NCBI GenBank assembly: GCA_020161845.1
Contig: JAIUNK010000001.1
Span: 124,001-188,000, forward strand
Source: Actinomycetota bacterium
Lineage (GTDB): Bacteria > Actinomycetota > Actinomycetes > Actinomycetales > Dermatophilaceae
Direction: 5' to 3'
DNA: 64,000 nucleotides
Part shown: piece after piece, positions 1 through 64,000 of the stretch
How the letters are laid out: every line of letters starts with the position of its first letter
Position numbering within the stretch: position 1 is the first letter of the stretch
The notes under the pieces: generated by a model
What the model was told of the DNA's origin: nothing
The model's database searches: none
What the model saw: only the letters and a program-made list of their open reading frames with translations
Translations under genes and position numbers: made by a program

Positions 1-1221
1 CTCGCCGCCGTCGCCCGGGGCGGTCAGCGCCACCCGCACGGAGCCCTGCAGCCGCACGGGCCCGGGCGCCTCCAACACCGCGATCTCGCCGCCGCGCAGC
101 GGCCGCCCGCCCTCCCCGAACAGCCGGTAGCGCCCGGTCCACCCCGGCGCATCCGCGACGTCGAGCGGCGGCCCCAGCAGGGCTCGGGCCGCCGGGTTGA
201 CCAGCAGCGTCCCCCCGGCGTGGTCGGTGATCAGCACCCCGTCGGCCATCGCCGAGATCACCGCGTCCAGCACGGCGCTCTGGGCGGCCGCTCGCCGCGT
301 GAACCGGTCCAGCTCCTGGTCCAGGACCGCATTGCGGTCCCGCATCAGCGCCAGGCCCATCGCGAACAGGAGGGCCGCCAGCGCCGTGACGTGCAGCGTC
401 GCCGGTCGCATCGGGTCGTCGGCGCCGGTCCAGCCGGGAAAGGCGTACGGCGCGAGCCAGACCAGCACGCCCAGCCCGGACGCCGCGAAGGCCGCCCAGC
501 GCGGCGTGAGGGTCAGGCCGATGGTCAGCGCCGGCAGCAGCGCGAGCCACATCAGCGGCATGCCGGGGTTCAGACCGGCCACCACCAGGGCGAACAGGCT
601 GGCCGGCAGCCCCAGCATCGCGACCGCCGGCTGGTCGAGGCGGACGTGCTCCCGCATCGGATGCGCCCAGGCCAGGCCGATCACCGCGCCGATGCAGACC
701 CGGGTGGTCCACCCTGCGGCGTACCAGACCAGCAGCCCCGCACTCCACGGCCACGGTTCCACCGGCCCGGCCCCGAGCATCGCGCCGACCGCGACCACGA
801 CCCCCGCCAGCAGCGTGATCAGGGCCAGCCCGACAAGCCGTCGGGGCCGGTCCGGGAACCAGTGCTGCGGACTCACCCAGCGCCGGTAGCACCACAGCAC
901 CGCGGTGATCGCGCCGAGTTCGGCGGCGCCCCAGGCGGCCGCACGAAACCAGTCGACCTCGAACAGCACCCCCAGCAGCACGAAGATGCCCCACAGCCCG
1001 GCCAGCGCCGTCAGGAAGCCGCGCCGCGACCCGATCACCGCGCCCCCGGGCCACAGCAACGACAGCAGGACGACGGTGGCGCCCGGCACCGGCCACCCCC
1101 AGGTGGCCCGGGTCTCCAGGTCGGCGGCCACGAAGCCGAGGACGGTGCAGGCGACGTACACCAGGCTCACCAGCACGGCCAGCCGCCGTGCGGACCAGCC
1201 GAACACCCGCCCCCGGTTCAC
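1..1221 (-). CDS. Membrane sensor kinase-like protein, 3' end outside window (fourth paralogue)
   Basis: Partial gene: 407 codons are visible and the reading frame is still open at the window edge. The visible part has about eight hydrophobic segments (residues 10-290) followed by a PAS-like segment beginning near AVISAMADGVLITD, the same plan as the three complete paralogues upstream. It is therefore expected to continue into a histidine-kinase region, but no H-box or ATPase motif can be seen here, so kinase activity cannot be judged. The GTG start overlaps the TGA stop of the preceding gene (GTGA), which implies translational coupling at the end of a four-gene operon. Ligand unknown. Confidence 0.85.
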   Translation of the reverse strand, partial: MNRGRVFGWSARRLAVLVSLVYVACTVLGFVAADLETRATWGWPVPGATVVLLSLLWPGGAVIGSRRGFLTALAGLWGIFVLLGVLFEVDWFRAAAWGAAELGAITAVLWCYRRWVSPQHWFPDRPRRLVGLALITLLAGVVVAVGAMLGAGPVEPWPWSAGLLVWYAAGWTTRVCIGAVIGLAWAHPMREHVRLDQPAVAMLGLPASLFALVVAGLNPGMPLMWLALLPALTIGLTLTPRWAAFAASGLGVLVWLAPYAFPGWTGADDPMRPATLHVTALAALLFAMGLALMRDRNAVLDQELDRFTRRAAAQSAVLDAVISAMADGVLITDHAGGTLLVNPAARALLGPPLDVADAPGWTGRYRLFGEGGRPLRGGEIAVLEAPGPVRLQGSVRVALTAPGDGGE

Positions 1222-3323
1222 GAGTCGACTCCGACGCCGGGCAGGGTGAACCGGAGGGTGGCTCGGCCCGGGCCGACGTCCCGGTCGAACCGGCCCCCGT
1301 GCCGCGCGACGGTCGCCCGGCACAGCGACTCCGCCAGGCTCGGGCGCCGGGCTCCCGGCACCCCCGACGCGGGCCGGGCCGGGGGCACCTCGCCGGCCTG
1401 CGCGCCGGCCGGCTCACCGGCCTGGTCGCCGGCCTGGTCCCCGGCCTGGTCGGCGGCCGCGTCGGCGCGGCCGGAGGCGACCAGGAGCACCTCGATCGAG
1501 CCGTCCTCGAGCGGTCGGCTGCTCAGCTGGACCCTCGGCCGCGGGCGCCGCGCCAACTCCTCCACGGCCACCGCGAGCGCGTTCGCGAAGAGGCCGGGGA
1601 TCAGGTGGGCGTCGACCACGACGCGGTGCGGCATCGCGACGGTCAGGTCCGCCTCGCGGTCCTCGCCCTGGTGGGCCTGGCTCAGGTCGGCGCCGACCTG
1701 CGCCAACTCCAGCACCCGGTCGGCCGGCCCGTCGCCCCGGGAGACGGCCCGCACGAGGTAGTCCTCGATCGAGGACCGCATCATCGCCACGGCTTCCTGC
1801 GCGTGGTCGATCCGGGCGCGGACGACGTCCTCGGGAGACGTCCCCGGCCCCGCCGGGCTCGCGTCGGTAGCATCCAGCGCCGCGGCGGCGTCCAGCGTCA
1901 GGTCGATCCGGCGGTCCAGCACGGTGAGCGGCCCGGTCAGGTCGCTGGCCACGGCCGTGGCGAACCACTCCAGCCGCTGAAATCTGGAGTGCTCCGCGGT
2001 GATGTCCCGCGCCAGCAGCAGGGTGTAGGCCCGCTCGTCCGTCTCGACCGGCGAGGCGGTCACCAGATAACGCCGCTCGCCACCGTCCTGGGCGCGGCGG
2101 ATCTCACCCAGCACCTGTCGGTCGTGCTCCGGCCGGACCAGGCGGTCGACCTCGCCCTGGTCGGCATGCAGGCCCTCGCGGGTCCGCAGCCCCAGCCGGT
2201 TCACCCAGTCGACCGTGACCTGGTCGGGCAGGGTGCCGTTGGCGACGGCCCGGGCGGCGTCGTTGCCCATCAGGACGCGGCCGTCTCGGTCGGTGAGCAG
2301 CACCGCGTCCGTCATCGAGGACAGGACGGCCGCCAGCATCGTCTCCTGCTCGGATTCGGCGACGGCCCGCTGCCGCGTGCCGGCCGCCAGGACGGCGGCA
2401 CGCTCCCGGTAGACGACCAGCACCACGGCGACGACGCTGATGAACCCCAGCACCAGGTCGACGATCGCCTCGGGGGCGATGAGCTGGTCCGGCGCGGGAT
2501 CGGGGTAGTCCGCGTACGGCGTGACGGCCCACCACACGGACAACACGAGCAGCGACAGCGCACAGGTCCGCAGCCGCATCAGCGATCCGGCAATCACGGC
2601 GGGCACGACGAAGACCCAGTCCACCGGGTACGTCGGGACCAGGTCGGGCACCTGGGTGCAGGCGACGGCCAGCAGCGCCAGGACCGGCCACCACGCCAGC
2701 CGCACCGAGGGCAGCACCTCGACGGGCCGCCGGAAGCACAGCGGCAACACCCCCAGCGCCGTCACGACGTACACCGAGAACTGCCAGCAGGCGTTCCACA
2801 GATCGAGGCGCGCGTCGCCGGTGCCGCCCGGCGGCGTCGGCGGGAAGGCGCCGAGCAGCAACCCCCCGAAGGCGGCCCCCGCGGCAGCCAGCGTGATCGC
2901 CATGACGTCGCCGATCCGCTCCGGGACCCACGGCCGGTCCGGTCGCGGCGCGCGATAGAGCCCGACCAGCAGGGCGGCGCTGGCCGCATTGGCCGCGCCG
3001 AGGACCGTCAGGTCCGGCACCGAGCCCGCGCCGACCAGCCGGGCCCCGACGACGAAGGCCGCCACGATCCCCGCCGAGGTGCCGAGCGCCCGCCACCCCA
3101 CGCCGACCCCCGTGCGTCCCCAGGGCAGCTCGTGCGCGACCACGAGGCCGACCAGGAGCACCCCGGGCAGGATCCAATAGTCCAGCAGCTGGGTCGTGGC
3201 GTCCCGGGAGGCGAAGCCGACCGGCCCGCAGATCACCCCGGCGACCAGCAGGGCGGCATAGGCCCACCAGCCGCCGTGCCCGCGCACGATGAACCGGGCG
3301 GGCTGCGCCGCGCCTGCCTCCAT
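1218..3323 (-). CDS. Degenerate membrane sensor histidine kinase (probable pseudokinase)
   Basis: A 701-residue paralogue of its neighbours: eight or so N-terminal membrane segments (about 20-330), a PAS-like domain containing MTDAVLLTDRDGRVLMGND, then a kinase-like region. The catalytic residues are lost. The H-box reads VASDLTGPL with Ser460 where the next paralogue has His (VAHDLKGPL). The N-box reads NALAVAVEEL and lacks the Mg-binding Asn. The DxGxG box is replaced by ASGRAD, followed by a repeat-like insert of AGDQAGDQAG type, and there is no GLGL motif. It should neither autophosphorylate nor bind ATP normally. I infer a regulatory partner for an active paralogue. ATG was chosen because GGGAGG lies 6 nt upstream; a longer upstream frame overlaps the neighbour and is unlikely. 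Confidence 0.85.
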   Translation of the reverse strand: MEAGAAQPARFIVRGHGGWWAYAALLVAGVICGPVGFASRDATTQLLDYWILPGVLLVGLVVAHELPWGRTGVGVGWRALGTSAGIVAAFVVGARLVGAGSVPDLTVLGAANAASAALLVGLYRAPRPDRPWVPERIGDVMAITLAAAGAAFGGLLLGAFPPTPPGGTGDARLDLWNACWQFSVYVVTALGVLPLCFRRPVEVLPSVRLAWWPVLALLAVACTQVPDLVPTYPVDWVFVVPAVIAGSLMRLRTCALSLLVLSVWWAVTPYADYPDPAPDQLIAPEAIVDLVLGFISVVAVVLVVYRERAAVLAAGTRQRAVAESEQETMLAAVLSSMTDAVLLTDRDGRVLMGNDAARAVANGTLPDQVTVDWVNRLGLRTREGLHADQGEVDRLVRPEHDRQVLGEIRRAQDGGERRYLVTASPVETDERAYTLLLARDITAEHSRFQRLEWFATAVASDLTGPLTVLDRRIDLTLDAAAALDATDASPAGPGTSPEDVVRARIDHAQEAVAMMRSSIEDYLVRAVSRGDGPADRVLELAQVGADLSQAHQGEDREADLTVAMPHRVVVDAHLIPGLFANALAVAVEELARRPRPRVQLSSRPLEDGSIEVLLVASGRADAAADQAGDQAGDQAGEPAGAQAGEVPPARPASGVPGARRPSLAESLCRATVARHGGRFDRDVGPGRATLRFTLPGVGVDS

Positions 3324-3394
3324 CGCCCACCTCCCGGTTCGGCGGCGGAACCAACCTAACCCTCCTCGACGACCCGTCCCGAGCCCGATCTGGG

Positions 3395-5434
3395 TCACCG
3401 GACCAGCGTGCCGCCCTGCGGGAGGGTGAACTCGATGGTCGCGCCGCCCCAGGAGTTGCGGTAGGCCCGGATCGCTCCTCGGTGCCGCCGGACGATGGAT
3501 CGACACAGCGCCAGGCCGAGACCGGTGCCCTCGCCGGTCGCCGAACCCTGGGCCGTCCGGGCGAACTTGTCGAAGATCGTCTCGGCGTCGGCGTCGTCGA
3601 TGCCGATGCCCCGGTCGGCGACCAGCACTCGGCTCCAGCCGGGGCGGTCGTGCGGCTCCACCGACACCCGGATCCACGGTTCGGTCCCCGGCCGGGCGTA
3701 TTTCACGGCGTTGCCGATCAGGTTGCCCATCAGCCGTCGCACCAGCGTGGGGTCGGCCCGCACCGTCTCGTCGACGGCCACGTCGACGACGGCACCGCGG
3801 GACTCATAGACGCTGGCCACCTCGCGGACCACGTCGCCGAGGTCGACGTCCCGAGGCCGGATGATCCCCGCGCGGGTCGTGGTGTAGGCCAGGCAGTCCT
3901 CGATGATCGCGGCCATCCGCAGGCTCGCCTGCCGGGCCCGGTGCAGCGCGTGCCGGCCGGCGTCGATGTCGGCCTGGGCCTCGCTGTCCGCGGTGTCCAT
4001 CCAGAGCGCCACCGCCGTCAGCGGCCCCTTCAGATCGTGGGCGACGTCCCCGGCGAAGGACTCCAACTCGCGGTGCCGCATGTGGTCCGCCGTGCTGTCC
4101 GAGATCACCACCAGCGACATCTCTTCGGCGCCGCTGAGCGCGCGTGCCGACACCGTGAAGAAGCGCTCGACGCCGTCCGGGTCGGCGCTGCACACGGTCA
4201 GGTGCACGGGCTGGTCCGGAGCCGGCCGCGCGATCCGGAGCAACGTCTGCGGGGACAGCGGGGTGCCGTCCTGCTCGCGCACGGCGTACTCCTGCAGCCA
4301 GTCCGTATCCGGGGTGCCCATCGGGGCGACCCCGCCGAGCATGGCGCGGGCCGCCGGATTGGACAGCGCCACTCCGCCGGCGCCGATCAGCAGCACCCCG
4401 TCGTCCATCGCGGTGAGGACGGCGTCGGCGAGCGCGCCGTGCTCGCTCTCGGCCCGGGCCGCGGCGACCACGGCGCTCTCCAGCCGGGCCAGCTCCTCGC
4501 GCCGGGCGCTGGCCGCCAGGACCAGCCCCGCGCAGGCCACCAGCAGGAGGGCCTGCAGGGCGTTGTACGCCGAGGGCTCGAACCCGTCGTCCCGGCCGAC
4601 CTTCAGGACGGTGAGCACCATCGTCGCCGTGGGCAGCGACAGGGCCGCCAGCACCGCGGCCCGCGGGGGCAGTGCCAGACCGATCCAGACGGCCGGCACC
4701 AGGATCAGCCACTCCAGCGGGTAGTCGGGATACAGGGCCGGGATGACCAGGCACAGCGGGCCGATGATCAGGCCGATGGGGAGGGTTTCGACGAGCTCCA
4801 CCCGGCTGTAGCGGCGCAGCGGGTGCATCAACACGAAGTTGACCAGCAGCGGATAGACCAGGGTCACATAGCTGACGGACCACCACCAGCAGTTCAGCAG
4901 CAGGTCGTCGGCCCCGCCGAGCTCGATCATGGCGCCCCCACCGAGCAGCCCCAGCGCCGTCGTGTGCGCGGCGCCGAGCAGCATCAGGTCGCGCACCTGC
5001 CGGCCGGACACGGGGAACCACTCGAGGTCGGGTGTGCCGCGGCGGTAGACGACCAGGAACGCCCATGCGAGGGAGACGAACACGACGGCGTCGTGCAGGG
5101 CCTTGGCGGGCGGTCCCCCGATCGCCGCCGTGAGCAGCACATGCCAGAGGATCAGCAGCGCGCTGGTGACGCCGAGACGGCGGGTATCGGCCGCGACCCA
5201 CTGCTGCCGCCGCGGCCAGACCAGCGACAACACGCTGATCGCCTGGGCCGGGGTGATATCGAAGCGGCCGACCCCGGACGTCGTACCGACGGCGAGCGGG
5301 GTGAGGATCGTTGCGACCGAGAAGAGCACGACGGCCAACCCCAGCATCGCGGCCCGGCTCGCCCCCCATGCGCGGCGGGCGGGGGGTTCGGGCTCGGCGC
5401 TCGCGACGATCGCCGAGTTCAGCGGGCGGCTCAC
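3395..5434 (-). CDS. Membrane sensor histidine kinase, all motifs intact
   Basis: A 679-residue kinase with N-terminal membrane segments (about 25-340), a PAS-like domain (TAMDDGVLLIGAGGVALSNP) and a complete kinase core. His466 lies in VAHDLKGPLTAV, the N-box is NLIGNAVKYA, the G1 box is VADRGIGI, the F-box is FDKFAR and the G2 box is GTGLGLAL. It is the only one of the three complete paralogues in the cluster with every catalytic motif. The signal sensed is unknown; the membrane part has no obvious extracytoplasmic sensor domain. The GTG start overlaps the upstream stop by four bases, so its translation is coupled to the first gene. No response regulator is adjacent, so its output partner must be encoded elsewhere. 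Confidence 0.9.
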   Translation of the reverse strand: MSRPLNSAIVASAEPEPPARRAWGASRAAMLGLAVVLFSVATILTPLAVGTTSGVGRFDITPAQAISVLSLVWPRRQQWVAADTRRLGVTSALLILWHVLLTAAIGGPPAKALHDAVVFVSLAWAFLVVYRRGTPDLEWFPVSGRQVRDLMLLGAAHTTALGLLGGGAMIELGGADDLLLNCWWWSVSYVTLVYPLLVNFVLMHPLRRYSRVELVETLPIGLIIGPLCLVIPALYPDYPLEWLILVPAVWIGLALPPRAAVLAALSLPTATMVLTVLKVGRDDGFEPSAYNALQALLLVACAGLVLAASARREELARLESAVVAAARAESEHGALADAVLTAMDDGVLLIGAGGVALSNPAARAMLGGVAPMGTPDTDWLQEYAVREQDGTPLSPQTLLRIARPAPDQPVHLTVCSADPDGVERFFTVSARALSGAEEMSLVVISDSTADHMRHRELESFAGDVAHDLKGPLTAVALWMDTADSEAQADIDAGRHALHRARQASLRMAAIIEDCLAYTTTRAGIIRPRDVDLGDVVREVASVYESRGAVVDVAVDETVRADPTLVRRLMGNLIGNAVKYARPGTEPWIRVSVEPHDRPGWSRVLVADRGIGIDDADAETIFDKFARTAQGSATGEGTGLGLALCRSIVRRHRGAIRAYRNSWGGATIEFTLPQGGTLVR

Positions 5435-7530
5435 GCCGACTCCACCCGTTGGGCCAGCGGCAGCGTGACCCGGAAGGTCGCTCCGCCCCACTCGTTGCTT
5501 TCGGCGGTCAGCTGCCCGCCGTGCCGGGCGACGATCGCGTTGACCACGTTCAGGCCCAGGCCTGGGTCGGCGTACGGCGGGACCGGCGCTCGGCGTACCC
5601 CGTCTTCGCCCGCACCCGCACCCTCGTTGTCGCCGGCCCCCTCGCCCGCGCCCTCTTGGGCCGACCACGGCAACCCGGCGCCCCGGTCGCTGACCGCGAC
5701 CTCGGCCCAGCCGGGCGCCTCGTCGGCGCTGCGGACCAACACGTACGCCAGGTGCCCGGGTCGATGGTTCTTGACGCCGGCACCGATGAGATTCGCGAAC
5801 AGCTGCCGCGTCAGGGCCGCATCGGCATGCACCACGTGCTCGACGTCGACGTCGAAGACGGCGCTGCCGCCGGCCTCGTACGCCGTGCAGATCTCGCGTA
5901 CCACCTGGGCCAGCGCGACGTCGGTGGGGGTGAGCACTCCGCCCCGGCCGACCGCCTGCGCCAGGTAGTCGTCGATCAAGGCCCGCATCGAGGCGATCGC
6001 CACCTGGGCCTGGTCCATGGCATAGCGCCCCGCGGCCGCGTCGTCGACGGCCAGTTCACAGTCCGCGGTGTCCATCCAGGTGCCCAGCGTGACCAGCGGC
6101 CGGTTCAGCTCGTGGGCGACCTTGCCGGCGAAGTCCTCCAGCTCCCGCTCCTGGGCGTGCGCGGCGGTCACGTCGCGGAAGAACCACAACGTGAAGCTGT
6201 CCTGCCCGACCAGGATGTCCCGCGTCGTGACGCCGAGCCGGCGTTCCCCGGCCGGGCCGCCGGGGACGACCAGACCGCTGCGGCTGAGTCCCCCGGGGCG
6301 GGGGCGCAGCAGCCGAGCGAACTCGCGGGCCCCCAGCATCCGGTCGACGTCGGCGGCCTGCAGGTGCACCTGCCGAGCCCAGTCCATCGTCACCACGGTC
6401 GGGGGGAGTTGGCCGAGCAGATAGGTGATCGCCCCATTGCTGAGCAGCACCCGACCCTGCTGGTCGGTGAGGAGCAGGCCGTCCGACATCGAGCCCAGCA
6501 CCGTGTCGCGGACCTCGCGGTGCCGTCCGACCGAGGCGGCGTGCGCCCGCAGGCTCGCCACCAGGCTCGCCCCCTGCTCCCGGAACGACACGATGAGCAG
6601 GGTGATGTCCGACAGGAAGGCCACGTACGCGTCCAACGGCGCGGCGGGGTTCAACACCCCGAGCAGCGCGGGCGCGGTGTAGTCGGGATAGGGCGAGGCC
6701 ATCGAGATGACCCCGAGGGCCAGCACAGCCAGACCCGCCGAACGCCGCCGCATGACCGCACCCGCGACCACCGCCGGGATCGCGACCAGCCAGGTCAGGG
6801 GAAGCTTCGGCCAGGCGTACGGCGCCAGCACGCACACCACCATGAGCACGGCGTAGGGCGGCCACCAGCGGGCGCGCAGCGGTTTGAGCACCTGTTCCGG
6901 CGCCGCGAAGAACACCGGCGCCACACAGTTGACCGCCGTCGTCAACACGGCGATCTGCCGCAACAGCGACCACAGGTGCCGTTCCACGGGGATCCCGCCC
7001 CACGGGGTCACCTGCGGAAACCCGCCGAGGAGCTGGGTGACCAGCGGCGCGATCGCGCACGCCGTCCACAACCAGAGGAATTCGCGCAGGTCCCGGGGCA
7101 GCCACGAGCGGGTCGGGTTGTGCCGGTAGATCCGCACGCCGACGACCGAGCCGATGGCGTTCGCGACGCCCATCCACAGCAGCGTCCCGAGATGCTGACC
7201 GGCCAGCAGCCCGCCGAGGAGGTACAGGCCGGCGAGCGCACCCAGGGCCCGCCACAGCTGGCCGCGGGACCGGGTCGGATGGTCGAAGGCGGCCAGCGTG
7301 AGCACGATCGCCGCCTGCAGCATCCAGGTCGCCGAGAGATAGGACGGCTCACCGACGTGCGCGAAGGCCAGATAGGTGCCGAGCAGGCAGCTGAACACAT
7401 ACGTGGCGAGGACGCCCCGCATCGGCACGGTGGGCCGCGCGGAGGGGAGCGGCGTCTGCCGGTACGTCGTGGGCTCGCGCGTGGTCCATCGGGCGGTCCG
7501 GCGCAGCGCCGCCGCCATCGAGTCCGTCAC
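5431..7530 (-). CDS. Membrane sensor histidine kinase with altered ATP site, first gene of kinase operon
   Basis: A 699-residue protein with membrane segments (about 40-360), a PAS-like region (GSMSDGLLLTDQQGRVLLSN) and a kinase region. The phosphoacceptor His473 is present (VAHELNRPL). The N-box reads NLIGAGVKN, with Ala where the Mg-coordinating Asn is expected. The G1 box VSDRGAGL and a GLGL motif remain, but the ATP lid carries a Gly/Glu/Ala-rich insert and no F-box is seen. It may accept phosphate yet be a poor ATPase. GTG start chosen because GGAGG lies nine bases upstream. The SMP-30-like gene is divergent across a 170-bp gap that probably holds the operon promoter. Confidence 0.85.
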   Translation of the reverse strand: MTDSMAAALRRTARWTTREPTTYRQTPLPSARPTVPMRGVLATYVFSCLLGTYLAFAHVGEPSYLSATWMLQAAIVLTLAAFDHPTRSRGQLWRALGALAGLYLLGGLLAGQHLGTLLWMGVANAIGSVVGVRIYRHNPTRSWLPRDLREFLWLWTACAIAPLVTQLLGGFPQVTPWGGIPVERHLWSLLRQIAVLTTAVNCVAPVFFAAPEQVLKPLRARWWPPYAVLMVVCVLAPYAWPKLPLTWLVAIPAVVAGAVMRRRSAGLAVLALGVISMASPYPDYTAPALLGVLNPAAPLDAYVAFLSDITLLIVSFREQGASLVASLRAHAASVGRHREVRDTVLGSMSDGLLLTDQQGRVLLSNGAITYLLGQLPPTVVTMDWARQVHLQAADVDRMLGAREFARLLRPRPGGLSRSGLVVPGGPAGERRLGVTTRDILVGQDSFTLWFFRDVTAAHAQERELEDFAGKVAHELNRPLVTLGTWMDTADCELAVDDAAAGRYAMDQAQVAIASMRALIDDYLAQAVGRGGVLTPTDVALAQVVREICTAYEAGGSAVFDVDVEHVVHADAALTRQLFANLIGAGVKNHRPGHLAYVLVRSADEAPGWAEVAVSDRGAGLPWSAQEGAGEGAGDNEGAGAGEDGVRRAPVPPYADPGLGLNVVNAIVARHGGQLTAESNEWGGATFRVTLPLAQRVESA

Positions 7531-7700
7531 CTCGCCCCACCTCCCCCGTGGTTCCCACATCGGCCGCGGGCAACCCGCACTGAGCCTGAACCGACCGAAT
7601 TGGACGATCGTTCGCCCTGGGCGCCACAGCGCGCGCCCGCCCCGTAGCGTGATCCGGGACAGCAGCACGAGACGTCCCGGTCCGCGCGGCCGGCGAAAGG

Positions 7701-8582
7701 ATGAGCATGCACGCCGAACGCATCACCGACGTGGTCGCCTACCACATGGAAGGCCCCTGCTGGTGGCCCGGCTGGGACGGCCTGCGCTTCGTGGACATGC
7801 TCGCCGGGGAGATCCTGTCCATGTCCGGCGAGGGTCACCTGAGCCGGCGGAAGTTGGGCCGGATCGCGGCCGTGGTCCGCCCGCGGGCGGGCGCCGGCGG
7901 CAATGGCGCCGGCGGCAGTGGCGCCGGCATGGTGGTGGCCACGGAGCGCGGCGTCACCCTCGTCGACGCCGACGACACGGTGACGCCGTTGCCGGACCTG
8001 TGGGACGACGACTCGATCCGGATGAACGAGGGGGGCGTCGCGCCCGACGGCAGCCTGTACCTCGGGCAGATGTCCTACGCCAAGACCGAGGGCGCCGCCG
8101 CGATGTTCCGAATGGACGCCGAGCGCCGCACGACCCGCGTCCTGACGGGCTTGACGATCAGCAACGGCCTGGACTGGAGCCCGGACGGCACCCTGGCCTA
8201 TTACAACGACACCGCGACCGGTCGGGTCGACGTCTTCGACTGGACGGCCCAGGACGGTCTGGTCAACCGCCGACCGTTCGTCGCGCTGCCCGACGCGGGC
8301 CGCCCCGACGGGCTGACGGTCGACGCGCAGGGCGGGGTCTGGGTCGCCGTGGTCAACCGCGGGCGGGTCGAGCACTACGCCTCGGACGGCACCCTGGCCG
8401 ATGTCGTCGAGGTGCCGGCGACCAGGGTCACGGCCTGCACCTTCGGCGGGCCGGACCTGGCGGACCTGTTCATCACGACCTCCCGGGAGAATCTCGCCGA
8501 GGGCCAGGACCCGCAGGCCGGGTCCCTGTTCCGGGCCACCCCGGGGGTGCGGGGCAAACTGCCGCACGCCTTCGCGGGTTGA
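7701..8582 (+). CDS. SMP-30/gluconolactonase/LRE family protein
   Basis: A 293-residue six-bladed beta-propeller hydrolase of the SMP-30/regucalcin family, members of which open sugar lactones in a metal-dependent reaction. Family metal ligands are visible: Glu17 in HMEGPCWW, the Asn of ISNGLDWSPDG and the Asp of PDGLTVDAQGGVW. Length fits the family. GAAAGG precedes the ATG; a second ATG two codons later is possible. A short Gly/Ala stretch (GAGGNGAGGSGAG) in an early loop is likely a repeat expansion. It is divergent from the kinase operon and converges on a small gene 12 bp downstream. The substrate cannot be told from sequence. Confidence 0.9.
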   Translation: MSMHAERITDVVAYHMEGPCWWPGWDGLRFVDMLAGEILSMSGEGHLSRRKLGRIAAVVRPRAGAGGNGAGGSGAGMVVATERGVTLVDADDTVTPLPDLWDDDSIRMNEGGVAPDGSLYLGQMSYAKTEGAAAMFRMDAERRTTRVLTGLTISNGLDWSPDGTLAYYNDTATGRVDVFDWTAQDGLVNRRPFVALPDAGRPDGLTVDAQGGVWVAVVNRGRVEHYASDGTLADVVEVPATRVTACTFGGPDLADLFITTSRENLAEGQDPQAGSLFRATPGVRGKLPHAFAG

Positions 8583-8594
8583 GGCCTCGAGCGC

Positions 8595-8798
8595 TCACAG
8601 CGACAGGATCTCGGCTTCCAGCCGGGCCAGCCCACGCAGGGCCATGGCGAGTTCGCCCGCCTCGTCGGCGTAGTCCAGGTCGGTCCAGATCCCGCCCTGC
8701 TGCTGATCGTCATCGGTGTCGGCGACCGCCGCGAGCCACCGGGCGCGAGCCGGTGGCCGCGTCATCACCTCCGCAACGCATGCCGGTGCCATAGCCAT
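8595..8798 (-). CDS. Small conserved-looking hypothetical protein
   Basis: A 67-residue soluble protein, not recognised. GGGGGAG sits five bases before the ATG, and the frame keeps high-GC third positions, so it is probably translated. The C-terminal half (DLDYADEAGELAMALRGLAR) looks like an amphipathic helix. The N-terminal half contains a short acidic stretch and a QQQ. No motif points to a function. It converges on the SMP-30-like gene. A longer upstream start exists, but only this ATG has a good ribosome-binding site. Confidence 0.6.
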   Translation of the reverse strand: MAMAPACVAEVMTRPPARARWLAAVADTDDDQQQGGIWTDLDYADEAGELAMALRGLARLEAEILSL

Positions 8799-8939
8799 GT
8801 TCTCCCCCGAGATATGGTGTCGCCCGCCTTCTACGCCGGGCGCTACGAGTGTTGTTTCGGCTGGTCGGCGGCCTGTCTGAGCAAAACTGGTCGAGTGTCT
8901 AACTGGCCCGTAACCAGCCGTGTCCAATAGGCCTGCGGC

Positions 8940-10448
8940 TCAGCCCGACAGGCGTCTGCTGCGGCCGACGGCCGACTTCAGGAGCTTGCCGTAGCGAGAC
9001 CGGATGGCCCGGTGCGCCGCCGCCTCGCGCTCCACCAGGACGCCGTACGTGAAGGTGTCCTCCCCGGCCGCGCGGGCCGCGGCGCAGGCGGTCTGGATGG
9101 TCTCGATGGCGACCACGCCGTCCTGGTAGTCGCCGAGCGCCTCCTGCAGCGCCGTCCATGCGGGGGCCGCCCCCTTGCCGCCGAGCACCGGGGCGACCGC
9201 CTCGTCGGCGTACCGCGCCGCCTTCGCCCTCTTGCGCACGTCGTGGATGATCTCGTCGCGCTGCGCCGGATCGGCCGCCTGCGCCGCCGCCGCCGTCTTG
9301 ACGACAGCCGCCGCCGCCTTCCCCGCAAGCCGCGCGACCACGTCCGCAGCGGGGGCGTGGGCGAGATCGCCCAGGTACGGCGGCCTGATGATCGCCTCGG
9401 TGAGCTCGCTCAGGAGCCGTTCGTAGCGTCGGGAGTCCAGGGCCGCGATCAACCTCGTCCGGCCGGTGTCGTGGCGCTCGCGGAGCATGCCCAGGATGCG
9501 GTCGCGGGCCGGGCCCACCAGATATTGCGGCGGCACGTCGTCCAACAGCCCGCGCAGCCGCTCCAGCAGCACCTCGGCGTCCCGCGGTCCGCCGAGCAGG
9601 TCCGCCAGCCAGGCCAGTTCGGCACGCAGGTGCCGCTCGATGGAGGGGTCGAACAGATCGCGGAAGGTCTTCAGCGCACTGCGCGAGCGACGGGTGGCGA
9701 CGCGGGCCTTGTGCACGGCGTCGGGCGCATCGACCCGCACGGCGCTCTCCAGGGCCTGCAGCACGCCGAGCTGGTCGGCCAGATAGGCCATGACCGTCTC
9801 ACCCGCGGTGGGGTTCGCACCGGCGCCCTTGCCGGAGCGTCGCGCCAGCGGCTCGGCCAGCGCCCGGCCCAGCTTCGAGGGCGCGCTGGAGCGGATCAGC
9901 CGGCTGGCCACCAGCGCCTCGGTGAGCAGGTCCAGATCCGCCTCGGTGCCGGCCGGGCCGAGCTCCAGCTCGACCTCCCGCCAGCGCACGATGCGCTCGC
10001 CGTCGAGCAGCACCGTGGCCTCGACCGTGTCGTCGACCAGCTCGGCCACCAACGCCCCGGCCTCGTCGAGGAGTTCCCGCCGGGCGCGCCGGGTGCGCAG
10101 CAGCGCGACCGGCACCAGCGGCGCCGTACCGATCACGTCCGCGACCAGCTCCCGCAGCGTCGCCGGCACCCGCGCCGGCGACCCGAGCGGCTCGTGCACC
10201 TCGGTGCGGGTCTCGCCGCTCTTGGGCAGCTTGAGGTGCCAGCCGGCGTCGATGCCACCGACGCGGCGGCGCAGGGTGCGCTTGGCCCGCAGCAGGGTCA
10301 GCGCGGGCGTGTCCAGATAGGTCGCGGTCTGCACGAACCGCCGGGGACCCGCGACCCGAACGACGGCGCCGACCCCGACCAGCGCGGGACACTGCCAGCG
10401 CCGCGGGACCTCGAACTTGCGTTCCGTTTCCTCGGAATTCACCGCCAT
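8940..10448 (-). CDS. CYTH and CHAD domain-containing protein
   Basis: A 502-residue protein joining an N-terminal CYTH triphosphate-tunnel domain (about 1-200) to a C-terminal CHAD domain (about 220-500). The CYTH signature ExExK is seen as E7-T-E9-R-K11, and many Arg/Lys/Glu residues follow as expected for a triphosphate tunnel. The CHAD part has conserved His/Arg patterns such as [18 protein letters not shown], typical of a helical polyphosphate-binding domain. CYTH-CHAD proteins are associated with polyphosphate or triphosphate metabolism; the reaction here is inferred. It is divergent from the acyl-CoA dehydrogenase across a 229-bp region. No strong ribosome-binding site precedes the ATG. 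Confidence 0.92.
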
Positions 10449-10677
10449 CCCACAATCTTCCAGCAGCTGCGGCGATTCTCACAGCCCACACCGGGGAGCT
10501 GCCCTGTCGGGCGAGGCATGCTGGGAAGCGGACGAGGCCTTAGGTCCGGTGAACTCGCTCACATGCACGAGCCCACCCTTGCTCGCCGATCCCCCGCCCG
10601 TCATAGTCAGGTGTTACCGACGAGTAGACGCGAGGCGTCGTCGCATGCCCGCGCCCGAGGGAGGAACTGGTCCACCG

Positions 10678-12561
10678 ATGGGTCACTACAAGAGCAACCT
10701 GCGCGACCTCGAGTTCAACCTGTTCGAGGTCTTCGACCGCTCCAGCGTGCTCGGCACCGGGCCGTATGAGGACGTCGACGTCGAGACCGCCCGCGAGATC
10801 CTCCGCGAGGTCGCGCGGCTCTCCGAGAACGAGCTGGCCGACAGCTTCTTCGACGCCGACCGCAATCCACCGGTCTTCGACCCGGCGACCAACACCGTCA
10901 CGATCCCGGAGTCCTTCAAGCGGTCCTACAAGGCCTACCAGGACGCCGGCTGGGGCATGCTGTCCGTGCCCGGCGAGCTGGGCGGCACCGTGGTGCCCCC
11001 GTCCCTGATGTGGGCGGCGTCGGAGCTGGTGCTCGGCAGCAACCCGGCGGTCTACATGTACGGCGCGGGCTACGGCTTCGCCCGGATCCTCTACGAACTG
11101 GGCAACGAGGAACAGCGCAAGATCGCCGCGCACATGGTCGACCAGCAGTGGGGCTGCACCATGGTGCTCACCGAGCCGGACGCCGGGTCCGACTTCGGCG
11201 CGGGCCGCACCAAGGCCATCCAGCAGCCCGACGGGACCTGGCACATCGAGGGTGTCAAGCGGTTCATCACCTCGGCCGAGCACGACATGATGGACAACAT
11301 CATTCACCTGGTGCTGGCCCGCCCGGAGGGTGGTGCGCCCGGCACCAAGGGCCTGTCGCTGTTCGTCGTACCGAAGTTCCTCGTCGACCCGCAGACCGGC
11401 GCGCTCGGCGAGCGCAACGGCGCCTATGTCACCAACGTCGAGCACAAGATGGGCCTGAAGGTCTCCTCGACCTGCGAGCTGCGCTTCGGCGAGAAGCACC
11501 CGGCCATCGGCACGCTCGTCGGCGACGTCCACGACGGCACAGCCCAGATGTTCCGGGTCATCGAGAACGCCCGGATGATGGTCGGCACCAAGGCCATCGC
11601 GACGCTGTCCACCGGCTACCTCAACGCCCTGGACTACGCCAAGCAGCGCGTCCAGGGCGCCGACCTCACCCAGACGATGGACAAGACGGCGCCGCGGGTG
11701 ACGATCATCCACCACCCCGACGTGCGTCGATCGCTGATGCTGCAGAAGTCGTACGCCGAGGGGCTGCGCGCGCTCGTGCTGTTCACGGCGATGCAGCAGG
11801 ACATCGTGGACCAGTACCGGCACGCCCACGACGGCGCCGAGCCCGCGAAGGGCACCCCCGAGCACCTGACGGCGCGCCTGAACGATCTGCTGTTGCCGCT
11901 GGTCAAGGGGTGTGGGTCGGAGCGGGCGTGGGTGCTGCTGGGCACCGAATCGCTGCAGACCTATGGCGGGTCGGGCTTCCTGCAGGACTATCCGGTCGAG
12001 CAATACGTCCGGGACGCCAAGATCGACACCCTGTATGAGGGCACCACCGCCATCCAGGGCCAGGACTTCTTCTTCCGCAAGATCGTCCGCGACCAGGGCC
12101 AGGCGCTGCAGGCGCTGGCGGCCGAGATGATGACGACGGTGACCGGGCCCGGCGACGGGGCGGAGGACCCGCTGGCGGCCGAGCGCAAGCTGCTCGGCAA
12201 GGCGATCGAGGACCTGCAGGGCATCATCGCCTGCATGATCGGGGCGGCCATGCAGTCCAACCCCAAGATGGCCGGGGCGAACGCCGACGTGCGCAATCTG
12301 TACAAGGTCGGGCAGAACACCACCCGGCTGCTGATGGCCGCCGGCGATGCGATCATCGGCTGGCTGCTGATGCGCCAGGCCGAGGTGGCGACGGCGAAGT
12401 TGGCTGGTGGGGTCGGCGGCGCCGATGTCGACTTCTACACCGGCAAGGTGGCGGCGGCTCGGTTCTTCGCGCGCAACGTCCTGCCCCGGCTGAGCGCCGA
12501 GCGCGCGATCGCCGAGGGCGTCGACAACGCGTTGATGGACGTCCCGGAGAGCGCCTTCTAA
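10678..12561 (+). CDS. Acyl-CoA dehydrogenase, long form with C-terminal extension
   Basis: A 627-residue FAD enzyme that oxidises acyl-CoA to the trans-2-enoyl-CoA and passes electrons to ETF. N-terminal, beta ([17 protein letters not shown]) and C-terminal helical ACAD domains are recognisable. The segment [15 protein letters not shown] carries the conserved Glu region, and about 100 extra residues form the C-terminal domain found in the roughly 600-residue ACAD class. The start follows GGGAGG; a frame reaching further upstream has no family similarity. The gene stands alone, with a strong hairpin 20 bp after its stop. Chain-length specificity is unknown. Confidence 0.93.
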
Positions 12562-12581
12562 GCACCGTCCCATCGCACGCG

Positions 12582-12625
12582 CGAGCGGTCGCCCGCCGTG
12601 GTCCCACCCGGCGGGCGACCGCTCG
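12582..12625 (+). terminator. Perfect hairpin after acyl-CoA dehydrogenase
   Basis: A perfect 17-bp inverted repeat (CGAGCGGTCGCCCGCCG) with a 10-nt loop begins 20 bases after the stop codon. There is no T-run, which is common for actinobacterial terminators. The arm contains the CGAGCGGTCG string that also occurs in the dispersed repeat family of this window, so it may be a repeat recruited as a terminator. Confidence 0.75.
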
Positions 12626-12646
12626 ACCGTCTACCGCGCCCCCCTC

Positions 12647-12702
12647 CATACCGTGGTATGAGAGGCGACCGCTCGTCGCAAACCCTGCATACCGTGGTGT
12701 GC
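12647..12702. repeat. Dispersed palindromic repeat, intergenic copy
   Basis: Two palindromic cores (CATACCGTGGTATG and GCATACCGTGGTGTGC) flank the string GCGACCGCTCGTCGCA. Core and flank match the elements near 19.9, 20.2, 25.1 and 28.2 kb. It lies between a terminator hairpin and the end of a small gene on the other strand. Function unknown; REP/MITE-like by structure. Confidence 0.6.
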
Positions 12703-12736
12703 GAAGAGGGATGAGAAGACCTGCGCCGAGCGGGGC

Positions 12737-12913
12737 TCAGCGACTCCACGGGCGGGTCCAGGCGTGCCGGATCAGGGCCAGGACGATGCAGCCGACCCCG
12801 AGAGACATCAGGATGCCGCCGGGCACGTCGTACGCCCCGAGCATCCCCGCGTAACGGCCCAGCACGAACCGCAGGAACGCCCCCGCGGTCACCAGCAGCA
12901 AGCCCACACCCAC
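12737..12913 (-). CDS. Small two-helix membrane protein (DUF6458-like)
   Basis: A 58-residue protein with an N-terminal hydrophobic helix (GVGLLLVTAGAFLRFVLG), a short polar turn with VPGG, and a second hydrophobic helix (ILMSLGVGCIVLALI) ending in a basic, Trp-containing tail. This plan matches the small DUF6458-type membrane proteins common in Actinomycetota; function unknown. It starts with GTG, and another GTG two codons later is possible. No clear ribosome-binding site is seen. It is divergent from the LLM oxidoreductase, so the two may share the 77-bp region between them. Confidence 0.6.
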   Translation of the reverse strand: MGVGLLLVTAGAFLRFVLGRYAGMLGAYDVPGGILMSLGVGCIVLALIRHAWTRPWSR

Positions 12914-12990
12914 GGCAGAGAGCCTAACCGGGCACGCCGTACCCCCGCGTCGCCGGGATGATCGCGCGTGCCGCCGATGTTGCCCATGGC

Positions 12991-14004
12991 ATGAGCTCCC
13001 CGCCCCGCGTGCCGTTGTCGATCCTGGACCTGTCGCCGGCCTCCGCCGGCCGAACCCGGCGGGACGCCCTGCTGGACTCGACCCGGCTGGCGCAGGCGGC
13101 CGACCGGCTCGGATACGCCCGATTTTGGGTCGCGGAACACCACGGCAGCGAGACCTTCATGAGTTCGGCGACGGCGCTGCTGCTCGGTCACCTCGCGCAG
13201 CACACGGAGCGGATCCGGCTCGGGTCCGGCGGGGTGATGCTGCCCAACCACGCGCCGCTGATGGTGGCGGAGTACTACGGGACGCTGGCCACCCTGTACG
13301 GCGACCGCTTCGACCTCGGCCTCGGCCGCGCGCCCGGCACCGACCCGATGACCGCGGCGGCCCTGCGGCGCGGCACCGGCGAACTCGACACGTTCGTACA
13401 AGACGTCCTTGACCTGCACGGATATCTCGCCGATCCGGATCCCGATGCGCCGGCACGGGTGCGCGCGATCCCCGGCGAGGGCACCAAGGTGCCGCTGTGG
13501 ATGCTCGGCTCGAGCCTGGGCGGAGCGAGTGTCGCGGCGCACCTGGGCCTGCCGTTCGCGTTCGCCTCCCATTTCGCTCCGCAGGCGCTCGATGCGGCGC
13601 TGACGTACTACCGGGAGCGCTTCGACGCCTCGGCCCCGACGGCTCAGGTGCCGCGGCCGCACGTGATGGCCGGCGTGAATGTGCTGGTCGCGCCCACCCA
13701 GGAGGAGGCGGACCTGCTAGCGACCACCGCACAGCAAATGGCGGTGCGGATCCGCACCGGCGGCCGCGGGCCACTCGACCGGCCGCGCGCGGGCTACCTC
13801 GACCAGCTCCCGCCGCAGATCCGGGCGGTCGTCGCCGAGCATCAGGCGGTGCAGGCGATCGGCACGCCGGAGCAGGTGGTCACCCAGCTTCAGGCCATCG
13901 TCGCTGCTCACGACCTGGACGAGGTCGTCACCACGACATACACCCACGACCCCGAGATGCGGATCCGCAGCTACGAACTGCTGGCCGAGGCTTGGCAGCG
14001 GTAG
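12991..14004 (+). CDS. LLM class flavin-dependent oxidoreductase (MsnO8-like)
   Basis: A 337-residue TIM-barrel oxidoreductase of the bacterial luciferase superfamily. [13 protein letters not shown] at the N-terminus, [13 protein letters not shown] and [20 protein letters not shown] are typical of the MsnO8-type subgroup, which uses FMN or F420 for mono-oxygenation or reduction. Substrate unknown. The ATG chosen puts the start right before the first barrel strand as in relatives; an in-frame ATG eleven codons upstream is possible and neither has a strong ribosome-binding site. It is followed by a hairpin and converges on the CtaG-type gene. Confidence 0.88.
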
Positions 14005-14014
14005 CCGCGGCGAC

Positions 14015-14060
14015 GCTGTGTCGAGAAACCCCCCGACTTCGGTGGGCTTCTCGACACAGC
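14015..14060. terminator. Bidirectional terminator-like hairpin
   Basis: A perfect 13-bp inverted repeat (GCTGTGTCGAGAA) encloses a 20-nt G/C-rich loop that can pair further. It lies 10 bp after the LLM oxidoreductase stop and 26 bp before the stop of the convergent CtaG-type gene, so it is placed to end transcripts from both sides. No T-run. Confidence 0.7.
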
Positions 14061-14086
14061 TCGACATCTGCACCAGCGCCACGCGC

Positions 14087-16213
14087 TCAGTCGCCGTGCT
14101 GGTCGGGCCGGCCGTGTCGGCCGTGCGGACCCTGGTGATGCTCCTGCCAGTCGGCCTCGGCGCGGCTCATCTCGGCGCCGCGCCGGGCGAGCTCGGCGTT
14201 GTACGCGGTCAGCGCCGCGTCGTGGTCCCGCTCGGCCTGCCGGTCCTGCCGCCGGGCCTCGTGTTCGTCGGCTCGCATCCACGTCACGGCGGTCAGCAGG
14301 GCGAGCATCAGCATCGGGAACTCCCCGATCCCCCAGGTGATCCCGCCGCCGGCCTGCTGATCGGACAGCAGCGGCCCGACCCAGGCCATCTTCCCGCCGG
14401 AGGCCAGCGCCGTGAAGAAATCGCCGGCGAGCAGGGTGGTGGCCGACATGATCGCCACCCCGAAGAAGGCGTGCACGCTCATCGTCACGAACAGCGCCAC
14501 CAGCCGCAGCGACGGCGGCCACCGCTTGGGACCGGGGTCGATGCCGATGAGGGACCAGCAGAACACGTACCCGGCCAGCATGAAGTGCACGACCATCGCG
14601 ACGTGCCCGGTGTGGGTCTGCAGCGCCATTTCGAACAGCCCGGTGAAGTAGAAGACATACAGCGAGCCGGCGAAGTTGATCGAGGCGATGATCGGGTTGC
14701 AGAAGAAGCTGAGCCAGCGGCTGTGCGCCGTCGCCAGCAGCAGCTCGCGCGGGCCCATCGTCTTGTCGCGGCGGGCGGGGATCGCGCGGGCCAGCAACGT
14801 CAGCGGGGCGCCGATGACCAGGAAGATCGGAATGCCCATCGTCAGCATCATGTGCATGAACATGTGCGTCGAGAACTGCACCTTGCCGTAGACGCCGGGC
14901 GACCCGGACGTCGTCCAGATGAACACCAGCCAGCCGAAGGTCCACGAGACCGTACGCCGCAGGTGCCATGCGTCCCCGCGCTGGGCCAGCCGCCGCACCG
15001 CCCAGAGGTAGATGCCGATCGCGAGCAACGCGACCACGAACCACAGCCAGTCCAGGCGCCAGACGGTGAACCAATCGGGCCCGGTCAACCCGCTGGTCGG
15101 CGCCGGATAGCCGGTCAACGCGACGGCGATGTCGGGGTCCGGCAGGCCGCTGCGCGGGATCGGGGTGGGGGTCCGGGACAGGCCGACGCCGGTGCCGATG
15201 GCCAGCGCCATCAGCGTGACCTCGACCACGGCGAGGCGGCGGAACTCCCCCGCCGCGCCGGTCCCCGCGGGCTGCGCCTCCTCGAGGCGCCCGACGATCC
15301 GCTGCCGCATGCCGAGCCCGGCCAGTCCGAGGGCCACCAGCAGAATCGTCTTGACGATCAGCAGTACGCCGTACGGGCTGGTCAACCCCTCCAGCTCGCC
15401 CACCCGGACCATCCCGTTGAGGAACCCCGAGCCGGCGATCCCGAAGAAGCACCAGGCGGCGAGGACCGAATAGCGGCGCACCACCACCCCGGCGGCAGTC
15501 GTGAGCAACGGCCAGAGCAGCAGGATCGCGGCGAGCCCGCCGCACCAGACGAAGGCCGCGGCCAGGTGCACGGCGAGTGAGTTGACCGCCGTGTCGTGGG
15601 CGAACGAGCCGCCCGAGTGCCCGGCCAGCGCCAGCGGCAGCAGCGCGATGACCGACAGCGCCGCCATCCACGCCATCGACGTCTTGGTGTGGGCCACGGC
15701 CGAGCCGACCACCGCGCCGAGGGCGACCAGGACGCTGATGAAGTACACCCGGAACAGGTCGACCTTCCAGACGAAACTCGTCACGGTCGAGGCGAACACC
15801 GAGTCGCCGACCCCGATCCCGGTGACATTGCTGATCAGCAGCAGCATCGTCACGAAACCCGCCAACACCCAGACGGCGCCCGTCATGGTGGCCAGCCGGC
15901 AGGCCGTCTCGCGGCGCCGGGTGCTGGTGGTGTCGGGGAGGATCGTGCCGGCCAGCAGCAGCAGACCCACGGTCACGGCCCCGAACGCGTCGTGGATGGC
16001 GCGGGCGATCGGCAGCCCGTAGATCGCGACGGCGCCTCCGTCGGAGAAGCCGAGCAGCCGCTGGAACGCCCCCCCGAAGGCACCGGCCGCCACAGCGGCC
16101 AGGACGGTGCAGCCGGCCAGCGCGCTGACCCAGCCCATGACCACGCCCCGACGGTCGTTCACCTGCACAGATACCGAGGGAGCGGCATTGGGGGAAGCGG
16201 TTGACGTGGCCAT
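14087..16213 (-). CDS. CopD-CtaG fusion: copper resistance/cytochrome oxidase assembly membrane protein
   Basis: A 708-residue polytopic membrane protein. The N-terminal half carries a CopD-like copper-resistance domain (about 160-330). The C-terminal half (about 420-660) is a CtaG/caa3 assembly domain with the His/Met-rich segment STHMFMHMMLTMGIP and further membrane His residues expected to bind copper. The C-terminus is soluble and His-rich (HHQGPHGRHGRPDQHGD), a plausible extra copper site. Such fusions are common in actinobacteria and are linked to copper delivery to cytochrome c oxidase. ATG chosen with GGGGGA immediately upstream; a far longer open frame extends upstream but overlaps the divergent gene and is non-coding. 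Confidence 0.93.
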   Translation of the reverse strand: MATSTASPNAAPSVSVQVNDRRGVVMGWVSALAGCTVLAAVAAGAFGGAFQRLLGFSDGGAVAIYGLPIARAIHDAFGAVTVGLLLLAGTILPDTTSTRRRETACRLATMTGAVWVLAGFVTMLLLISNVTGIGVGDSVFASTVTSFVWKVDLFRVYFISVLVALGAVVGSAVAHTKTSMAWMAALSVIALLPLALAGHSGGSFAHDTAVNSLAVHLAAAFVWCGGLAAILLLWPLLTTAAGVVVRRYSVLAAWCFFGIAGSGFLNGMVRVGELEGLTSPYGVLLIVKTILLVALGLAGLGMRQRIVGRLEEAQPAGTGAAGEFRRLAVVEVTLMALAIGTGVGLSRTPTPIPRSGLPDPDIAVALTGYPAPTSGLTGPDWFTVWRLDWLWFVVALLAIGIYLWAVRRLAQRGDAWHLRRTVSWTFGWLVFIWTTSGSPGVYGKVQFSTHMFMHMMLTMGIPIFLVIGAPLTLLARAIPARRDKTMGPRELLLATAHSRWLSFFCNPIIASINFAGSLYVFYFTGLFEMALQTHTGHVAMVVHFMLAGYVFCWSLIGIDPGPKRWPPSLRLVALFVTMSVHAFFGVAIMSATTLLAGDFFTALASGGKMAWVGPLLSDQQAGGGITWGIGEFPMLMLALLTAVTWMRADEHEARRQDRQAERDHDAALTAYNAELARRGAEMSRAEADWQEHHQGPHGRHGRPDQHGD

Positions 16214-16240
16214 GTCCCCCAGCCTAGATAGGGTGGGTGC

Positions 16241-17128
16241 ATGCCGATGCATCCCGCAGCACCCGAAGATCTGCACGGTCTGGTCGAGGCCTTCGCGGGA
16301 ACGGCGCAGGCCGTGGTGGACCTTGCCTTCAGCCTTCGCGACGCTGATCTGGACAAGCCCACCGCCTGCCCTGGCTGGACCGTGAAGGACCAGGTCAGTC
16401 ACGTGACCAGCATCGAGGCCGCCCTCGTCGGGCGCCCAGACCCGCAGGTCGAGGTCCCGGCCTACGACTGGATCCGCAACGACATCGGCCGCCACATGGA
16501 GAACGGCGTGGAGCTGCGGCGCCCCCGGTCCGGCAAAGAGGTCGTGTCCGAGCTGCAGAAGGTCCTCGGTGGCCGGCTCGGGCGGCTGCGCGACGCGAGC
16601 CTGACCGAGGAGACCGAGGTGCCCGGCGTGCTCTCCGACACGCCGACCACGCTGGGCGCCCTGCTGCGCCTGCGGATCTTCGACACCTGGGTGCACGAGC
16701 AGGACATTCGCGAGGCGCTCGGACGCCCCGGCAATCTGGACTCCCCGGCCGCCGCGGTCTCGGTCCAGTCCGTGCTCGACGCGCTGCCGATGATCGTGGT
16801 CAAGCGCGTCGGCCTGGAGCCCGGCAAGGTGCTGATGGTCGAACTGACGGGGCCGGTCGTGGCGCGCTCGGGGGTACGGGTCGAGGCCGGCGAGGAGGGC
16901 CCCGACGGCTCTCCCGGCAAACCGATCGGCAAGCTCATGTTTGCGGGCGCCTCGGACGAGACCGGCCCGATCCCCGCCATCGGACGCACCACGAGCCTGC
17001 AGATGTCCACCGACGTCTTCATGCGGCGCGCGGCGGGCCGGCGCGCGACGGCGGACTGCGTCTACACGGTGCTCGGCGACCAGGACATCGCGCGCCGGTT
17101 CATGGATGCGCTGGTGGTCACCCCCTAA
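16241..17128 (+). CDS. Maleylpyruvate isomerase (mycothiol-dependent) family protein
   Basis: A 295-residue protein of the MDMPI/DinB-like four-helix fold. The N-terminal signature ACPGWTVKDQVSHVTSIE and the later RIFDTWVHEQDIREAL are the parts carrying metal-binding His residues in the family. Relatives include mycothiol-dependent maleylpyruvate isomerase and many uncharacterised actinobacterial proteins, so the reaction cannot be assigned. It is divergent from the CtaG-type gene with only 27 bp between starts, so their promoters overlap. A BenE transporter follows on the same strand 120 bp later; aromatic-acid metabolism is one possible link, but this is inference. Confidence 0.85.
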   Translation: MPMHPAAPEDLHGLVEAFAGTAQAVVDLAFSLRDADLDKPTACPGWTVKDQVSHVTSIEAALVGRPDPQVEVPAYDWIRNDIGRHMENGVELRRPRSGKEVVSELQKVLGGRLGRLRDASLTEETEVPGVLSDTPTTLGALLRLRIFDTWVHEQDIREALGRPGNLDSPAAAVSVQSVLDALPMIVVKRVGLEPGKVLMVELTGPVVARSGVRVEAGEEGPDGSPGKPIGKLMFAGASDETGPIPAIGRTTSLQMSTDVFMRRAAGRRATADCVYTVLGDQDIARRFMDALVVTP

Positions 17129-17248
17129 CACGTGGTGGACGACCGCTTCCGGGTGGTCACGCCTTAACGCGTCCGACCCGGTAGGCTCCCCCCGGCCGAA
17201 ACTGGCCGAACCGGCCGACGTTAGGCCGGACAGGGAGGAGCCCCAGCG

Positions 17249-18424
17249 ATGCGGGAACCGTCGTCGATCGCCCAGCCGGTGCTCGCCGGAGTCGTGTGCG
17301 GCATCGTCGGGTTCACCAGCTCGTTCGCGGTGGTCCTGACCGGCCTGGCGGCCGTCGGGGCGACTCCGGATCAGGCCGCCTCGGGACTCGCCGTCCTCTG
17401 CGTGACGATGGGCCTGGGCTGTGTGCTGCTCTCCCTGCGGCATCGGGCGCCCGTGACGACGGCGTGGTCCACGCCAGGTGCCGCGCTGCTGACCACCGCG
17501 GTCGTCCCCGACGGCGGGTTCACCGCGGCCGTGGGGGCGTTCGTCGTCACCGGCATCCTGCTCACGCTGTCCGGGCTCGTGCCGGCGTTCGGGAACCTGG
17601 TCCGCCGCATCCCGACCCCCATCGCGAACGCGATGCTGGCCGGGGTACTGCTCGGGCTGTGCGTCGCCCCCTTCCGCGACCTGGCCCAGCACCCGGCGAC
17701 GATCGCGCCCATCGTGCTCACCTGGCTGGTGCTGCTGCGGCTCGCCCGGCGCTGGGCGGTGCCGGGTGCGTTGCTCGCGGCGGTGCTGGTGATGGCCGTG
17801 ACGGGAGCGTTCGGGGCGGTGTCCGCAGGCCAGCTGGTGCCCCGCCTGGTGTGGACCACGCCCGGGTTCTCGTCGATCGCGGCGGTGGTGGCGGTCGCCG
17901 TACCGCTCTACATCGTCACGATGACCAGCCAAAACATCCCGGGGATCGCGGTGCTGCAGTCCTTCGGCTACGCGGCGCCGGTGCGCTCCTCGCTGGCCTA
18001 CACCGGCGCGGCCACCGTGGCCGGCGCCCCCTTCGGCGGCCACGCGATCAACCTGTCGGCGATCGCGGCGGCGCTGGCCGCCGGCCCCGAGGCCGGCCCG
18101 GACAAGTCCCGGCGCTGGATCGCGGGGGTGGTGTGCGGCGTGGTGTACTGCGCGTTCGGCCCCGCCTCGCGTGCCGTGTCGGCTCTCTCCCAAGCCGCCC
18201 CGCCCGGGCTGCTGGCCGCGGTCGCCGGCCTGGCACTGGTCGCCACCTTCGCCGGCGCCGCCAGCTCGGCGATGGGTGACGCGGTCCACCGAGACTCGGC
18301 GGCCGTCACCTTCCTGGTGGCGGCCTCGGGGTTCTCGGTCGCGGGCATCGGGGCGGCCTTTTGGGCGCTGATCGCCGGCCTCGTGGTGCACGGGGTGACC
18401 ACCGTGGTCCGCCGTACGGGCTGA
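17249..18424 (+). CDS. benE: BenE-family benzoate/H+ symporter
   Basis: A 391-residue polytopic transporter with about twelve hydrophobic segments. It shows the BenE pattern: an N-terminal VVCGIVGFTSSFAVVLTGLA, the segment VPLYIVTMTSQNIPGIAVLQ and the following APVRSSLAYTGAATV. BenE proteins import benzoate with protons, though many actinobacterial members have unproven substrates. GGGAGGAG lies ahead of the ATG. The preceding gene is on the same strand but 120 bp away, so co-transcription is uncertain. No benzoate catabolic genes are in this window. Confidence 0.88.
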   Translation: MREPSSIAQPVLAGVVCGIVGFTSSFAVVLTGLAAVGATPDQAASGLAVLCVTMGLGCVLLSLRHRAPVTTAWSTPGAALLTTAVVPDGGFTAAVGAFVVTGILLTLSGLVPAFGNLVRRIPTPIANAMLAGVLLGLCVAPFRDLAQHPATIAPIVLTWLVLLRLARRWAVPGALLAAVLVMAVTGAFGAVSAGQLVPRLVWTTPGFSSIAAVVAVAVPLYIVTMTSQNIPGIAVLQSFGYAAPVRSSLAYTGAATVAGAPFGGHAINLSAIAAALAAGPEAGPDKSRRWIAGVVCGVVYCAFGPASRAVSALSQAAPPGLLAAVAGLALVATFAGAASSAMGDAVHRDSAAVTFLVAASGFSVAGIGAAFWALIAGLVVHGVTTVVRRTG

Positions 18425-18433
18425 CCCGCCCGG

Positions 18434-18874
18434 TTAGTCGGTCCAGAGTTCGACCGCGGCGCCGGTGGCGGCGTCGAGGAGCGGGCGCTGACCCAGCGGC
18501 TCATCCAGGGTGACCTTCGGCAGCTTCACCACGCGGAGCTTGCGCATGACCGTCTGCCGCGGGTCGGGCTTGGCCTTGGGGTCGGGTCGCGAATGGACGA
18601 TCTCCCGGACGCCGACCACGACGGCGTCGGGCTCCTCGAGATAGTCGACGGCGTAGGTGCCCTTGGTCGCGTTCTCGTCCTCGACGACGACCAGGTAGAG
18701 CTTGTCGGACTGTGTGTCGTACGGTTTCCCGGCAAACACCGGTCGCCCATGCAATTCGGCCTCGGTCTTGGTCGCGGGCTGCGTGACCTGCGCCCTTGCG
18801 GCCGCGCGGTAGGCGATGAGGGCGTCGTGCAGGCGGGTACCGCTGGTGTCGACGGTCTCCTCGGGCGGCTCCAT
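18434..18874 (-). CDS. Hypothetical protein
   Basis: A 146-residue soluble protein I do not recognise. The N-terminal helix (LHDALIAYRAAARAQV) is followed by an apparently beta-rich region (KLYLVVVEDENATKGTYAVD, AVVVGVREIVHS), ending near VELWTD. It has no signal peptide or membrane helix. The start is uncertain: an in-frame ATG three codons upstream is equally possible, and neither has a clear ribosome-binding site. It converges on benE with a 9-bp gap. Confidence 0.6.
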   Translation of the reverse strand: MEPPEETVDTSGTRLHDALIAYRAAARAQVTQPATKTEAELHGRPVFAGKPYDTQSDKLYLVVVEDENATKGTYAVDYLEEPDAVVVGVREIVHSRPDPKAKPDPRQTVMRKLRVVKLPKVTLDEPLGQRPLLDAATGAAVELWTD

Positions 18875-19087
18875 GGACCCCATCTTGGCGGATGATGCGC
18901 AGTCATCACCCGTCCACCGCCTCGGATTCCCCCGGCCATATCCGGCAGGTAGCACGAACCGATACCACAATGGCTCGGGCAGCCCCACCACCAACCGTAG
19001 ATTCGCAGGTCAGCGAGATGCGCTGCGACGTGGCCCGGTCATTGCGATATCGGTTCGGGCATGCTCTCCCGGGCGCGGGCGCATTGA
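18875..19087. other. Non-coding gap between hypothetical gene and 2-oxoacid dehydrogenase operon
   Basis: No convincing gene on either strand. It should contain the promoter of the hypothetical gene to its left and is followed by the E2 operon terminator. The stretch around 18,935-18,980 is less G+C-rich than its surroundings, but no clear -35/-10 pair can be named. Confidence 0.4.
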
Positions 19088-19125
19088 CAGGAGGGGCCCG
19101 CGCCAACTCGCGCGGGCCCCTCCTG
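19088..19125 (-). terminator. Terminator of the 2-oxoacid dehydrogenase operon
   Basis: A perfect 15-bp inverted repeat (CAGGAGGGGCCCGCG) with an 8-nt loop, starting 32 bp beyond the E2 stop codon. Very stable; no T-run. Confidence 0.85.
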
Positions 19126-19157
19126 CACCGATGTCACTGCGGCGACGGTGCCGAGAC

Positions 19158-20735
19158 TCAACCCCAGACGAGGCCCTTGGCAGGGTCTTCGAGGATCGCC
19201 GCGATGTCGGCGAGGAACCGGCTGCCCAGGTCTCCGTCGATCAGCCGGTGGTCGAAGCTCAGGGCCAGCTGGGTCACCCAGCGCGGTACGACCTGCTCGG
19301 ACCCGTGGACGTCGTCCATCACGACCCAGGGCATCCGCTTGACCGCCCCGAACGCCAGGATCGCGCTCTCGCCGGGGTTGATGATCGGCGTCCCGGTGTC
19401 GACCCCGAATACGCCCACGTTCGTGATCGTGATGGTGCCGCCGGCCATGTCGGCGGGCTGAGTACGCCCAGCGCGCGCGGTCTCGACCAGCCCGCCGATC
19501 GCGTCGGCGAGCTCCCGCATGGTCATCGCGTCGGCGTCCTTGATGTTTGGGACGACGAGCCCGCGGGGGGTCGCGGCGGCGATGCCCAGGTTGACGTAGT
19601 GCTTGATCACGATCTCCTGGGCGGCTTCGTCCCAGACCGCGTTGACGCCCGGGTTGCGACGGCACGCGAGGATGATCGCCTTGGCGACGACCAGTAGCGG
19701 GGTGACCTTGACGTCGCGGAACTCGCGGTCCTTCTTGAGCCGCTCCACCAGGTCCATCGTGGCCGTGACGTCGAGGGTGACGAATTCGGTCACATGCGGC
19801 GCGCTGAACTTGCTGCGCACCATCGCGTCGGCGGTCATCTTGCGAACACCCTTGACCGGGATCCGAGTCTCCCGCTCGCCCGGGGCCCTGCCCACAGCGC
19901 CGCTATCCACAGGGCGACCGTTCGTCGCCTGCGCGTTTGGCACCATGGTGCTAAACGCGCTGGTCGTGAGCGGTCGGTCCCCGGTCGCAGCGCCGCCACC
20001 CGCGAGGAAGGCGTCGATGTCCGCTCGCGAGATGATCCCGCCCTCGCCTGAGCCGGGGACTTGCGCCAGGTCCACGCCACGGTCCTTGGCGTACTTACGC
20101 ACCGGCGGCTTCGCCAACGGTCGCGCGCTGCCTGGTGATGCACCCACGGTCTCGGTCGCTGCCTCGGGACGACCGCTCGGCCGCTCACCCGATACCACGG
20201 TATGAGCAGGTGAGGGGCTCGCCGAATCGCTCGCCCGCTCACCCGATACCACGGTATGAGCAGGTGGGGTCTGAGGAGGTGGGGACTGAGGAGGTGGGGA
20301 CTGTGGAGGTGGGGCGCTTGCCGGGACGGTTGCCGGGGCGGGGGCCGCGGCGCCCTTGCGGGCCCGGCGCTTCGTGGAACCGGCGATGGCTCCGTACCCG
20401 ACCAGGTTCGGCTCGCGCTTCGCCTCGCCAGCACCAGCCGCTGCCACTGCCGAGGGGGTAGCGGCCCCCGAGCCCGATGCTGCGTCGCCACCGCCAGCCA
20501 CCTGGACGGTGATGATGGGCGTGCCCACCTCGACGGTCTGCCCCTCCGGCACCAGCAGCTCGCCCACCGTCCCATCCCACGGAATCGGCAACTCCACCAG
20601 CGACTTCGCCGTCTCGATCTCGACCACGATCTGGTTGACGGCCACCGCGTCCCCGGGCGCCACCTTCCAGGAAATGATCTCGGCCTCGGTCAGGCCCTCA
20701 CCCGGATCGGGCAGTGCAAACACCTTCATGCCCAT
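19158..20735 (-). CDS. Dihydrolipoamide acyltransferase, E2 of a 2-oxoacid dehydrogenase complex
   Basis: A 525-residue E2: one lipoyl domain (1-80, lipoyl Lys44 in [11 protein letters not shown]), a long linker, a peripheral-subunit-binding domain ([18 protein letters not shown]) and the catalytic domain, whose His496 and Asp500 lie in SFDHRLIDG. With the E1 subunits it forms an acyl-CoA-producing complex, most likely the branched-chain type. The linker is odd. It is rich in Pro repeats ([10 protein letters not shown]) and contains two identical copies of AHTVVSGER, and a second stretch ([18 protein letters not shown]) is encoded by a dispersed palindromic repeat. ATG taken with AGGAG 10 nt upstream; a second ATG two codons later is possible. 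No E3 gene is nearby. Confidence 0.93.
19903..19978. repeat. Dispersed palindromic repeat inside the E2 coding frame
   Basis: Contains CTATCCACAG, then CGACCGTTCGTCGCC, a near-perfect 26-bp palindrome centred on CACCATGGTG (one mismatched pair) and a degenerate right flank ending GAGCGGTCGG. Order and core match the element at 25.1 kb. The E2 frame runs through it without a stop and uses it as linker. Confidence 0.7.
20181..20266. repeat. Tandem pair of 32-bp repeats with ATACCACGGTAT core, in E2 linker
   Basis: Two identical 32-bp units (20181-20212 and 20235-20266), 54 bp apart, each containing CCCGATACCACGGTATGAGC. They encode AHTVVSGER twice with an 18-residue period. The core equals that of the 46-bp palindrome at 28.2 kb. 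Confidence 0.75.
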
Positions 20736-20749
20736 GACGTGCGGACTCC

Positions 20750-21730
20750 TTAGAAGCTCAGGGCGCGGTCGACGGAGTCGAGCACGCGGTCCAGGTCGGG
20801 CAGATGGTGTTCCTCGAGCTTGCTCATCGGGTACGGGATCGAATAACCCGCGACCCGCAGCACGGGCGCCTCCAGGTGATAGAACAGCCGCTCCTGCACC
20901 TGCGCGGCGATCTCGGCGCCGAAGCCCATGAAGCGCGACGCCTCGTGCACGACCACGAGCCGGCCGGTCTTCTCGACCGAGGCACCGAGCACCCCGATGT
21001 CCAGGGGGTTGAGCCCCCGCAGGTCGATGACCTCCAGCTCCTTGCCCTCCTCGGCCGCCGCATCGGCCGCCGCCAGGCAGGTCTTCACCATCGGCCCATA
21101 ACAGGCCACCGTGACATGACCGCCGGGGCGCGCGACGACCGCGTCGTACAGTCCCCGCGGCGCAGCCGCCGCGCCGTCGTCGACGTCCATCCGGTCGTGG
21201 TAGCGGCGCTTGGGCTCGAAGAAGATCACCGGGTCGTCGAGCTCGATGGCCTGCTGGATCATCCAGTACGAGTCCTCGGCGTTCGAGCAGGCCACCACCC
21301 GCAGGCCGGCGCTGTGCAGGAAGTAGGCCTCGTTGGATTCGCTGTGGTGCTCCACCGCGCCGATGCCGCCGCCGCACGGAATGCGGATGACCATCGGCAG
21401 CTTCGCCGTGCCGGCCGACCGGTTGTGCATCTTGGCGACCTGGCTGGTGATCTGGTCGAACGCCGGGTAGACGAACCCGTCGAACTGGATCTCCACCACC
21501 GGGCGATAGCCCCGCAGGGCAAGCCCGACCGCCGTACCGACGATCCCCGATTCGGCCAGCGGCGTGTCGATGACGCGGTCCTCGCCGAAGTCCTTCTGCA
21601 GCCCCTCGGTGACGCGGAAGACGCCACCGAGGCGGCCCACGTCCTCGCCCATCACGAGCACCTTCGGGTCGGCCTCCATCGCGCGGCGCAGCCCGGCGGT
21701 GATGCCTTTGGCCAGGGTCAACGTGGTCAT
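20750..21730 (-). CDS. 2-oxoacid dehydrogenase E1 component, beta subunit
   Basis: A 326-residue transketolase-like beta subunit. It pairs with E1-alpha to decarboxylate a 2-oxoacid with thiamine diphosphate and transfer the acyl group to E2 lipoyl-lysine. [37 protein letters not shown] and the C-terminal transketolase domain ([18 protein letters not shown]) are characteristic. Length is normal. Its ATG overlaps the E1-alpha stop (ATGA), so subunit amounts are probably balanced by coupling; the E2 ATG follows its stop by 14 bp. Similarity to branched-chain enzymes is the better fit, but a pyruvate-type role is not excluded. Confidence 0.93.
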
Positions 21731-22950
21731 CGCGGGCCCCCCTCGGCGTCGTCGGAACCGGCGAAGCTCGCCTCGTACGCCGCCTGCCAGGCCTTCTCCT
21801 CGGCCAGCCCCGGGTGCTCCTGCGCATAGACGTGGTCGAACATCTCACTCACCGAGGGATCGGGCATGTCCTGCACCGCGGCCCGGATCCGCTTGGCCAG
21901 CTCGTTCGCCTCCTGGTCGACCTCGTCGAAGAACTCCGGCGGGGTGTTCCCGCGCCAGAGCAGATGGGTCTTGACCCGCTCGATCGGGTCCCGGAGGCGC
22001 CACAGCTCCACCTCGGCGGAGTCGCGGTATTTCGTCGGATCATCGGAGGTGGTGTGCGCACCCATCCGATAGGTGTAGGCCTCGATGAGGAAGGGCCCCT
22101 GGCCGGAGCGGGCGTGCTCCAGGGCGGCCTTGGCCACGGCGTACACCGCGACCACGTCGTTGCCGTCGACCCGCACCCCGGGGAAGCCGAACCCGCGGGC
22201 GCGCTGATAGAGCGGGATCAGGGTGTGCGTCTCGTTCGGCTCGGAGATCGCCCACTGGTTGTTCTGGCAGAAGAAGACGATCGGGCACTGGTTCACCGCG
22301 GCGAAGACGAACGCCTCGTTGATGTCGCCCTGCGCGGTGGCGCCGTCGCCGAAGAAGGCGACCACCGCGGCGTCCCGCTCGGGGTCGCCGGTGCCGACGT
22401 CGCCGTCGCGCTGCACGCCCATGGCATAACCGACCGCGTGCAGCGCCTGGTTGCCGATGACGATCGTGTAGAGGTGGAAGTTGTGCGCGTTGGGGTCCCA
22501 GCCGCCCAGGGTGGTGCCGCGGTACATCCCGAACACCGCCAGCGGGTCCACCCCGCGGCAATAGGCGACGCCGTGCTCCCGGTAGCCGGGAAACGCGTAG
22601 TCCTGGGGCGCCATGGCCCGGCCGATGCCGATCTGGGCCGCCTCCTGGCCGAGCAGCCCCGGCCACAACCCGAGCTGGCCCTGCCGCTGCAGCGCCGTGC
22701 CCTCCTTGTCGAGACGGCGGATCAGGACCATGTCGCGGTAGAGGTCCTGGGCGTCCTCGTCGGTCATCGCATCGACCGTTGGGTCGTACGGCAGGTTCAC
22801 CTCGTTGCGGATCCGGTTGCCGTCCTTGTCGATGAACCGGATCGTCTCGGGGCCGCCGTCGTGCGGCAGATGCGGTGTCCCCACCACGCTCTCGTGGTGG
22901 TCGACGCCGGAGTAGTCACCACCGAACGCCTGATGGACTGAGTCGGTCAC
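21727..22950 (-). CDS. 2-oxoacid dehydrogenase E1 component, alpha subunit (branched-chain type)
   Basis: A 407-residue thiamine-diphosphate subunit and first gene of the operon. The ThDP-binding motif runs from [14 protein letters not shown] to the Asn pair in [10 protein letters not shown]. The segment [15 protein letters not shown] matches the phosphorylation-loop region of branched-chain 2-oxoacid dehydrogenases, which favours oxidation of the keto-acids of Val, Leu and Ile over pyruvate. The GTG start is supported by GAAGGAG five bases upstream; longer readings upstream are intergenic. An aminotransferase gene lies 0.9 kb away on the same strand but in a separate unit. Confidence 0.93.
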
Positions 22951-23179
22951 AGGTACTCCTTCGTACCAATCGGGGCCCGGGATCGCCGGGCCGGCCGCAG
23001 ACCGCCCGTCGCGGTGGCGTCGGGCGGCGGCAACCGCCCCGGTGGGACGGGCTGCACGTGTCCTCGACACCGTACCTGAGATGTGGGTCACACCGCCCGC
23101 GATGCAGCGGGGCAAGCTCGGGAGCTGGGCAGCTGGGGGCCTGGGTGGCCTCGATGGCCCGATGGCGGGTGCTGTTCAG

Positions 23180-23839
23180 ATGTCCAAGACCCCGGCCGAT
23201 GGGATCGCTGTGACCCACAACTCCGTGTCCGGCGTGCATCGCCCGCGAGCACGGAGCCGAGGTCTCGTCGGACCCGCGGGCGGGCTGCTCCTGAGCGGCA
23301 CGCTCGCCGTTCTGCTCTTCGCCGCGGCCGCACCGCAATTCGCGGCGGCCGTGGGGCAGACCGGCCGTCCCGGGGTCGACGCGACGGTCCTCGCCTGTCC
23401 GGGACCGGGGGGTACCGGGCCGGCCTGCACCGTCAGCGTCCCCCGGGACGGCCACAGCGTCGCCCTGCCGCTGGACCACGCGCGCTGGTTGTTCCCGGAG
23501 CCCGGGGACGCCGTTCGGGTCGTCGTCGATGAGGCGGACCGCGCGGCGCCGGCCGGGTGGGCACCGTGGCTCGCGGCCGGCGCGCTGCTGGCGTTGGGGC
23601 TGATCATGCTCGGATCGGCGGTCCGCTGGGGGCGCACGGTGCTGAGCCGCGCTGTCGCGGAGCTGAGCGAGTATGCCGACTCGGGTGCCGGTTCTCGTGC
23701 CGCCCGCCCGTACGACGTGCGCGGTGTCGACCCGTACCACGTACGCGGTGTCGACCCGTACGACGCACGCGGTGTCGACCCGTACGACGTACGGGGTGAC
23801 GACCCCCGCGACCGGCCGGGGCGGCACTCGGCCGCCTGA
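23180..23839 (+). CDS. Two-helix membrane protein with repeat tail
   Basis: A 219-residue protein with a membrane helix near 35-55 (LLLSGTLAVLLFAAAAP), an external-looking loop of about 85 residues with two Cys (LACPGPGGTGPACTVSVP), and a second helix near 145-165 (LAAGALLALGLIML). The C-terminal cytoplasmic tail has four copies of an eight-residue unit like YDVRGVDP, encoded by near-identical 24-bp DNA repeats. The disulfide-capable loop suggests an extracytoplasmic domain; function unknown. The start is uncertain: a GTG ten codons later would also give the first helix, and neither has a good ribosome-binding site. Confidence 0.7.
   Translation: MSKTPADGIAVTHNSVSGVHRPRARSRGLVGPAGGLLLSGTLAVLLFAAAAPQFAAAVGQTGRPGVDATVLACPGPGGTGPACTVSVPRDGHSVALPLDHARWLFPEPGDAVRVVVDEADRAAPAGWAPWLAAGALLALGLIMLGSAVRWGRTVLSRAVAELSEYADSGAGSRAARPYDVRGVDPYHVRGVDPYDARGVDPYDVRGDDPRDRPGRHSAA
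23709..23804 (+). repeat. 24-bp tandem repeats encoding Y-x-x-R-G-V-D-P
   Basis: Four near-identical 24-bp units (pattern TACGACGTRCGCGGTGTCGA plus CCCG) in the 3' end of the two-helix membrane protein gene. Variation is mostly in the second codon (Asp or His) and in the last copy, so the expansion looks recent. Confidence 0.8.
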
Positions 23840-23869
23840 GGATCCCGAGCGGGGGCCCGGCCCGGCCCG

Positions 23870-25024
23870 TCAGCGGCCGGGGGCGAACGCGCGCAGCGCG
23901 GCCACCAACGCGGCGTTAGCGTCCGGGACGTCGACCGAGCAGCGGATCCCCTCCCCGGCGAACGGCCGCACCGACAGGCCCTGCGCGGACAGCTCGGCGG
24001 CGATCTCCTCCGTGCGCGCCCCGGTGGCGAGCCAGACGAAGTTGGCCTGCGTCTCCGGCGGCCGCCAGCCCTGCTCGCGCAGCGCCGCCACGAGCCGGCC
24101 GCGTTCGACCACCAGCTCCTCCACGCGCGCCAGCAGGGCCGGGCGCTCATCCAGGCTGGCCAGCGCGGCCTCCTGGGCCACGGTGCTCACCCCGAACGGC
24201 ACGGCCGTCTTGCGGATCGCGGTCGAGACGGGGGCGTGCGCGACGCCGTACCCGACCCGCAGCCCAGCCAACCCATACGCCTTGCTGAACGTCCGCAGCA
24301 CCATCACGTTCGGGTGCGAGCGATAGAGGTCCAGGCCGCGGGCGGCGGCGGGGTCGCGGATGAACTCGACGTACGCCTCGTCGATCACGACCAGCACGTG
24401 GTCCGGAACCGCGCGCAGGAAGTCCAGGACCTCCTGGTGCGCGACGACCGGGCCGGTGGGGTTGTTCGGGGTGCAGACCAGGGCCAGCCTGGTCCGTGGC
24501 CCCATCGCCTCGGCCATGGCCGTCAGATCGTGCCGCCCGCGCTGGTCGACCGGCACCTGCACGGACCGGGCCCCGGTGATCCCGACCATGATCGGATAGG
24601 CCTCGAAACTGCGCCAGGCGTAGACGACCTCGTCGCCCTCCTCGCAGGTGGCGAGCACCGTCTGCATCAGGACGCCGGAGCTGCCGGTGCCGATGATGAC
24701 GTCGTCGGTGGGTACGCCGAGGTCGTCCGCGAGCCGTTGCGCGAGCCGCGTGCAGAACATGTCGGGGTAGCGGTTGGCGCCGTCGGCGGCGGCGTGGGCG
24801 CGCTCCAGGACGCCGGGCAACGGCGGGAAGGGGTTCTCGTTGCTCGACATCTTGTACGCCGTGACGCCGGGCCGCGACGTCGGCGGAAGACCCGGCTTGT
24901 AGGCCGGGATGGTCTTCAGCGCGGCGCGGGTGCCGGGGGCGGGGGCGAGGTCCGGGGCCGGGGCCTGGGCGGGGGCCTGGGCGGGGTCGTCGTGGCGGGG
25001 CCGGATGTCGTCGGCGTCGGTCAT
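23870..25024 (-). CDS. Histidinol-phosphate/aromatic aminotransferase family (HisC-like)
   Basis: A 384-residue fold-type I PLP aminotransferase. The Schiff-base Lys is in TFSKAYGLAGLRVGYG; other landmarks are KMSSNENPFPP, CTPNNPTGPV, IDEAYVEF and the C-terminal Arg of GEGIRCSVD that binds the substrate carboxylate. This class includes HisC and the actinobacterial aromatic aminotransferase Pat. With no histidine genes nearby, Pat-like transamination of Phe/Tyr keto-acids is as likely as histidinol phosphate. The N-terminus has an Ala/Pro-rich repeat (AQAPAQAPAPDLAPAP). The ATG used is three codons inside a possible GTG start; neither has a clear ribosome-binding site. Confidence 0.88.
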   Translation of the reverse strand: MTDADDIRPRHDDPAQAPAQAPAPDLAPAPGTRAALKTIPAYKPGLPPTSRPGVTAYKMSSNENPFPPLPGVLERAHAAADGANRYPDMFCTRLAQRLADDLGVPTDDVIIGTGSSGVLMQTVLATCEEGDEVVYAWRSFEAYPIMVGITGARSVQVPVDQRGRHDLTAMAEAMGPRTRLALVCTPNNPTGPVVAHQEVLDFLRAVPDHVLVVIDEAYVEFIRDPAAARGLDLYRSHPNVMVLRTFSKAYGLAGLRVGYGVAHAPVSTAIRKTAVPFGVSTVAQEAALASLDERPALLARVEELVVERGRLVAALREQGWRPPETQANFVWLATGARTEEIAAELSAQGLSVRPFAGEGIRCSVDVPDANAALVAALRAFAPGR

Positions 25025-25118
25025 GGTCGCCACTGTAGGGCGACTCAGGTACGCCGCGAGCCGGTCCCGCCCGAAACCGTCGGCCCAGTCGGCCCGCGCT
25101 CGCTATCCACCGCTGCGG

Positions 25119-25191
25119 TTATCCACAACACGACCGTTCGTCACCAGGCCTCTTAGCACCATGGTGCCAAACCCGCAGGTCACGAACGGTC
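25119..25191. repeat. Dispersed palindromic repeat after MFS gene
   Basis: Starts with TTATCCACA, then GACCGTTCGTCACC and, 32 nt on, GGTCACGAACGGTC (13 of 14 pairs). The loop holds a second palindrome centred on CACCATGGTG. It ends at the MFS stop codon and could act as its terminator. Same family as the copy at 19.9 kb. Confidence 0.7.
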
Positions 25192-26446
25192 AGGTCGCCG
25201 CGTCCAAGGGGCTGTGCAGCGGCTCGGGCAGCCGCCGGGCCGCCACCACCGCCAGGACCACCAGCGTCGCGGCCAGCAGCAGCAGCGACGGGGTGAACGA
25301 GCCCTCCCCCGCGCGCGCCACCACCATGAAGCCGACGACCACCACCGACGCCTGCCCGGCGAGCTGCAGCAGCCCGTTGCTGGTGCCCTCCGGCGTGGGC
25401 CGGGTGATCTCCGCGCCGTACTGCATCCCCACCGGCACCGCCCCCACCAGGAAGAACCCGGTCACCATGGCGGCGCCGATCAACTCCGGCAGGGACCGGC
25501 CGAACGCCATCCCGACGAGCCCGGGCGCGCCCCCCAGCATCCCCAGCAGCAGGTAGCGGACCCGACGCAGCTGCCGGTCCGAGGCGGCGCCCAGCACCAC
25601 CGCTCCGGCCACCCCGGCGACCAGCATCGCGGCGCCGATGATCCCCGCGTCGGCCGAGCTCAGCCCCCGCGGCGCGACGATCTTCTCGATCCACGTCGCC
25701 ACCCCGTTGAACGCCCCCACCACCACCACCGTCACGGCCAGCAGGAGCCGGAAGGGCCGATTGCGCAGGGCGCCCCGCAGGCCGTCGAGCATCACCGCCC
25801 GCTCGCGGTCGGCGTCGCGGTCCGGCGGCCGGTGCGGCGCCGAGCGCATGAAGCCCACCACCAGAAGCGCCGCCAGTGCCATCGTCACGCCGTACACCAA
25901 CTGCGCCCCCGCGACCCCCAGCGCCCGGGCCAGGTTCGGTGTGACCAGCAGCGCCACGGCCGTCCCGATCAGGCTGGCCAACGTCATGAAGCTCACCGCT
26001 CCGGCGCGTTGCCGCTGCGCGAACCACACCGCCGCGATCGAGGTCCACGCGTTGAGCAGCAGCGGCTGCGCGGCCGCGATGAGTGCGGTGGCCGCGAACG
26101 CCGTACCCCAGTCGGGCCCCGCCAACCCGCGCCACACCCCGCCGGTGGCCGCCAGCACCGCCCCGGCCGTCACCGCGAACCGCGCCCCCCGCACGTCGAT
26201 CAGCCACGACGCGGGCAGCGACAGCGGGATGAACGCCAGCATGAACACCATCGCGAACAGCCCGATGCGGGTCTCGTCCACCCCGTAATACGCCTGGGCG
26301 GCCTCGGTCATCGGCGCATACCCGATCCACAGCGACTGCAGGGCGGCGTTCGCGGCCATCACGACGGCCAGGACGACCCACCGGTAGGCGACGGGACCGT
26401 ACGCCGGGGGCCGGGCGCCCCCGCTTGCTGCTGGCAGCACCATCAC
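25190..26446 (-). CDS. MFS transporter
   Basis: A 418-residue major-facilitator protein with about twelve hydrophobic segments and a central hydrophilic, Arg/Asp-rich loop (APHRPPDRDADRERAV). The early cytoplasmic loop shows PASWLIDVRGARFAVTAGA, the usual MFS loop 2-3 pattern. The substrate is not evident. The GTG start overlaps the stop of the sugar-kinase gene upstream (GTGA), so it is probably made together with that enzyme and may carry its substrate; a sugar or polyol is plausible but unproven. A dispersed palindrome touches its stop codon. Confidence 0.9.
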   Translation of the reverse strand: MMVLPAASGGARPPAYGPVAYRWVVLAVVMAANAALQSLWIGYAPMTEAAQAYYGVDETRIGLFAMVFMLAFIPLSLPASWLIDVRGARFAVTAGAVLAATGGVWRGLAGPDWGTAFAATALIAAAQPLLLNAWTSIAAVWFAQRQRAGAVSFMTLASLIGTAVALLVTPNLARALGVAGAQLVYGVTMALAALLVVGFMRSAPHRPPDRDADRERAVMLDGLRGALRNRPFRLLLAVTVVVVGAFNGVATWIEKIVAPRGLSSADAGIIGAAMLVAGVAGAVVLGAASDRQLRRVRYLLLGMLGGAPGLVGMAFGRSLPELIGAAMVTGFFLVGAVPVGMQYGAEITRPTPEGTSNGLLQLAGQASVVVVGFMVVARAGEGSFTPSLLLLAATLVVLAVVAARRLPEPLHSPLDAAT

Positions 26447-28155
26447 CCCAGCCCCCGAGGATCAGTGCGCCGGGCTCGGTCCGCCCGGCGCCGATAGACC
26501 GGCGCGAGGGCGCGGTGCAGGCTCCGGTAGTCCTGGTACGCCGCGTCGTAGCGCGCCCGGTTTCCGGGGTCCGGCTGGTACGTCGCCTCGATGCGCCCCA
26601 AGGCGGGCAGATCATCCCAGGTCAGCTCGCCCAAGCCGACGGCGGCGATCCAGGCTGCGCCGCGCGCGTTGGTCGCGAGGGGATCAGCAGGACGGCGTAC
26701 GGTCACTCCCAGCACATCAGCCATGATGCGACACCATAGGTCCGACGTGGCACCGCCCCCGACGACGGCGAGATTCGCCATCGGCGAACCGAGGAAGCGC
26801 TCGACCGCGCCGGCCAGCCATCGGGTGTTGAGCGCGACGCCCTCGTAGCAGGCCCGGACGACGTCCGCGCGCGTCGTCGCTAGGGATAGCCCGATCAGCC
26901 CGGCCCGCAGGTCGCGATCGTCGACGGGCGCGCGTTCCCCGAAGACCCACGGCAGGTAGAACACCCCGTTCGCGCCCGGCGGTGCCTGTGCGGCGAGGTC
27001 GGCAAGCCGGTCGAGCCGGTCGGGTTCGCCGGGTTCGCCGGGACCGCCGTCCGCGAGCACGTGGTCACGCAGCCAGGTCAGGTTGCCGCCCGCGACGGAC
27101 TGCAGGGCCGTCATCAGGTAGCGGCCCGGGATCGCCCCCGGGACCGCGGCGATGCCCCTGCGGACGTCGGTCTTCTTGCGCGTCACGTGGGCCGCGATCC
27201 AGGAAGAAGTGCCGAGGTAGAGATGGGGCTGCCCGAGCCCGGTGGTGCCCGCACCGACGGCCGCGGCGGAGGTGTCGACGGCGCCGGCGACGACTCGGAC
27301 CTCGCAGGAGAGCCGCAGGTGCTCGGCGGCAGCCGGGGTCAGCGGCCCGAGGATCTCGGTCGAGGGCACCAGCGGCGGCAACATGTCGGCCGCCACGCCG
27401 CAGTCGGCGACGAGGTCGGGCTGGTACCGGATCGCCCCAGGGTCTCGGTTGTCGGTGACCCAGCTGGTCACGATCGAGTCCCAGGTGGCGACGATCCGGC
27501 CGGTCAGCCGCAGGTTCACGAAGTCGAGCACGTTGAGGAAGGCCGCGGTCCGCGCGTAGACCTCGGGCCGCTCGTCCCGGAACCAGAGCATGTGGCTGGC
27601 CGGATCCTTGCCGGTCACGGACGGGGCGCCGCCGGTGTATCGGACCCAGCGAGCCAGGCGGGCGGCGGACAGGCCACGGATGCCGATCCGGCCGTCGAGC
27701 GGACCGCCGTGCTGGCGCCGCAGGTTCGCCGCCCCGCGCATGTCCATCCACAACAGCGCGTCGTGTAGGACGGTCCCGTCGGCGGCGACCGGAATGGTGC
27801 CCTCGCCCTGAGTCGAGCAGCACACCGCGTGCACCGCGGCCATCAGCCGCGGGTACCGGCCGGCCAGTTCGGCCGCGGCGTCCCCCAGCGCGGCCCACCA
27901 GTCGTCGGGGCACTGCTCGGCGCCTCCGCCGGGTCGAATCCGCAGCTCGATCGGCCGGCTCGCCCACGCGGCGATCGAGCCGTCGGTGGGCATCAGCGCG
28001 ACCTTGACCGCGGAGGTGCCCAGATCGACGGCGAAGACGTGCGGCGGTACGGCGGGTCCACGCGCGCCCGAGCCGTTGGCGGCCTGCACCTCGGGTGCCG
28101 CCGCGCCCACGGCGTTGGCCACGAACGGTCGCCTCGCGGCTGGTACCTCCGACAC
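26443..28155 (-). CDS. FGGY-family carbohydrate kinase (xylulokinase-like)
   Basis: A 570-residue sugar/polyol kinase with the ribonuclease-H-like ATPase fold. VFAVDLGTSAVKVALM is the N-terminal phosphate-1 motif, AVCCSTQGEGTIPV and LWMDMRGAANL follow, and GAVDTSAAAVGAGT plus VGGGATSDLWCRIMADVLG are the C-terminal family motifs including the adenosine region. Substrate not predictable; closest in layout to xylulokinase-like proteins. The first about 35 residues (MSEVPAARRPFVANAVGAAA onward) precede the fold and are partly encoded by a half copy of the dispersed repeat (ACGAACGGTCGC), so the true start may lie further in. It is the first gene of a two-gene operon with the MFS transporter. Confidence 0.88.
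   Translation of the reverse strand: MSEVPAARRPFVANAVGAAAPEVQAANGSGARGPAVPPHVFAVDLGTSAVKVALMPTDGSIAAWASRPIELRIRPGGGAEQCPDDWWAALGDAAAELAGRYPRLMAAVHAVCCSTQGEGTIPVAADGTVLHDALLWMDMRGAANLRRQHGGPLDGRIGIRGLSAARLARWVRYTGGAPSVTGKDPASHMLWFRDERPEVYARTAAFLNVLDFVNLRLTGRIVATWDSIVTSWVTDNRDPGAIRYQPDLVADCGVAADMLPPLVPSTEILGPLTPAAAEHLRLSCEVRVVAGAVDTSAAAVGAGTTGLGQPHLYLGTSSWIAAHVTRKKTDVRRGIAAVPGAIPGRYLMTALQSVAGGNLTWLRDHVLADGGPGEPGEPDRLDRLADLAAQAPPGANGVFYLPWVFGERAPVDDRDLRAGLIGLSLATTRADVVRACYEGVALNTRWLAGAVERFLGSPMANLAVVGGGATSDLWCRIMADVLGVTVRRPADPLATNARGAAWIAAVGLGELTWDDLPALGRIEATYQPDPGNRARYDAAYQDYRSLHRALAPVYRRRADRARRTDPRGLG
28121..28132. repeat. Half copy of dispersed repeat at the FGGY kinase 5' end
   Basis: The 12-mer ACGAACGGTCGC equals the flank of the larger repeats at 19.9 and 25.1 kb and lies inside the first codons of the kinase gene, 70 bp from the full palindrome at 28.2 kb. 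Confidence 0.4.
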
Positions 28156-28199
28156 GTGACGACCCTAGTGCGGGTGGATCGCGACAGGCCCTCGACCGC

Positions 28200-28245
28200 T
28201 CGTCGCACCCTCCTTCATACCACGGTATGAAGGAGGGTGCGACGA
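28200..28245. repeat. 46-bp perfect palindrome, best copy of the dispersed repeat
   Basis: Arms of 22 bp (TCGTCGCACCCTCCTTCATACC) pair perfectly around a central AC, flanked by CGACCGC on the left and ACGGGCG on the right. It sits between two minus-strand genes, 126 bp beyond the Nudix stop and 45 bp before the FGGY kinase start, so it may end Nudix transcripts or influence kinase expression. Confidence 0.85.
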
Positions 28246-28266
28246 ACGGGCGCCTCATCCCTCGCC

Positions 28267-28353
28267 GGCGCCCCCTCGTCGCGCGCGCCCTCGTCGGCGC
28301 CCCCTCGTCGCGCGCGCCCTCGTCGGCGCCCCCTCGTCGCGCGCACCCTCGTC
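28267..28353. repeat. Three tandem 29-bp repeats
   Basis: Unit begins GGCGCCCCCTCGTCGCGCGC and ends GCCCTCGTC. Copies one and two are identical; copy three has one substitution. They directly follow the 46-bp palindrome and end 17 bp before the Nudix stop codon. No spacer structure, so not a CRISPR. Confidence 0.8.
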
Positions 28354-28370
28354 GGGTCCGGGGCCGGCGG

Positions 28371-28874
28371 CTACTCGCCTGGGTGGCTGGCCGGGTCGGC
28401 GCCGTCCTCCAGGTACAGGGTCTCCGGCCCCGGTTCACCGTCGCGCAGCACCCGCTGGAGCAGCCGGGCCGTCGCGGCGGCGGCGCAGTCCGCGATCTCC
28501 GGCGGGGTGCACCAATGCACGGCGCGAATCTCGTGCGGCTCCAGGCGGAACGTGCCGGGCAGCGCCTCGGCGTGCCGACCCAGGTCGAAGAGGAAGACGA
28601 CAGCGTCGTCCCAGCCGCTCCAGGGGGACAGCCAGTTCACCGCGAGCAAGCGGTGCGCCTGAAACAGCGCCCCGAGCTCCTCGCGCACCTCCCGCAGGGT
28701 GCCCAGGCGGGGCGGTTCGGCGGGCTCGACGACGCCGCCGGGCAGGTCCCAGGTCTGCTTGTAGGTCAGCTCGCACAGCAGCACCCGGCCGGCCTCGTCC
28801 CGGATCAGACCGTGGCCGATCACCCTGGTCTTGGGCAGGCGCGCGTTGAGCCGGCGGATCCGTTCTTCCTGCAT
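28371..28874 (-). CDS. Nudix hydrolase
   Basis: A 167-residue Nudix protein. The catalytic box reads G-V-V-E-P-A-E then seven residues and REVREELGA, matching GX5EX7REUXEEXGU exactly. It hydrolyses a nucleoside diphosphate linked to another group; the substrate is unknown. WDLPGGVVEPAE and the acidic ending are ordinary for the family. The ATG is chosen for the GGGGAG five bases ahead; a GTG thirteen codons upstream is less likely. It stands alone 139 bp downstream of the glycyl-tRNA synthetase gene, and its 3' side runs into a set of tandem repeats. Confidence 0.92.
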   Translation of the reverse strand: MQEERIRRLNARLPKTRVIGHGLIRDEAGRVLLCELTYKQTWDLPGGVVEPAEPPRLGTLREVREELGALFQAHRLLAVNWLSPWSGWDDAVVFLFDLGRHAEALPGTFRLEPHEIRAVHWCTPPEIADCAAAATARLLQRVLRDGEPGPETLYLEDGADPASHPGE

Positions 28875-29013
28875 GCGCGCTCCCCGCCCTTGCTCGACCG
28901 TCACTGCCCACACGGTAAGGCGGCACGGCCGCGGGGGAAACTCGAAGCCTCCCTCCGCGCCGCCGTGGGGGACGCGGCGCCGCAGTTCTTCGCCGACGGC
29001 TCGGGAGCGGCCC

Positions 29014-32064
<3,051 letters not shown>

Positions 32065-32353
32065 CGTCAGCACAGATAGCAAGGCTACCGGGGTGGTCGG
32101 TCCCGCCCGTACGCCGTCCGCCGGTTCCTGCCGACGACCGTCGATGAGCGCGCACGGCCAGCAGCCCCGCAAACGACCTGGTCGCGGACTCTGCGCCGGA
32201 CACCGCAGGCATCGATGGTCGTCGGGCGTCACAGGGTTCGCCATCGACGGGGCAGACCAGGTCCCTGAGATGCGCCATATCCTCGACACGGCGCGATCGT
32301 GCCGGAAGGAGGCAGGTCGTGGCTGACCTGCCCCGCCGACAGGAGGGGGACGC
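32065..32353. other. Divergent intergenic region
   Basis: 289 bp between the divergent glycyl-tRNA synthetase and LysE genes. No gene is supported. A GCAGACCAGGTC...GACCTGCC type pairing occurs close to the lysE start, and the ribosome-binding site ACAGGAGGGGG precedes lysE. No T-box features for the synthetase side. Confidence 0.4.
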
Positions 32354-33019
32354 ATGACCGTCACGCAGGCTCTGATCTCGTTTGCGCTGGTCGCGGGGTT
32401 GGTCACGATCACCCCCGGGCTGGACACGGCGATGGTGCTGCGGTCGGCCCTGCGCGGCGGGCGGCGCGCGGGACTCCTGACGACGCTGGGGGTCAACGCG
32501 GGCGTGCTCTGTTGGGGGCTCGCGGCGGCGCTGGGGATCTCGGCGCTCCTCGCGGCGTCCACGACGGCGTACGACATGCTTCGGTACGCCGGCGCCGCCT
32601 ACCTGGTCTGGCTCGGGAGCCGCATGCTGCTCGCCGCGGCGCGCCCGCGGGGGCGGGCCCACCGCCTCGGCCCGCTGGACCCCTCCGAACCCGGCGTCGG
32701 GGTCACCGTCGCGCCGCCGACCCCATGGGCGTGTTTCCGGGCCGGCCTCGTGACCAACCTGCTCAATCCCAAGGTGGGGGCGTTCTACGTGGCCCTGCTC
32801 CCGCAGTTCCTGCCCGAGGGCACCCACCCCGCCGCGATGGGCGCGCTGCTGGCGCTGGTCCACAACGTCGAGGGCCTGCTGTTCCTCGGGCTGGTGACGC
32901 TGACGGCCGATGCGTTCCGGCGCCGCCTCACCCGCCCGTCGGTGGCCCGCCGGATCGACGTCACGACCGGAGCGGTGCTCGTCGGGTTCGGCGTGAAGCT
33001 GGCGCTTACCCCGCGCTGA
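32354..33019 (+). CDS. LysE/RhtB-family amino-acid exporter
   Basis: A 221-residue inner-membrane exporter with about six hydrophobic segments. The N-terminal ALVAGLVTITPGLDTAMVL, the loop NPKVGAFYVALLPQFLP and the C-terminal helix are the LysE/RhtB landmarks. It would export an amino acid or derivative; the substrate is unknown. AGGAGG precedes the ATG with good spacing. It is divergent from the synthetase and 134 bp ahead of the indolepyruvate oxidoreductase genes on the same strand, so a link to aromatic amino-acid turnover is possible but unproven. Confidence 0.9.
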   Translation: MTVTQALISFALVAGLVTITPGLDTAMVLRSALRGGRRAGLLTTLGVNAGVLCWGLAAALGISALLAASTTAYDMLRYAGAAYLVWLGSRMLLAAARPRGRAHRLGPLDPSEPGVGVTVAPPTPWACFRAGLVTNLLNPKVGAFYVALLPQFLPEGTHPAAMGALLALVHNVEGLLFLGLVTLTADAFRRRLTRPSVARRIDVTTGAVLVGFGVKLALTPR

Positions 33020-33153
33020 CACGACACCTCGCCTGGTGCCCAGGTGACCCAGGCCACACCGGCCATACCTTCGGTCGCACCGTGAGACGTTTCGTCTCGT
33101 CATCGGCGCTGGCGACTACCCTCCACAAGCACCCGGGAGATGGGGGTGCGGAC

Positions 33154-34914
33154 ATGGCGAGCAGGCAATTGCTGTCGGGAAACGAGGCCATCGCGCTCGG
33201 CGCGTGGGAGGCGGGAGTGGCCGTCGGGTGCGGCTACCCGGGCACCCCCTCGACCGAGATCCTGGAGGCCCTCTTCGACTATCCGGACCTCTATTGCGAG
33301 TGGTCCGTCAACGAGAAGGTCGCCCTCGAAGTCGGGCTGGGCGCGGCGCTCGCCGGCGGCCGGGCGCTGGTCACCATGAAGCACGTCGGCGTCAACGTTG
33401 CGGCCGACCCGCTGTTCACTGCGGCCTACACCGGCGTCGACGCCGGCCTGGTGATCGTCACGGCCGACGACCCCGCGATGCACTCCAGTCAGAACGAGCA
33501 GGACAACCGCAACTACGCGATCGCGGCGAAGATCCCGATGTTCGAGCCCGCCGACGCCGCCGAGGCCGCCGAGTTCACCAAGGCCGCGTTCGAGATGTCG
33601 GAGGAGTTCGACACCCCGGTGTTCCTGCGCACCACGACGCGCCTGTCGCACAGCAAGTCCGTGGTCGAGGTCGCCGAGCGAGCCACCGTGCAGCGGCCCC
33701 GGCACCGGCGCGGGTTCACCAAGAACCCCAGCAAATACGTGATGATCCCCGGCAACGCTCGCGGCCGGCGGATCGTGCTGGAGGATCGCCTGCGGGCGCT
33801 GGGCGAGGCCGTCGAGACCCACCCGGCCAACCGGATCGAATCCCTGCCCGGTCCGGACCGCGGCCCGGACCGAGGCCCAGACCGCGGCGACCCGGACCGC
33901 GGCGGCCCCCGGATCGGCGTGATCACCTCCGGGGTGCCGTACCGCTACGTCCGCGAGGTCGTCGAGCACTCCCCCGGCGGGCCGATCGCCGTCGACATCC
34001 TCAAGCTCGGCATCGTGCACCCGCTGCCGCGCCGGCTGATCACCGAGTTCGCCCGCCGGCACGACACGATCTACGTCGTCGAAGAGCTCGATCCCGTCAT
34101 CGAGACCCAGATCCGGTCCTGGGACCTGCCCGGCGTCGAGATCGTCGGCAAGGCGGCCTTCCCGGGCATCGGCGAGTTCAGCCCCGAGATCGTCCGGGCC
34201 GGCTTCGGGCTCGCCCCCGTCCCGGCCGGGACGCCCACCGCGCTCGCCGTACCGCCACGCCCGCCCGTCCTGTGCACCGGCTGCCCGCATGGCCACGTCT
34301 ACGCGGCGCTGCGCGACAAGGGGATGATCGTCTCCGGCGACATCGGGTGCTACAGCCTGGGGACGCTGCCGCCGTACAGCGCCATGGACACCCTGGTCGA
34401 CATGGGCGCCAGCATCACGATGGCGCACGGCATGGACGCGGTCCTGGAGCGCGAGCCGGACCGCCCGAAGATCGCCGCGGTGATCGGGGACTCGACGTTC
34501 GCGCACTCCGGCCTGACCGGGCTGCTCAACGCCTGCTGGAACAAGCGCGATGGGCTCTACATCGTGCTCGACAACGGCACCACGGCGATGACCGGCACCC
34601 AGCCCAATCCCCTCTCGGGGCAGCGGATGGGGCGCGAGGATGCGTGGGCGCTGAGCTATCCCCATCTGGCCCAGGCCTTCGGCATCCCGGCGGAGAACTT
34701 CGCCCAGGTCGACGCGAACGATCGGCGCGCCGTGACCGCGGCGATCGACGACCTGGTCGACCGCGACGGCGTCCGGCTCCTCGCCGTCGTCGGCATGTGC
34801 GTCATCGAGGCCAAGGAACTACGCAAGATCGGCACGTATGACGACAAGGTCGCGGCCCGCCAGGTCGTGCACCTGCCGCTGCCGAGCCCGCGGGAGGCGG
34901 TGTCCGGTGGCTGA
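33154..34914 (+). CDS. iorA: Indolepyruvate:acceptor oxidoreductase alpha subunit lacking the ferredoxin domain
   Basis: A 586-residue thiamine-diphosphate enzyme subunit that oxidatively decarboxylates aryl-pyruvates from aromatic amino acids to aryl-acetyl-CoA. GNEAIALGAWEAGVAVGCGY and PGTPSTEI open the pyrimidine-binding domain. VLCTGCPHGHVYAAL, DIGCYSLG and IGDSTFAHSGLTGLLN form the ThDP/Mg domain. Classical IorA ends in a two-cluster ferredoxin domain; this one stops at PLPSPREAVSGG with no CxxCxxC motif, so electrons must leave by another route. A repeat GPDRGPDRGPDRGDPDRG expands the linker near residue 235. Its stop overlaps iorB by eight bases. Confidence 0.9.
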   Translation: MASRQLLSGNEAIALGAWEAGVAVGCGYPGTPSTEILEALFDYPDLYCEWSVNEKVALEVGLGAALAGGRALVTMKHVGVNVAADPLFTAAYTGVDAGLVIVTADDPAMHSSQNEQDNRNYAIAAKIPMFEPADAAEAAEFTKAAFEMSEEFDTPVFLRTTTRLSHSKSVVEVAERATVQRPRHRRGFTKNPSKYVMIPGNARGRRIVLEDRLRALGEAVETHPANRIESLPGPDRGPDRGPDRGDPDRGGPRIGVITSGVPYRYVREVVEHSPGGPIAVDILKLGIVHPLPRRLITEFARRHDTIYVVEELDPVIETQIRSWDLPGVEIVGKAAFPGIGEFSPEIVRAGFGLAPVPAGTPTALAVPPRPPVLCTGCPHGHVYAALRDKGMIVSGDIGCYSLGTLPPYSAMDTLVDMGASITMAHGMDAVLEREPDRPKIAAVIGDSTFAHSGLTGLLNACWNKRDGLYIVLDNGTTAMTGTQPNPLSGQRMGREDAWALSYPHLAQAFGIPAENFAQVDANDRRAVTAAIDDLVDRDGVRLLAVVGMCVIEAKELRKIGTYDDKVAARQVVHLPLPSPREAVSGG

Positions 34915-35599
34915 GGGTGGGACGGGCGGCGGTACGTCGGGGGCCGGTGACCGTACGCCGTCCGACGCCGCACCCGCCGTCTTCAACGTGCTGCTCGTCG
35001 GCGTGGGCGGGCAGGGCATCGTGCTGGCCAGCGACATCCTGGCCGAGGCGGCGCTGGAGTCCGGGCTCGATGTGAAGAAGAGCGAGATCCACGGCATGTC
35101 GCAGCGGGGCGGCCCGGTCTTCAGCCATGTGCGGTTCGGACCCGGCCCGGTGCACTCCCCGACGATCCCGCAGGGTGAGGCCGACGTCATCTACGCCCTG
35201 GAGCGGATGGAGCTCCTGCGCTGGGCAGCCTGGGCCCGACCGGATCGCCGTGGCGCGGCCTGTTATGTGGCGCAGGACCTGATGCCCAGCGGGGTGACCG
35301 CCTATCCGGACGGCGTCGAGGACCAGATCGGGGAGCTGTTCGGCACCGTCGTACGGTTCGATCCCCGCGCCATGCGCGACCAGGTCTCCCCCAAGGTGCG
35401 CAATGTCGCGCTGCTCGGTGCGGTCAGCGCGTGGGCGCCGCTGGAGGTGGCCGCGTACGCCGCGGTGCTGCCCCGGCTCTGCCCGCCGGGCACGGCCGAG
35501 GTCAACCTGGCCGCCTTCGACCTCGGTCGCCGCCTGGCCCTGGACACGATCGGCGCCCCGGCGGCCACCGCCGCGGGCTTGGCCGGGCGTGGGCGATGA
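34907..35599 (+). CDS. iorB: Indolepyruvate oxidoreductase beta subunit
   Basis: A 230-residue gamma-type subunit of the 2-oxoacid:acceptor oxidoreductase family. FNVLLVGVGGQGIVLASDIL is the CoA/acceptor-domain glycine-rich motif, and KKSEIHGMSQRGGPVFSHVR is diagnostic of IorB. It forms the working enzyme with the upstream alpha subunit. The N-terminal 25 residues are Gly/Thr-rich and dispensable-looking. GTG start overlapping the iorA stop, with GGGAGG upstream; the frame can be read further upstream but only within iorA. Confidence 0.92.
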   Translation: MAEGGTGGGTSGAGDRTPSDAAPAVFNVLLVGVGGQGIVLASDILAEAALESGLDVKKSEIHGMSQRGGPVFSHVRFGPGPVHSPTIPQGEADVIYALERMELLRWAAWARPDRRGAACYVAQDLMPSGVTAYPDGVEDQIGELFGTVVRFDPRAMRDQVSPKVRNVALLGAVSAWAPLEVAAYAAVLPRLCPPGTAEVNLAAFDLGRRLALDTIGAPAATAAGLAGRGR

Positions 35600-35606
35600 T
35601 GGGGCC

Positions 35607-36551
35607 ATGGCTTCGGTGTTCGGTTCCTTCGGTTCCTCACGGCGCGGTGCCCTGCCCGGTGTGCCGGACTCCGGCGACCGCCGGCCCCGGATCGACGGCT
35701 ATCCGGTCGACCGCATTCCCGAGGTGATCGCCGAGGCCAGACGCGGCCGGCGCCGCCGGGTCACCACGATCGGCGAGGAGGTGCTGGCCCGGCCGTGCCG
35801 CGAGGTCACGCGGTTCGGCACCCCCGGTCTGAAGGCCCTGGTCGACGACCTGCACGCCACGATGGCCGTGTGCCACGGCGTCGGGCTGGCCGCCAATCAG
35901 ATCGGCGTCGACCTGCGGGTGTTCGTCTACGACTGCGAGGACAGCTACGGCATCCGGCACGTCGGTCACGTCGTGAACCCGGTCCTGGAGACCGCTCTGG
36001 AGGGCTCGGGCCGCTCGACCGGCCGGGACACCGCGGAGGAGGGCTGCCTATCCGTGCCGGGGCCGGTCGCGAACGTTCAGCGCGCCCGGGTTGCGGCCGT
36101 GCGCGGCGTCGACCTGTTCGGCAAGCCGGTGCGTATCGAGGCCACCGGCGTGCTCGCGCGCTGCCTGCAGCACGAGTGCGATCACCTCGACGGCACGCTC
36201 TACCTCGACCGGCTCGGCGGCCGAGACCGGAGCAAGGTGCTGAAGGCGCTGCCCGAGCTGCAGGAGCGCACCTGGGCCGCCTGGGACGCGCGGGCCCTCG
36301 AACTGGGCAAGCAGACCTCCGCGCAGCTCTCGCCCGAGCCGCCCGATGTGGACGACGTGCCCGCGCCGCTCGTCGCGGCAGGCGCGGGCGCGGGCGCCGA
36401 GGATCTCGACGCGGGCATCGTGGACTACGACCCCGCGGCGTACGCCGAGGCCCAGCCCACCCCCGAGGTCGAGGAGCTGCCGGCGGAGGCGTCCTACGAT
36501 GACGCCCGCCCCGCCGAGCTCCCCGAGGAGGACGAGTCCCCCCGCGCCTGA
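35607..36551 (+). CDS. def: Peptide deformylase with long acidic C-terminal tail
   Basis: A 314-residue deformylase that removes the formyl group from nascent proteins. The three motifs are intact: GVGLAANQIG near residue 92, EEGCLSVPG near 145 (metal Cys) and QHECDHLDG near 188 (two metal His and the catalytic Glu). The normal enzyme ends by about residue 230. The remaining 85 residues are acidic and Pro/Ala-rich (VDDVPAPLVAAGAGAGAEDL, ELPEEDESPRA), probably disordered. It starts 7 bp after iorB and probably shares its transcript. It converges on the YciI-like gene. Confidence 0.92.
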   Translation: MASVFGSFGSSRRGALPGVPDSGDRRPRIDGYPVDRIPEVIAEARRGRRRRVTTIGEEVLARPCREVTRFGTPGLKALVDDLHATMAVCHGVGLAANQIGVDLRVFVYDCEDSYGIRHVGHVVNPVLETALEGSGRSTGRDTAEEGCLSVPGPVANVQRARVAAVRGVDLFGKPVRIEATGVLARCLQHECDHLDGTLYLDRLGGRDRSKVLKALPELQERTWAAWDARALELGKQTSAQLSPEPPDVDDVPAPLVAAGAGAGAEDLDAGIVDYDPAAYAEAQPTPEVEELPAEASYDDARPAELPEEDESPRA

Positions 36552-36562
36552 CCTGGCCGTTG

Positions 36563-36577
36563 CTGGGCCCGGCCCAG
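36563..36577. terminator. Short hairpin between convergent genes
   Basis: CTGGGCCCGGCCCAG is a compact inverted repeat lying 11 bp after the deformylase stop and 11 bp before the YciI-like stop. It could serve either gene. Weak evidence. Confidence 0.4.
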
Positions 36578-36588
36578 GACTGGCGCCG

Positions 36589-36873
36589 TCAGCCCTGGGC
36601 GAGCACGCCCAGCGTCGGATTCCATTCGGTGACGTCCGCCCCCGTGACCAGCGGCGCGATGGGGTCCTTCGCGAGCAGCGCGCGCACCGCGTCGGCCGAG
36701 TCGGCACGGAAGATCAGCAGGGCGCTGTCGGGAGTGGTGCCCACATAGGGTCCCGACGCGAGCAGAGCGCCGCCCTCGACCAGGGTGGCCAGGTAGGCGC
36801 GGTGCTCGGGCTTGGCCGCGGCGACCTTCTCGGCGTCAGTGGAATAGGTGTAGTGCACGGCGTAGACGGGCAT
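36589..36873 (-). CDS. YciI-like domain protein
   Basis: A 94-residue single-domain YCII protein with a ferredoxin-like fold. AEKVAAAKPEHRAYLATLVE followed by GGALLASGPY shows the conserved His and the LL-x-x-GP signature of the family. YciI proteins are thought to be small enzymes or dimeric binding modules with an Asp-His pair; the reaction here is unknown. No membrane or export signal. It lies 44 bp beyond the thpR stop on the same strand and may be co-transcribed with it. Confidence 0.85.
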   Translation of the reverse strand: MPVYAVHYTYSTDAEKVAAAKPEHRAYLATLVEGGALLASGPYVGTTPDSALLIFRADSADAVRALLAKDPIAPLVTGADVTEWNPTLGVLAQG

Positions 36874-36917
36874 GCCCGCCAGCCTAGGACCCGCCGTGCC
36901 CCGACTCGCGCGCCGGC

Positions 36918-37502
36918 TCACTGCCCGAGCGGGCAGGCGGCCACGATCTCGTAGCGGGGCGCCCGGCGCGGCCCCTGCCCGAGGTAGGACGCGACCAGGC
37001 TGACGGTCGCGGGTGTCCAGCCCGGCCCGGCGTACGACTCCAGCACCCGCACCCAGCGCGTCACGTTCGCGGGCCGGCGCAGCCGCGCGAGGGTCAGGTG
37101 CGCCCGGAACCGTTGCCCGTCGACGTCGGCGCCCGCGGTGGCGAACGCCGTGCGGGCGCCGCGGGCGAGGGCGGTGAGTTCGTCTTGTTCGGACGGTACG
37201 TCGTGCGCCAGTGCGGCCCACAGCACCCGGGCCCGGTCGGGATCCGGAAAGGCGCCGCCCCCGGCCACGGCGAGCGGCCCGAGCCGGCGCCGCTGCGCCG
37301 CCGAGGCCAGCCGCTGCGTCACGTCGTCGAGGAGGTATTCGGGCACGTCGGGCGCGAACGCCAGGGTGAGGTGCCACTGCTCCGGGCCGGCCCAGCGCAG
37401 GTCGGGGTCGGCGTCCCGGCGCGGCTCCAGGAAGGCGTCGAGGTGTTCGACGGCGGCGGCGGGCGGGATCAGGGCGGCGAACAGGCGCAGGGTGCTGGGC
37501 AT
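36918..37502 (-). CDS. thpR: RNA 2',3'-cyclic phosphodiesterase
   Basis: A 194-residue 2H phosphoesterase (ThpR/LigT family). Both catalytic HxTx motifs are present: HLTLAF at residue 44 and HLTLAR near residue 135. RLFAALIPP at the N-terminus is typical of the family. It opens 2',3'-cyclic phosphates on RNA ends and can join some tRNA halves in vitro. The start codon directly precedes the first strand. The 160 bp upstream holds no gene. Confidence 0.93.
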   Translation of the reverse strand: MPSTLRLFAALIPPAAAVEHLDAFLEPRRDADPDLRWAGPEQWHLTLAFAPDVPEYLLDDVTQRLASAAQRRRLGPLAVAGGGAFPDPDRARVLWAALAHDVPSEQDELTALARGARTAFATAGADVDGQRFRAHLTLARLRRPANVTRWVRVLESYAGPGWTPATVSLVASYLGQGPRRAPRYEIVAACPLGQ

Positions 37503-37662
37503 GTGGCGGCCGGATCACGTCGGGCCGGGCGACGGTGCGGGGCCGACGCAGCGTTGTGCGGATCGACCGGGAAACCGGTGGCCGCGGTCGGGGCGAACCC
37601 GTCCGCGGCCACCAGGATGCCAGATGCCGGCTGTCGGCCGTCGTGGGGGGGCCGTCGCGGGG

Positions 37663-39036
37663 TCAGCTCGCGACGGGATGCTCCACGGACCAGGCGCCGT
37701 AGCCGCCGAGCAGGTCGGACACGTCGCCGAAGCCCCGGCTGCGCAGCAGGCTGGCCCCGACGCTGGATCGCCAGCCGCCGGCGCAGTAGAGGACGATCGG
37801 GCGGGTCGAGTCCAGCTCGCCGGTGCGGGTGAGCAGCTGCGGCAGCGGGATGTGCGTGGCACCGGGGATCATGCCCGCGGCTACCTCGCCGGGATTGCGG
37901 ATGTCGACGAGCTGCACGTCGGCGCCCTGATCGTCGAGCTGGTCGACCCGCAGCCGGCTGGCCTGGACGACCTCGCCGGCGTGCCGCTCCAGGTAGCCCT
38001 CGGCGTCGGCGATGTAGCCGAGCACGTTGTCGTAGCCGATCCGGGCCAGCCGGGTCGCGGTGTCCTGCTCCAGCCCGGCGGGGGCCATCAGGATCAGTCG
38101 CTGGTCCGGGGTGAACACCATCCCCGCGGTCTCGGCCATCCGCCCGTCGGCGGGGACGCTGACGGCGTCGCGCAGGTGGCCCGCCGAGAACTCGACGGTC
38201 GGGCGTGCGTCGTGCACGATCGCACCACCGGCCAGCGCGTCCGCGACCTGCTCGTCGGTCAGGGCCGGCACGCTGGCCTGGGCCTCGCGCACGGCCCGCT
38301 GCTGCTTGTTGAGCGTCGCGTTGAAGAGGAAGTAGCCGGGCGCCGTGGGCTGGCCCTCGGTGACCACGGCCACGAACTCCTCCTCGCTCATCGGCTGGCA
38401 GGCGTAGTTGGTGCGCCGCTGATCCCCGATGGTCGACTGCCGCTCGGTGGACAGGTTCTTGCCGCAGGCCGAGCCCGCGCCGTGCGCCGGGAAGACCCGC
38501 ACCTCATCGGGCAGGCCCATGAGCTTGGTCTGGATGGAGTGGTAGAGCTGGCGGCCCAGTTCGTCCGCCGTGGTGCCCACCGAGGCGAGCAGGTCGGGGC
38601 GGCCGACGTCGCCGATGAACAGGGCGTCGCCGGTGAGCACGCCGTACGCCGTGGCGTCGTCCGCGTGCTCGTAGACCAGCACGCTGATCGACTCGGGGGT
38701 GTGCCCGGGGGTCTCCATGATCTCCAGCGTCACGTCGCCGAGGCTGATCCGGTCGCCATCGGCCAGGGGCCGGAACTCGAACTCGGGCGCGGCGGCCTGC
38801 CCGTAGCCGATCCAGGCGCCGGTCTCCTGCGCCAGTTCCAGGTGCCCCGAGACGAAGTCGGCATGGAAGTGGGTGTTGATGACGCCGACGATGGTCAGGT
38901 CGTTGGCCTGCGCCTCGGCGAGGTAGTCCGCGACGTCGCGGCGTGGGTCGATGATGACCGCCTGCCGGCTCGCCTCGTCCGCGACCAGGTACGACGCCTG
39001 CGAGAGGCAGTCCAGGTAGTACTGGGTGAAGATCAT
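37663..39036 (-). CDS. Metallo-beta-lactamase/double rhodanese fusion (CstB-like persulfide dioxygenase)
   Basis: A 457-residue fusion. The N-terminal MBL domain has the metal motif THFHADFVSGH (His56, His58, Asp60), later ETPGHTPESISV and FPAHGAGSACGK, as in ETHE1-type persulfide dioxygenases. Two rhodanese domains follow: the first (about 265-355) lacks a catalytic Cys at the loop (LILMAPAGLEQD), and the second has it (VLYCAGGWRSS). This matches CstB of the staphylococcal cst operon, which turns persulfide into thiosulfate or sulfite. ATG with AAGGAG six bases upstream. It faces the rhodanese and SQR genes across a region with two ATACCCC...GGGGTAT palindromes, so sulfide-responsive repression is likely. 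Confidence 0.9.
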   Translation of the reverse strand: MIFTQYYLDCLSQASYLVADEASRQAVIIDPRRDVADYLAEAQANDLTIVGVINTHFHADFVSGHLELAQETGAWIGYGQAAAPEFEFRPLADGDRISLGDVTLEIMETPGHTPESISVLVYEHADDATAYGVLTGDALFIGDVGRPDLLASVGTTADELGRQLYHSIQTKLMGLPDEVRVFPAHGAGSACGKNLSTERQSTIGDQRRTNYACQPMSEEEFVAVVTEGQPTAPGYFLFNATLNKQQRAVREAQASVPALTDEQVADALAGGAIVHDARPTVEFSAGHLRDAVSVPADGRMAETAGMVFTPDQRLILMAPAGLEQDTATRLARIGYDNVLGYIADAEGYLERHAGEVVQASRLRVDQLDDQGADVQLVDIRNPGEVAAGMIPGATHIPLPQLLTRTGELDSTRPIVLYCAGGWRSSVGASLLRSRGFGDVSDLLGGYGAWSVEHPVAS

Positions 39037-39138
39037 CTGCTGCTCCTTGAGGTGGGTGTCGGCCAGCGTCCGGCACGGTGTCCGGCCCGCGTCCGGCACA
39101 GTTCACCGGGACCGGGCGGGCCGTGCCTTGTGATCTGA

Positions 39139-39154
39139 ATACCCCTAGGGGTAT
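39139..39154. promoter_or_regulatory. CstR/CsoR-type operator 1
   Basis: ATACCCCTAGGGGTAT, a perfect 16-bp palindrome of the kind bound by CsoR-family repressors such as CstR. It lies between divergent sulfur genes, 33 bp (about three helical turns) from operator 2, and is close to where the promoter of the leftward MBL-rhodanese gene should be. Confidence 0.75.
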
Positions 39155-39159
39155 GGTGC

Positions 39160-39190
39160 TTGAGAACCAAGATACCCGGGGGGGTATCGA
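39160..39190 (+). promoter_or_regulatory. Candidate promoter of rhodanese-SQR operon
   Basis: TTGAGA and TATCGA, 19 bp apart, upstream of the rhodanese gene. The -10 overlaps operator 2, which is what a repressor-controlled promoter would show. Modest match to consensus. Confidence 0.4.
39172..39187. promoter_or_regulatory. CstR/CsoR-type operator 2
   Basis: ATACCCGGGGGGGTAT, a near-palindrome with the same ATACCC/GGGTAT ends as operator 1, overlapping the candidate -10 of the rightward rhodanese-SQR operon. Confidence 0.65.
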
Positions 39191-39269
39191 GGGGCAAGTC
39201 CCCGGATCAGCCTCCCTCGGCCACGCCACGGCCCCCTCGGCCGCCACATCCCGAAACGGAGCAGCTGAC

Positions 39270-39587
39270 ATGCGCGAATGCACCCTCGACGACCTCGGTC
39301 GGGCCTACGACGCCGGCGCCACTGTGGTGGACGTCCGCGAGCCGGGCGAATACGCCGGCGGCCACGTCCCCGGGGCGATCCTCATCCCCCTGGCCCAGGT
39401 GGGCGCCCGATTCTCCGAGGTCCCCCGGACCGGTCCGGTCTACGTGATCTGCGCCAGCGGCAACCGCTCCAAGGCCGCGACGACCGTGCTGGAGAACGCG
39501 GGCTTCGAGGCCTATTCGGTCGCGGGCGGCACCGGGGGGTGGGTCCAGCTGGGCCGTCCGGTCGTGACCGGGATGTCCCCGCGCTAA
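39270..39587 (+). CDS. Single-domain rhodanese
   Basis: A 105-residue sulfurtransferase. VVDVREPGEYAGGHVPGA is the rhodanese entry motif and Cys61 in YVICASGNRS is the persulfide-carrying residue. It probably passes sulfane sulfur to or from the SQR product or the CstB-like enzyme. GGAG precedes the ATG. It is the first gene of a two-gene unit with the SQR-like gene 31 bp downstream, behind a promoter overlapped by a CstR-type operator. Confidence 0.92.
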   Translation: MRECTLDDLGRAYDAGATVVDVREPGEYAGGHVPGAILIPLAQVGARFSEVPRTGPVYVICASGNRSKAATTVLENAGFEAYSVAGGTGGWVQLGRPVVTGMSPR

Positions 39588-39618
39588 CGGCGCGGCGGCC
39601 GAACACAGGAGATCTCTG

Positions 39619-40818
39619 ATGACCCATCACACGCACGTCATCGTCGGCGCCGGGAGCGCCGGGGCCACCGTGGCCGCCCGGTTGCACCGCGCCGGCTCGA
39701 CCGACATCGCCGTCATCGACCCCTACCCGATGCACTACTACCAGCCTCTGTGGACCCTGGTCGGCGGCGGCCGGGCCCGCCTGGCGGACAGCGAGCGACC
39801 CCGCGAACAGGTGATGCCCCGGGGAGTGCGTTGGATCAAGGACTTCGCGACCGGTGTCGACCCCGAGCGACGTACCGTTGCCCTGCGCGACGGCGGCGAG
39901 GTGAGCTACGGCCAGCTCGTGATGGCCCCCGGCATCCAGCTGGACTGGCACAAGGTGCCGGGCCTGCAGGAGACCATCGGCCGGCACGGCACGTCGAGCA
40001 ACTACCGCTTCGACCTGGCCCCCAAGACCTGGGAGCTGATCCGCGGCACGACGTCCGGGACCGCCGTCTTCTCCATGCCGGCCGGCCCGATCAAGTGCGC
40101 CGGGGCCCCGCAGAAGATCGCCTACCTGGCGGCCGACCACTGGCGCCGTACCGGCGTGCTCGATGACATCGACATCCACCTCGTGCTGCCGACCCCCGGG
40201 ATGTTCGGCATCCCGAAGTTCGCGCAGATCCTCGCCGACACGGCCGCCGACTATGGCATCACCGTGCATCTGTCGTCCGAGGTCAGCGCCGTCGACGGGC
40301 CTGACCGGACCGTCACCATCCGGCACCTGGAGACCGGCGCGACGCAGGATCTGGGCTACACGATGGCGCATCTGGTGCCGCCGCAGTCCGCGCCCGACTG
40401 GGTCAAAGCCTCCCCGCTGGCCGACCCGAATGATCCGAACGGCTACGTGCAGGTCGACAAGCACACCCTGCAGCACGTCCGCTTCCCGGAGGTCTTCGCG
40501 CTCGGCGACGCCGGGTCGACGCCGAACTCCAAGACCGGCGCGGCGGTGCGCCACCAGGCGCCGGTCGTGGTCGCGAACATGAAGGCCGCCTGGCAGGGGC
40601 GGCCGCTGACGGCGTCGTACGACGGGTACGCCAGCTGCCCCCTGACTTTGTCGCAGCGCCGCCTGCTGCTGGCCGAGTTCGACTACTCGATGCAGCCGAC
40701 TCCGAGCAACCCGCTGCCCTGGCCGGACACCACCTCGCCGGTCGTCGACTTCAACCTGTTCAAGAGCGCGGCCCTGCCGGCCATGTATTGGAACCTCATG
40801 CTGCGCGGGCTGGCGTGA
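39619..40818 (+). CDS. Sulfide:quinone reductase-like flavoprotein
   Basis: A 399-residue FAD enzyme of the sulfide:quinone reductase family (eukaryote-like type). The Rossmann start is HVIVGAGSAGATVAAR and the second FAD contact is VFALGDAGS. Two Cys lie where the catalytic pair is expected: Cys160 in GPIKCAGAPQK and Cys340 in YASCPLT. It oxidises H2S to a persulfide and reduces quinone at the membrane; the amphipathic C-terminus (AALPAMYWNLMLRGLA) suits membrane contact. AGGAG lies ahead of the ATG. Neighbouring rhodanese and persulfide-dioxygenase genes support a sulfide-detoxification role. Confidence 0.9.
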   Translation: MTHHTHVIVGAGSAGATVAARLHRAGSTDIAVIDPYPMHYYQPLWTLVGGGRARLADSERPREQVMPRGVRWIKDFATGVDPERRTVALRDGGEVSYGQLVMAPGIQLDWHKVPGLQETIGRHGTSSNYRFDLAPKTWELIRGTTSGTAVFSMPAGPIKCAGAPQKIAYLAADHWRRTGVLDDIDIHLVLPTPGMFGIPKFAQILADTAADYGITVHLSSEVSAVDGPDRTVTIRHLETGATQDLGYTMAHLVPPQSAPDWVKASPLADPNDPNGYVQVDKHTLQHVRFPEVFALGDAGSTPNSKTGAAVRHQAPVVVANMKAAWQGRPLTASYDGYASCPLTLSQRRLLLAEFDYSMQPTPSNPLPWPDTTSPVVDFNLFKSAALPAMYWNLMLRGLA

Positions 40819-40836
40819 CCCGCTAGAACGACGACG

Positions 40837-41523
40837 TCAGCGCACGTCGGAGAGCCAGCGCAGCCACTCTGTGGAGCCCAGCAGTTCCAGGCGGCGCCAC
40901 AGCGGGCTGCCCGGCACGGCCTGGCTGGCGTGCGCGCGGATCGCGACGTACTGGCTTTCCCGGTCGCAGCGCAGCGCGATGTCGAGGTCGTCGTCGGGGT
41001 GGCCGCGGAACGGCCCACCCGGGCCGCCCATCTCGTCGTTGAGCTGATCGGCGACCGCCTGCGGCAGCCCCCAGCCGAGCACCGGCAGCCCCGCCTCGGC
41101 GGCCACCTGGATCGCCGCGGCGGTCGCCGTCTGGTGGTCCAGGTGGCCGGTGATCCCGTCGGGATCGAAGGTCAGCAGGCCGGTCGGCTCCACCCGGGAC
41201 ACCTCGGCGCGCACGGCATCGGCCACCTGCGGCTCGAGATCGGCGAGGCCGCCGTCGGGGAAGTCCAGCAGGGTGGCCCGGGAGATGCCCAGCGCTGCGC
41301 CCGCTTGCTCGAGTTCGCGCTGGCGGATCACCCCAAGGTCGATTGAGGCACCGAGCGTCGACGCTTCCCCATGAGTCAGGCACAGGACGTGGACCGCGGA
41401 GCCGGCGCGAACGAGTGCGTCGATGACCGCGCCCAGGCCGAACGATTCGTCATCCGGGTGGGCCACCACGACCAACGTCCGTGGCCAGCTGGGTAGCGCG
41501 GTGTCGGCCATTGGTGCGGTCAT
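40837..41523 (-). CDS. PIG-L family deacetylase (thiol-cofactor type suspected)
   Basis: A 228-residue PIG-L/LmbE-type zinc deacetylase. The signature AHPDDESFGLG holds the metal ligands, and GHLDHQTA is the later metal/catalytic His motif. Family members include MshB and Mca of mycothiol metabolism and BshB of bacillithiol synthesis. At 228 residues it is shorter than MshB or Mca. Its promoter carries the same ATACCC palindrome as the sulfur operon, so I infer a role with a low-molecular-weight thiol or its persulfide or conjugate. ATG with GGAGG upstream; a GTG one codon earlier is possible. Converges on the SQR-like gene. Confidence 0.88.
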   Translation of the reverse strand: MTAPMADTALPSWPRTLVVVAHPDDESFGLGAVIDALVRAGSAVHVLCLTHGEASTLGASIDLGVIRQRELEQAGAALGISRATLLDFPDGGLADLEPQVADAVRAEVSRVEPTGLLTFDPDGITGHLDHQTATAAAIQVAAEAGLPVLGWGLPQAVADQLNDEMGGPGGPFRGHPDDDLDIALRCDRESQYVAIRAHASQAVPGSPLWRRLELLGSTEWLRWLSDVR

Positions 41524-41558
41524 CACGGCACCTCCTCGACGCAGAGTGAATGCCCCCA

Positions 41559-41587
41559 ATAATACCCCCCGGGGTATTTGCGCACCA
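41559..41587 (-). promoter_or_regulatory. Candidate promoter of PIG-L gene with overlapping operator
   Basis: Minus strand -10 TATTAT and -35 TGGTGC with a 17-bp spacer, 36 bp before the start codon. The operator at 41562-41577 covers the -10 and spacer. Confidence 0.5.
41562..41577. promoter_or_regulatory. CstR/CsoR-type operator 3
   Basis: ATACCCCCCGGGGTAT, sharing the ATACCCC and GGGGTAT ends of operator 1. It overlaps the promoter of the PIG-L gene, tying that gene to the same putative regulon. A weaker fourth site (CCACCCCCGGGGTACT) lies at 41585-41600. Confidence 0.7.
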
Positions 41588-41655
41588 CCCCCGGGGTACT
41601 TCTGCACCAGCCCCTCGTCTACCGCTCGGCATCCGTCGGCCTTTTCCCTGTCCCT

Positions 41656-41720
41656 CGCGACGATCAATACCTGCCGATCGGGCGCGAAAACTGCCGAAAG
41701 CGGGGGTATTGATCGTCGCG
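41656..41720. terminator. 16-bp perfect inverted repeat downstream of tyrosine phenol-lyase
   Basis: Arms CGCGACGATCAATACC and its exact complement enclose a 33-nt loop. It lies 42-106 bp beyond the stop of the phenol-lyase gene on the minus strand and upstream of the PIG-L promoter, so it may separate the two transcripts. Unusually A/T-containing for this region. Confidence 0.5.
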
Positions 41721-41761
41721 GGGGACGCGAACCTCAGGCGAGCCGGGTCAGGCGAGCCGCG

Positions 41762-43237
<1,476 letters not shown>

Positions 43238-43243
43238 TGCAAC

Positions 43244-43268
43244 GCCTAGCAACTAGGCATATTGCCTA
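43244..43268. promoter_or_regulatory. Overlapping palindromic operator upstream of tpl promoter
   Basis: GCCTAGCAACTAGGC overlaps TAGGCATATTGCCTA, giving alternating GCCTA/TAGGC half-sites just upstream of the -35. The position suits an activator, or a repressor bound as two dimers. No regulator gene is adjacent. Confidence 0.6.
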
Positions 43269-43291
43269 GCCAATCGGCGTTCTGTCACGCA

Positions 43292-44575
43292 TCAAGCGCG
43301 CGGCGTGCACAGCTTCGGCTCCTCCCGCATCGCGGGGGAAGCCACCAGCGCGAACACCAACATCGCCGAGACCACCAGCAGCGCCCGCAGGATGCCGACG
43401 TGATCGCCGAGCCAGCCCAGCCCGGGCGGGCCGATCAGGAAGGCGCCGTACGCGATCGTCGACACCACACTCATCCGCGCCGGGGCGCGATCCGGGTCGT
43501 CGGCCGCCGCGCTCATCCCGACCGGGAAGCCGAGCGAGACGCCGAGTCCCCAGATGGCGGCGCCCAGATAGGCCAGCGGCGGCCAGGGCGAGAAGACCAC
43601 CAGCAACGACCCGGCGCCCGCCATCACGAACAGCGTGCGCAGCAGGGGCACCCGGCCGTACCGGTCCAGCAACGGCGCCCCAAACCAGCGTCCGGCCGTC
43701 ATGAACGTCAGGAACGTCGCGAAGCCGAGCACGCCGGCCCAGGCCGGCAGGTGGTAGCCGTCGATGAAGGCCACCGAGACCCAGTCGTTGGCCGCGCCCT
43801 CGGTGAAGGCGGCCACCAGGGTGACCAGACCGATGAGCAGAGTCCGCGGCTCGGCCCACGCCGACCCCGCGCGCTCGCCGGCCCGGCTGACGGCGGGGTC
43901 GGCAAGCGCGGCCGGCTCCGCGCCCGCCGCCGGCTCCGCGCCGCCCCCATCGCGGGGCAGGAAAGCGCGTACGGCGTAGGCGTTGGCCACCCCGAGCAGC
44001 ATCGCCGCCCCGGCGAAGTGCGCCCAGATCGGCACCCGGGCCGCCGTGAGAGCCGTCGCGACCAGCGCGGCGAGCACCGTGCCGAGGCTGAACCCGGCGT
44101 GATAGCGCGGCATGATCGTGCGACCGAGGTGGCGCTCCACCGCAGCGCCCTCGAGGTTCATCGCGACATCCCACAGGCCGATCCCGAGCATCGCGAGGAA
44201 GAGCACCGGCAGCGTGGCCGCCACCGACTGCGCCACCCCGGCGGTCAGGCCGACCCCGAGCAGTGCGGCATGGGTGATGGTGGCCCCGGCCAGGACCGTG
44301 CGGGCCGCGCCGTACGCCGCCACCAGCCGACCGGCGAACGGCAGGCCGACCAGCGAACCCGCCGCACCGATGAGCAGCACGAGACCCAACTCCCCCGGGG
44401 TGAGCCCGAGTACGTCCCGGACCGTGGGAATCCGCCCCGCCCAGGTCGCGAACGTCATCCCGTTGAGCAGGAACACCGCGCTGGCGGCGACCTTGGCCCG
44501 CTCCAGTCGGGCCAGCTCAGGCGGGGTCCCGGCCCGCCGGTCGGAGTCTCGATTCTGGGGTGGCACGTCGCTCAT
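43292..44575 (-). CDS. MFS transporter (YbjJ-like)
   Basis: A 427-residue major-facilitator protein with about twelve hydrophobic segments. The first-helix motif NGMTFATWAGRIPTVRDVLG and later GLWDVAMNLEGAAVER are typical of the YbjJ-like MFS group. The central loop carries an Ala/Glu/Pro repeat (GGGAEPAAGAEPAALADPA). Substrate unknown. It lies upstream of tpl on the same strand, but tpl has its own promoter and operator in the 147-bp gap, so joint expression is only partial at most. It is 34 bp downstream of a small hypothetical gene. Confidence 0.9.
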   Translation of the reverse strand: MSDVPPQNRDSDRRAGTPPELARLERAKVAASAVFLLNGMTFATWAGRIPTVRDVLGLTPGELGLVLLIGAAGSLVGLPFAGRLVAAYGAARTVLAGATITHAALLGVGLTAGVAQSVAATLPVLFLAMLGIGLWDVAMNLEGAAVERHLGRTIMPRYHAGFSLGTVLAALVATALTAARVPIWAHFAGAAMLLGVANAYAVRAFLPRDGGGAEPAAGAEPAALADPAVSRAGERAGSAWAEPRTLLIGLVTLVAAFTEGAANDWVSVAFIDGYHLPAWAGVLGFATFLTFMTAGRWFGAPLLDRYGRVPLLRTLFVMAGAGSLLVVFSPWPPLAYLGAAIWGLGVSLGFPVGMSAAADDPDRAPARMSVVSTIAYGAFLIGPPGLGWLGDHVGILRALLVVSAMLVFALVASPAMREEPKLCTPRA

Positions 44576-44609
44576 CCTCGCGCGTCGCCGGCATCGGTCG
44601 ACCGGCGGG

Positions 44610-44897
44610 TCAGACCATCACCAGGGCCTTGCGGGCCAAGACCTCCCATTGCGAGACGTCGTCGGCCGACACCACCACCCAGTCACCGTGGTCCTGCGCG
44701 GTGACCAGCTCGTCGGCGTGCGCCCGCACGGCGCCCCCGCCGACGGCGCGGAACGCCATCCGTTCGTCGGGGCCCAGCCGGGCGAACGGGACACCCTCCC
44801 GGGTGAGACTCCGGACCCCCTGGTCGTCGCGGGTCTCGGCGACGCCCAGGTCGGCCAGGTCGATGCGAAGCTTGTCGAAGAGCGCCTGAACGTCCAT
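44610..44897 (-). CDS. Small hypothetical protein
   Basis: A 95-residue soluble protein not recognised. It opens with a helix (VQALFDKLRIDLADLG), then apparent strands (VRSLTREGVPFARL, AFRAVGGGAVRAHADE, GDWVVVSADD) and a closing helix (QWEVLARKALVMV). Alternating strands and helices suggest a compact alpha-beta fold. The ATG chosen is followed by the first helix; in-frame ATGs three and four codons upstream are possible. It is divergent from the methionine aminopeptidase and upstream of the MFS gene. Confidence 0.65.
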   Translation of the reverse strand: MDVQALFDKLRIDLADLGVAETRDDQGVRSLTREGVPFARLGPDERMAFRAVGGGAVRAHADELVTAQDHGDWVVVSADDVSQWEVLARKALVMV

Positions 44898-45067
44898 GGG
44901 CCCCATCATGACTGGCGATCCGACCGAGCCGAACCCAGGGGGCGCCCGTGTCGTGCACCGCCCGAAACCGACGGCCGTCGGGTGGGGGCCACCGCGTACG
45001 ACGTACGCTCGTCGCCGAACCACCTTCCAGCGGGCGACCCACCCTCTGCCCCGCGAAAGGACGTGCC

Positions 45068-45838
45068 GTGATCGAGCGCCATTCCCCCGTCGAGATCGAG
45101 CAGATGCGCCCTGCCGGCGTCTTCGTCGCGGCGGTGCTGGCCGACCTGTGCGCCCGGGTACGGGTGGGCACCAATCTGCTCCAGATCGATGCGTGGGCGC
45201 ACGAGGCGATCCGTCGCGCCGGGGCCACGAGCTGCTACATCGACTATCACCCCTCGTTCGGGGGGTCGCCGTTCGGGCACGTCATCTGCACATCGGTCAA
45301 CGACGCGGTGCTGCATGGGCTGCCGCATGACTACGCCCTGGCCGATGGCGACCTGCTCTCGCTGGACTTCGCCGTCTCGATCGATGGGTGGGTGAGCGAT
45401 TCGGCCCGCAGCATCGTGGTCGGCACGCCGCGCACCGAGGACCTGGAACTCATCGCGACCACCGAGCGCGCGCTGGCGGCGGCGATCGAGGTCGCTCGCG
45501 CGGGGAACCGGTTGGGGGACATCTCCGCGGCGATCGGCGCCGTCGCCCGCGATGCGGGCCACCTTGTCAACACCCAGTTCGGCGGCCATGGCGTCGGCCG
45601 GACGATGCACGGCGAGCCGCACGTGCCCAACGACGGGACCGCCGGCCGCGGGCTCACCCTCAAACCCGGCCTGGTCATCGCGATCGAGCCGTGGCTGTTG
45701 CAGACCACCGACCGGATCTACACCGATCCGGACGGCTGGACCCTACGCAGCGCCGACGGCAGCCGCGGCGCGCACTCCGAACACACCATCGCGATCACGG
45801 ACGGCGACCCGATCGTCCTCACGGCCCGCCCGGCGTAG
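45068..45838 (+). CDS. map: Type I methionine aminopeptidase
   Basis: A 256-residue metalloprotease that removes the initiator Met after deformylation. The ligand set is present: the two Asp of SLDFAVSIDGWVSDSA, the His of GGHGVGRTMHGEP, the Glu of VIAIEPWLL and the Glu of HSEHTIAITD. VLHGLPHDYALADGD is also typical. There is no N-terminal zinc-finger or SH3-like extension. GTG start with AAAGGA upstream. The deformylase gene is 9 kb away in a separate unit, so the two steps are not co-transcribed here. It is probably one of several aminopeptidase copies, as is common in actinobacteria. Confidence 0.93.
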   Translation: MIERHSPVEIEQMRPAGVFVAAVLADLCARVRVGTNLLQIDAWAHEAIRRAGATSCYIDYHPSFGGSPFGHVICTSVNDAVLHGLPHDYALADGDLLSLDFAVSIDGWVSDSARSIVVGTPRTEDLELIATTERALAAAIEVARAGNRLGDISAAIGAVARDAGHLVNTQFGGHGVGRTMHGEPHVPNDGTAGRGLTLKPGLVIAIEPWLLQTTDRIYTDPDGWTLRSADGSRGAHSEHTIAITDGDPIVLTARPA

Positions 45839-45871
45839 CGGGGCCACACCGGGCCAGTCGGCCCGCCGCGA

Positions 45872-46528
45872 TCAGGTGGCGTTGTGCGCGACGTCCAGGA
45901 CGAGGCGGGTCTTGCCGGCCTCCTCGACGATCGACACCTTGAAGGGCAGCTGCTCGCGCACCCCGATGCCCAGGGTCGTCATCCCCTCGAAGCTGCCGGC
46001 CCAGGCCACCTGCCGCAACGATGTGTAGCCGGTGACATTGGCCACCTCGGCGGTATTCGCGGGCAGATAGGTGGGCTGCCCCGCGGCGTCGTAGGCCGGC
46101 GCCCCCACGACCAGCGTCAGGAACGCCCCGCCGCGCAGGACCACCGGCTTGCCGGAGCCGTCTTGCCGCACCTGGGCGACATAGCGGGCCTGGTAGCCAG
46201 GCTTCGTCGAGGCGTCCCCCGCGAGGTCGATGACGACCCGGTCGAAGCAGTCCTGCTGACCCGTGCGCACGCCGGTGACCGTCATCCGCGACAGCGCGGT
46301 ATCTCCGGGGGCCGTGGTGGCACCGCCGAACGAGCACGCCGTGCTGGTCTGCGCCGCAGTCGTGGTCGTGGTGGTCGTCGCCGTGGTCGCGGTGGTCGTC
46401 GCCGCCACCGTGGCCGCGGCGTTCTCGCTGTTTGCGCCACCGCAGCCGGCCAGCGCCAACGGCACGCAGGCCATCGCCGCGACGGCGGCGCTCCGGGCGC
46501 CAACGAATCGGCCGAACCTCGTGGTCAT
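45872..46528 (-). CDS. AMIN-like domain lipoprotein
   Basis: A 218-residue exported protein. The signal peptide ends in the lipobox LALAGC (Cys29), followed by a Thr/Ala-rich spacer (TTTATTATTTTTTTAAQTS) that would lift the domain from the membrane. The folded part has DRVVIDLAGDASTKPGYQAR and KPVVLRGGAFLTLVV, the pattern of the actinobacterial AMIN-like domain, which is thought to bind cell-wall or surface partners. The ATG has GGAGG nine bases ahead. It converges on map and is divergent from the photolyase. Confidence 0.85.
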   Translation of the reverse strand: MTTRFGRFVGARSAAVAAMACVPLALAGCGGANSENAAATVAATTTATTATTTTTTTAAQTSTACSFGGATTAPGDTALSRMTVTGVRTGQQDCFDRVVIDLAGDASTKPGYQARYVAQVRQDGSGKPVVLRGGAFLTLVVGAPAYDAAGQPTYLPANTAEVANVTGYTSLRQVAWAGSFEGMTTLGIGVREQLPFKVSIVEEAGKTRLVLDVAHNAT

Positions 46529-46732
46529 CTTGGGGCTCCTCCCGTGGGCGGGGTCCTTAGTCACCCCACACCTCTCTTATCAGCATCGGCTTGACCTGCA
46601 ACGATCGACAAGCATCGGGTCCCGATCGTGACGGCATGGTGACCTAGCGGCCACTGCGCATGCGGGCCTACCACGACATAATCTTTGCACTCGGGTGCGG
46701 CGGGGGCGTGCCAGCCCCCTAAGGTGACGCCC

Positions 46733-48112
46733 ATGCCGTCGATGCTGTGGTTCCGCCGCGACCTGCGGCTTCGCGACCTGCCGGCGCTGGGGGCCGCCGC
46801 CGCTGCGGGGGGCGACGTGGTGCCGCTCGTCGTGCTCGACCCGGCTCTGCTGGCGTCGGCCGGGTCGGTGCGGCAGCGATGCCTGTTCGCGGCCTTGCGG
46901 GCCCTGCACGAATCCTGCGAGGGGCGCCTCGTCGTGCGGACCGGGCGGCCCGACCACGTGCTGCCGGCCGTCGCCGCCGAGTGCGGGGCCACGCAGGTGC
47001 ATGGGAGCGCGGAGAGCACGCCGTACGGTCGGGCCCGCGACGAGCGGGTTCGCGCGGCGCTGGCGGCGCGCGGGGTGGGCTGGGTGGCGACGGGTACGCC
47101 GTACGCGGTAGGCCCCGGGACGCTGGTGACCGGCGGCGGCACCCCGTACCAGGTGTTCACACCGTTTTCGCGGGCCTGGCGCGACCACGGCTGGCCGCAG
47201 CCGGCCCCGGTGCCGCGCGGTCTGAGGTGGGCCACGGGGATCGACAGCGAGGCGCTTCCCGCCGACCCGAACCCCGCCGACCCGAGCGAGCCGGCCCTGC
47301 CGGTGTGCTCCGAGGCGGCGGCGCTGCAGCGGCTGACGGAGTTCGTGGCGGAGGGGCTGCCGACGTACGCGACCGACCGCGACCGTCCCGACCTGCGGGG
47401 CACCAGCGAGCTGTCGATGCATCTGAAGTACGGGACCATTCATCCGCGCACCGTCCTGGCCGCGGTGGCGACGTCCGGGGTGCGTGGCGAGGGGCCGGAG
47501 CGGTTCGTGACGGAGCTGGCGTGGCGCGAGTACTACGCGGACGTCCTGTGGCACCGGCCTGACTCGGCGTGGGCTGACCTGCGGGGATCGCTGGCCGGGA
47601 TGGCCTACGACGACCCGGCGCCGGGGTCCGCGACCGAGGCCGCGGTGAGCGCCTGGCGGGCGGGCCGGACGGGCTTCCCGTTCGTCGACGCGGGGATGCG
47701 GCAGTTGCTGACCGAGGGCTGGATGCACAATCGGGTCCGGATGGTCGTCGCATCGTTCCTGGTCAAGGACCTGCACGTGTGGTGGCCGCACGGCGCGCGG
47801 CATTTCCTCGCGCACCTGCGCGATGGCGACATCGCCAGCAACAACCACGGCTGGCAGTGGGTGGCCGGGACGGGGACGGACGCGGCGCCGTACTTCCGGG
47901 TCTTCAACCCCGTCACGCAGGGGGTGAAGTTCGACCCGGACGGGGACTACGTGCGCCGGTACGTCCCTGAACTGGCTCACCTCGCCGGCCGACGGGCCCA
48001 CGAACCGTGGAAGGCGGCGGACGGTGACGCCGCCGGCTACCCGCAGCGGATCGTCGACCACGGGCAGGAGCGCGAGGAGGCGCTGCGCCGGTACGACGCC
48101 GCCCGGCACTGA
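46733..48112 (+). CDS. phr: Deoxyribodipyrimidine photo-lyase
   Basis: A 459-residue photolyase/cryptochrome-family flavoprotein that repairs UV dimers in light. The N-terminal antenna domain starts MLWFRRDLRLRDLPAL. The FAD domain shows ELAWREYYADVLWH, TGFPFVDAGMRQLLTEGWMH, NRVRMVVASFLVKDL and NNHGWQWVAGTGTDAAPYFR, all conserved in CPD photolyases of class I. Length is normal. AAGGTG precedes the ATG; a second ATG three codons later is possible. It is divergent from the lipoprotein gene. Confidence 0.94.
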   Translation: MPSMLWFRRDLRLRDLPALGAAAAAGGDVVPLVVLDPALLASAGSVRQRCLFAALRALHESCEGRLVVRTGRPDHVLPAVAAECGATQVHGSAESTPYGRARDERVRAALAARGVGWVATGTPYAVGPGTLVTGGGTPYQVFTPFSRAWRDHGWPQPAPVPRGLRWATGIDSEALPADPNPADPSEPALPVCSEAAALQRLTEFVAEGLPTYATDRDRPDLRGTSELSMHLKYGTIHPRTVLAAVATSGVRGEGPERFVTELAWREYYADVLWHRPDSAWADLRGSLAGMAYDDPAPGSATEAAVSAWRAGRTGFPFVDAGMRQLLTEGWMHNRVRMVVASFLVKDLHVWWPHGARHFLAHLRDGDIASNNHGWQWVAGTGTDAAPYFRVFNPVTQGVKFDPDGDYVRRYVPELAHLAGRRAHEPWKAADGDAAGYPQRIVDHGQEREEALRRYDAARH

Positions 48113-48181
48113 CCCTGCGGTCCTGGCCGGTCGGCCCCGCCCGCCGTGGGCCTTCTCGCGGGGTGGTCAGTCAAGAAGCGG

Positions 48182-49954
48182 TCAGAACGGCGGCGGACCG
48201 GGGTCGGGTCGAGGCCCGGGTCTCGTGGCGGGCGTGACGCCTCTGGGGCGATACTCGATCGGCGGGTGGTCATCCAGGGAGGCGGCGACATTGGTCGCTG
48301 CGGTGGCGGCGTCGGACGGCGTGGTGCCGCTGCCGGTCGCGGTGCAGGTGCCCCCAGTTGAGCCGCGGCCGGGGGCCGTCTCGTCGTACTGCATCGGGTA
48401 CGTGGTGTAGCACCGCCCGGTGCCGGTCGCCCAGACGATGGCGCCATCGGGGGTTTGCGTGGTGGCCCACTGTCCGCGGGTCTTATGGCCGTGGGGGCGA
48501 CGCGATTTGGCCGAGAGGTTCGTGGCGCAGGTGGGCCCGGTCGGCCACGGGATGTCATGGTCGACGTCGCAGCGCTCGGCTGGCACGAGACTGCCGGGCG
48601 CGCGGCAGGTGCCGTCTCGGACCTGCAGGGCTTCCCGCAGCCTGGGCGGTGGGGCATAGGAGGTGCTGGACAGCTCGATGGCTTCGCCCGTTACCGGGTC
48701 GGTGACCAGCCGCCGCCAGGTGGATCCGAGGGAGTACGCGAGGTCGCGAAGCACCTCGGCGGACAGCGCAGTGCCGTCGGCAAGCCGGCCCGGCTCGTTG
48801 GACAGCTCCAGGAGAGCGGCGGCGGACAACGTCACGCGGATGAGGGCAGGCGGGAGCCCGCCCGGGAAGTAGCACACCCATTCCGGCGGCTTCGGCACGA
48901 CATCGACAGGGGTGTCGGGGGGCGCCGACGCGTTGGAGCGCGCCGGCCGGACCCGATCGGCGAGATCAGCCTGCTGCGCCGGTTGCGCCGTATTCCTCGT
49001 CGAGGAGAAGGAGGCCCCACCCGTCGTTCGGGTGGGCGCCGCCGCATCCCACGATCGGGACGGCGACGAGGCACCCGGTGTTCGGGATGGGGTGGCCGCG
49101 CCAGACGATCGGGACGGGGCGGCCACATCCTGGGGGCGCTCACCAGGCACCATCCCCGCTGGCACGGGGGTGGCCAGGCCGGGAATGTCCCCGAAGATCA
49201 GCAGGTCCAGGGTGATGTCACTGCGAAGCTGGGCGAGAGTGCGCGCGTCGCCGCGGCCTCGCACCAGCCGAGCCAGGCCATCGAGCCGCTCGATGGCCGC
49301 ACGGATGCGTTCGGCGGACCCCGACACGGTGATCTCGCCGGTCCCATGCGGAGTGAGCGTGGCGCAGGCATCTCGCCGGCCCAGGTCGGCGTCTCGCCGC
49401 TTCTTCGCCTCCACGTGCCGGGCCATCTCCCTGCTGAGCCGGGAGATGAACGTCCCGTACGACAGGGCCGCCCCGTCACGGGTAGCCCGAAACACGGTCT
49501 CCGCGACCTCGTCGGCGACCTGCGCCGGCAGCTCCCGCGTCTCCTCGGCCCAGGACCTCGCCATGGCCCACGTGCACTGCCCGCTGGTCAGGGCGGCTCG
49601 CACCCGCGCCGTACGGGTTCTCGACCAGGAGCCGATCCGGACGCGGCCCACCGCGTCGGCCGTGCCGAGCCCGGTCGCCAGGCGGATCTCGTCGACGACC
49701 GCGGCTTCGGCGCCGGCGAGCTCCCGCTGGATCGTCGTGCGCGCGGCGTCCGGACCCAACTCCTGCAGCACGGCGCCCCTGCGGCGTCGCGCCAATGCGC
49801 CGGCCATCACCGACGAGAGTCCGGCCAAGGCAGCGGCTGCCTGCTCGTAGGCGGTCATCGCGCTCAGCAGTTCATCGTCGGACAGGCTGGGCGCCGAGAG
49901 GTCACTGGGCACGGTGATCACGGCGTACACATCGTCGCGTTCCACCCGCCCCAT
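48182..49954 (-). CDS. DUF222/HNH endonuclease domain protein (13E12 repeat family)
   Basis: A 590-residue protein with the DUF222 domain (about 20-400) and a C-terminal HNH domain (about 440-500: CRAPGSLVPAERCDVDHDIP followed by NLSAKSRRPHGHKT). This is the actinobacterial 13E12 family, found in many divergent copies per genome and suspected to be mobile or intron-like homing nucleases; function unproven. A low-complexity linker of Ser/Arg/Ala/Pro repeats (ATPSRTPGASSPSRSWDAAA) splits the DUF222 part. ATG chosen for GGAGG five bases ahead. A clear promoter lies 42-72 bp upstream in an A+T-richer region, unlike its surroundings. Confidence 0.9.
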   Translation of the reverse strand: MGRVERDDVYAVITVPSDLSAPSLSDDELLSAMTAYEQAAAALAGLSSVMAGALARRRRGAVLQELGPDAARTTIQRELAGAEAAVVDEIRLATGLGTADAVGRVRIGSWSRTRTARVRAALTSGQCTWAMARSWAEETRELPAQVADEVAETVFRATRDGAALSYGTFISRLSREMARHVEAKKRRDADLGRRDACATLTPHGTGEITVSGSAERIRAAIERLDGLARLVRGRGDARTLAQLRSDITLDLLIFGDIPGLATPVPAGMVPGERPQDVAAPSRSSGAATPSRTPGASSPSRSWDAAAPTRTTGGASFSSTRNTAQPAQQADLADRVRPARSNASAPPDTPVDVVPKPPEWVCYFPGGLPPALIRVTLSAAALLELSNEPGRLADGTALSAEVLRDLAYSLGSTWRRLVTDPVTGEAIELSSTSYAPPPRLREALQVRDGTCRAPGSLVPAERCDVDHDIPWPTGPTCATNLSAKSRRPHGHKTRGQWATTQTPDGAIVWATGTGRCYTTYPMQYDETAPGRGSTGGTCTATGSGTTPSDAATAATNVAASLDDHPPIEYRPRGVTPATRPGPRPDPGPPPF

Positions 49955-49995
49955 GTTCGCCTCCAGATACGATCTCTTCGTCCTTCTCTTGTTCG

Positions 49996-50025
49996 ATTCT
50001 AGTACTCCGAGACTGCGCACATCAA
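49996..50025 (-). promoter_or_regulatory. Promoter of the DUF222/HNH gene
   Basis: Minus strand -35 TTGATG and -10 TAGAAT with an 18-bp spacer in a locally A+T-rich patch (about 49980-50075), 42 bp before the start codon. Confidence 0.6.
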
Positions 50026-50137
50026 GGTCTTTCTATTCATTCGTCTCTATCCGTATCAATTAGCCTGCCTCAGCGCGTCTTACCGCCAAGATTCGGACGT
50101 AGCCGCGCCTACCTGGCCGGCCGGATACGGTCCGCCC

Positions 50138-50746
50138 ATGCCCGCCGACCCCGATGCAGCCGCTGACGCTGACGCTGACGAGGCCAGGGTGATTGCGGCC
50201 GTACTTGCCGATCCCACGTGCGCGGCGATCCTGGATCGGATGCCGAGCCTGCACCTGCCCGATTGGTGGCTCACCGCCGGTGCGGTGTTCCAGAACATCT
50301 GGAACGCCCTCGAAGGCAGGCCGCCGGGCTGGGGGATCAAGGACTACGACGTCTTCTACTTCGACGCCAGCGACCTGTCGTGGCACGCCGAGGACAGGGT
50401 CATCCGCGCGGCGGCCGAGCTGTTCGCGGATCTGGGCGCCGTGATCGAGATCCGCAACCAGGCGCGGGTGCACCTCTGGTACGAGAGCCGGTACGGCGCA
50501 GCCTGTGCCCCCTTCACCAGCACGCGCGACGCCATCGATGCCTTTGCCTCGACCACCTGTTGCCTCGGCGTCACCCGGGATGCCCCGAGCGGTCCGGGTC
50601 TACGCCTCCACGCGCCGTACGGCCTGGCCGACGTCTTCGCCATGCACCTGCGCCCGCATCGGCGCCTCGCCCCGCGGCACGTGTACGACGCGAAGGTCGC
50701 GGACTACACGGCGCGCTGGCCGTCCGTGACTCACGACCCCTGGTGA
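50138..50746 (+). CDS. Nucleotidyltransferase-family protein (PF06042-like)
   Basis: A 202-residue soluble protein with the layout of the uncharacterised nucleotidyltransferase family PF06042. LHLPDWWLTAGAVFQNIWNA is followed by WGIKDYDVFYFDASDLSW, which carries the acidic KDYDVFYFD motif expected to bind metal. Later RNQARVHLWYESRYG and LRLHAPYGLADVFAMHLRP are also family-like. Function unknown. The N-terminus has an Asp/Ala repeat (DAAADADADEA). The ATG has no clear ribosome-binding site. It is divergent from the DUF222/HNH gene. Confidence 0.85.
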   Translation: MPADPDAAADADADEARVIAAVLADPTCAAILDRMPSLHLPDWWLTAGAVFQNIWNALEGRPPGWGIKDYDVFYFDASDLSWHAEDRVIRAAAELFADLGAVIEIRNQARVHLWYESRYGAACAPFTSTRDAIDAFASTTCCLGVTRDAPSGPGLRLHAPYGLADVFAMHLRPHRRLAPRHVYDAKVADYTARWPSVTHDPW

Positions 50747-50810
50747 CCGGACCGTCCAGCCGGTCTAGGGCCCTCGGCCACACGATCGATTCCCGCTGGT
50801 CAAGGCCCTT

Positions 50811-50877
50811 CCCCCACCCCCTCGCCGCTCCGATCGGTGCCCCGCGGTGGCCCCCACCCCCTCGCCGCTCCGATCGG
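50811..50877. repeat. 27-bp direct repeat in intergenic region
   Basis: CCCCCACCCCCTCGCCGCTC plus CGATCGG occurs twice, 40 bp apart. The 251-bp gap around it (50747-50997) holds no supported gene. Confidence 0.6.
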
Positions 50878-50997
50878 CGCCTCCGCGGGACGAGGCGCAG
50901 GCGACATCGGACGTCCACGCCGCGGGGGCTTCGCCATCGACGCCGCGCCATCGACACACGTGCGGCCAGTTCCGTCCCAGTGCAACCGCAGGTCAGG

Positions 50998-51753
50998 TCA
51001 CCGCAGCAGCAGGATGCCGAGGCGGCGGCGGGCGCCGCGCATGCCGACCAGGCCCAACGCGACCAGGTAGGCCACCGACAGCAGGCTGGCCCAGGTCAGC
51101 GCACCCGTGCACAGCTCCCGGCAGAGCACCACCCCGCGGTAGAGCGGGGTCACCTCGATGATCCAGCGCAGCGGCCCGGCCAAGGAGTCCACCGGGAAGA
51201 ACGTGCCGCTGAACAGCATCATCGGCACCAGCGCCAGAGTGACATATTCGAAGTCCTGCCAGCTCGTGAAGTGCGTCGTCACCCACATCCCGACGCCCGC
51301 GAACGCCAGGCCGATGAGCAGCGTCGCCGGCAGCGCCAGCACCGCCCACCACGACGACGCGAGTCCGAGCCCCGCCATGATCGCCAGGAATCCCGCCGAA
51401 TAGAGGCCGCCCCGGATCAGGGCCCAGATCGTCTCGCCGATCGCGACGTCGGTGGTGGACATGGGGGTGGCCAGCACGGCGTCGTACAGCTTGGCGTATT
51501 TCATTCGGAAGAACAGGTTGAACGTCGAGTCGTAGATCGCCCCCGTCATCGCCGCCGTCGCGAGCATCGCGGGCGCCACGAACGCCGCATAACCGATGTG
51601 CCGCCCACCCACCTCGAAGCCCTGGATCATCGCGCCCACCCCGATGCCGATCGAGAGCAGGTAGAGCACCGGCTCCAGGAAACCGGTAAGGAACACCAGC
51701 CAGTCCCGTCGGTAGACCACGAAGTGCCGGTTCACCAGGCGCCACGCGATCAC
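50998..51753 (-). CDS. ABC-2 type permease (exporter subunit)
   Basis: A 251-residue membrane protein with about six hydrophobic segments, of the DrrB/NodJ-like ABC-2 group. Landmarks are RDWLVFLTGFLEPVLYLLSI, the loop KLYDAVLATPMSTTDVAIGE and LFSGTFFPVDSLAGPLRWII. It pairs with the upstream permease and ATPase as an exporter for an unknown compound. The GTG start overlaps the upstream permease stop (GTGA) and has GGAGG ahead. It is the last gene of the three-gene operon. Confidence 0.9.
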   Translation of the reverse strand: MIAWRLVNRHFVVYRRDWLVFLTGFLEPVLYLLSIGIGVGAMIQGFEVGGRHIGYAAFVAPAMLATAAMTGAIYDSTFNLFFRMKYAKLYDAVLATPMSTTDVAIGETIWALIRGGLYSAGFLAIMAGLGLASSWWAVLALPATLLIGLAFAGVGMWVTTHFTSWQDFEYVTLALVPMMLFSGTFFPVDSLAGPLRWIIEVTPLYRGVVLCRELCTGALTWASLLSVAYLVALGLVGMRGARRRLGILLLR

Positions 51754-52559
51754 GAGATCAGCCTCCTGCCCAACCGCCGGATCGCCCAGGCGCCGCCGGC
51801 CAGGGCGAGGACGAGCAGGTACGTCGTGTGCCCCGCCACCACCAGCCAGTCGATGGCCTCCCACGGCGCGAGCAGGAACGTCCTGGTCAGCTCCACCCCG
51901 TGATAGAGCGGGGTGAGCTGGGCGGCCAGCTGCAGCGGCGGCGCCAGGTTGGTCACCGGGAAGAACGCCCCTGAGAACAGGAACAGCGGCGTCACGACGA
52001 CCCGCATGATCACCGAGAACACCGAGTCGGACGTGGCCCGGGCCGCCACCGCGAAGAACGGCGTCGCAAAGCTCAGCCCGATCAGCAGCTGGACCACGAA
52101 CGCCGCCAGGACCCCGGGCACCCCGCGATAGATCCCGAACGGCACCAGGGCCAGCATGAAGATCGCGCAGGTCGTCGCGATCCGGAACGCCACGAAACCC
52201 ATGTGCGCCAAGAACACGTCGGCGACCCGCAGCGGCGTGGCGACCATCGAGAAGTAGGTCTTGTTCCACTTGAGCATGCCCATCACCGGCCACAAGACCT
52301 CGCCCATCGCGATCTGCATGGCGTGCGCGGCGAGCAGCCCGGGCGCGACGAAGTGCAGATAGGACGTGGCGCCCGGCAACGCCGCCCCGGAGGAGTCGAC
52401 GAACCGACCGAGCAGCATCCCCATCGCGACGAGATAGAGCACCGGGGTGATGAAGCTGTTGAAGACCGAACCGCGCCAGGTGCGCTTATAGACGGTCATC
52501 CAGTAGTCGGCCTGGCGCCCGATCATGGTGAGCCGGCTGGGCTGCGCGACGACGGACAT
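51750..52559 (-). CDS. ABC-2 type permease (exporter subunit)
   Basis: A 269-residue permease homologous in layout to the next gene: KRTWRGSVFNSFITPVLYLV, MGMLKWNKTYFSMVATPLRV and LFLFSGAFFPVTNLAPPLQL match the ABC-2 pattern. Two distinct permeases with one ATPase point to a heterodimeric exporter rather than a homodimer. The ATG lies 3 bp beyond the ATPase stop, so all three genes are translated from one message. Cargo unknown; drug or lipid-like compounds are usual for this class. Confidence 0.9.
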   Translation of the reverse strand: MSVVAQPSRLTMIGRQADYWMTVYKRTWRGSVFNSFITPVLYLVAMGMLLGRFVDSSGAALPGATSYLHFVAPGLLAAHAMQIAMGEVLWPVMGMLKWNKTYFSMVATPLRVADVFLAHMGFVAFRIATTCAIFMLALVPFGIYRGVPGVLAAFVVQLLIGLSFATPFFAVAARATSDSVFSVIMRVVVTPLFLFSGAFFPVTNLAPPLQLAAQLTPLYHGVELTRTFLLAPWEAIDWLVVAGHTTYLLVLALAGGAWAIRRLGRRLIS

Positions 52560-52562
52560 CGC

Positions 52563-53549
52563 TCACTCCACCAGGGTCCGGCCGGTGAGGTGCAAGAACA
52601 CGTCCTCCAGCGTGGACCGCCGCACCAGCGTCGTCTGCGGCGCGACCCGCTCGTGCACCGCGGTCGCGGTGGCATCGGCGTGGTCGGTGTAGAGCAGGAT
52701 CCGGTCCGGCAGGACCTCGGTGCGGGTGACCAGGCCCTCCAGCCGGCCCGCCACGGCGGCCATCTCGTCGGGGGTGATGACCCCGAACCGCGCCTCGACG
52801 ACCTCGCGCGTGGAGTGCTCGGCGATCAACTCCCCCGGCGAACCCTGCGCGACGATCACCCCGCCGTCGACGACGACGAGTCGGTCACACAGCTGCTCGG
52901 CCTCGTCCATGTAGTGCGTCGTCAGGATCTGGGTCACCCCGGCGTGCTTGAGCCGGTAGAGCTGGTCCCACAGCAGGTGCCTGGCCTGCGGGTCCAGACC
53001 CGTCGTCGGCTCGTCGAGCAGCAGCAGGTCGGGGTCGTTGACCAGGGACCGCGCGATCGTCAGCCGGCGCTTCATGCCGCCCGACAGGTCGTCGACCTTG
53101 GCGCCGGCCTTCTCGGAGAGGTTGACGAAGTCGAGCAGTTCGTCGGCCCGGCGCCGCACGTGATCGCGCGGCAGCCCGAAGTATCGCCCGTAGACCGTCA
53201 GGTTCTCGCGCACGGACAGCTCCGCGTCGAGGGTGTCGTCCTGCGGACAGACGCCGAGCCGGGCCCGAATCTGGGAGCCGTGCGTCTCCGGGTCCATGCC
53301 GAGCACCCGCAGGTCACCGCCGGTGCGCGGGCTCACCGTCGCGATCATCCGCATGGAGGTCGACTTGCCGGCGCCGTTCGGGCCGAGGAAGCCGAACAGC
53401 TCCCCCCGGCGGACCTCCACGTCGATCCCCCGGACCGCCTCGAACGCGCCGTACGACTTGCGCAGCCCCCGCGCCCACACCAGCGCGTCCGGATCCGGCC
53501 TGCCGCCCGCGGACGCCTGACCTGTCCCGGCGCGCTCCTCCCCCGTCAT
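52563..53549 (-). CDS. ABC exporter ATP-binding protein (DrrA/NodI-like)
   Basis: A 328-residue ATPase with Walker A GPNGAGKST, Q-loop VCPQDD, signature LSGGMKRRL, Walker B LLLLDEP and the H-loop in TTHYMDEAEQL. The C-terminal about 90 residues (EVVEARFGVITPDEMAAVAG onward, ending LEDVFLHLTGRTL) form the DrrA-type regulatory tail. It energises the two permeases downstream. The ATG has no Shine-Dalgarno sequence; the longer GTG alternative eleven codons upstream has none either, so the message may be leaderless. First gene of the operon. Confidence 0.93.
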   Translation of the reverse strand: MTGEERAGTGQASAGGRPDPDALVWARGLRKSYGAFEAVRGIDVEVRRGELFGFLGPNGAGKSTSMRMIATVSPRTGGDLRVLGMDPETHGSQIRARLGVCPQDDTLDAELSVRENLTVYGRYFGLPRDHVRRRADELLDFVNLSEKAGAKVDDLSGGMKRRLTIARSLVNDPDLLLLDEPTTGLDPQARHLLWDQLYRLKHAGVTQILTTHYMDEAEQLCDRLVVVDGGVIVAQGSPGELIAEHSTREVVEARFGVITPDEMAAVAGRLEGLVTRTEVLPDRILLYTDHADATATAVHERVAPQTTLVRRSTLEDVFLHLTGRTLVE

Positions 53550-53695
53550 GTCGGGCACGCTAACAGCCGCACCCGACAACACTCACCGGGTTTTCGTTTC
53601 CCCAGGTCCGCCCGTGTCCGAGCGCCCGAATCGCCGCGCCGGGCGCCGCACCGGTAGCGCGCACCGCCGGTAGCGCTCCGCACCGGTCCCGCGCC

Positions 53696-54397
53696 TCACC
53701 GGTAGAACGTGAAGATCCGCCCCTCGGGTCCCGACGGTTGCAGCGCGGCCTCCTCGGGCAGCGGCGACGCCGGGTCAGCCACCAGCCGCTCGACGCCGAC
53801 CCGCATCGCGGTGCCCTCGACCTGCTCCGTCACCGACACCCTCTCGAATCCCGCCTCGTCGAACCACGCCCGGATGGCCGGCCCCAGGTCGGGCTCCTGA
53901 GCGCCCCGGGTCCACAGCACGGTCGCCCCGGGCGCACACAGCGTGCGGGCCACATGGATCAGCCGGCGGATGTCGGCGGCGGTGATATTGCCCATGATCC
54001 CCGACAGCAGCAGCAGGTCGGCGGGCCGCAGGCCCTCGTACGCCGACAACAGCCCCGCGTCCGCACGCCGGACGATGATCCGCCCCGCGCACCCCAGGGC
54101 CACGATCTCGGCGTCGGCCACCGCACAGATCGCCTCGTCGATCTCGACCAGCGCACCGGTGACCCGCTCCCGGTCGTCCCGCTGCGCCAGCACCCCGAGA
54201 ATGTCGCGACCCTCACCCGCGCAGACGCTGATGACCTGGACGGCGGCGGGGGCGGTGCCCTCGAGGTACGTCGTGAGCTGCGCCTGCACCTCCCGCAGCC
54301 GGGCGGACAAGGCGGAGGACGGATCGTCGTACGCCGTGTGCCAGGCGACATAGTCGCGCAGCCGGGGGTCCTGCGCCGTCCCACCGTCGTCGGTCAT
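53696..54397 (-). CDS. Class I SAM-dependent methyltransferase-like protein
   Basis: A 233-residue Rossmann-type methyltransferase. QVISVCAGEGRDILGVLAQR is motif I, ALVEIDEAICAVADAEI provides the acidic ribose contact and LLLLSGIMGNITAADIRRLI follows as motif II/III. The substrate is unknown; the class can act on small molecules or lipids. GGGAGG before the ATG supports this start. It lies 36 bp beyond the stop of the PLP-enzyme gene on the same strand, so the pair probably forms one unit. Confidence 0.85.
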   Translation of the reverse strand: MTDDGGTAQDPRLRDYVAWHTAYDDPSSALSARLREVQAQLTTYLEGTAPAAVQVISVCAGEGRDILGVLAQRDDRERVTGALVEIDEAICAVADAEIVALGCAGRIIVRRADAGLLSAYEGLRPADLLLLSGIMGNITAADIRRLIHVARTLCAPGATVLWTRGAQEPDLGPAIRAWFDEAGFERVSVTEQVEGTAMRVGVERLVADPASPLPEEAALQPSGPEGRIFTFYR

Positions 54398-54433
54398 GCA
54401 TCCTCCCGGCCTCGACACCTCGCACACCCGACC

Positions 54434-56167
54434 CTAGGCGCGCAGGCACACCGCGGGCAGCTCGAACCAGCGCAGGTGCTCGAACTCCGGGGAGGTCGCC
54501 GGTTCCCCCCAGCCGGCCGGATCGCGGGCCGGCTCGCGCGCCGCCTGCGCGGCAGCGTCCGCGAAGATCCGGCGCGCCTCGTCCAGATAGCCCGCCAGGG
54601 CTCGTTCCGGGGCGGTGACGTGCGCGGTCGGGTAGGTGAGCCGACCCTCGTCCCAGTCCAGCATGGCCAACCGCAGCGGCGGCTCGACCGGTCCGGCCTG
54701 GTGCCGCCAGCGCCCGGTCGCCGGGTCGAAGCGGTAGTCCGGCAGCAGCCGCCAGCCGTCCCGCGCGACCAGCTCGACCGCCGCGATGACGTAGTCGACG
54801 ACCCGCTCCGAGACGAAGTAGTTGAAGTTGACGCGCACCCAGCCCGGCTTGATGCCCTCGCAGCCGCCGGTGATCTCGGCCTCGAACTCCTTGGACGCCG
54901 CCAGGTCGATGCCCAGCAGCCGGTGCCCATACGGCCCGGCGCAGGAACAACCGCCGCGGGACTGGATCCCGAACAGGTCGTTGAGCAGCGCGACCACGAA
55001 GTTGTGGTGGAGATATTTGCCGCTGGGCGCCTTCACCACGAACGAGGTGATCGACAGGCGGTCCGCGTCGAGATTGCCCAGGATCTCGATGCCGGGATGC
55101 GCGGTCCAGGCGGTTACGGCACGCCGCAGGTAGTAGTCCTCGAAGGCCCGGATGGTCTCCACCCCGACCGCGCGCTTCAGGGCGAAGACCAGGCCGGCCC
55201 GGATCGACTCGACGATGGCCGGGGTGCCGCCCTCCTCGCGGTGCACGACGTCGGTCAGATAGCTGTGGTCCACCGGGTTGACGTAGGCCACCGTTCCACC
55301 GCCGGGGACGTCGGGCACCCGGTTGCGGCACAGCTCCCGGCGTACCACCAGCACCCCCGGCGTGCTCGGACCCCCCACGAACTTGTGCGGGGACAGGAAC
55401 ACCGCGTCCAGGTAGGCGTCGGGGGCATGCGCGGGGTGCATGTCGATGGCGACGTACGGCGCGGCGGCCGCGTAGTCCCAGAAGGACAGCGCCCCGTGCC
55501 GGTGCAGCAGCGCCGCCACGGCCGCGGTGTCGGTGACGATGCCGGTGACATTCGAGGCCGCCGAGAACGAGCCGATCTTGACCGGCCGGTCGGCGTATTC
55601 GGTGAGCCGCGCGGTCAAGTCCGCGAGGTCGATGTGGCCGTCCGGGTCCTCGTGGATCTCGATGACGTCGGCGATCGACTCGCGCCAGGGCAATTCGTTG
55701 CTGTGGTGCTCATACGGTCCGATGAAGACCACCGGCCGCTGCTGCGCCGGGATGTGGGCGGACAGCTGGTGATCGTCCTCCAGGGTGGAGGGGATCCGGA
55801 TGCCGAGGATGCCCACCATCTTGTCGATGGCTCCGGTCGAGCCGGCCCCGCAGAAGATCACCGCGTCGCCGTCGTCGGCCCCGACGCAGTCGGCGATGAT
55901 CGCGCGGGCGTCCTCGCGCAGCCGGGTGGTCTGCAGGCCCGTCCCGGAGGACTCGGTGTGGGTGTTCGCGTAGGAGGGCAGGACCGCATCCCGGAGGAAG
56001 TCCTCGAGGAAGGTCAGCGCCCGCCCGGAGGCCGTGTAGTCGGCATAGGTGACGCGGCGCGGCCCGTAGGGCCCCGTCATCACGAGGTCGTCGCCGATCA
56101 CGGATTCGCGGATGGTGCGCAGCAGCGGGGTCTCGGTGGGGCGGGTGGTGTCGGGCACAGCGGACAT
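54434..56167 (-). CDS. Class V aminotransferase-fold PLP enzyme (cysteine desulfurase-like), long form
   Basis: A 577-residue fold-type I PLP enzyme of the class V group. THTESSGTGLQTTRLREDA, FCGAGSTGAIDKMVGI, PYEHHSNELPW and SPHKFVGGPSTPG (Schiff-base Lys) are family motifs, and GGCSCAGPYG near residue 415 holds Cys residues in the region of the desulfurase active loop. An extra C-terminal part of about 100 residues (from WRLLPDYRFDPATGRW) is unusual for desulfurases. The substrate is unknown and sulfur chemistry is not proven. The start is uncertain: GGAGG abuts this ATG, and a GTG three codons later would have better spacing. A methyltransferase gene follows. Confidence 0.85.
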   Translation of the reverse strand: MSAVPDTTRPTETPLLRTIRESVIGDDLVMTGPYGPRRVTYADYTASGRALTFLEDFLRDAVLPSYANTHTESSGTGLQTTRLREDARAIIADCVGADDGDAVIFCGAGSTGAIDKMVGILGIRIPSTLEDDHQLSAHIPAQQRPVVFIGPYEHHSNELPWRESIADVIEIHEDPDGHIDLADLTARLTEYADRPVKIGSFSAASNVTGIVTDTAAVAALLHRHGALSFWDYAAAAPYVAIDMHPAHAPDAYLDAVFLSPHKFVGGPSTPGVLVVRRELCRNRVPDVPGGGTVAYVNPVDHSYLTDVVHREEGGTPAIVESIRAGLVFALKRAVGVETIRAFEDYYLRRAVTAWTAHPGIEILGNLDADRLSITSFVVKAPSGKYLHHNFVVALLNDLFGIQSRGGCSCAGPYGHRLLGIDLAASKEFEAEITGGCEGIKPGWVRVNFNYFVSERVVDYVIAAVELVARDGWRLLPDYRFDPATGRWRHQAGPVEPPLRLAMLDWDEGRLTYPTAHVTAPERALAGYLDEARRIFADAAAQAAREPARDPAGWGEPATSPEFEHLRWFELPAVCLRA

Positions 56168-56309
56168 TCCTCCACGGTGCGGTGCGCGCCGGACAGGCAC
56201 AAGACCAGGATCTTTGCCGATCACATAATGTTTGGTTACGCGGGGCCGCTGCGTCGAAACCCATGATTACCGAAGGGACGAATGGCCCTGTGACCACTAG
56301 GCTTGCGCC

Positions 56310-57689
56310 ATGAGTGCGCAGGGATTGGCGAGCGCGCAGGCCAAGATGACCGCGGCCGGCGTCACCCAGGAGGCCATCGACGTCTTCAGCCACTACTACC
56401 GCGAGTTGGAGGCCGGCGCGACCGGCCTGATCGCGGAGGCCGACATCGAACCGCTCCCCCAGCCCACCCGACTGGCCGACATCGAGATCGGCGACGCCGA
56501 CGCCCGCGCGGCCCTGGACCGGACCGTCATCCTCAAGCTCAACGGCGGCCTGGGCACCTCGATGGGCATGGCGCAGGCGAAATCCCTGCTGCCGGTGCGG
56601 GCGGGCCAGACCTTCCTCGACCTCATCTGCCAGCAGATCCGAGCGGCCCGCGCGACGTACGGCGCCCGCCTGCCGCTCATCTTCATGAACAGCTTCCGCA
56701 CCTCGGCGGACACCCTGGCGGCCCTGGCCGCGCATCCCGACCTGGCCACGGCGGGGCTGCCGCTGGACTTCGTCCAGAACCAGGAACCCAAGCTGCGCAC
56801 CGACGACCTGACCCCGGTGGAGTGGCCGGCGGACCCGAGCCTGGAGTGGTGCCCCCCGGGCCATGGCGATCTCTACACCGCCCTGCTCGCCTCGGGGCTC
56901 CTGCGGCAGCTCGTCGAATCCGGCTATCGCTATGCGACAGTGAGCAATTCGGACAATCTCGGGGCCACTCCGGACGCCCGGATCGCGGGCTGGTTCGCGG
57001 CCTCGGGGGCGCCGTACGCCGTGGAGGTGTGCCGCCGCACCGCCGCCGACCGCAAGGGCGGTCACCTGGCCGTACGCCGCAGCGACGGCCGCATCATCCT
57101 GCGCGAATCGGCCCAGACCGCCGCCGGCGACATGGCCGCCTTCACCGACGAGACCCGACACGCCTTCTTCAACACCAACAGCCTGTGGTTCGACCTGACC
57201 GCGGTCCTGGACGTGCTGACCGAGCGCCAGGGCGTGCTCGGCCTGCCCCTGATCCGCAACGTCAAGACCGTCGACCCGACCGACCCGGCCAGCCCGGAGG
57301 TCTTTCAGATCGAGACCGCGATGGGGGCCGCCGTCGAGGTCTTCCAGGGGGCCCAGGCCCTGGAGGTCGGCCGGGACCGGTTCCTGCCGGTCAAGACGAC
57401 CAACGACCTGCTGCTGCTCCGCTCCGATGTCTACGACGTCACCGACTCGGGCGCCGTCGTCCAGGTCGTCGATACGGCTCCGTTCATCGACCTCGACCCG
57501 GCGTATTACCGGCGGATCGCCGACTTCGAGGCCCGCTTCGGCCACGGCGTACCGTCCTTGCGCGACTGCACCGAACTGACCGTGGCCGGGGACTGGACCT
57601 TCGAGGCGGGCGTCGTCTGCGAGGGCGTGGCGGAGCTGGCCGACGCCGGCGAGCCCCGCACCGTCGCGGCGGGAACGGTTCTGCGGTAG
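56310..57689 (+). CDS. UTP--glucose-1-phosphate uridylyltransferase (UDPGP type)
   Basis: A 459-residue eukaryote-like UDP-glucose pyrophosphorylase. The nucleotide-binding signature VILKLNGGLGTSMGM is intact, with PLIFMNSFRTSADTL, EWCPPGHGDLY, VSNSDNLGA and FLPVKTTNDLLLL following in family order. It makes UDP-glucose for glycans, glycolipids or trehalose. Length is normal. It is distinct from the usual bacterial GalU type. It starts 142 bp from the divergent PLP-enzyme gene and is followed after 5 bp by a YdcF-like gene, probably in one operon. Confidence 0.93.
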   Translation: MSAQGLASAQAKMTAAGVTQEAIDVFSHYYRELEAGATGLIAEADIEPLPQPTRLADIEIGDADARAALDRTVILKLNGGLGTSMGMAQAKSLLPVRAGQTFLDLICQQIRAARATYGARLPLIFMNSFRTSADTLAALAAHPDLATAGLPLDFVQNQEPKLRTDDLTPVEWPADPSLEWCPPGHGDLYTALLASGLLRQLVESGYRYATVSNSDNLGATPDARIAGWFAASGAPYAVEVCRRTAADRKGGHLAVRRSDGRIILRESAQTAAGDMAAFTDETRHAFFNTNSLWFDLTAVLDVLTERQGVLGLPLIRNVKTVDPTDPASPEVFQIETAMGAAVEVFQGAQALEVGRDRFLPVKTTNDLLLLRSDVYDVTDSGAVVQVVDTAPFIDLDPAYYRRIADFEARFGHGVPSLRDCTELTVAGDWTFEAGVVCEGVAELADAGEPRTVAAGTVLR

Positions 57690-57694
57690 CGGGC

Positions 57695-58378
57695 GTGGCG
57701 CCTTCGGCCCGCCGCCCGTGGCGGCGCCGCGGCCTCCTCGCGGCCGCCGTGGGGGTCGTCGCGCTGGCCGGCGTCGTCGGTGGGTCGGCACTGTGGGTGC
57801 GCACCGCCGCGTCGGGCCGCGTGTATGACGTCGCCGCGGCGCCACCGCGCGACGTGGCCCTGGTGCTCGGCGCGGGGCTGCGCGCGGACGGTACGCCGAC
57901 GCCCTATCTGGCCGCCCGACTCGACCTCGCCCGCGACCTCTACGCCCGCGGCACCGTCCAGGTGGTGCTGGTCTCGGGGGACAACCGCACCGAGGCGTAC
58001 GACGAGCCGACCGCGATGCGGCGCTATCTGCTGGCGGCCGGCGTCCCCGCCGATCGCGTCGTGGCCGACTTTGCCGGGCTGGACACCTACGACTCCTGCT
58101 ATCGCGCGGCTGAGATCTTCGGCGTACGCTCGGTGATCGTCGTGTCACAGAGTTATCACGTTCCCCGGGCTCTGGCGGTCTGCCGGGCGCTCGGGCTCGA
58201 CGCTGTTGCCGTAGGAGATGACACCGGCCGCACCAGTCCGGCGACGTGGACGGCCGGGGAACAGCGCGAAATCCTGGCCGCCGTGAAGGCCACCTGGGAC
58301 GTCCTGTCGCAACGCACCCCGATCCTCGGCCCCCGCGAGTCGAGCGTGGCGACCGTCCTCTCCCACCAGCATCGATAA
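57695..58378 (+). CDS. YdcF/SanA-like DUF218 protein
   Basis: A 227-residue membrane-anchored protein: a basic N-terminus (ARRPWRRRG), one hydrophobic helix (LLAAAVGVVALAGVVGGSAL) and an external DUF218 domain. ALVLGAGLRADGTPTPYLAA, VSGDNRTEAYDEPTAM, DFAGLDTYDSCYRA and VVSQSYHVPRALAVCR are the SanA/YdcF landmarks. SanA is linked to envelope barrier function; the enzymatic role is unknown. GTG start with weak ribosome-binding site, 5 bp after the UDP-glucose pyrophosphorylase gene, hinting at a shared envelope-glycan role. Confidence 0.9.
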   Translation: MAPSARRPWRRRGLLAAAVGVVALAGVVGGSALWVRTAASGRVYDVAAAPPRDVALVLGAGLRADGTPTPYLAARLDLARDLYARGTVQVVLVSGDNRTEAYDEPTAMRRYLLAAGVPADRVVADFAGLDTYDSCYRAAEIFGVRSVIVVSQSYHVPRALAVCRALGLDAVAVGDDTGRTSPATWTAGEQREILAAVKATWDVLSQRTPILGPRESSVATVLSHQHR

Positions 58379-58670
58379 CGTCTTGGACAGATGTCCGATG
58401 AGGGCGCTCCGGGAGCCCACTTTCGTTCGAATTGGACGTCCGACTTAAAGCAAAGTGATCCCCTCGTCCAGGTCGAGCGTGCGTCAACTGCGGGTCTGGA
58501 TTTCGCTGTCACTGTTGTTTCCCGACAGCAGGTAGTGCGTCCGGAGCGCAGGCCCGGTAGCCTTGGGCCTTTTCATCGAATCTTCATCACAGAGGTCCTC
58601 CGTCTTTAACGCACGGTCGATTGTCTTGGTCGCGAAGCCAAGACCGTCAACTCACTCGCTGGAGGCCCCC
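58379..58670 (+). other. Long leader region upstream of the NFTQS protein gene
   Basis: 292 bp with no supported gene, less G+C-rich than most of the window. A small hairpin (GTCTTGG, 8-nt loop, CCAAGAC) at 58623-58644 would lie in the 5' leader 27 bp before the start codon. No clear promoter could be named. Confidence 0.45.
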
Positions 58671-59015
58671 ATGTTCCGCATCCGTACCGCCGTCGCCACC
58701 GCCGCCGTTTCGCTCGCCGCCGTGGTGGGATTCGCGGGGAGCGCTCAGGCCGCGCCGCTGGCGGGCAACTTCACGCAGAGCAACTTCACGCAGAGCAACT
58801 TCACGCAGTCCAACTTCACGCAGTCGAACTTCACCCAGTCGAACTTCACGCAGAGCAACTTCACCCAGTCGAACTTCACGCAGTCCAACTTCACGCAGTC
58901 CAACTTCACCCAGTCCAACTTCACCCAGTCGAACTTCACCCAGTCGAACTTCACGCAGTCGAACTTCACGCAGTCGGTGCTGCCGCTCTGGGCGCAGGCG
59001 GGCCTGCTCGGCTGA
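58671..59015 (+). CDS. Secreted pentapeptide-repeat protein, 14 perfect NFTQS units
   Basis: A 114-residue exported protein: a Sec signal peptide (MFRIRTAVATAAVSLAAVVG to about AQA), a short APLAG, then 14 uninterrupted copies of NFTQS (residues 33-102) and the tail VLPLWAQAGLLG. Read in register as S-N-F-T-Q, the unit fits the pentapeptide-repeat consensus (small residue, Asp/Asn, Leu/Phe, Ser/Thr, polar), which folds as a right-handed square beta-helix; 14 units give 3.5 turns. GGAGG lies five bases before the ATG. Synonymous changes at Ser and Thr codons show the protein sequence is held constant. Function unknown; a surface or ice/ligand-binding role is speculation. Confidence 0.85.
   Translation: MFRIRTAVATAAVSLAAVVGFAGSAQAAPLAGNFTQSNFTQSNFTQSNFTQSNFTQSNFTQSNFTQSNFTQSNFTQSNFTQSNFTQSNFTQSNFTQSNFTQSVLPLWAQAGLLG
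58767..58976 (+). repeat. 15-bp tandem repeat, 14 copies
   Basis: Unit AACTTCACSCAGWSS encoding NFTQS. Copies differ only at synonymous third positions of Thr (ACG/ACC) and by AGC/TCC/TCG for Ser. No spacers, so not a CRISPR array. Confidence 0.95.
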
Positions 59016-59060
59016 TCGAGCCTGCGCCGGCCCGCCAGGCCAGTCAGATCACCGCGCCGG

Positions 59061-60125
59061 TCAGATCATGGCGGGGAGCCAGCCGATGAACTCGGCCCCC
59101 AGCCCCCGACCGCTGCTACGGGCGACGAGTTCCCCGCCGTGGGCCCGGATGATCTCCCGAGCGATCGTCAGGCCGATGCCGGACCCGGTCTCCCCGCGTG
59201 ACTCGCGTCGGCCGACCACCCGATAGAAGCGCTCGAAGATCCGCTCCAGGTCCGCGGGGTCGATACCCTCCCCGGTGTCCCGCACCGAGAACCACGTCCA
59301 CCGGCCGGATCGGCCGATCCGCAGCGAGATGGTGCCACCCGGTGTGGTCGCCCGGACCGCATTGCCCACCAGATTGCGCACCACCTGCGAGACGCGGTCC
59401 TGGTCGACGTACACCGGCACCAGTTCCGCCCCCGGCCGCACGTCCAGCACGAGGCCGGCGTCCTCCACCTGCGGACGCAGCCGTTCCGCCGCGGCCACCA
59501 CCACCCCGCGCAGGTCGAACAGCAGCGGCCGCAGGTCCAGCCGGCCCTCCTCGGCCCGGGACAGCGCGGACAGGTCGTCGGAGAGCCGCCGCAGTCGCCG
59601 TACCTCGTCGGTGACGTGCCCCAGTTCCTCGGCGTCGATCGGGATGATCCCGTCGATCATCCCCTCGACGTAGCCGTCGATGATCGTCAGGGGCGTACGC
59701 ATCTCGTGCGCGACCTCGCCGAGCAACCGGCGCCTGCGGGTCTCGGTGTCGGCCAACGCCCCGCGCAGCCGGTTGAGGTCGGTGACGAGGCTGCCCAGGC
59801 TTCCGTCGACGGCGGGCAGGGGTTCCTGGTATTCCCCGGTCCCGATCGTGGCCGTCGCGTGCCGTAGTCGGCTCAGCGGCAGCACGAGCCGGTACGCCGC
59901 GACGCAGGCGACCAGCGCGCTCAGCGCCAGGCCGACGGCGGCCCCGGCCGCCAGCCCCCGATCGATCCGCTCCACCGTGGCCGACATCGGCCAGTCGTGC
60001 GGCGCCTCGTTCAGATCGGTCAACATGGCCAGCACGAGGTGCCGGCCGAACAGGGCCGCGACCACGACGGCGGTCGCGGCGACCAGCAGGTGAGCGCCCA
60101 CCGTGCGCAAATACATGCTGCTCAT
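59061..60125 (-). CDS. Sensor histidine kinase of a two-component system
   Basis: A 354-residue membrane kinase: a first membrane helix (LLVAATAVVVAALFG), a short external loop, a second helix (GLAAGAAVGLALSALVACVA), a HAMP linker (RLVLPLSRLRHATATIG), then a canonical core with H-box His140 in GEVAHEMRTPLT, N-box NLVGNAVRA, G1 box VRDTGEGI, F-box FERFYR and G2 box GSGIGLTIA. The loop is short (about 25 residues), so it may sense membrane or envelope state. It starts 8 bp after the response-regulator stop and so is its partner. It converges on the NFTQS gene. Confidence 0.94.
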   Translation of the reverse strand: MSSMYLRTVGAHLLVAATAVVVAALFGRHLVLAMLTDLNEAPHDWPMSATVERIDRGLAAGAAVGLALSALVACVAAYRLVLPLSRLRHATATIGTGEYQEPLPAVDGSLGSLVTDLNRLRGALADTETRRRRLLGEVAHEMRTPLTIIDGYVEGMIDGIIPIDAEELGHVTDEVRRLRRLSDDLSALSRAEEGRLDLRPLLFDLRGVVVAAAERLRPQVEDAGLVLDVRPGAELVPVYVDQDRVSQVVRNLVGNAVRATTPGGTISLRIGRSGRWTWFSVRDTGEGIDPADLERIFERFYRVVGRRESRGETGSGIGLTIAREIIRAHGGELVARSSGRGLGAEFIGWLPAMI

Positions 60126-60132
60126 CGGGCCC

Positions 60133-60987
60133 TCATGCGCCTGGCGTGGCGGGCGTTCGCGGCCATTCCCGCGACTCCTCGACAGGCGGCACGGCGAGTT
60201 CCTCGGCAGGCTGCTCGGCGGGCTGCGTGACCGGCGACGCGACCGGCGGCGCTGCAGCTCCCTGGGCCAGTGGCTGCAGCAGGAACTTGTAGCCCACGCC
60301 GCGGACGGTTCCGATGATGCGCGGCCGGGCCGCATCGTCGTGCAGCACCCGGCGGATGTTGCGGACGTGGACGTCGACAACGCGCTCGTCACCATAGAAG
60401 TCGTAGCCCCAGACCCGCTCCAACAGCTGGGCCCGCGAGAAGACCCGCCCGCAGTCCTCGGCCAGCGCCCAGAGCAGGTCGAATTCGAGGGTCGACAGGC
60501 TGACCTCGGCGCCGTCCACGTGGATCTCGCGGCTGCGCGCGTCGACCGTCAGGCCCGGGAAGCGCCGCAACTCCTCGAGCCGGGCCGCGTGCGGGGCCAG
60601 CGCGGCGCGCGGACCGGACCGGTCCCGCCGCAGCACCGTGTTGACCCGTGCGACGACCTCGCGGGGGCTGAACGGTTTGGTGACATAGTCATCCGCCCCG
60701 ATGGTCAGCCCGACCAGCTTGTCCAACTCCTCGCTGCGGGCCGTGACCAGGATGATGTAGACCTCGCTGGTGGCCCGCATCCGCCGCAGCACTTCCATGC
60801 CGTCCATGTCGGGCAGCCCGACGTCGAGCAGGATGAGCACCGGATCGACGTGCCCGAAGACCTCCAACGCCTGGGTGCCCGAGCCGGCTTCGTCGACGCC
60901 GAACCCGTCCGCCTCGAGATAGGCCCGCAGGACCCGACGAATCTGGGCCTCGTCGTCCACGACGAGAATCCGTCGTCGTTGCGTCAT
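60133..60987 (-). CDS. OmpR/PhoB-family response regulator
   Basis: A 284-residue regulator. The receiver domain has DDE at 11-13, the phosphoacceptor Asp55 in LILLDVGLPDMDG and Lys104 in VTKPF. The winged-helix DNA-binding domain follows (VSLSTLEFDLLWALAEDCGR, VVDVHVRNIRRVL, IIGTVRGVGYKF). An extra C-terminal tail of about 45 residues, Pro/Ala/Glu-rich, is unusual. First gene of the two-gene unit with the kinase. An inverted repeat (ACGTCCACCG...CGGTGGACGT) upstream could be an autoregulatory site, but this is inference. Confidence 0.93.
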   Translation of the reverse strand: MTQRRRILVVDDEAQIRRVLRAYLEADGFGVDEAGSGTQALEVFGHVDPVLILLDVGLPDMDGMEVLRRMRATSEVYIILVTARSEELDKLVGLTIGADDYVTKPFSPREVVARVNTVLRRDRSGPRAALAPHAARLEELRRFPGLTVDARSREIHVDGAEVSLSTLEFDLLWALAEDCGRVFSRAQLLERVWGYDFYGDERVVDVHVRNIRRVLHDDAARPRIIGTVRGVGYKFLLQPLAQGAAAPPVASPVTQPAEQPAEELAVPPVEESREWPRTPATPGA

Positions 60988-61315
60988 CCGTGTCCCACCG
61001 TCGCCTTCCACCCCGCCTGCCCTGCGCCCGGCCTCCCCCTGCCTGGGTCGTGTGGCCGCAGGCGCGTTGCGGCACACGTCCACCGACCGCCGCGGCGCAC
61101 GGTGGACGTCGCCGGAGATGGCCGAAAACTGCTGGCCCACACCGCAGTCACCGCGACAAGGGTGTGCCCTTGCACCCATTGTGGGACGTCCGACCCGTGC
61201 AGCACCTCCGACGCGCTGGCGGAACTCGACCGCGCCGCTCGGCAGACCGCCTCGATCAGGGACCATCCTCGTCCCGGAACGGGCGGCCCGAGGCCGGATC
61301 CAGCAGGATGAGGGA
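60988..61315. other. Divergent intergenic region with two inverted repeats
   Basis: 328 bp between the response regulator and the helical repeat protein. No gene is supported. A perfect 10-bp inverted repeat (ACGTCCACCG) with 14-nt spacing lies at 61076-61109, and a short one (CAAGGG TGTG CCCTTG) at 61157-61172; either could be regulatory. Confidence 0.45.
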
Positions 61316-62140
61316 ATGCGCCTCCCCGGACCCCATGACCTGTTCACCGCCGCGACGACCATGCGCGACGGGGTGCAGTCGGCCTATGACGACATCGCGG
61401 ACCTGATCGATCTGGCACCGCGCCTGTTCACGCTGGTGGATCGGGTCGAGGTCATGGTCGCCCGAGCCGAGCGGCTGCTCGGCCGGGCCGACGAACTGCT
61501 GGGCGATGCCGCGTCGATGGCCGCCCGCGGCGAGGCGGCGCTCACCCAGGGGGAGACGCTGCTGCGGCGCGGGGAGGCGGTGCTGGCCACGGCCGAGGTG
61601 ACGGTGCTCGAGGCGAAGAGTACGGCGGACGCGGCGCGGGCCACGACGGCCGAGGCGGCCCGCGCCGTGGCCGGGGCCGAGCAGACCCTCGTCGGCGCCG
61701 AACGGCTGCTGCACCGCGCGACCGCCCTGGTCGACCCGCTGGAGCCGATGACTGCGCGCCTGCTGCCCGTCGCGGACCGGCTGATCCCGATGGCGGACCG
61801 GCTGATGCCGATGGCGGACCGGCTGATGCCGATGGCGGACCGGCTCATGCCGGCCGCCGAGCAGCTCACCCCGGTGGTGGAGCGGCTCGGCGCCTCGACC
61901 GCCGATGTCGAGGTGGAGGCGCTGGTGCGGATGCTCGACCGGATGCCCCAACTGACCCACCACCTGGAGGCCGACGTCCTGCCGATGCTGACCACGTTGC
62001 AGCAGGTCGGACCCGATGTGCACGACATCCTCGACGCCGTCACCGACCTCAGCCGCGCGATCAAGGGCATGCCCGGCATGAACCTGCTGGTCCGCCGCGG
62101 CGAGCGCAAGGAGGAGGAAGAGCAGGACGACGCGGGCTGA
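61316..62140 (+). CDS. Helical repeat protein (coiled-coil/phasin-like), function unknown
   Basis: A 274-residue protein that is almost entirely amphipathic helix, Ala/Leu/Glu-rich. Residues 153-180 hold tandem heptads of the type ADRLMPM, encoded by 21-bp DNA repeats at 61772-61855. The C-terminus is highly charged (RRGERKEEEEQDDAG). There is no signal peptide or clear membrane helix. The pattern recalls phasin- or apolipoprotein-like surface binders and methyl-accepting-type coiled coils, but I do not recognise the family. ATG with a weak GAGGG before it. It is divergent from the two-component system and converges on corA. Confidence 0.75.
   Translation: MRLPGPHDLFTAATTMRDGVQSAYDDIADLIDLAPRLFTLVDRVEVMVARAERLLGRADELLGDAASMAARGEAALTQGETLLRRGEAVLATAEVTVLEAKSTADAARATTAEAARAVAGAEQTLVGAERLLHRATALVDPLEPMTARLLPVADRLIPMADRLMPMADRLMPMADRLMPAAEQLTPVVERLGASTADVEVEALVRMLDRMPQLTHHLEADVLPMLTTLQQVGPDVHDILDAVTDLSRAIKGMPGMNLLVRRGERKEEEEQDDAG
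61772..61855 (+). repeat. 21-bp tandem repeats encoding ADRLMPM
   Basis: Four units of GCGGACCGGCTGATGCCGATG, the first with ATC for ATG and the last diverged at its end. In frame within the helical repeat protein gene. Confidence 0.85.
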
Positions 62141-62190
62141 GACGCCGGCCCCAGATCCGGGCAGGACCACCTGGCACCGGGGTCGCCCCG

Positions 62191-63342
62191 CTAGAGCCAG
62201 TCGCGGCGCCGGAACGCGACGTACAGCCCCACCGCGCCCACCACGACGAGCACGACGCTCTGCCAGAGCCCGGCGGTGTCCTGGAATCCCGGATAGGGCA
62301 CGTTCTGCCCGAACCAGCCGGTGACCGCGGTGGGCACGGCGATGATGGCGGCCCACGCGGCGAGCTTCTTCATGACGCTGTTGAGGCGGGCGTCCTGCAG
62401 CGACAGGTTGGTCTCGAACACCGAGGACACCATGTCCCGCAGCGACTCGGTCCACTCGGCGGCCCGCAGGACGTGGTCGTACAGGTCGTCGTACCACGGC
62501 CGCAGCGTCGCCTCCCCGGCCACCGCCGCCGCATCGCCGGGGCGCGGCTCGCGGTGCCGCAGGACGCCGTTGACCAGCTCGCGCATCGGCAGGACGACTC
62601 GGCGGAGCTGGACGAGTTCCTTGCGCATCCGGTAGGTGGCCTGCTGCACCTCCCGCGTCGGCGCCGGGTCCTGGAACAGCACGTCCTCGATGTCCTCGAT
62701 CGCGTCGTCGATGCGCTGGATGGTCTCGAAGTGCGAGTCGACGACCGCGTCGATCAGCCCGTGCGTGAGGGCGCCGACACCCGCCGGACCGGACCGGACC
62801 AGCAGGTCGGCGTTGTCGTCCCAGCGGGCGAGCACCTCCTCGATGGGAAAGGCGTCGTCGGGGCGGATGGTGATCAACGCCCGCGGCAGCACGATCGCGC
62901 TGATCTTGGCCAGCCGCAGCCGGGACTGGTGCTCGGCCCGCTCGGTCCGCTCGGCTCGGTCGGCCCGCTCGGTCCGCTCGGCTCGGTCGGCTCGGTCGGT
63001 CCGGTCGGCTCGGTCGCCGGCTGGCTCGTCGTCAAGGCTGGTCGCGTACATCGTCAGCACCACCCGGTCCCCGTGCCGCATGGCTTTGGGCCGCTCCAGG
63101 TGGGCCAGGATGTCCTCGACGCTCTGGCCGCTGATGTTGAGCTCCGTGGCCAGCTCGGCGATCCGGTCCCGGCCCGGCGCGACCAGATCGACCCAGGCGA
63201 GAGCGGCCGGGTCGGCCAGATGGGTGTCGAGGTCGCCCAGCGCGAACGGGGTCGCGGTGAGCCGGCCGTCGCGCCACAGCCGGGTACGGACGGCGGCCCG
63301 GGCCGATGGCCCGGGCCGCGGGGGGCTCGCTGGCTCGCTCAC
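62191..63342 (-). CDS. CorA-family magnesium/divalent cation transporter
   Basis: A 383-residue CorA-type channel: cytoplasmic alpha-beta domain, long helix and two C-terminal membrane helices (KKLAAWAAIIAVPTAVTGW and GLWQSVVLVVVGAVGLYVAF). The pore-loop signature is FGQNVPYPGF, where classical CorA has GMN; G-x-N variants are known in the family, and ion preference cannot be told. An insert of alternating Asp/Glu-Arg repeats (RADRTDRADRAERTERAD) interrupts the cytoplasmic domain near residue 115, encoded by short tandem DNA repeats. GTG start without a strong ribosome-binding site. Confidence 0.9.
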   Translation of the reverse strand: MSEPASPPRPGPSARAAVRTRLWRDGRLTATPFALGDLDTHLADPAALAWVDLVAPGRDRIAELATELNISGQSVEDILAHLERPKAMRHGDRVVLTMYATSLDDEPAGDRADRTDRADRAERTERADRAERTERAEHQSRLRLAKISAIVLPRALITIRPDDAFPIEEVLARWDDNADLLVRSGPAGVGALTHGLIDAVVDSHFETIQRIDDAIEDIEDVLFQDPAPTREVQQATYRMRKELVQLRRVVLPMRELVNGVLRHREPRPGDAAAVAGEATLRPWYDDLYDHVLRAAEWTESLRDMVSSVFETNLSLQDARLNSVMKKLAAWAAIIAVPTAVTGWFGQNVPYPGFQDTAGLWQSVVLVVVGAVGLYVAFRRRDWL

Positions 63343-63362
63343 GCGCCCATTATGGGCGCCGG

Positions 63363-63659
63363 TCAGGGCAGCTGGTCCTGCGGGCCGGCGGTGCCGTCGC
63401 TGCCGCCGGAGCGGTACGTCGTGAGCTGCTCGGCGCCGAGCAGGCGCTGAGCCGTCGCCTCGTCCGGCATCACGAACCACAGCAGCGGATAGACGATGAG
63501 CTGGCTGCCCGGCAGGAGCAGCAGCAGGACCATGATCAGCCGGACGGCGCCCGGATCGGTCCCGAACTTGCGGGCCAGCCCCGAGCAGACACCGCCCAGC
63601 CAGCGGTCGTCGCCGCGGACCAGTCCGGACTTCGCCATCGTGGTGTGCAGGCCGTTCAT
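63363..63659 (-). CDS. PspC-domain membrane protein
   Basis: A 98-residue protein with the PspC signature GLVRGDDRWLGGVCSGLARK and FGTDPGAVRLIMVLLLLLPG, followed by a second hydrophobic stretch (SQLIVYPLLWFVMPD). PspC proteins take part in envelope-stress responses and may bind PspA or regulators. AAGGGGA precedes the ATG with good spacing. It lies 20 bp upstream of the corA start on the same strand, so the two are probably co-transcribed. Confidence 0.9.
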   Translation of the reverse strand: MNGLHTTMAKSGLVRGDDRWLGGVCSGLARKFGTDPGAVRLIMVLLLLLPGSQLIVYPLLWFVMPDEATAQRLLGAEQLTTYRSGGSDGTAGPQDQLP

Positions 63660-63812
63660 GTCGTTCCCCTTTGCATGGTCGCGGCGGTGTGCCCGGGCCG
63701 CAGGTGGTGGTCGGTGGGGATTCGCCGAGGTGGCTTGTCCCGATGAGTCCACTGTGCCGCGGTGCCCGGCCCGCAACCATGGGGTGCCACCCCGACCGGT
63801 CCCTGATCCGAC

Positions 63813-63840
63813 CCTCAGGGCCTCCTTCCCGACCCTGAGG
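63813..63840. promoter_or_regulatory. 8-bp inverted repeat in divergent intergenic region
   Basis: CCTCAGGG and CCCTGAGG, 12 nt apart, between the divergent pspC-domain and nitronate monooxygenase genes. Could be an operator or weak hairpin. Confidence 0.3.
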
Positions 63841-63909
63841 TCCCGGCCGGCGATGCCGAGGGGGCGGCCCACCGCGCCAGGGGCGGCGACGGAGTGCGAG
63901 GCTGGCCCC

Positions 63910-64000
63910 ATGGCCGCGCGATTCGCCCTCACCGACCTGCCCGTCCCCGTCATCGCCGCGCCGATGGCCGGCGGCCCTTCCACCCCGGCGCTGGTGGCCG
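63910..64000 (+). CDS. Nitronate monooxygenase (2-nitropropane dioxygenase family), 5' end only
   Basis: Thirty codons are visible before the window ends. TDLPVPVIAAPMAGGPSTPA matches the N-terminal FMN-binding barrel of nitronate monooxygenases, which oxidise alkyl nitronates. GAGG lies upstream of the ATG. The identification rests on this short stretch only. Divergent from the PspC-domain gene. Confidence 0.7.
   Translation, partial: MAARFALTDLPVPVIAAPMAGGPSTPALVA

Follow-up and report, generated by a model that had tools for sequence, protein, structure and literature searches.

A gene found in one actinobacterial genus encodes a likely secreted protein of identical pentapeptide units

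What keeps every copy of a short peptide motif identical within a protein while the DNA that encodes it drifts? The question is raised by a small gene in the 64,000-nucleotide stretch of DNA analysed here (hereafter the window), whose product consists largely of 14 uninterrupted NFTQS pentapeptides. We compared the gene with its orthologues, its neighbours and known repeat families. The answer we tentatively favour, at somewhat less than an even chance, is that the gene encodes a secreted, regulated, self-associating β-strand protein.

The gene and its product

An earlier note, made from the window's letters, had placed 14 identical NFTQS units at 58671–59015, and translation bears out both the coordinates and the count. 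The gene has the following parts.

58661–58665, plus strand: ribosome-binding sequence GGAGG, 5 bases before the ATG, invariant in four of four orthologues
58671–59015, plus strand: whole repeat gene, 114 amino acids plus stop, translated as signal peptide, 14 NFTQS units and hydrophobic tail
58671–58751, plus strand: predicted signal peptide, residues 1–27, ending in AQA (by eye), with an A-x-A site in four of four orthologues
58767–58976, plus strand: NFTQS array, 14 uninterrupted units in exact coding register, with 5 DNA versions of the unit
58977–59012, plus strand: C-terminal tail VLPLWAQAGLLG, whose A-x-A-G-L-x-G end is invariant in the alignment of four of four orthologues

Tandem Repeats Finder reports the array as a 15-bp period with 14.0 copies (58766–58975), and a short linker separates it from the predicted signal peptide. 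The note's suggestion that the protein is secreted is supported as likely by the A-x-A sites, which were read by eye. The mature orthologous proteins are free of Cys, have a net charge of 0 to −3 and contain 10–15 aromatic residues. Their combined Gln and Asn content is 29–33% in the genomes with NFTQS units and only 12% in a fourth orthologue, whose unit is TYTQS.

Known families describe the protein in part. Read in the register S-N-F-T-Q the array fits the pentapeptide-repeat consensus, as had been proposed, and Pfam PF00805 matches the window protein above its cut-off (E=9.8e-19; 67 bits against 20.2). NCBIfam matches fall far below cut-off, the best being HetL at 35.7 bits against 260, and for ice binding there are only sub-threshold matches to the Pfam family CfAFP, in both the window protein (14.5 bits) and its Austwickia chelonae orthologue (16.8; cut-off 25.9). 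The searches found no homologue of known function. A partial literature search returned nothing on an NFTQS or TYTQS repeat gene; in the excerpt available, the string TYTQS belongs to a synthetic glycosylation peptide.

Other short repeats of the window also lie in open reading frames. A near-perfect 21-bp repeat (61745–61852) encodes (PMADRLM)n heptads, perhaps a coiled-coil, in a plus-strand frame (61052–62140). A 27-bp repeat (62931–63028) encodes a charged (DRAERTERA)-like insertion in a minus-strand frame (62191–63780) that by eye resembles a CorA-type transporter. At 23707–23805, 4.1 copies of a 24-bp repeat encode (YDVRGVDP)-like octapeptides at the C-terminus of a plus-strand frame (23042–23839).

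A conserved locus with a candidate operator

All four genomes sampled from the window's genus, among which two are closely related, carry the gene, and each time it lies downstream of a DUF218 gene. The genus includes Austwickia chelonae. Uninterrupted NFTQS units number 14 in the window, 12 in A. chelonae NBRC 105200 and 9 in genome G002, and genome G003 carries the TYTQS version. The surroundings in the window are as follows.

57695–58378, plus strand: DUF218 (SanA-like) protein, the upstream neighbour (PF02698, E=5e-26), with a relative at the same place in four of four genomes
58572–58587, plus strand: 16-bp direct repeat TTCAT-CGAATC-TTCAT with an 11-bp period, a candidate binding site for an OmpR/PhoB-type regulator
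59061–60104, minus strand: sensor histidine kinase (HisKA and HATPase_c), start unsettled, which separates repeat gene and regulator in the window alone of the four
60133–60984, minus strand: OmpR/PhoB-family response regulator (Response_reg and Trans_reg_C; NCBIfam matches below cut-offs), a neighbour in four of four genomes

The window and loci L013 and L014 share an order of UDP-glucose pyrophosphorylase, DUF218, repeat gene and opposing OmpR/PhoB-type regulator; the gene order of locus L002 was examined from DUF218 onwards. An exact search finds TTCAYNGAANCTTCAY once in each of the four genomes, always upstream of the repeat gene, and the reversed pattern used as control occurs in none. 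The looser pattern TTCAYN6TTCAY occurs once in the window against 0.09 expected, and 8 of 100 shuffles reach one occurrence. A scan for sigma-70 promoters and terminators found none.

The spacing of the direct repeat suggests which protein might read it. PhoP of Mycobacterium tuberculosis binds direct repeats of a 7-bp motif set 4 bp apart, an 11-bp period like that of the candidate operator, and according to the same source every known site of the OmpR/PhoB family is a direct repeat (PMC4832192). By this analogy, the neighbouring regulator may bind the 16-bp candidate operator.

Apparent restriction to the genus

Within the samples searched, the repeat gene looks restricted to its genus. A peptide-pattern search of 84,980 species genomes, a set from which the window's own genome and records close to it may be missing, matched 66 stretches, of which 4 were confirmed; one of these is a true relative, the A. 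chelonae NBRC 105200 protein, with its 12 NFTQS units and a similar tail. In the family sample, the window protein matched 8 of 186 genomes at E<=0.001, four in the genus and four among the 182 others, and the most divergent orthologue as query matched 4 of 186, every one within the genus. Wider samples returned 6 of 396 genomes in the order (window protein, E<=1e-6), 1 of 394 in the class (G003 protein, E<=1e-4) and 6 of 396 in the phylum (A. chelonae protein, E<=1e-8). Each query's own genome is among these: it is the sole match in the class and is joined by five others in the order and in the phylum.

The outside candidates that were read are not orthologues. The four family matches (L009–L012) and the five order matches (L016–L020) are other repeats or ordinary pentapeptide proteins. 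Of the five phylum matches, the one read (L056, 1288–1764) is an ordinary actinobacterial pentapeptide-repeat protein with diverse units and a lipoprotein-like signal. L003 is likewise an ordinary pentapeptide protein, and the match to L005 covers the signal peptide alone. In Corynebacterium urinipleomorphum (L004, 5020–5075), three units of very similar 15-bp DNA form a look-alike with a stop in the NFTQS frame.

We also approached the question from the neighbouring gene. A DUF218 relative is present at E<=1e-30 in 42 of 186 family genomes, and the loci of 30 were scanned crudely over roughly 1.5 kb on the downstream side. The repeat gene appeared in the 4 genus loci; the architecture was absent from the other 26, the orientation of one of which is doubtful. 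Four of those 26 showed a signal-like stretch, and in three the scan picked up a tetrapeptide repeat.

Constraint on the unit

The amino-acid sequence of the unit appears to be under constraint, a conclusion supported by the way its codons vary. Across the three NFTQS genomes all 35 units are identical in protein, and the 40 codon changes among them are 100% synonymous. The 14-, 12- and 9-unit arrays contain 5, 8 and 5 distinct DNA versions of the unit, with 15, 17 and 8 codon-level departures from their own consensus; none is non-synonymous, and switches between AGC and TCN serine codons are included. In the window the variation lies in Thr (ACG/ACC) and Ser (AGC/TCC/TCG) codons, in agreement with the note's remark that codons differ only synonymously. 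The probability that all 15 changes of the window array would be synonymous is about 6e-13 by a crude estimate that treats changes as independent and ignores copying between units, and serves as a guide only. Translated in the other five frames, the window array gives 5 to 8 different peptide units, and across the three NFTQS arrays the range is 5 to 11.

The arrays also seem to have turned over between genomes. Unit-by-unit codon correspondence was undetectable in the pairwise comparisons of NFTQS arrays, whose best offsets were matched by 927, 1280 and 724 of 2000 shuffles; therefore units appear to have been gained, lost or recoded with the peptide staying fixed. Compared with the other two NFTQS genomes, the window's neighbour proteins show 63–65% (DUF218) and 68–69% (regulator) identity, and the pyrophosphorylase is 71% identical to that of G002, the one genome in which it was compared. 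G001 and G002 resemble one another closely in their neighbour proteins (84% and 93% identity; DUF218 84%). Relatives that keep the DNA repeat and lose the frame, the pattern that the note had named as telling against its reading, are not what we find: the orthologues hold the frame and their DNA drifts.

An orthologue that breaks the register

The G003 orthologue separates the motif from its periodicity. It contains 8 exact TYTQS units, a count by exact match that leaves imperfect copies uncounted, with spacers of 2, 3, 2, 2, 6, 5 and 1 residues, so no two units are adjacent; Gly occurs in four of the seven spacers. Its units differ by 6 codon-level changes, every one synonymous. The gene retains its neighbours, the candidate operator, the ribosome-binding sequence, the A-x-A site, the A-x-A-G-L-x-G end and a predicted signal peptide, and the neighbour proteins are 58–70% identical to those of the other three genomes. 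The protein matches 0 Pfam families at E<=0.01.

The five-residue register is thus kept in three orthologues and broken in one. As far as four genomes show, what is constant in the family seems to be an exact unit within each genome rather than a five-residue period. That all 8 units of G003 read TYTQS is as expected if the units must match each other.

A self-stacking protein as the preferred explanation

Taken together, the identity of units within each genome, their concerted difference between genomes, the uncharged, Cys-free and β-prone composition, the tail and the likely export point to units that stack in an extracellular assembly. In the self-associating β-strand protein that we favour, all copies of the β-prone [N/T]-[F/Y]-T-Q-S unit would be kept identical through stacking as ladders of like residues, within one molecule and probably also between molecules. 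The abutting units of three genomes could also be written as pentapeptide-repeat coils, and those of the fourth would form separate strands with short linkers between them. The signal peptide would export the protein, the conserved tail with its Ala, Gly and Leu residues would cap or anchor it, and the neighbouring OmpR/PhoB-type regulator would control the gene through its dedicated direct-repeat operator. The outcome may be a self-assembling extracellular coat or matrix protein of β structure.

Several observations sit less well with self-stacking. NFTQS is unchanged between three genomes, which self-matching alone does not demand and an external partner explains better. The strand assignment comes from a model with a mean pLDDT of 52.6, whose weak structural matches take in pentapeptide-type β-helices rather than amyloids, with FapC the exception, and the Gln and Asn content of the TYTQS orthologue is low.

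Chaplins and rodlins are secreted, self-assembling proteins of Gram-positive bacteria, small actinobacterial products that build a layer on the cell surface. The likeness of the window protein to them lies in a proposed way of working.

Pentapeptide β-helix

The chief alternative is a minimal secreted pentapeptide-repeat protein, which we regard as possible although we lean against it. Its 9–14 units would form a short right-handed quadrilateral β-helix of 2.25–3.5 coils, capped by the tail, whose identical faces would display Thr and Gln for a ligand that is itself repetitive; in the fourth species the fold would have been lost or rebuilt. The sequence of the NFTQS arrays fits this well. S-N-F-T-Q agrees with the widened 2019 consensus at 5 of 5 positions and with the 2006 one at 4 of 5, and the unit counts of 14, 12 and 9 exceed the usual minimum of eight, in the part of the literature available (PMC8145042). 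PF00805 scores above its cut-off of 20.2 bits in three of four orthologues (67, 64.9 and 43.2 bits). Among PDB sequences, the designed pentapeptide solenoid beta1 matches best (4yc5, E=3e-13).

The comparison with solved and characterised members is mixed. Like PF00805 proteins such as MfpA, Qnr, HetL and Rfr32, three of four orthologues have more than 8 contiguous units that fit the consensus, and Rfr32 likewise has a signal peptide (PMC8145042, as far as its text was available). In contrast to those proteins, the window family has units that are all identical, one orthologue that breaks register, at most 3.5 coils and no supported β-helix model for the window protein; the five solved members whose coil counts we consulted have 5 to 9 coils (PMC8145042, in the same part). 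Solenoid beta1, with its variants, differs in being synthetic, 235 residues long and solved, with units unlike each other in the alignment. The consensus, as given in the available part of the same source, tolerates many residues at the two outward positions (PMC8145042), and therefore the fold alone leaves the invariant Thr and Gln unexplained.

Structure prediction gave a contrast that is suggestive only. For single-sequence AlphaFold the window protein was given with its signal peptide and tail, and this lowers the mean score; the best model reached a mean pLDDT of 52.6 and a pTM of 0.31, with about 54–61 over most of the array. In this low-confidence model residues 34–101 are nearly all strand, continuous rather than with a bridge every five residues, and Foldseek found no PDB match at E<=0.001. 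As control we took 86 residues of an ordinary pentapeptide protein, whose best model reached a pLDDT of 71.0 and a pTM of 0.55, showed bridges at five-residue intervals and had 34 matches in the PDB at the same threshold. The remaining four control models were no better than the window protein's (five-model pLDDT 71.0, 48.9, 44.9, 40.4 and 35.8 for the control; 52.6, 52.2, 47.7, 41.8 and 41.5 for the window), so a β-helix stays compatible with the predictions. The window model's weak matches include pentapeptide-type β-helices, starting at E 0.1, which lends the fold some support: among them are SV2 luminal domains (best TM to target 0.61, at rank 6 with E=0.43) and MfpA (E of 0.84 at best). 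FapC, at rank 26, is the amyloid exception; with regard to a functional amyloid, the analysis covered composition and the strand content of the model.

The broken-register orthologue, with Tyr in place of Phe and no Pfam match, is the stronger argument. A periodicity that is inconstant among orthologues argues against the pentapeptide β-helix as a family-wide design. Of the note's proposal of a regular β-helix, the fit of the NFTQS arrays to the consensus thus stands, and the general claim does not extend to the irregularly spaced TYTQS protein.

Other explanations

An external partner could also hold the motif fixed, although we think this unlikely. Each [NT][FY]TQS would then be a linear motif for a single partner, such as a receptor, a modifying or cross-linking enzyme or a wall component, and copy number would set avidity in this multivalent docking or modification substrate. 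The exact motif is retained across differences in spacing and copy number (9, 12 and 14 contiguous units; 8 spaced), and the invariant Thr, Gln and Ser have modifiable side chains. Against this, our searches found no partner, and three of four orthologues wholly lack spacers. N-glycosylation in particular is unlikely: the oligosaccharyltransferase STT3/PglB (PF02516) is absent from all four genus genomes, in a search whose controls were positive in 4 of 14 genomes, all four archaea. The N-x-T sequon to which the note had drawn attention looks irrelevant, as the TYTQS units also lack Asn. Microbial transglutaminase (PF09017) was found in 0 of 4 genus genomes and in none of the controls, which makes that search uninformative.

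A multicopy precursor, secreted and cut into identical small peptides that serve as signals or nutrients, is very improbable. A run of identical short units following a predicted signal peptide would suit it, but the units of the NFTQS orthologues lack obvious processing residues between them, cutting the TYTQS orthologue would yield unequal products (spacers of 1–6 residues), and the conserved tail would go unexplained.

A DNA-level repeat (an iteron, slippage array or antisense RNA) open in one frame by chance has a negligible claim: the array is a 15-bp tandem and the Corynebacterium look-alike indicates that DNA of this kind can come about where no such protein is encoded, but we reject a DNA-level or non-coding RNA function because the drift is silent in one frame only and nothing matches Rfam at the gathering cut-off, and conservation extends to the ribosome-binding site, the A-x-A site and the tail.

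Discussion

A bolder reading, which we hold to be rather doubtful, is that these genes represent secreted proteins of a new kind, in which all copies of a short strand motif are kept identical by selection within a genome while the arrays differ in concert between species (NFTQS in three, TYTQS in one). Such a protein would be a natural homopolymer, governed by self-matching and independent of the β-helix family that it superficially resembles.

The family also carries a caution, since a strong Pfam pentapeptide match need not make an orthologous family a β-helix. The G003 orthologue is a natural experiment that pulls motif and periodicity apart. With 9–14 letter-perfect units encoded by drifted DNA, the NFTQS proteins resemble a designed homopolymer, and they offer a clean system for asking what keeps repeats identical, be it fold, self-assembly or a partner.
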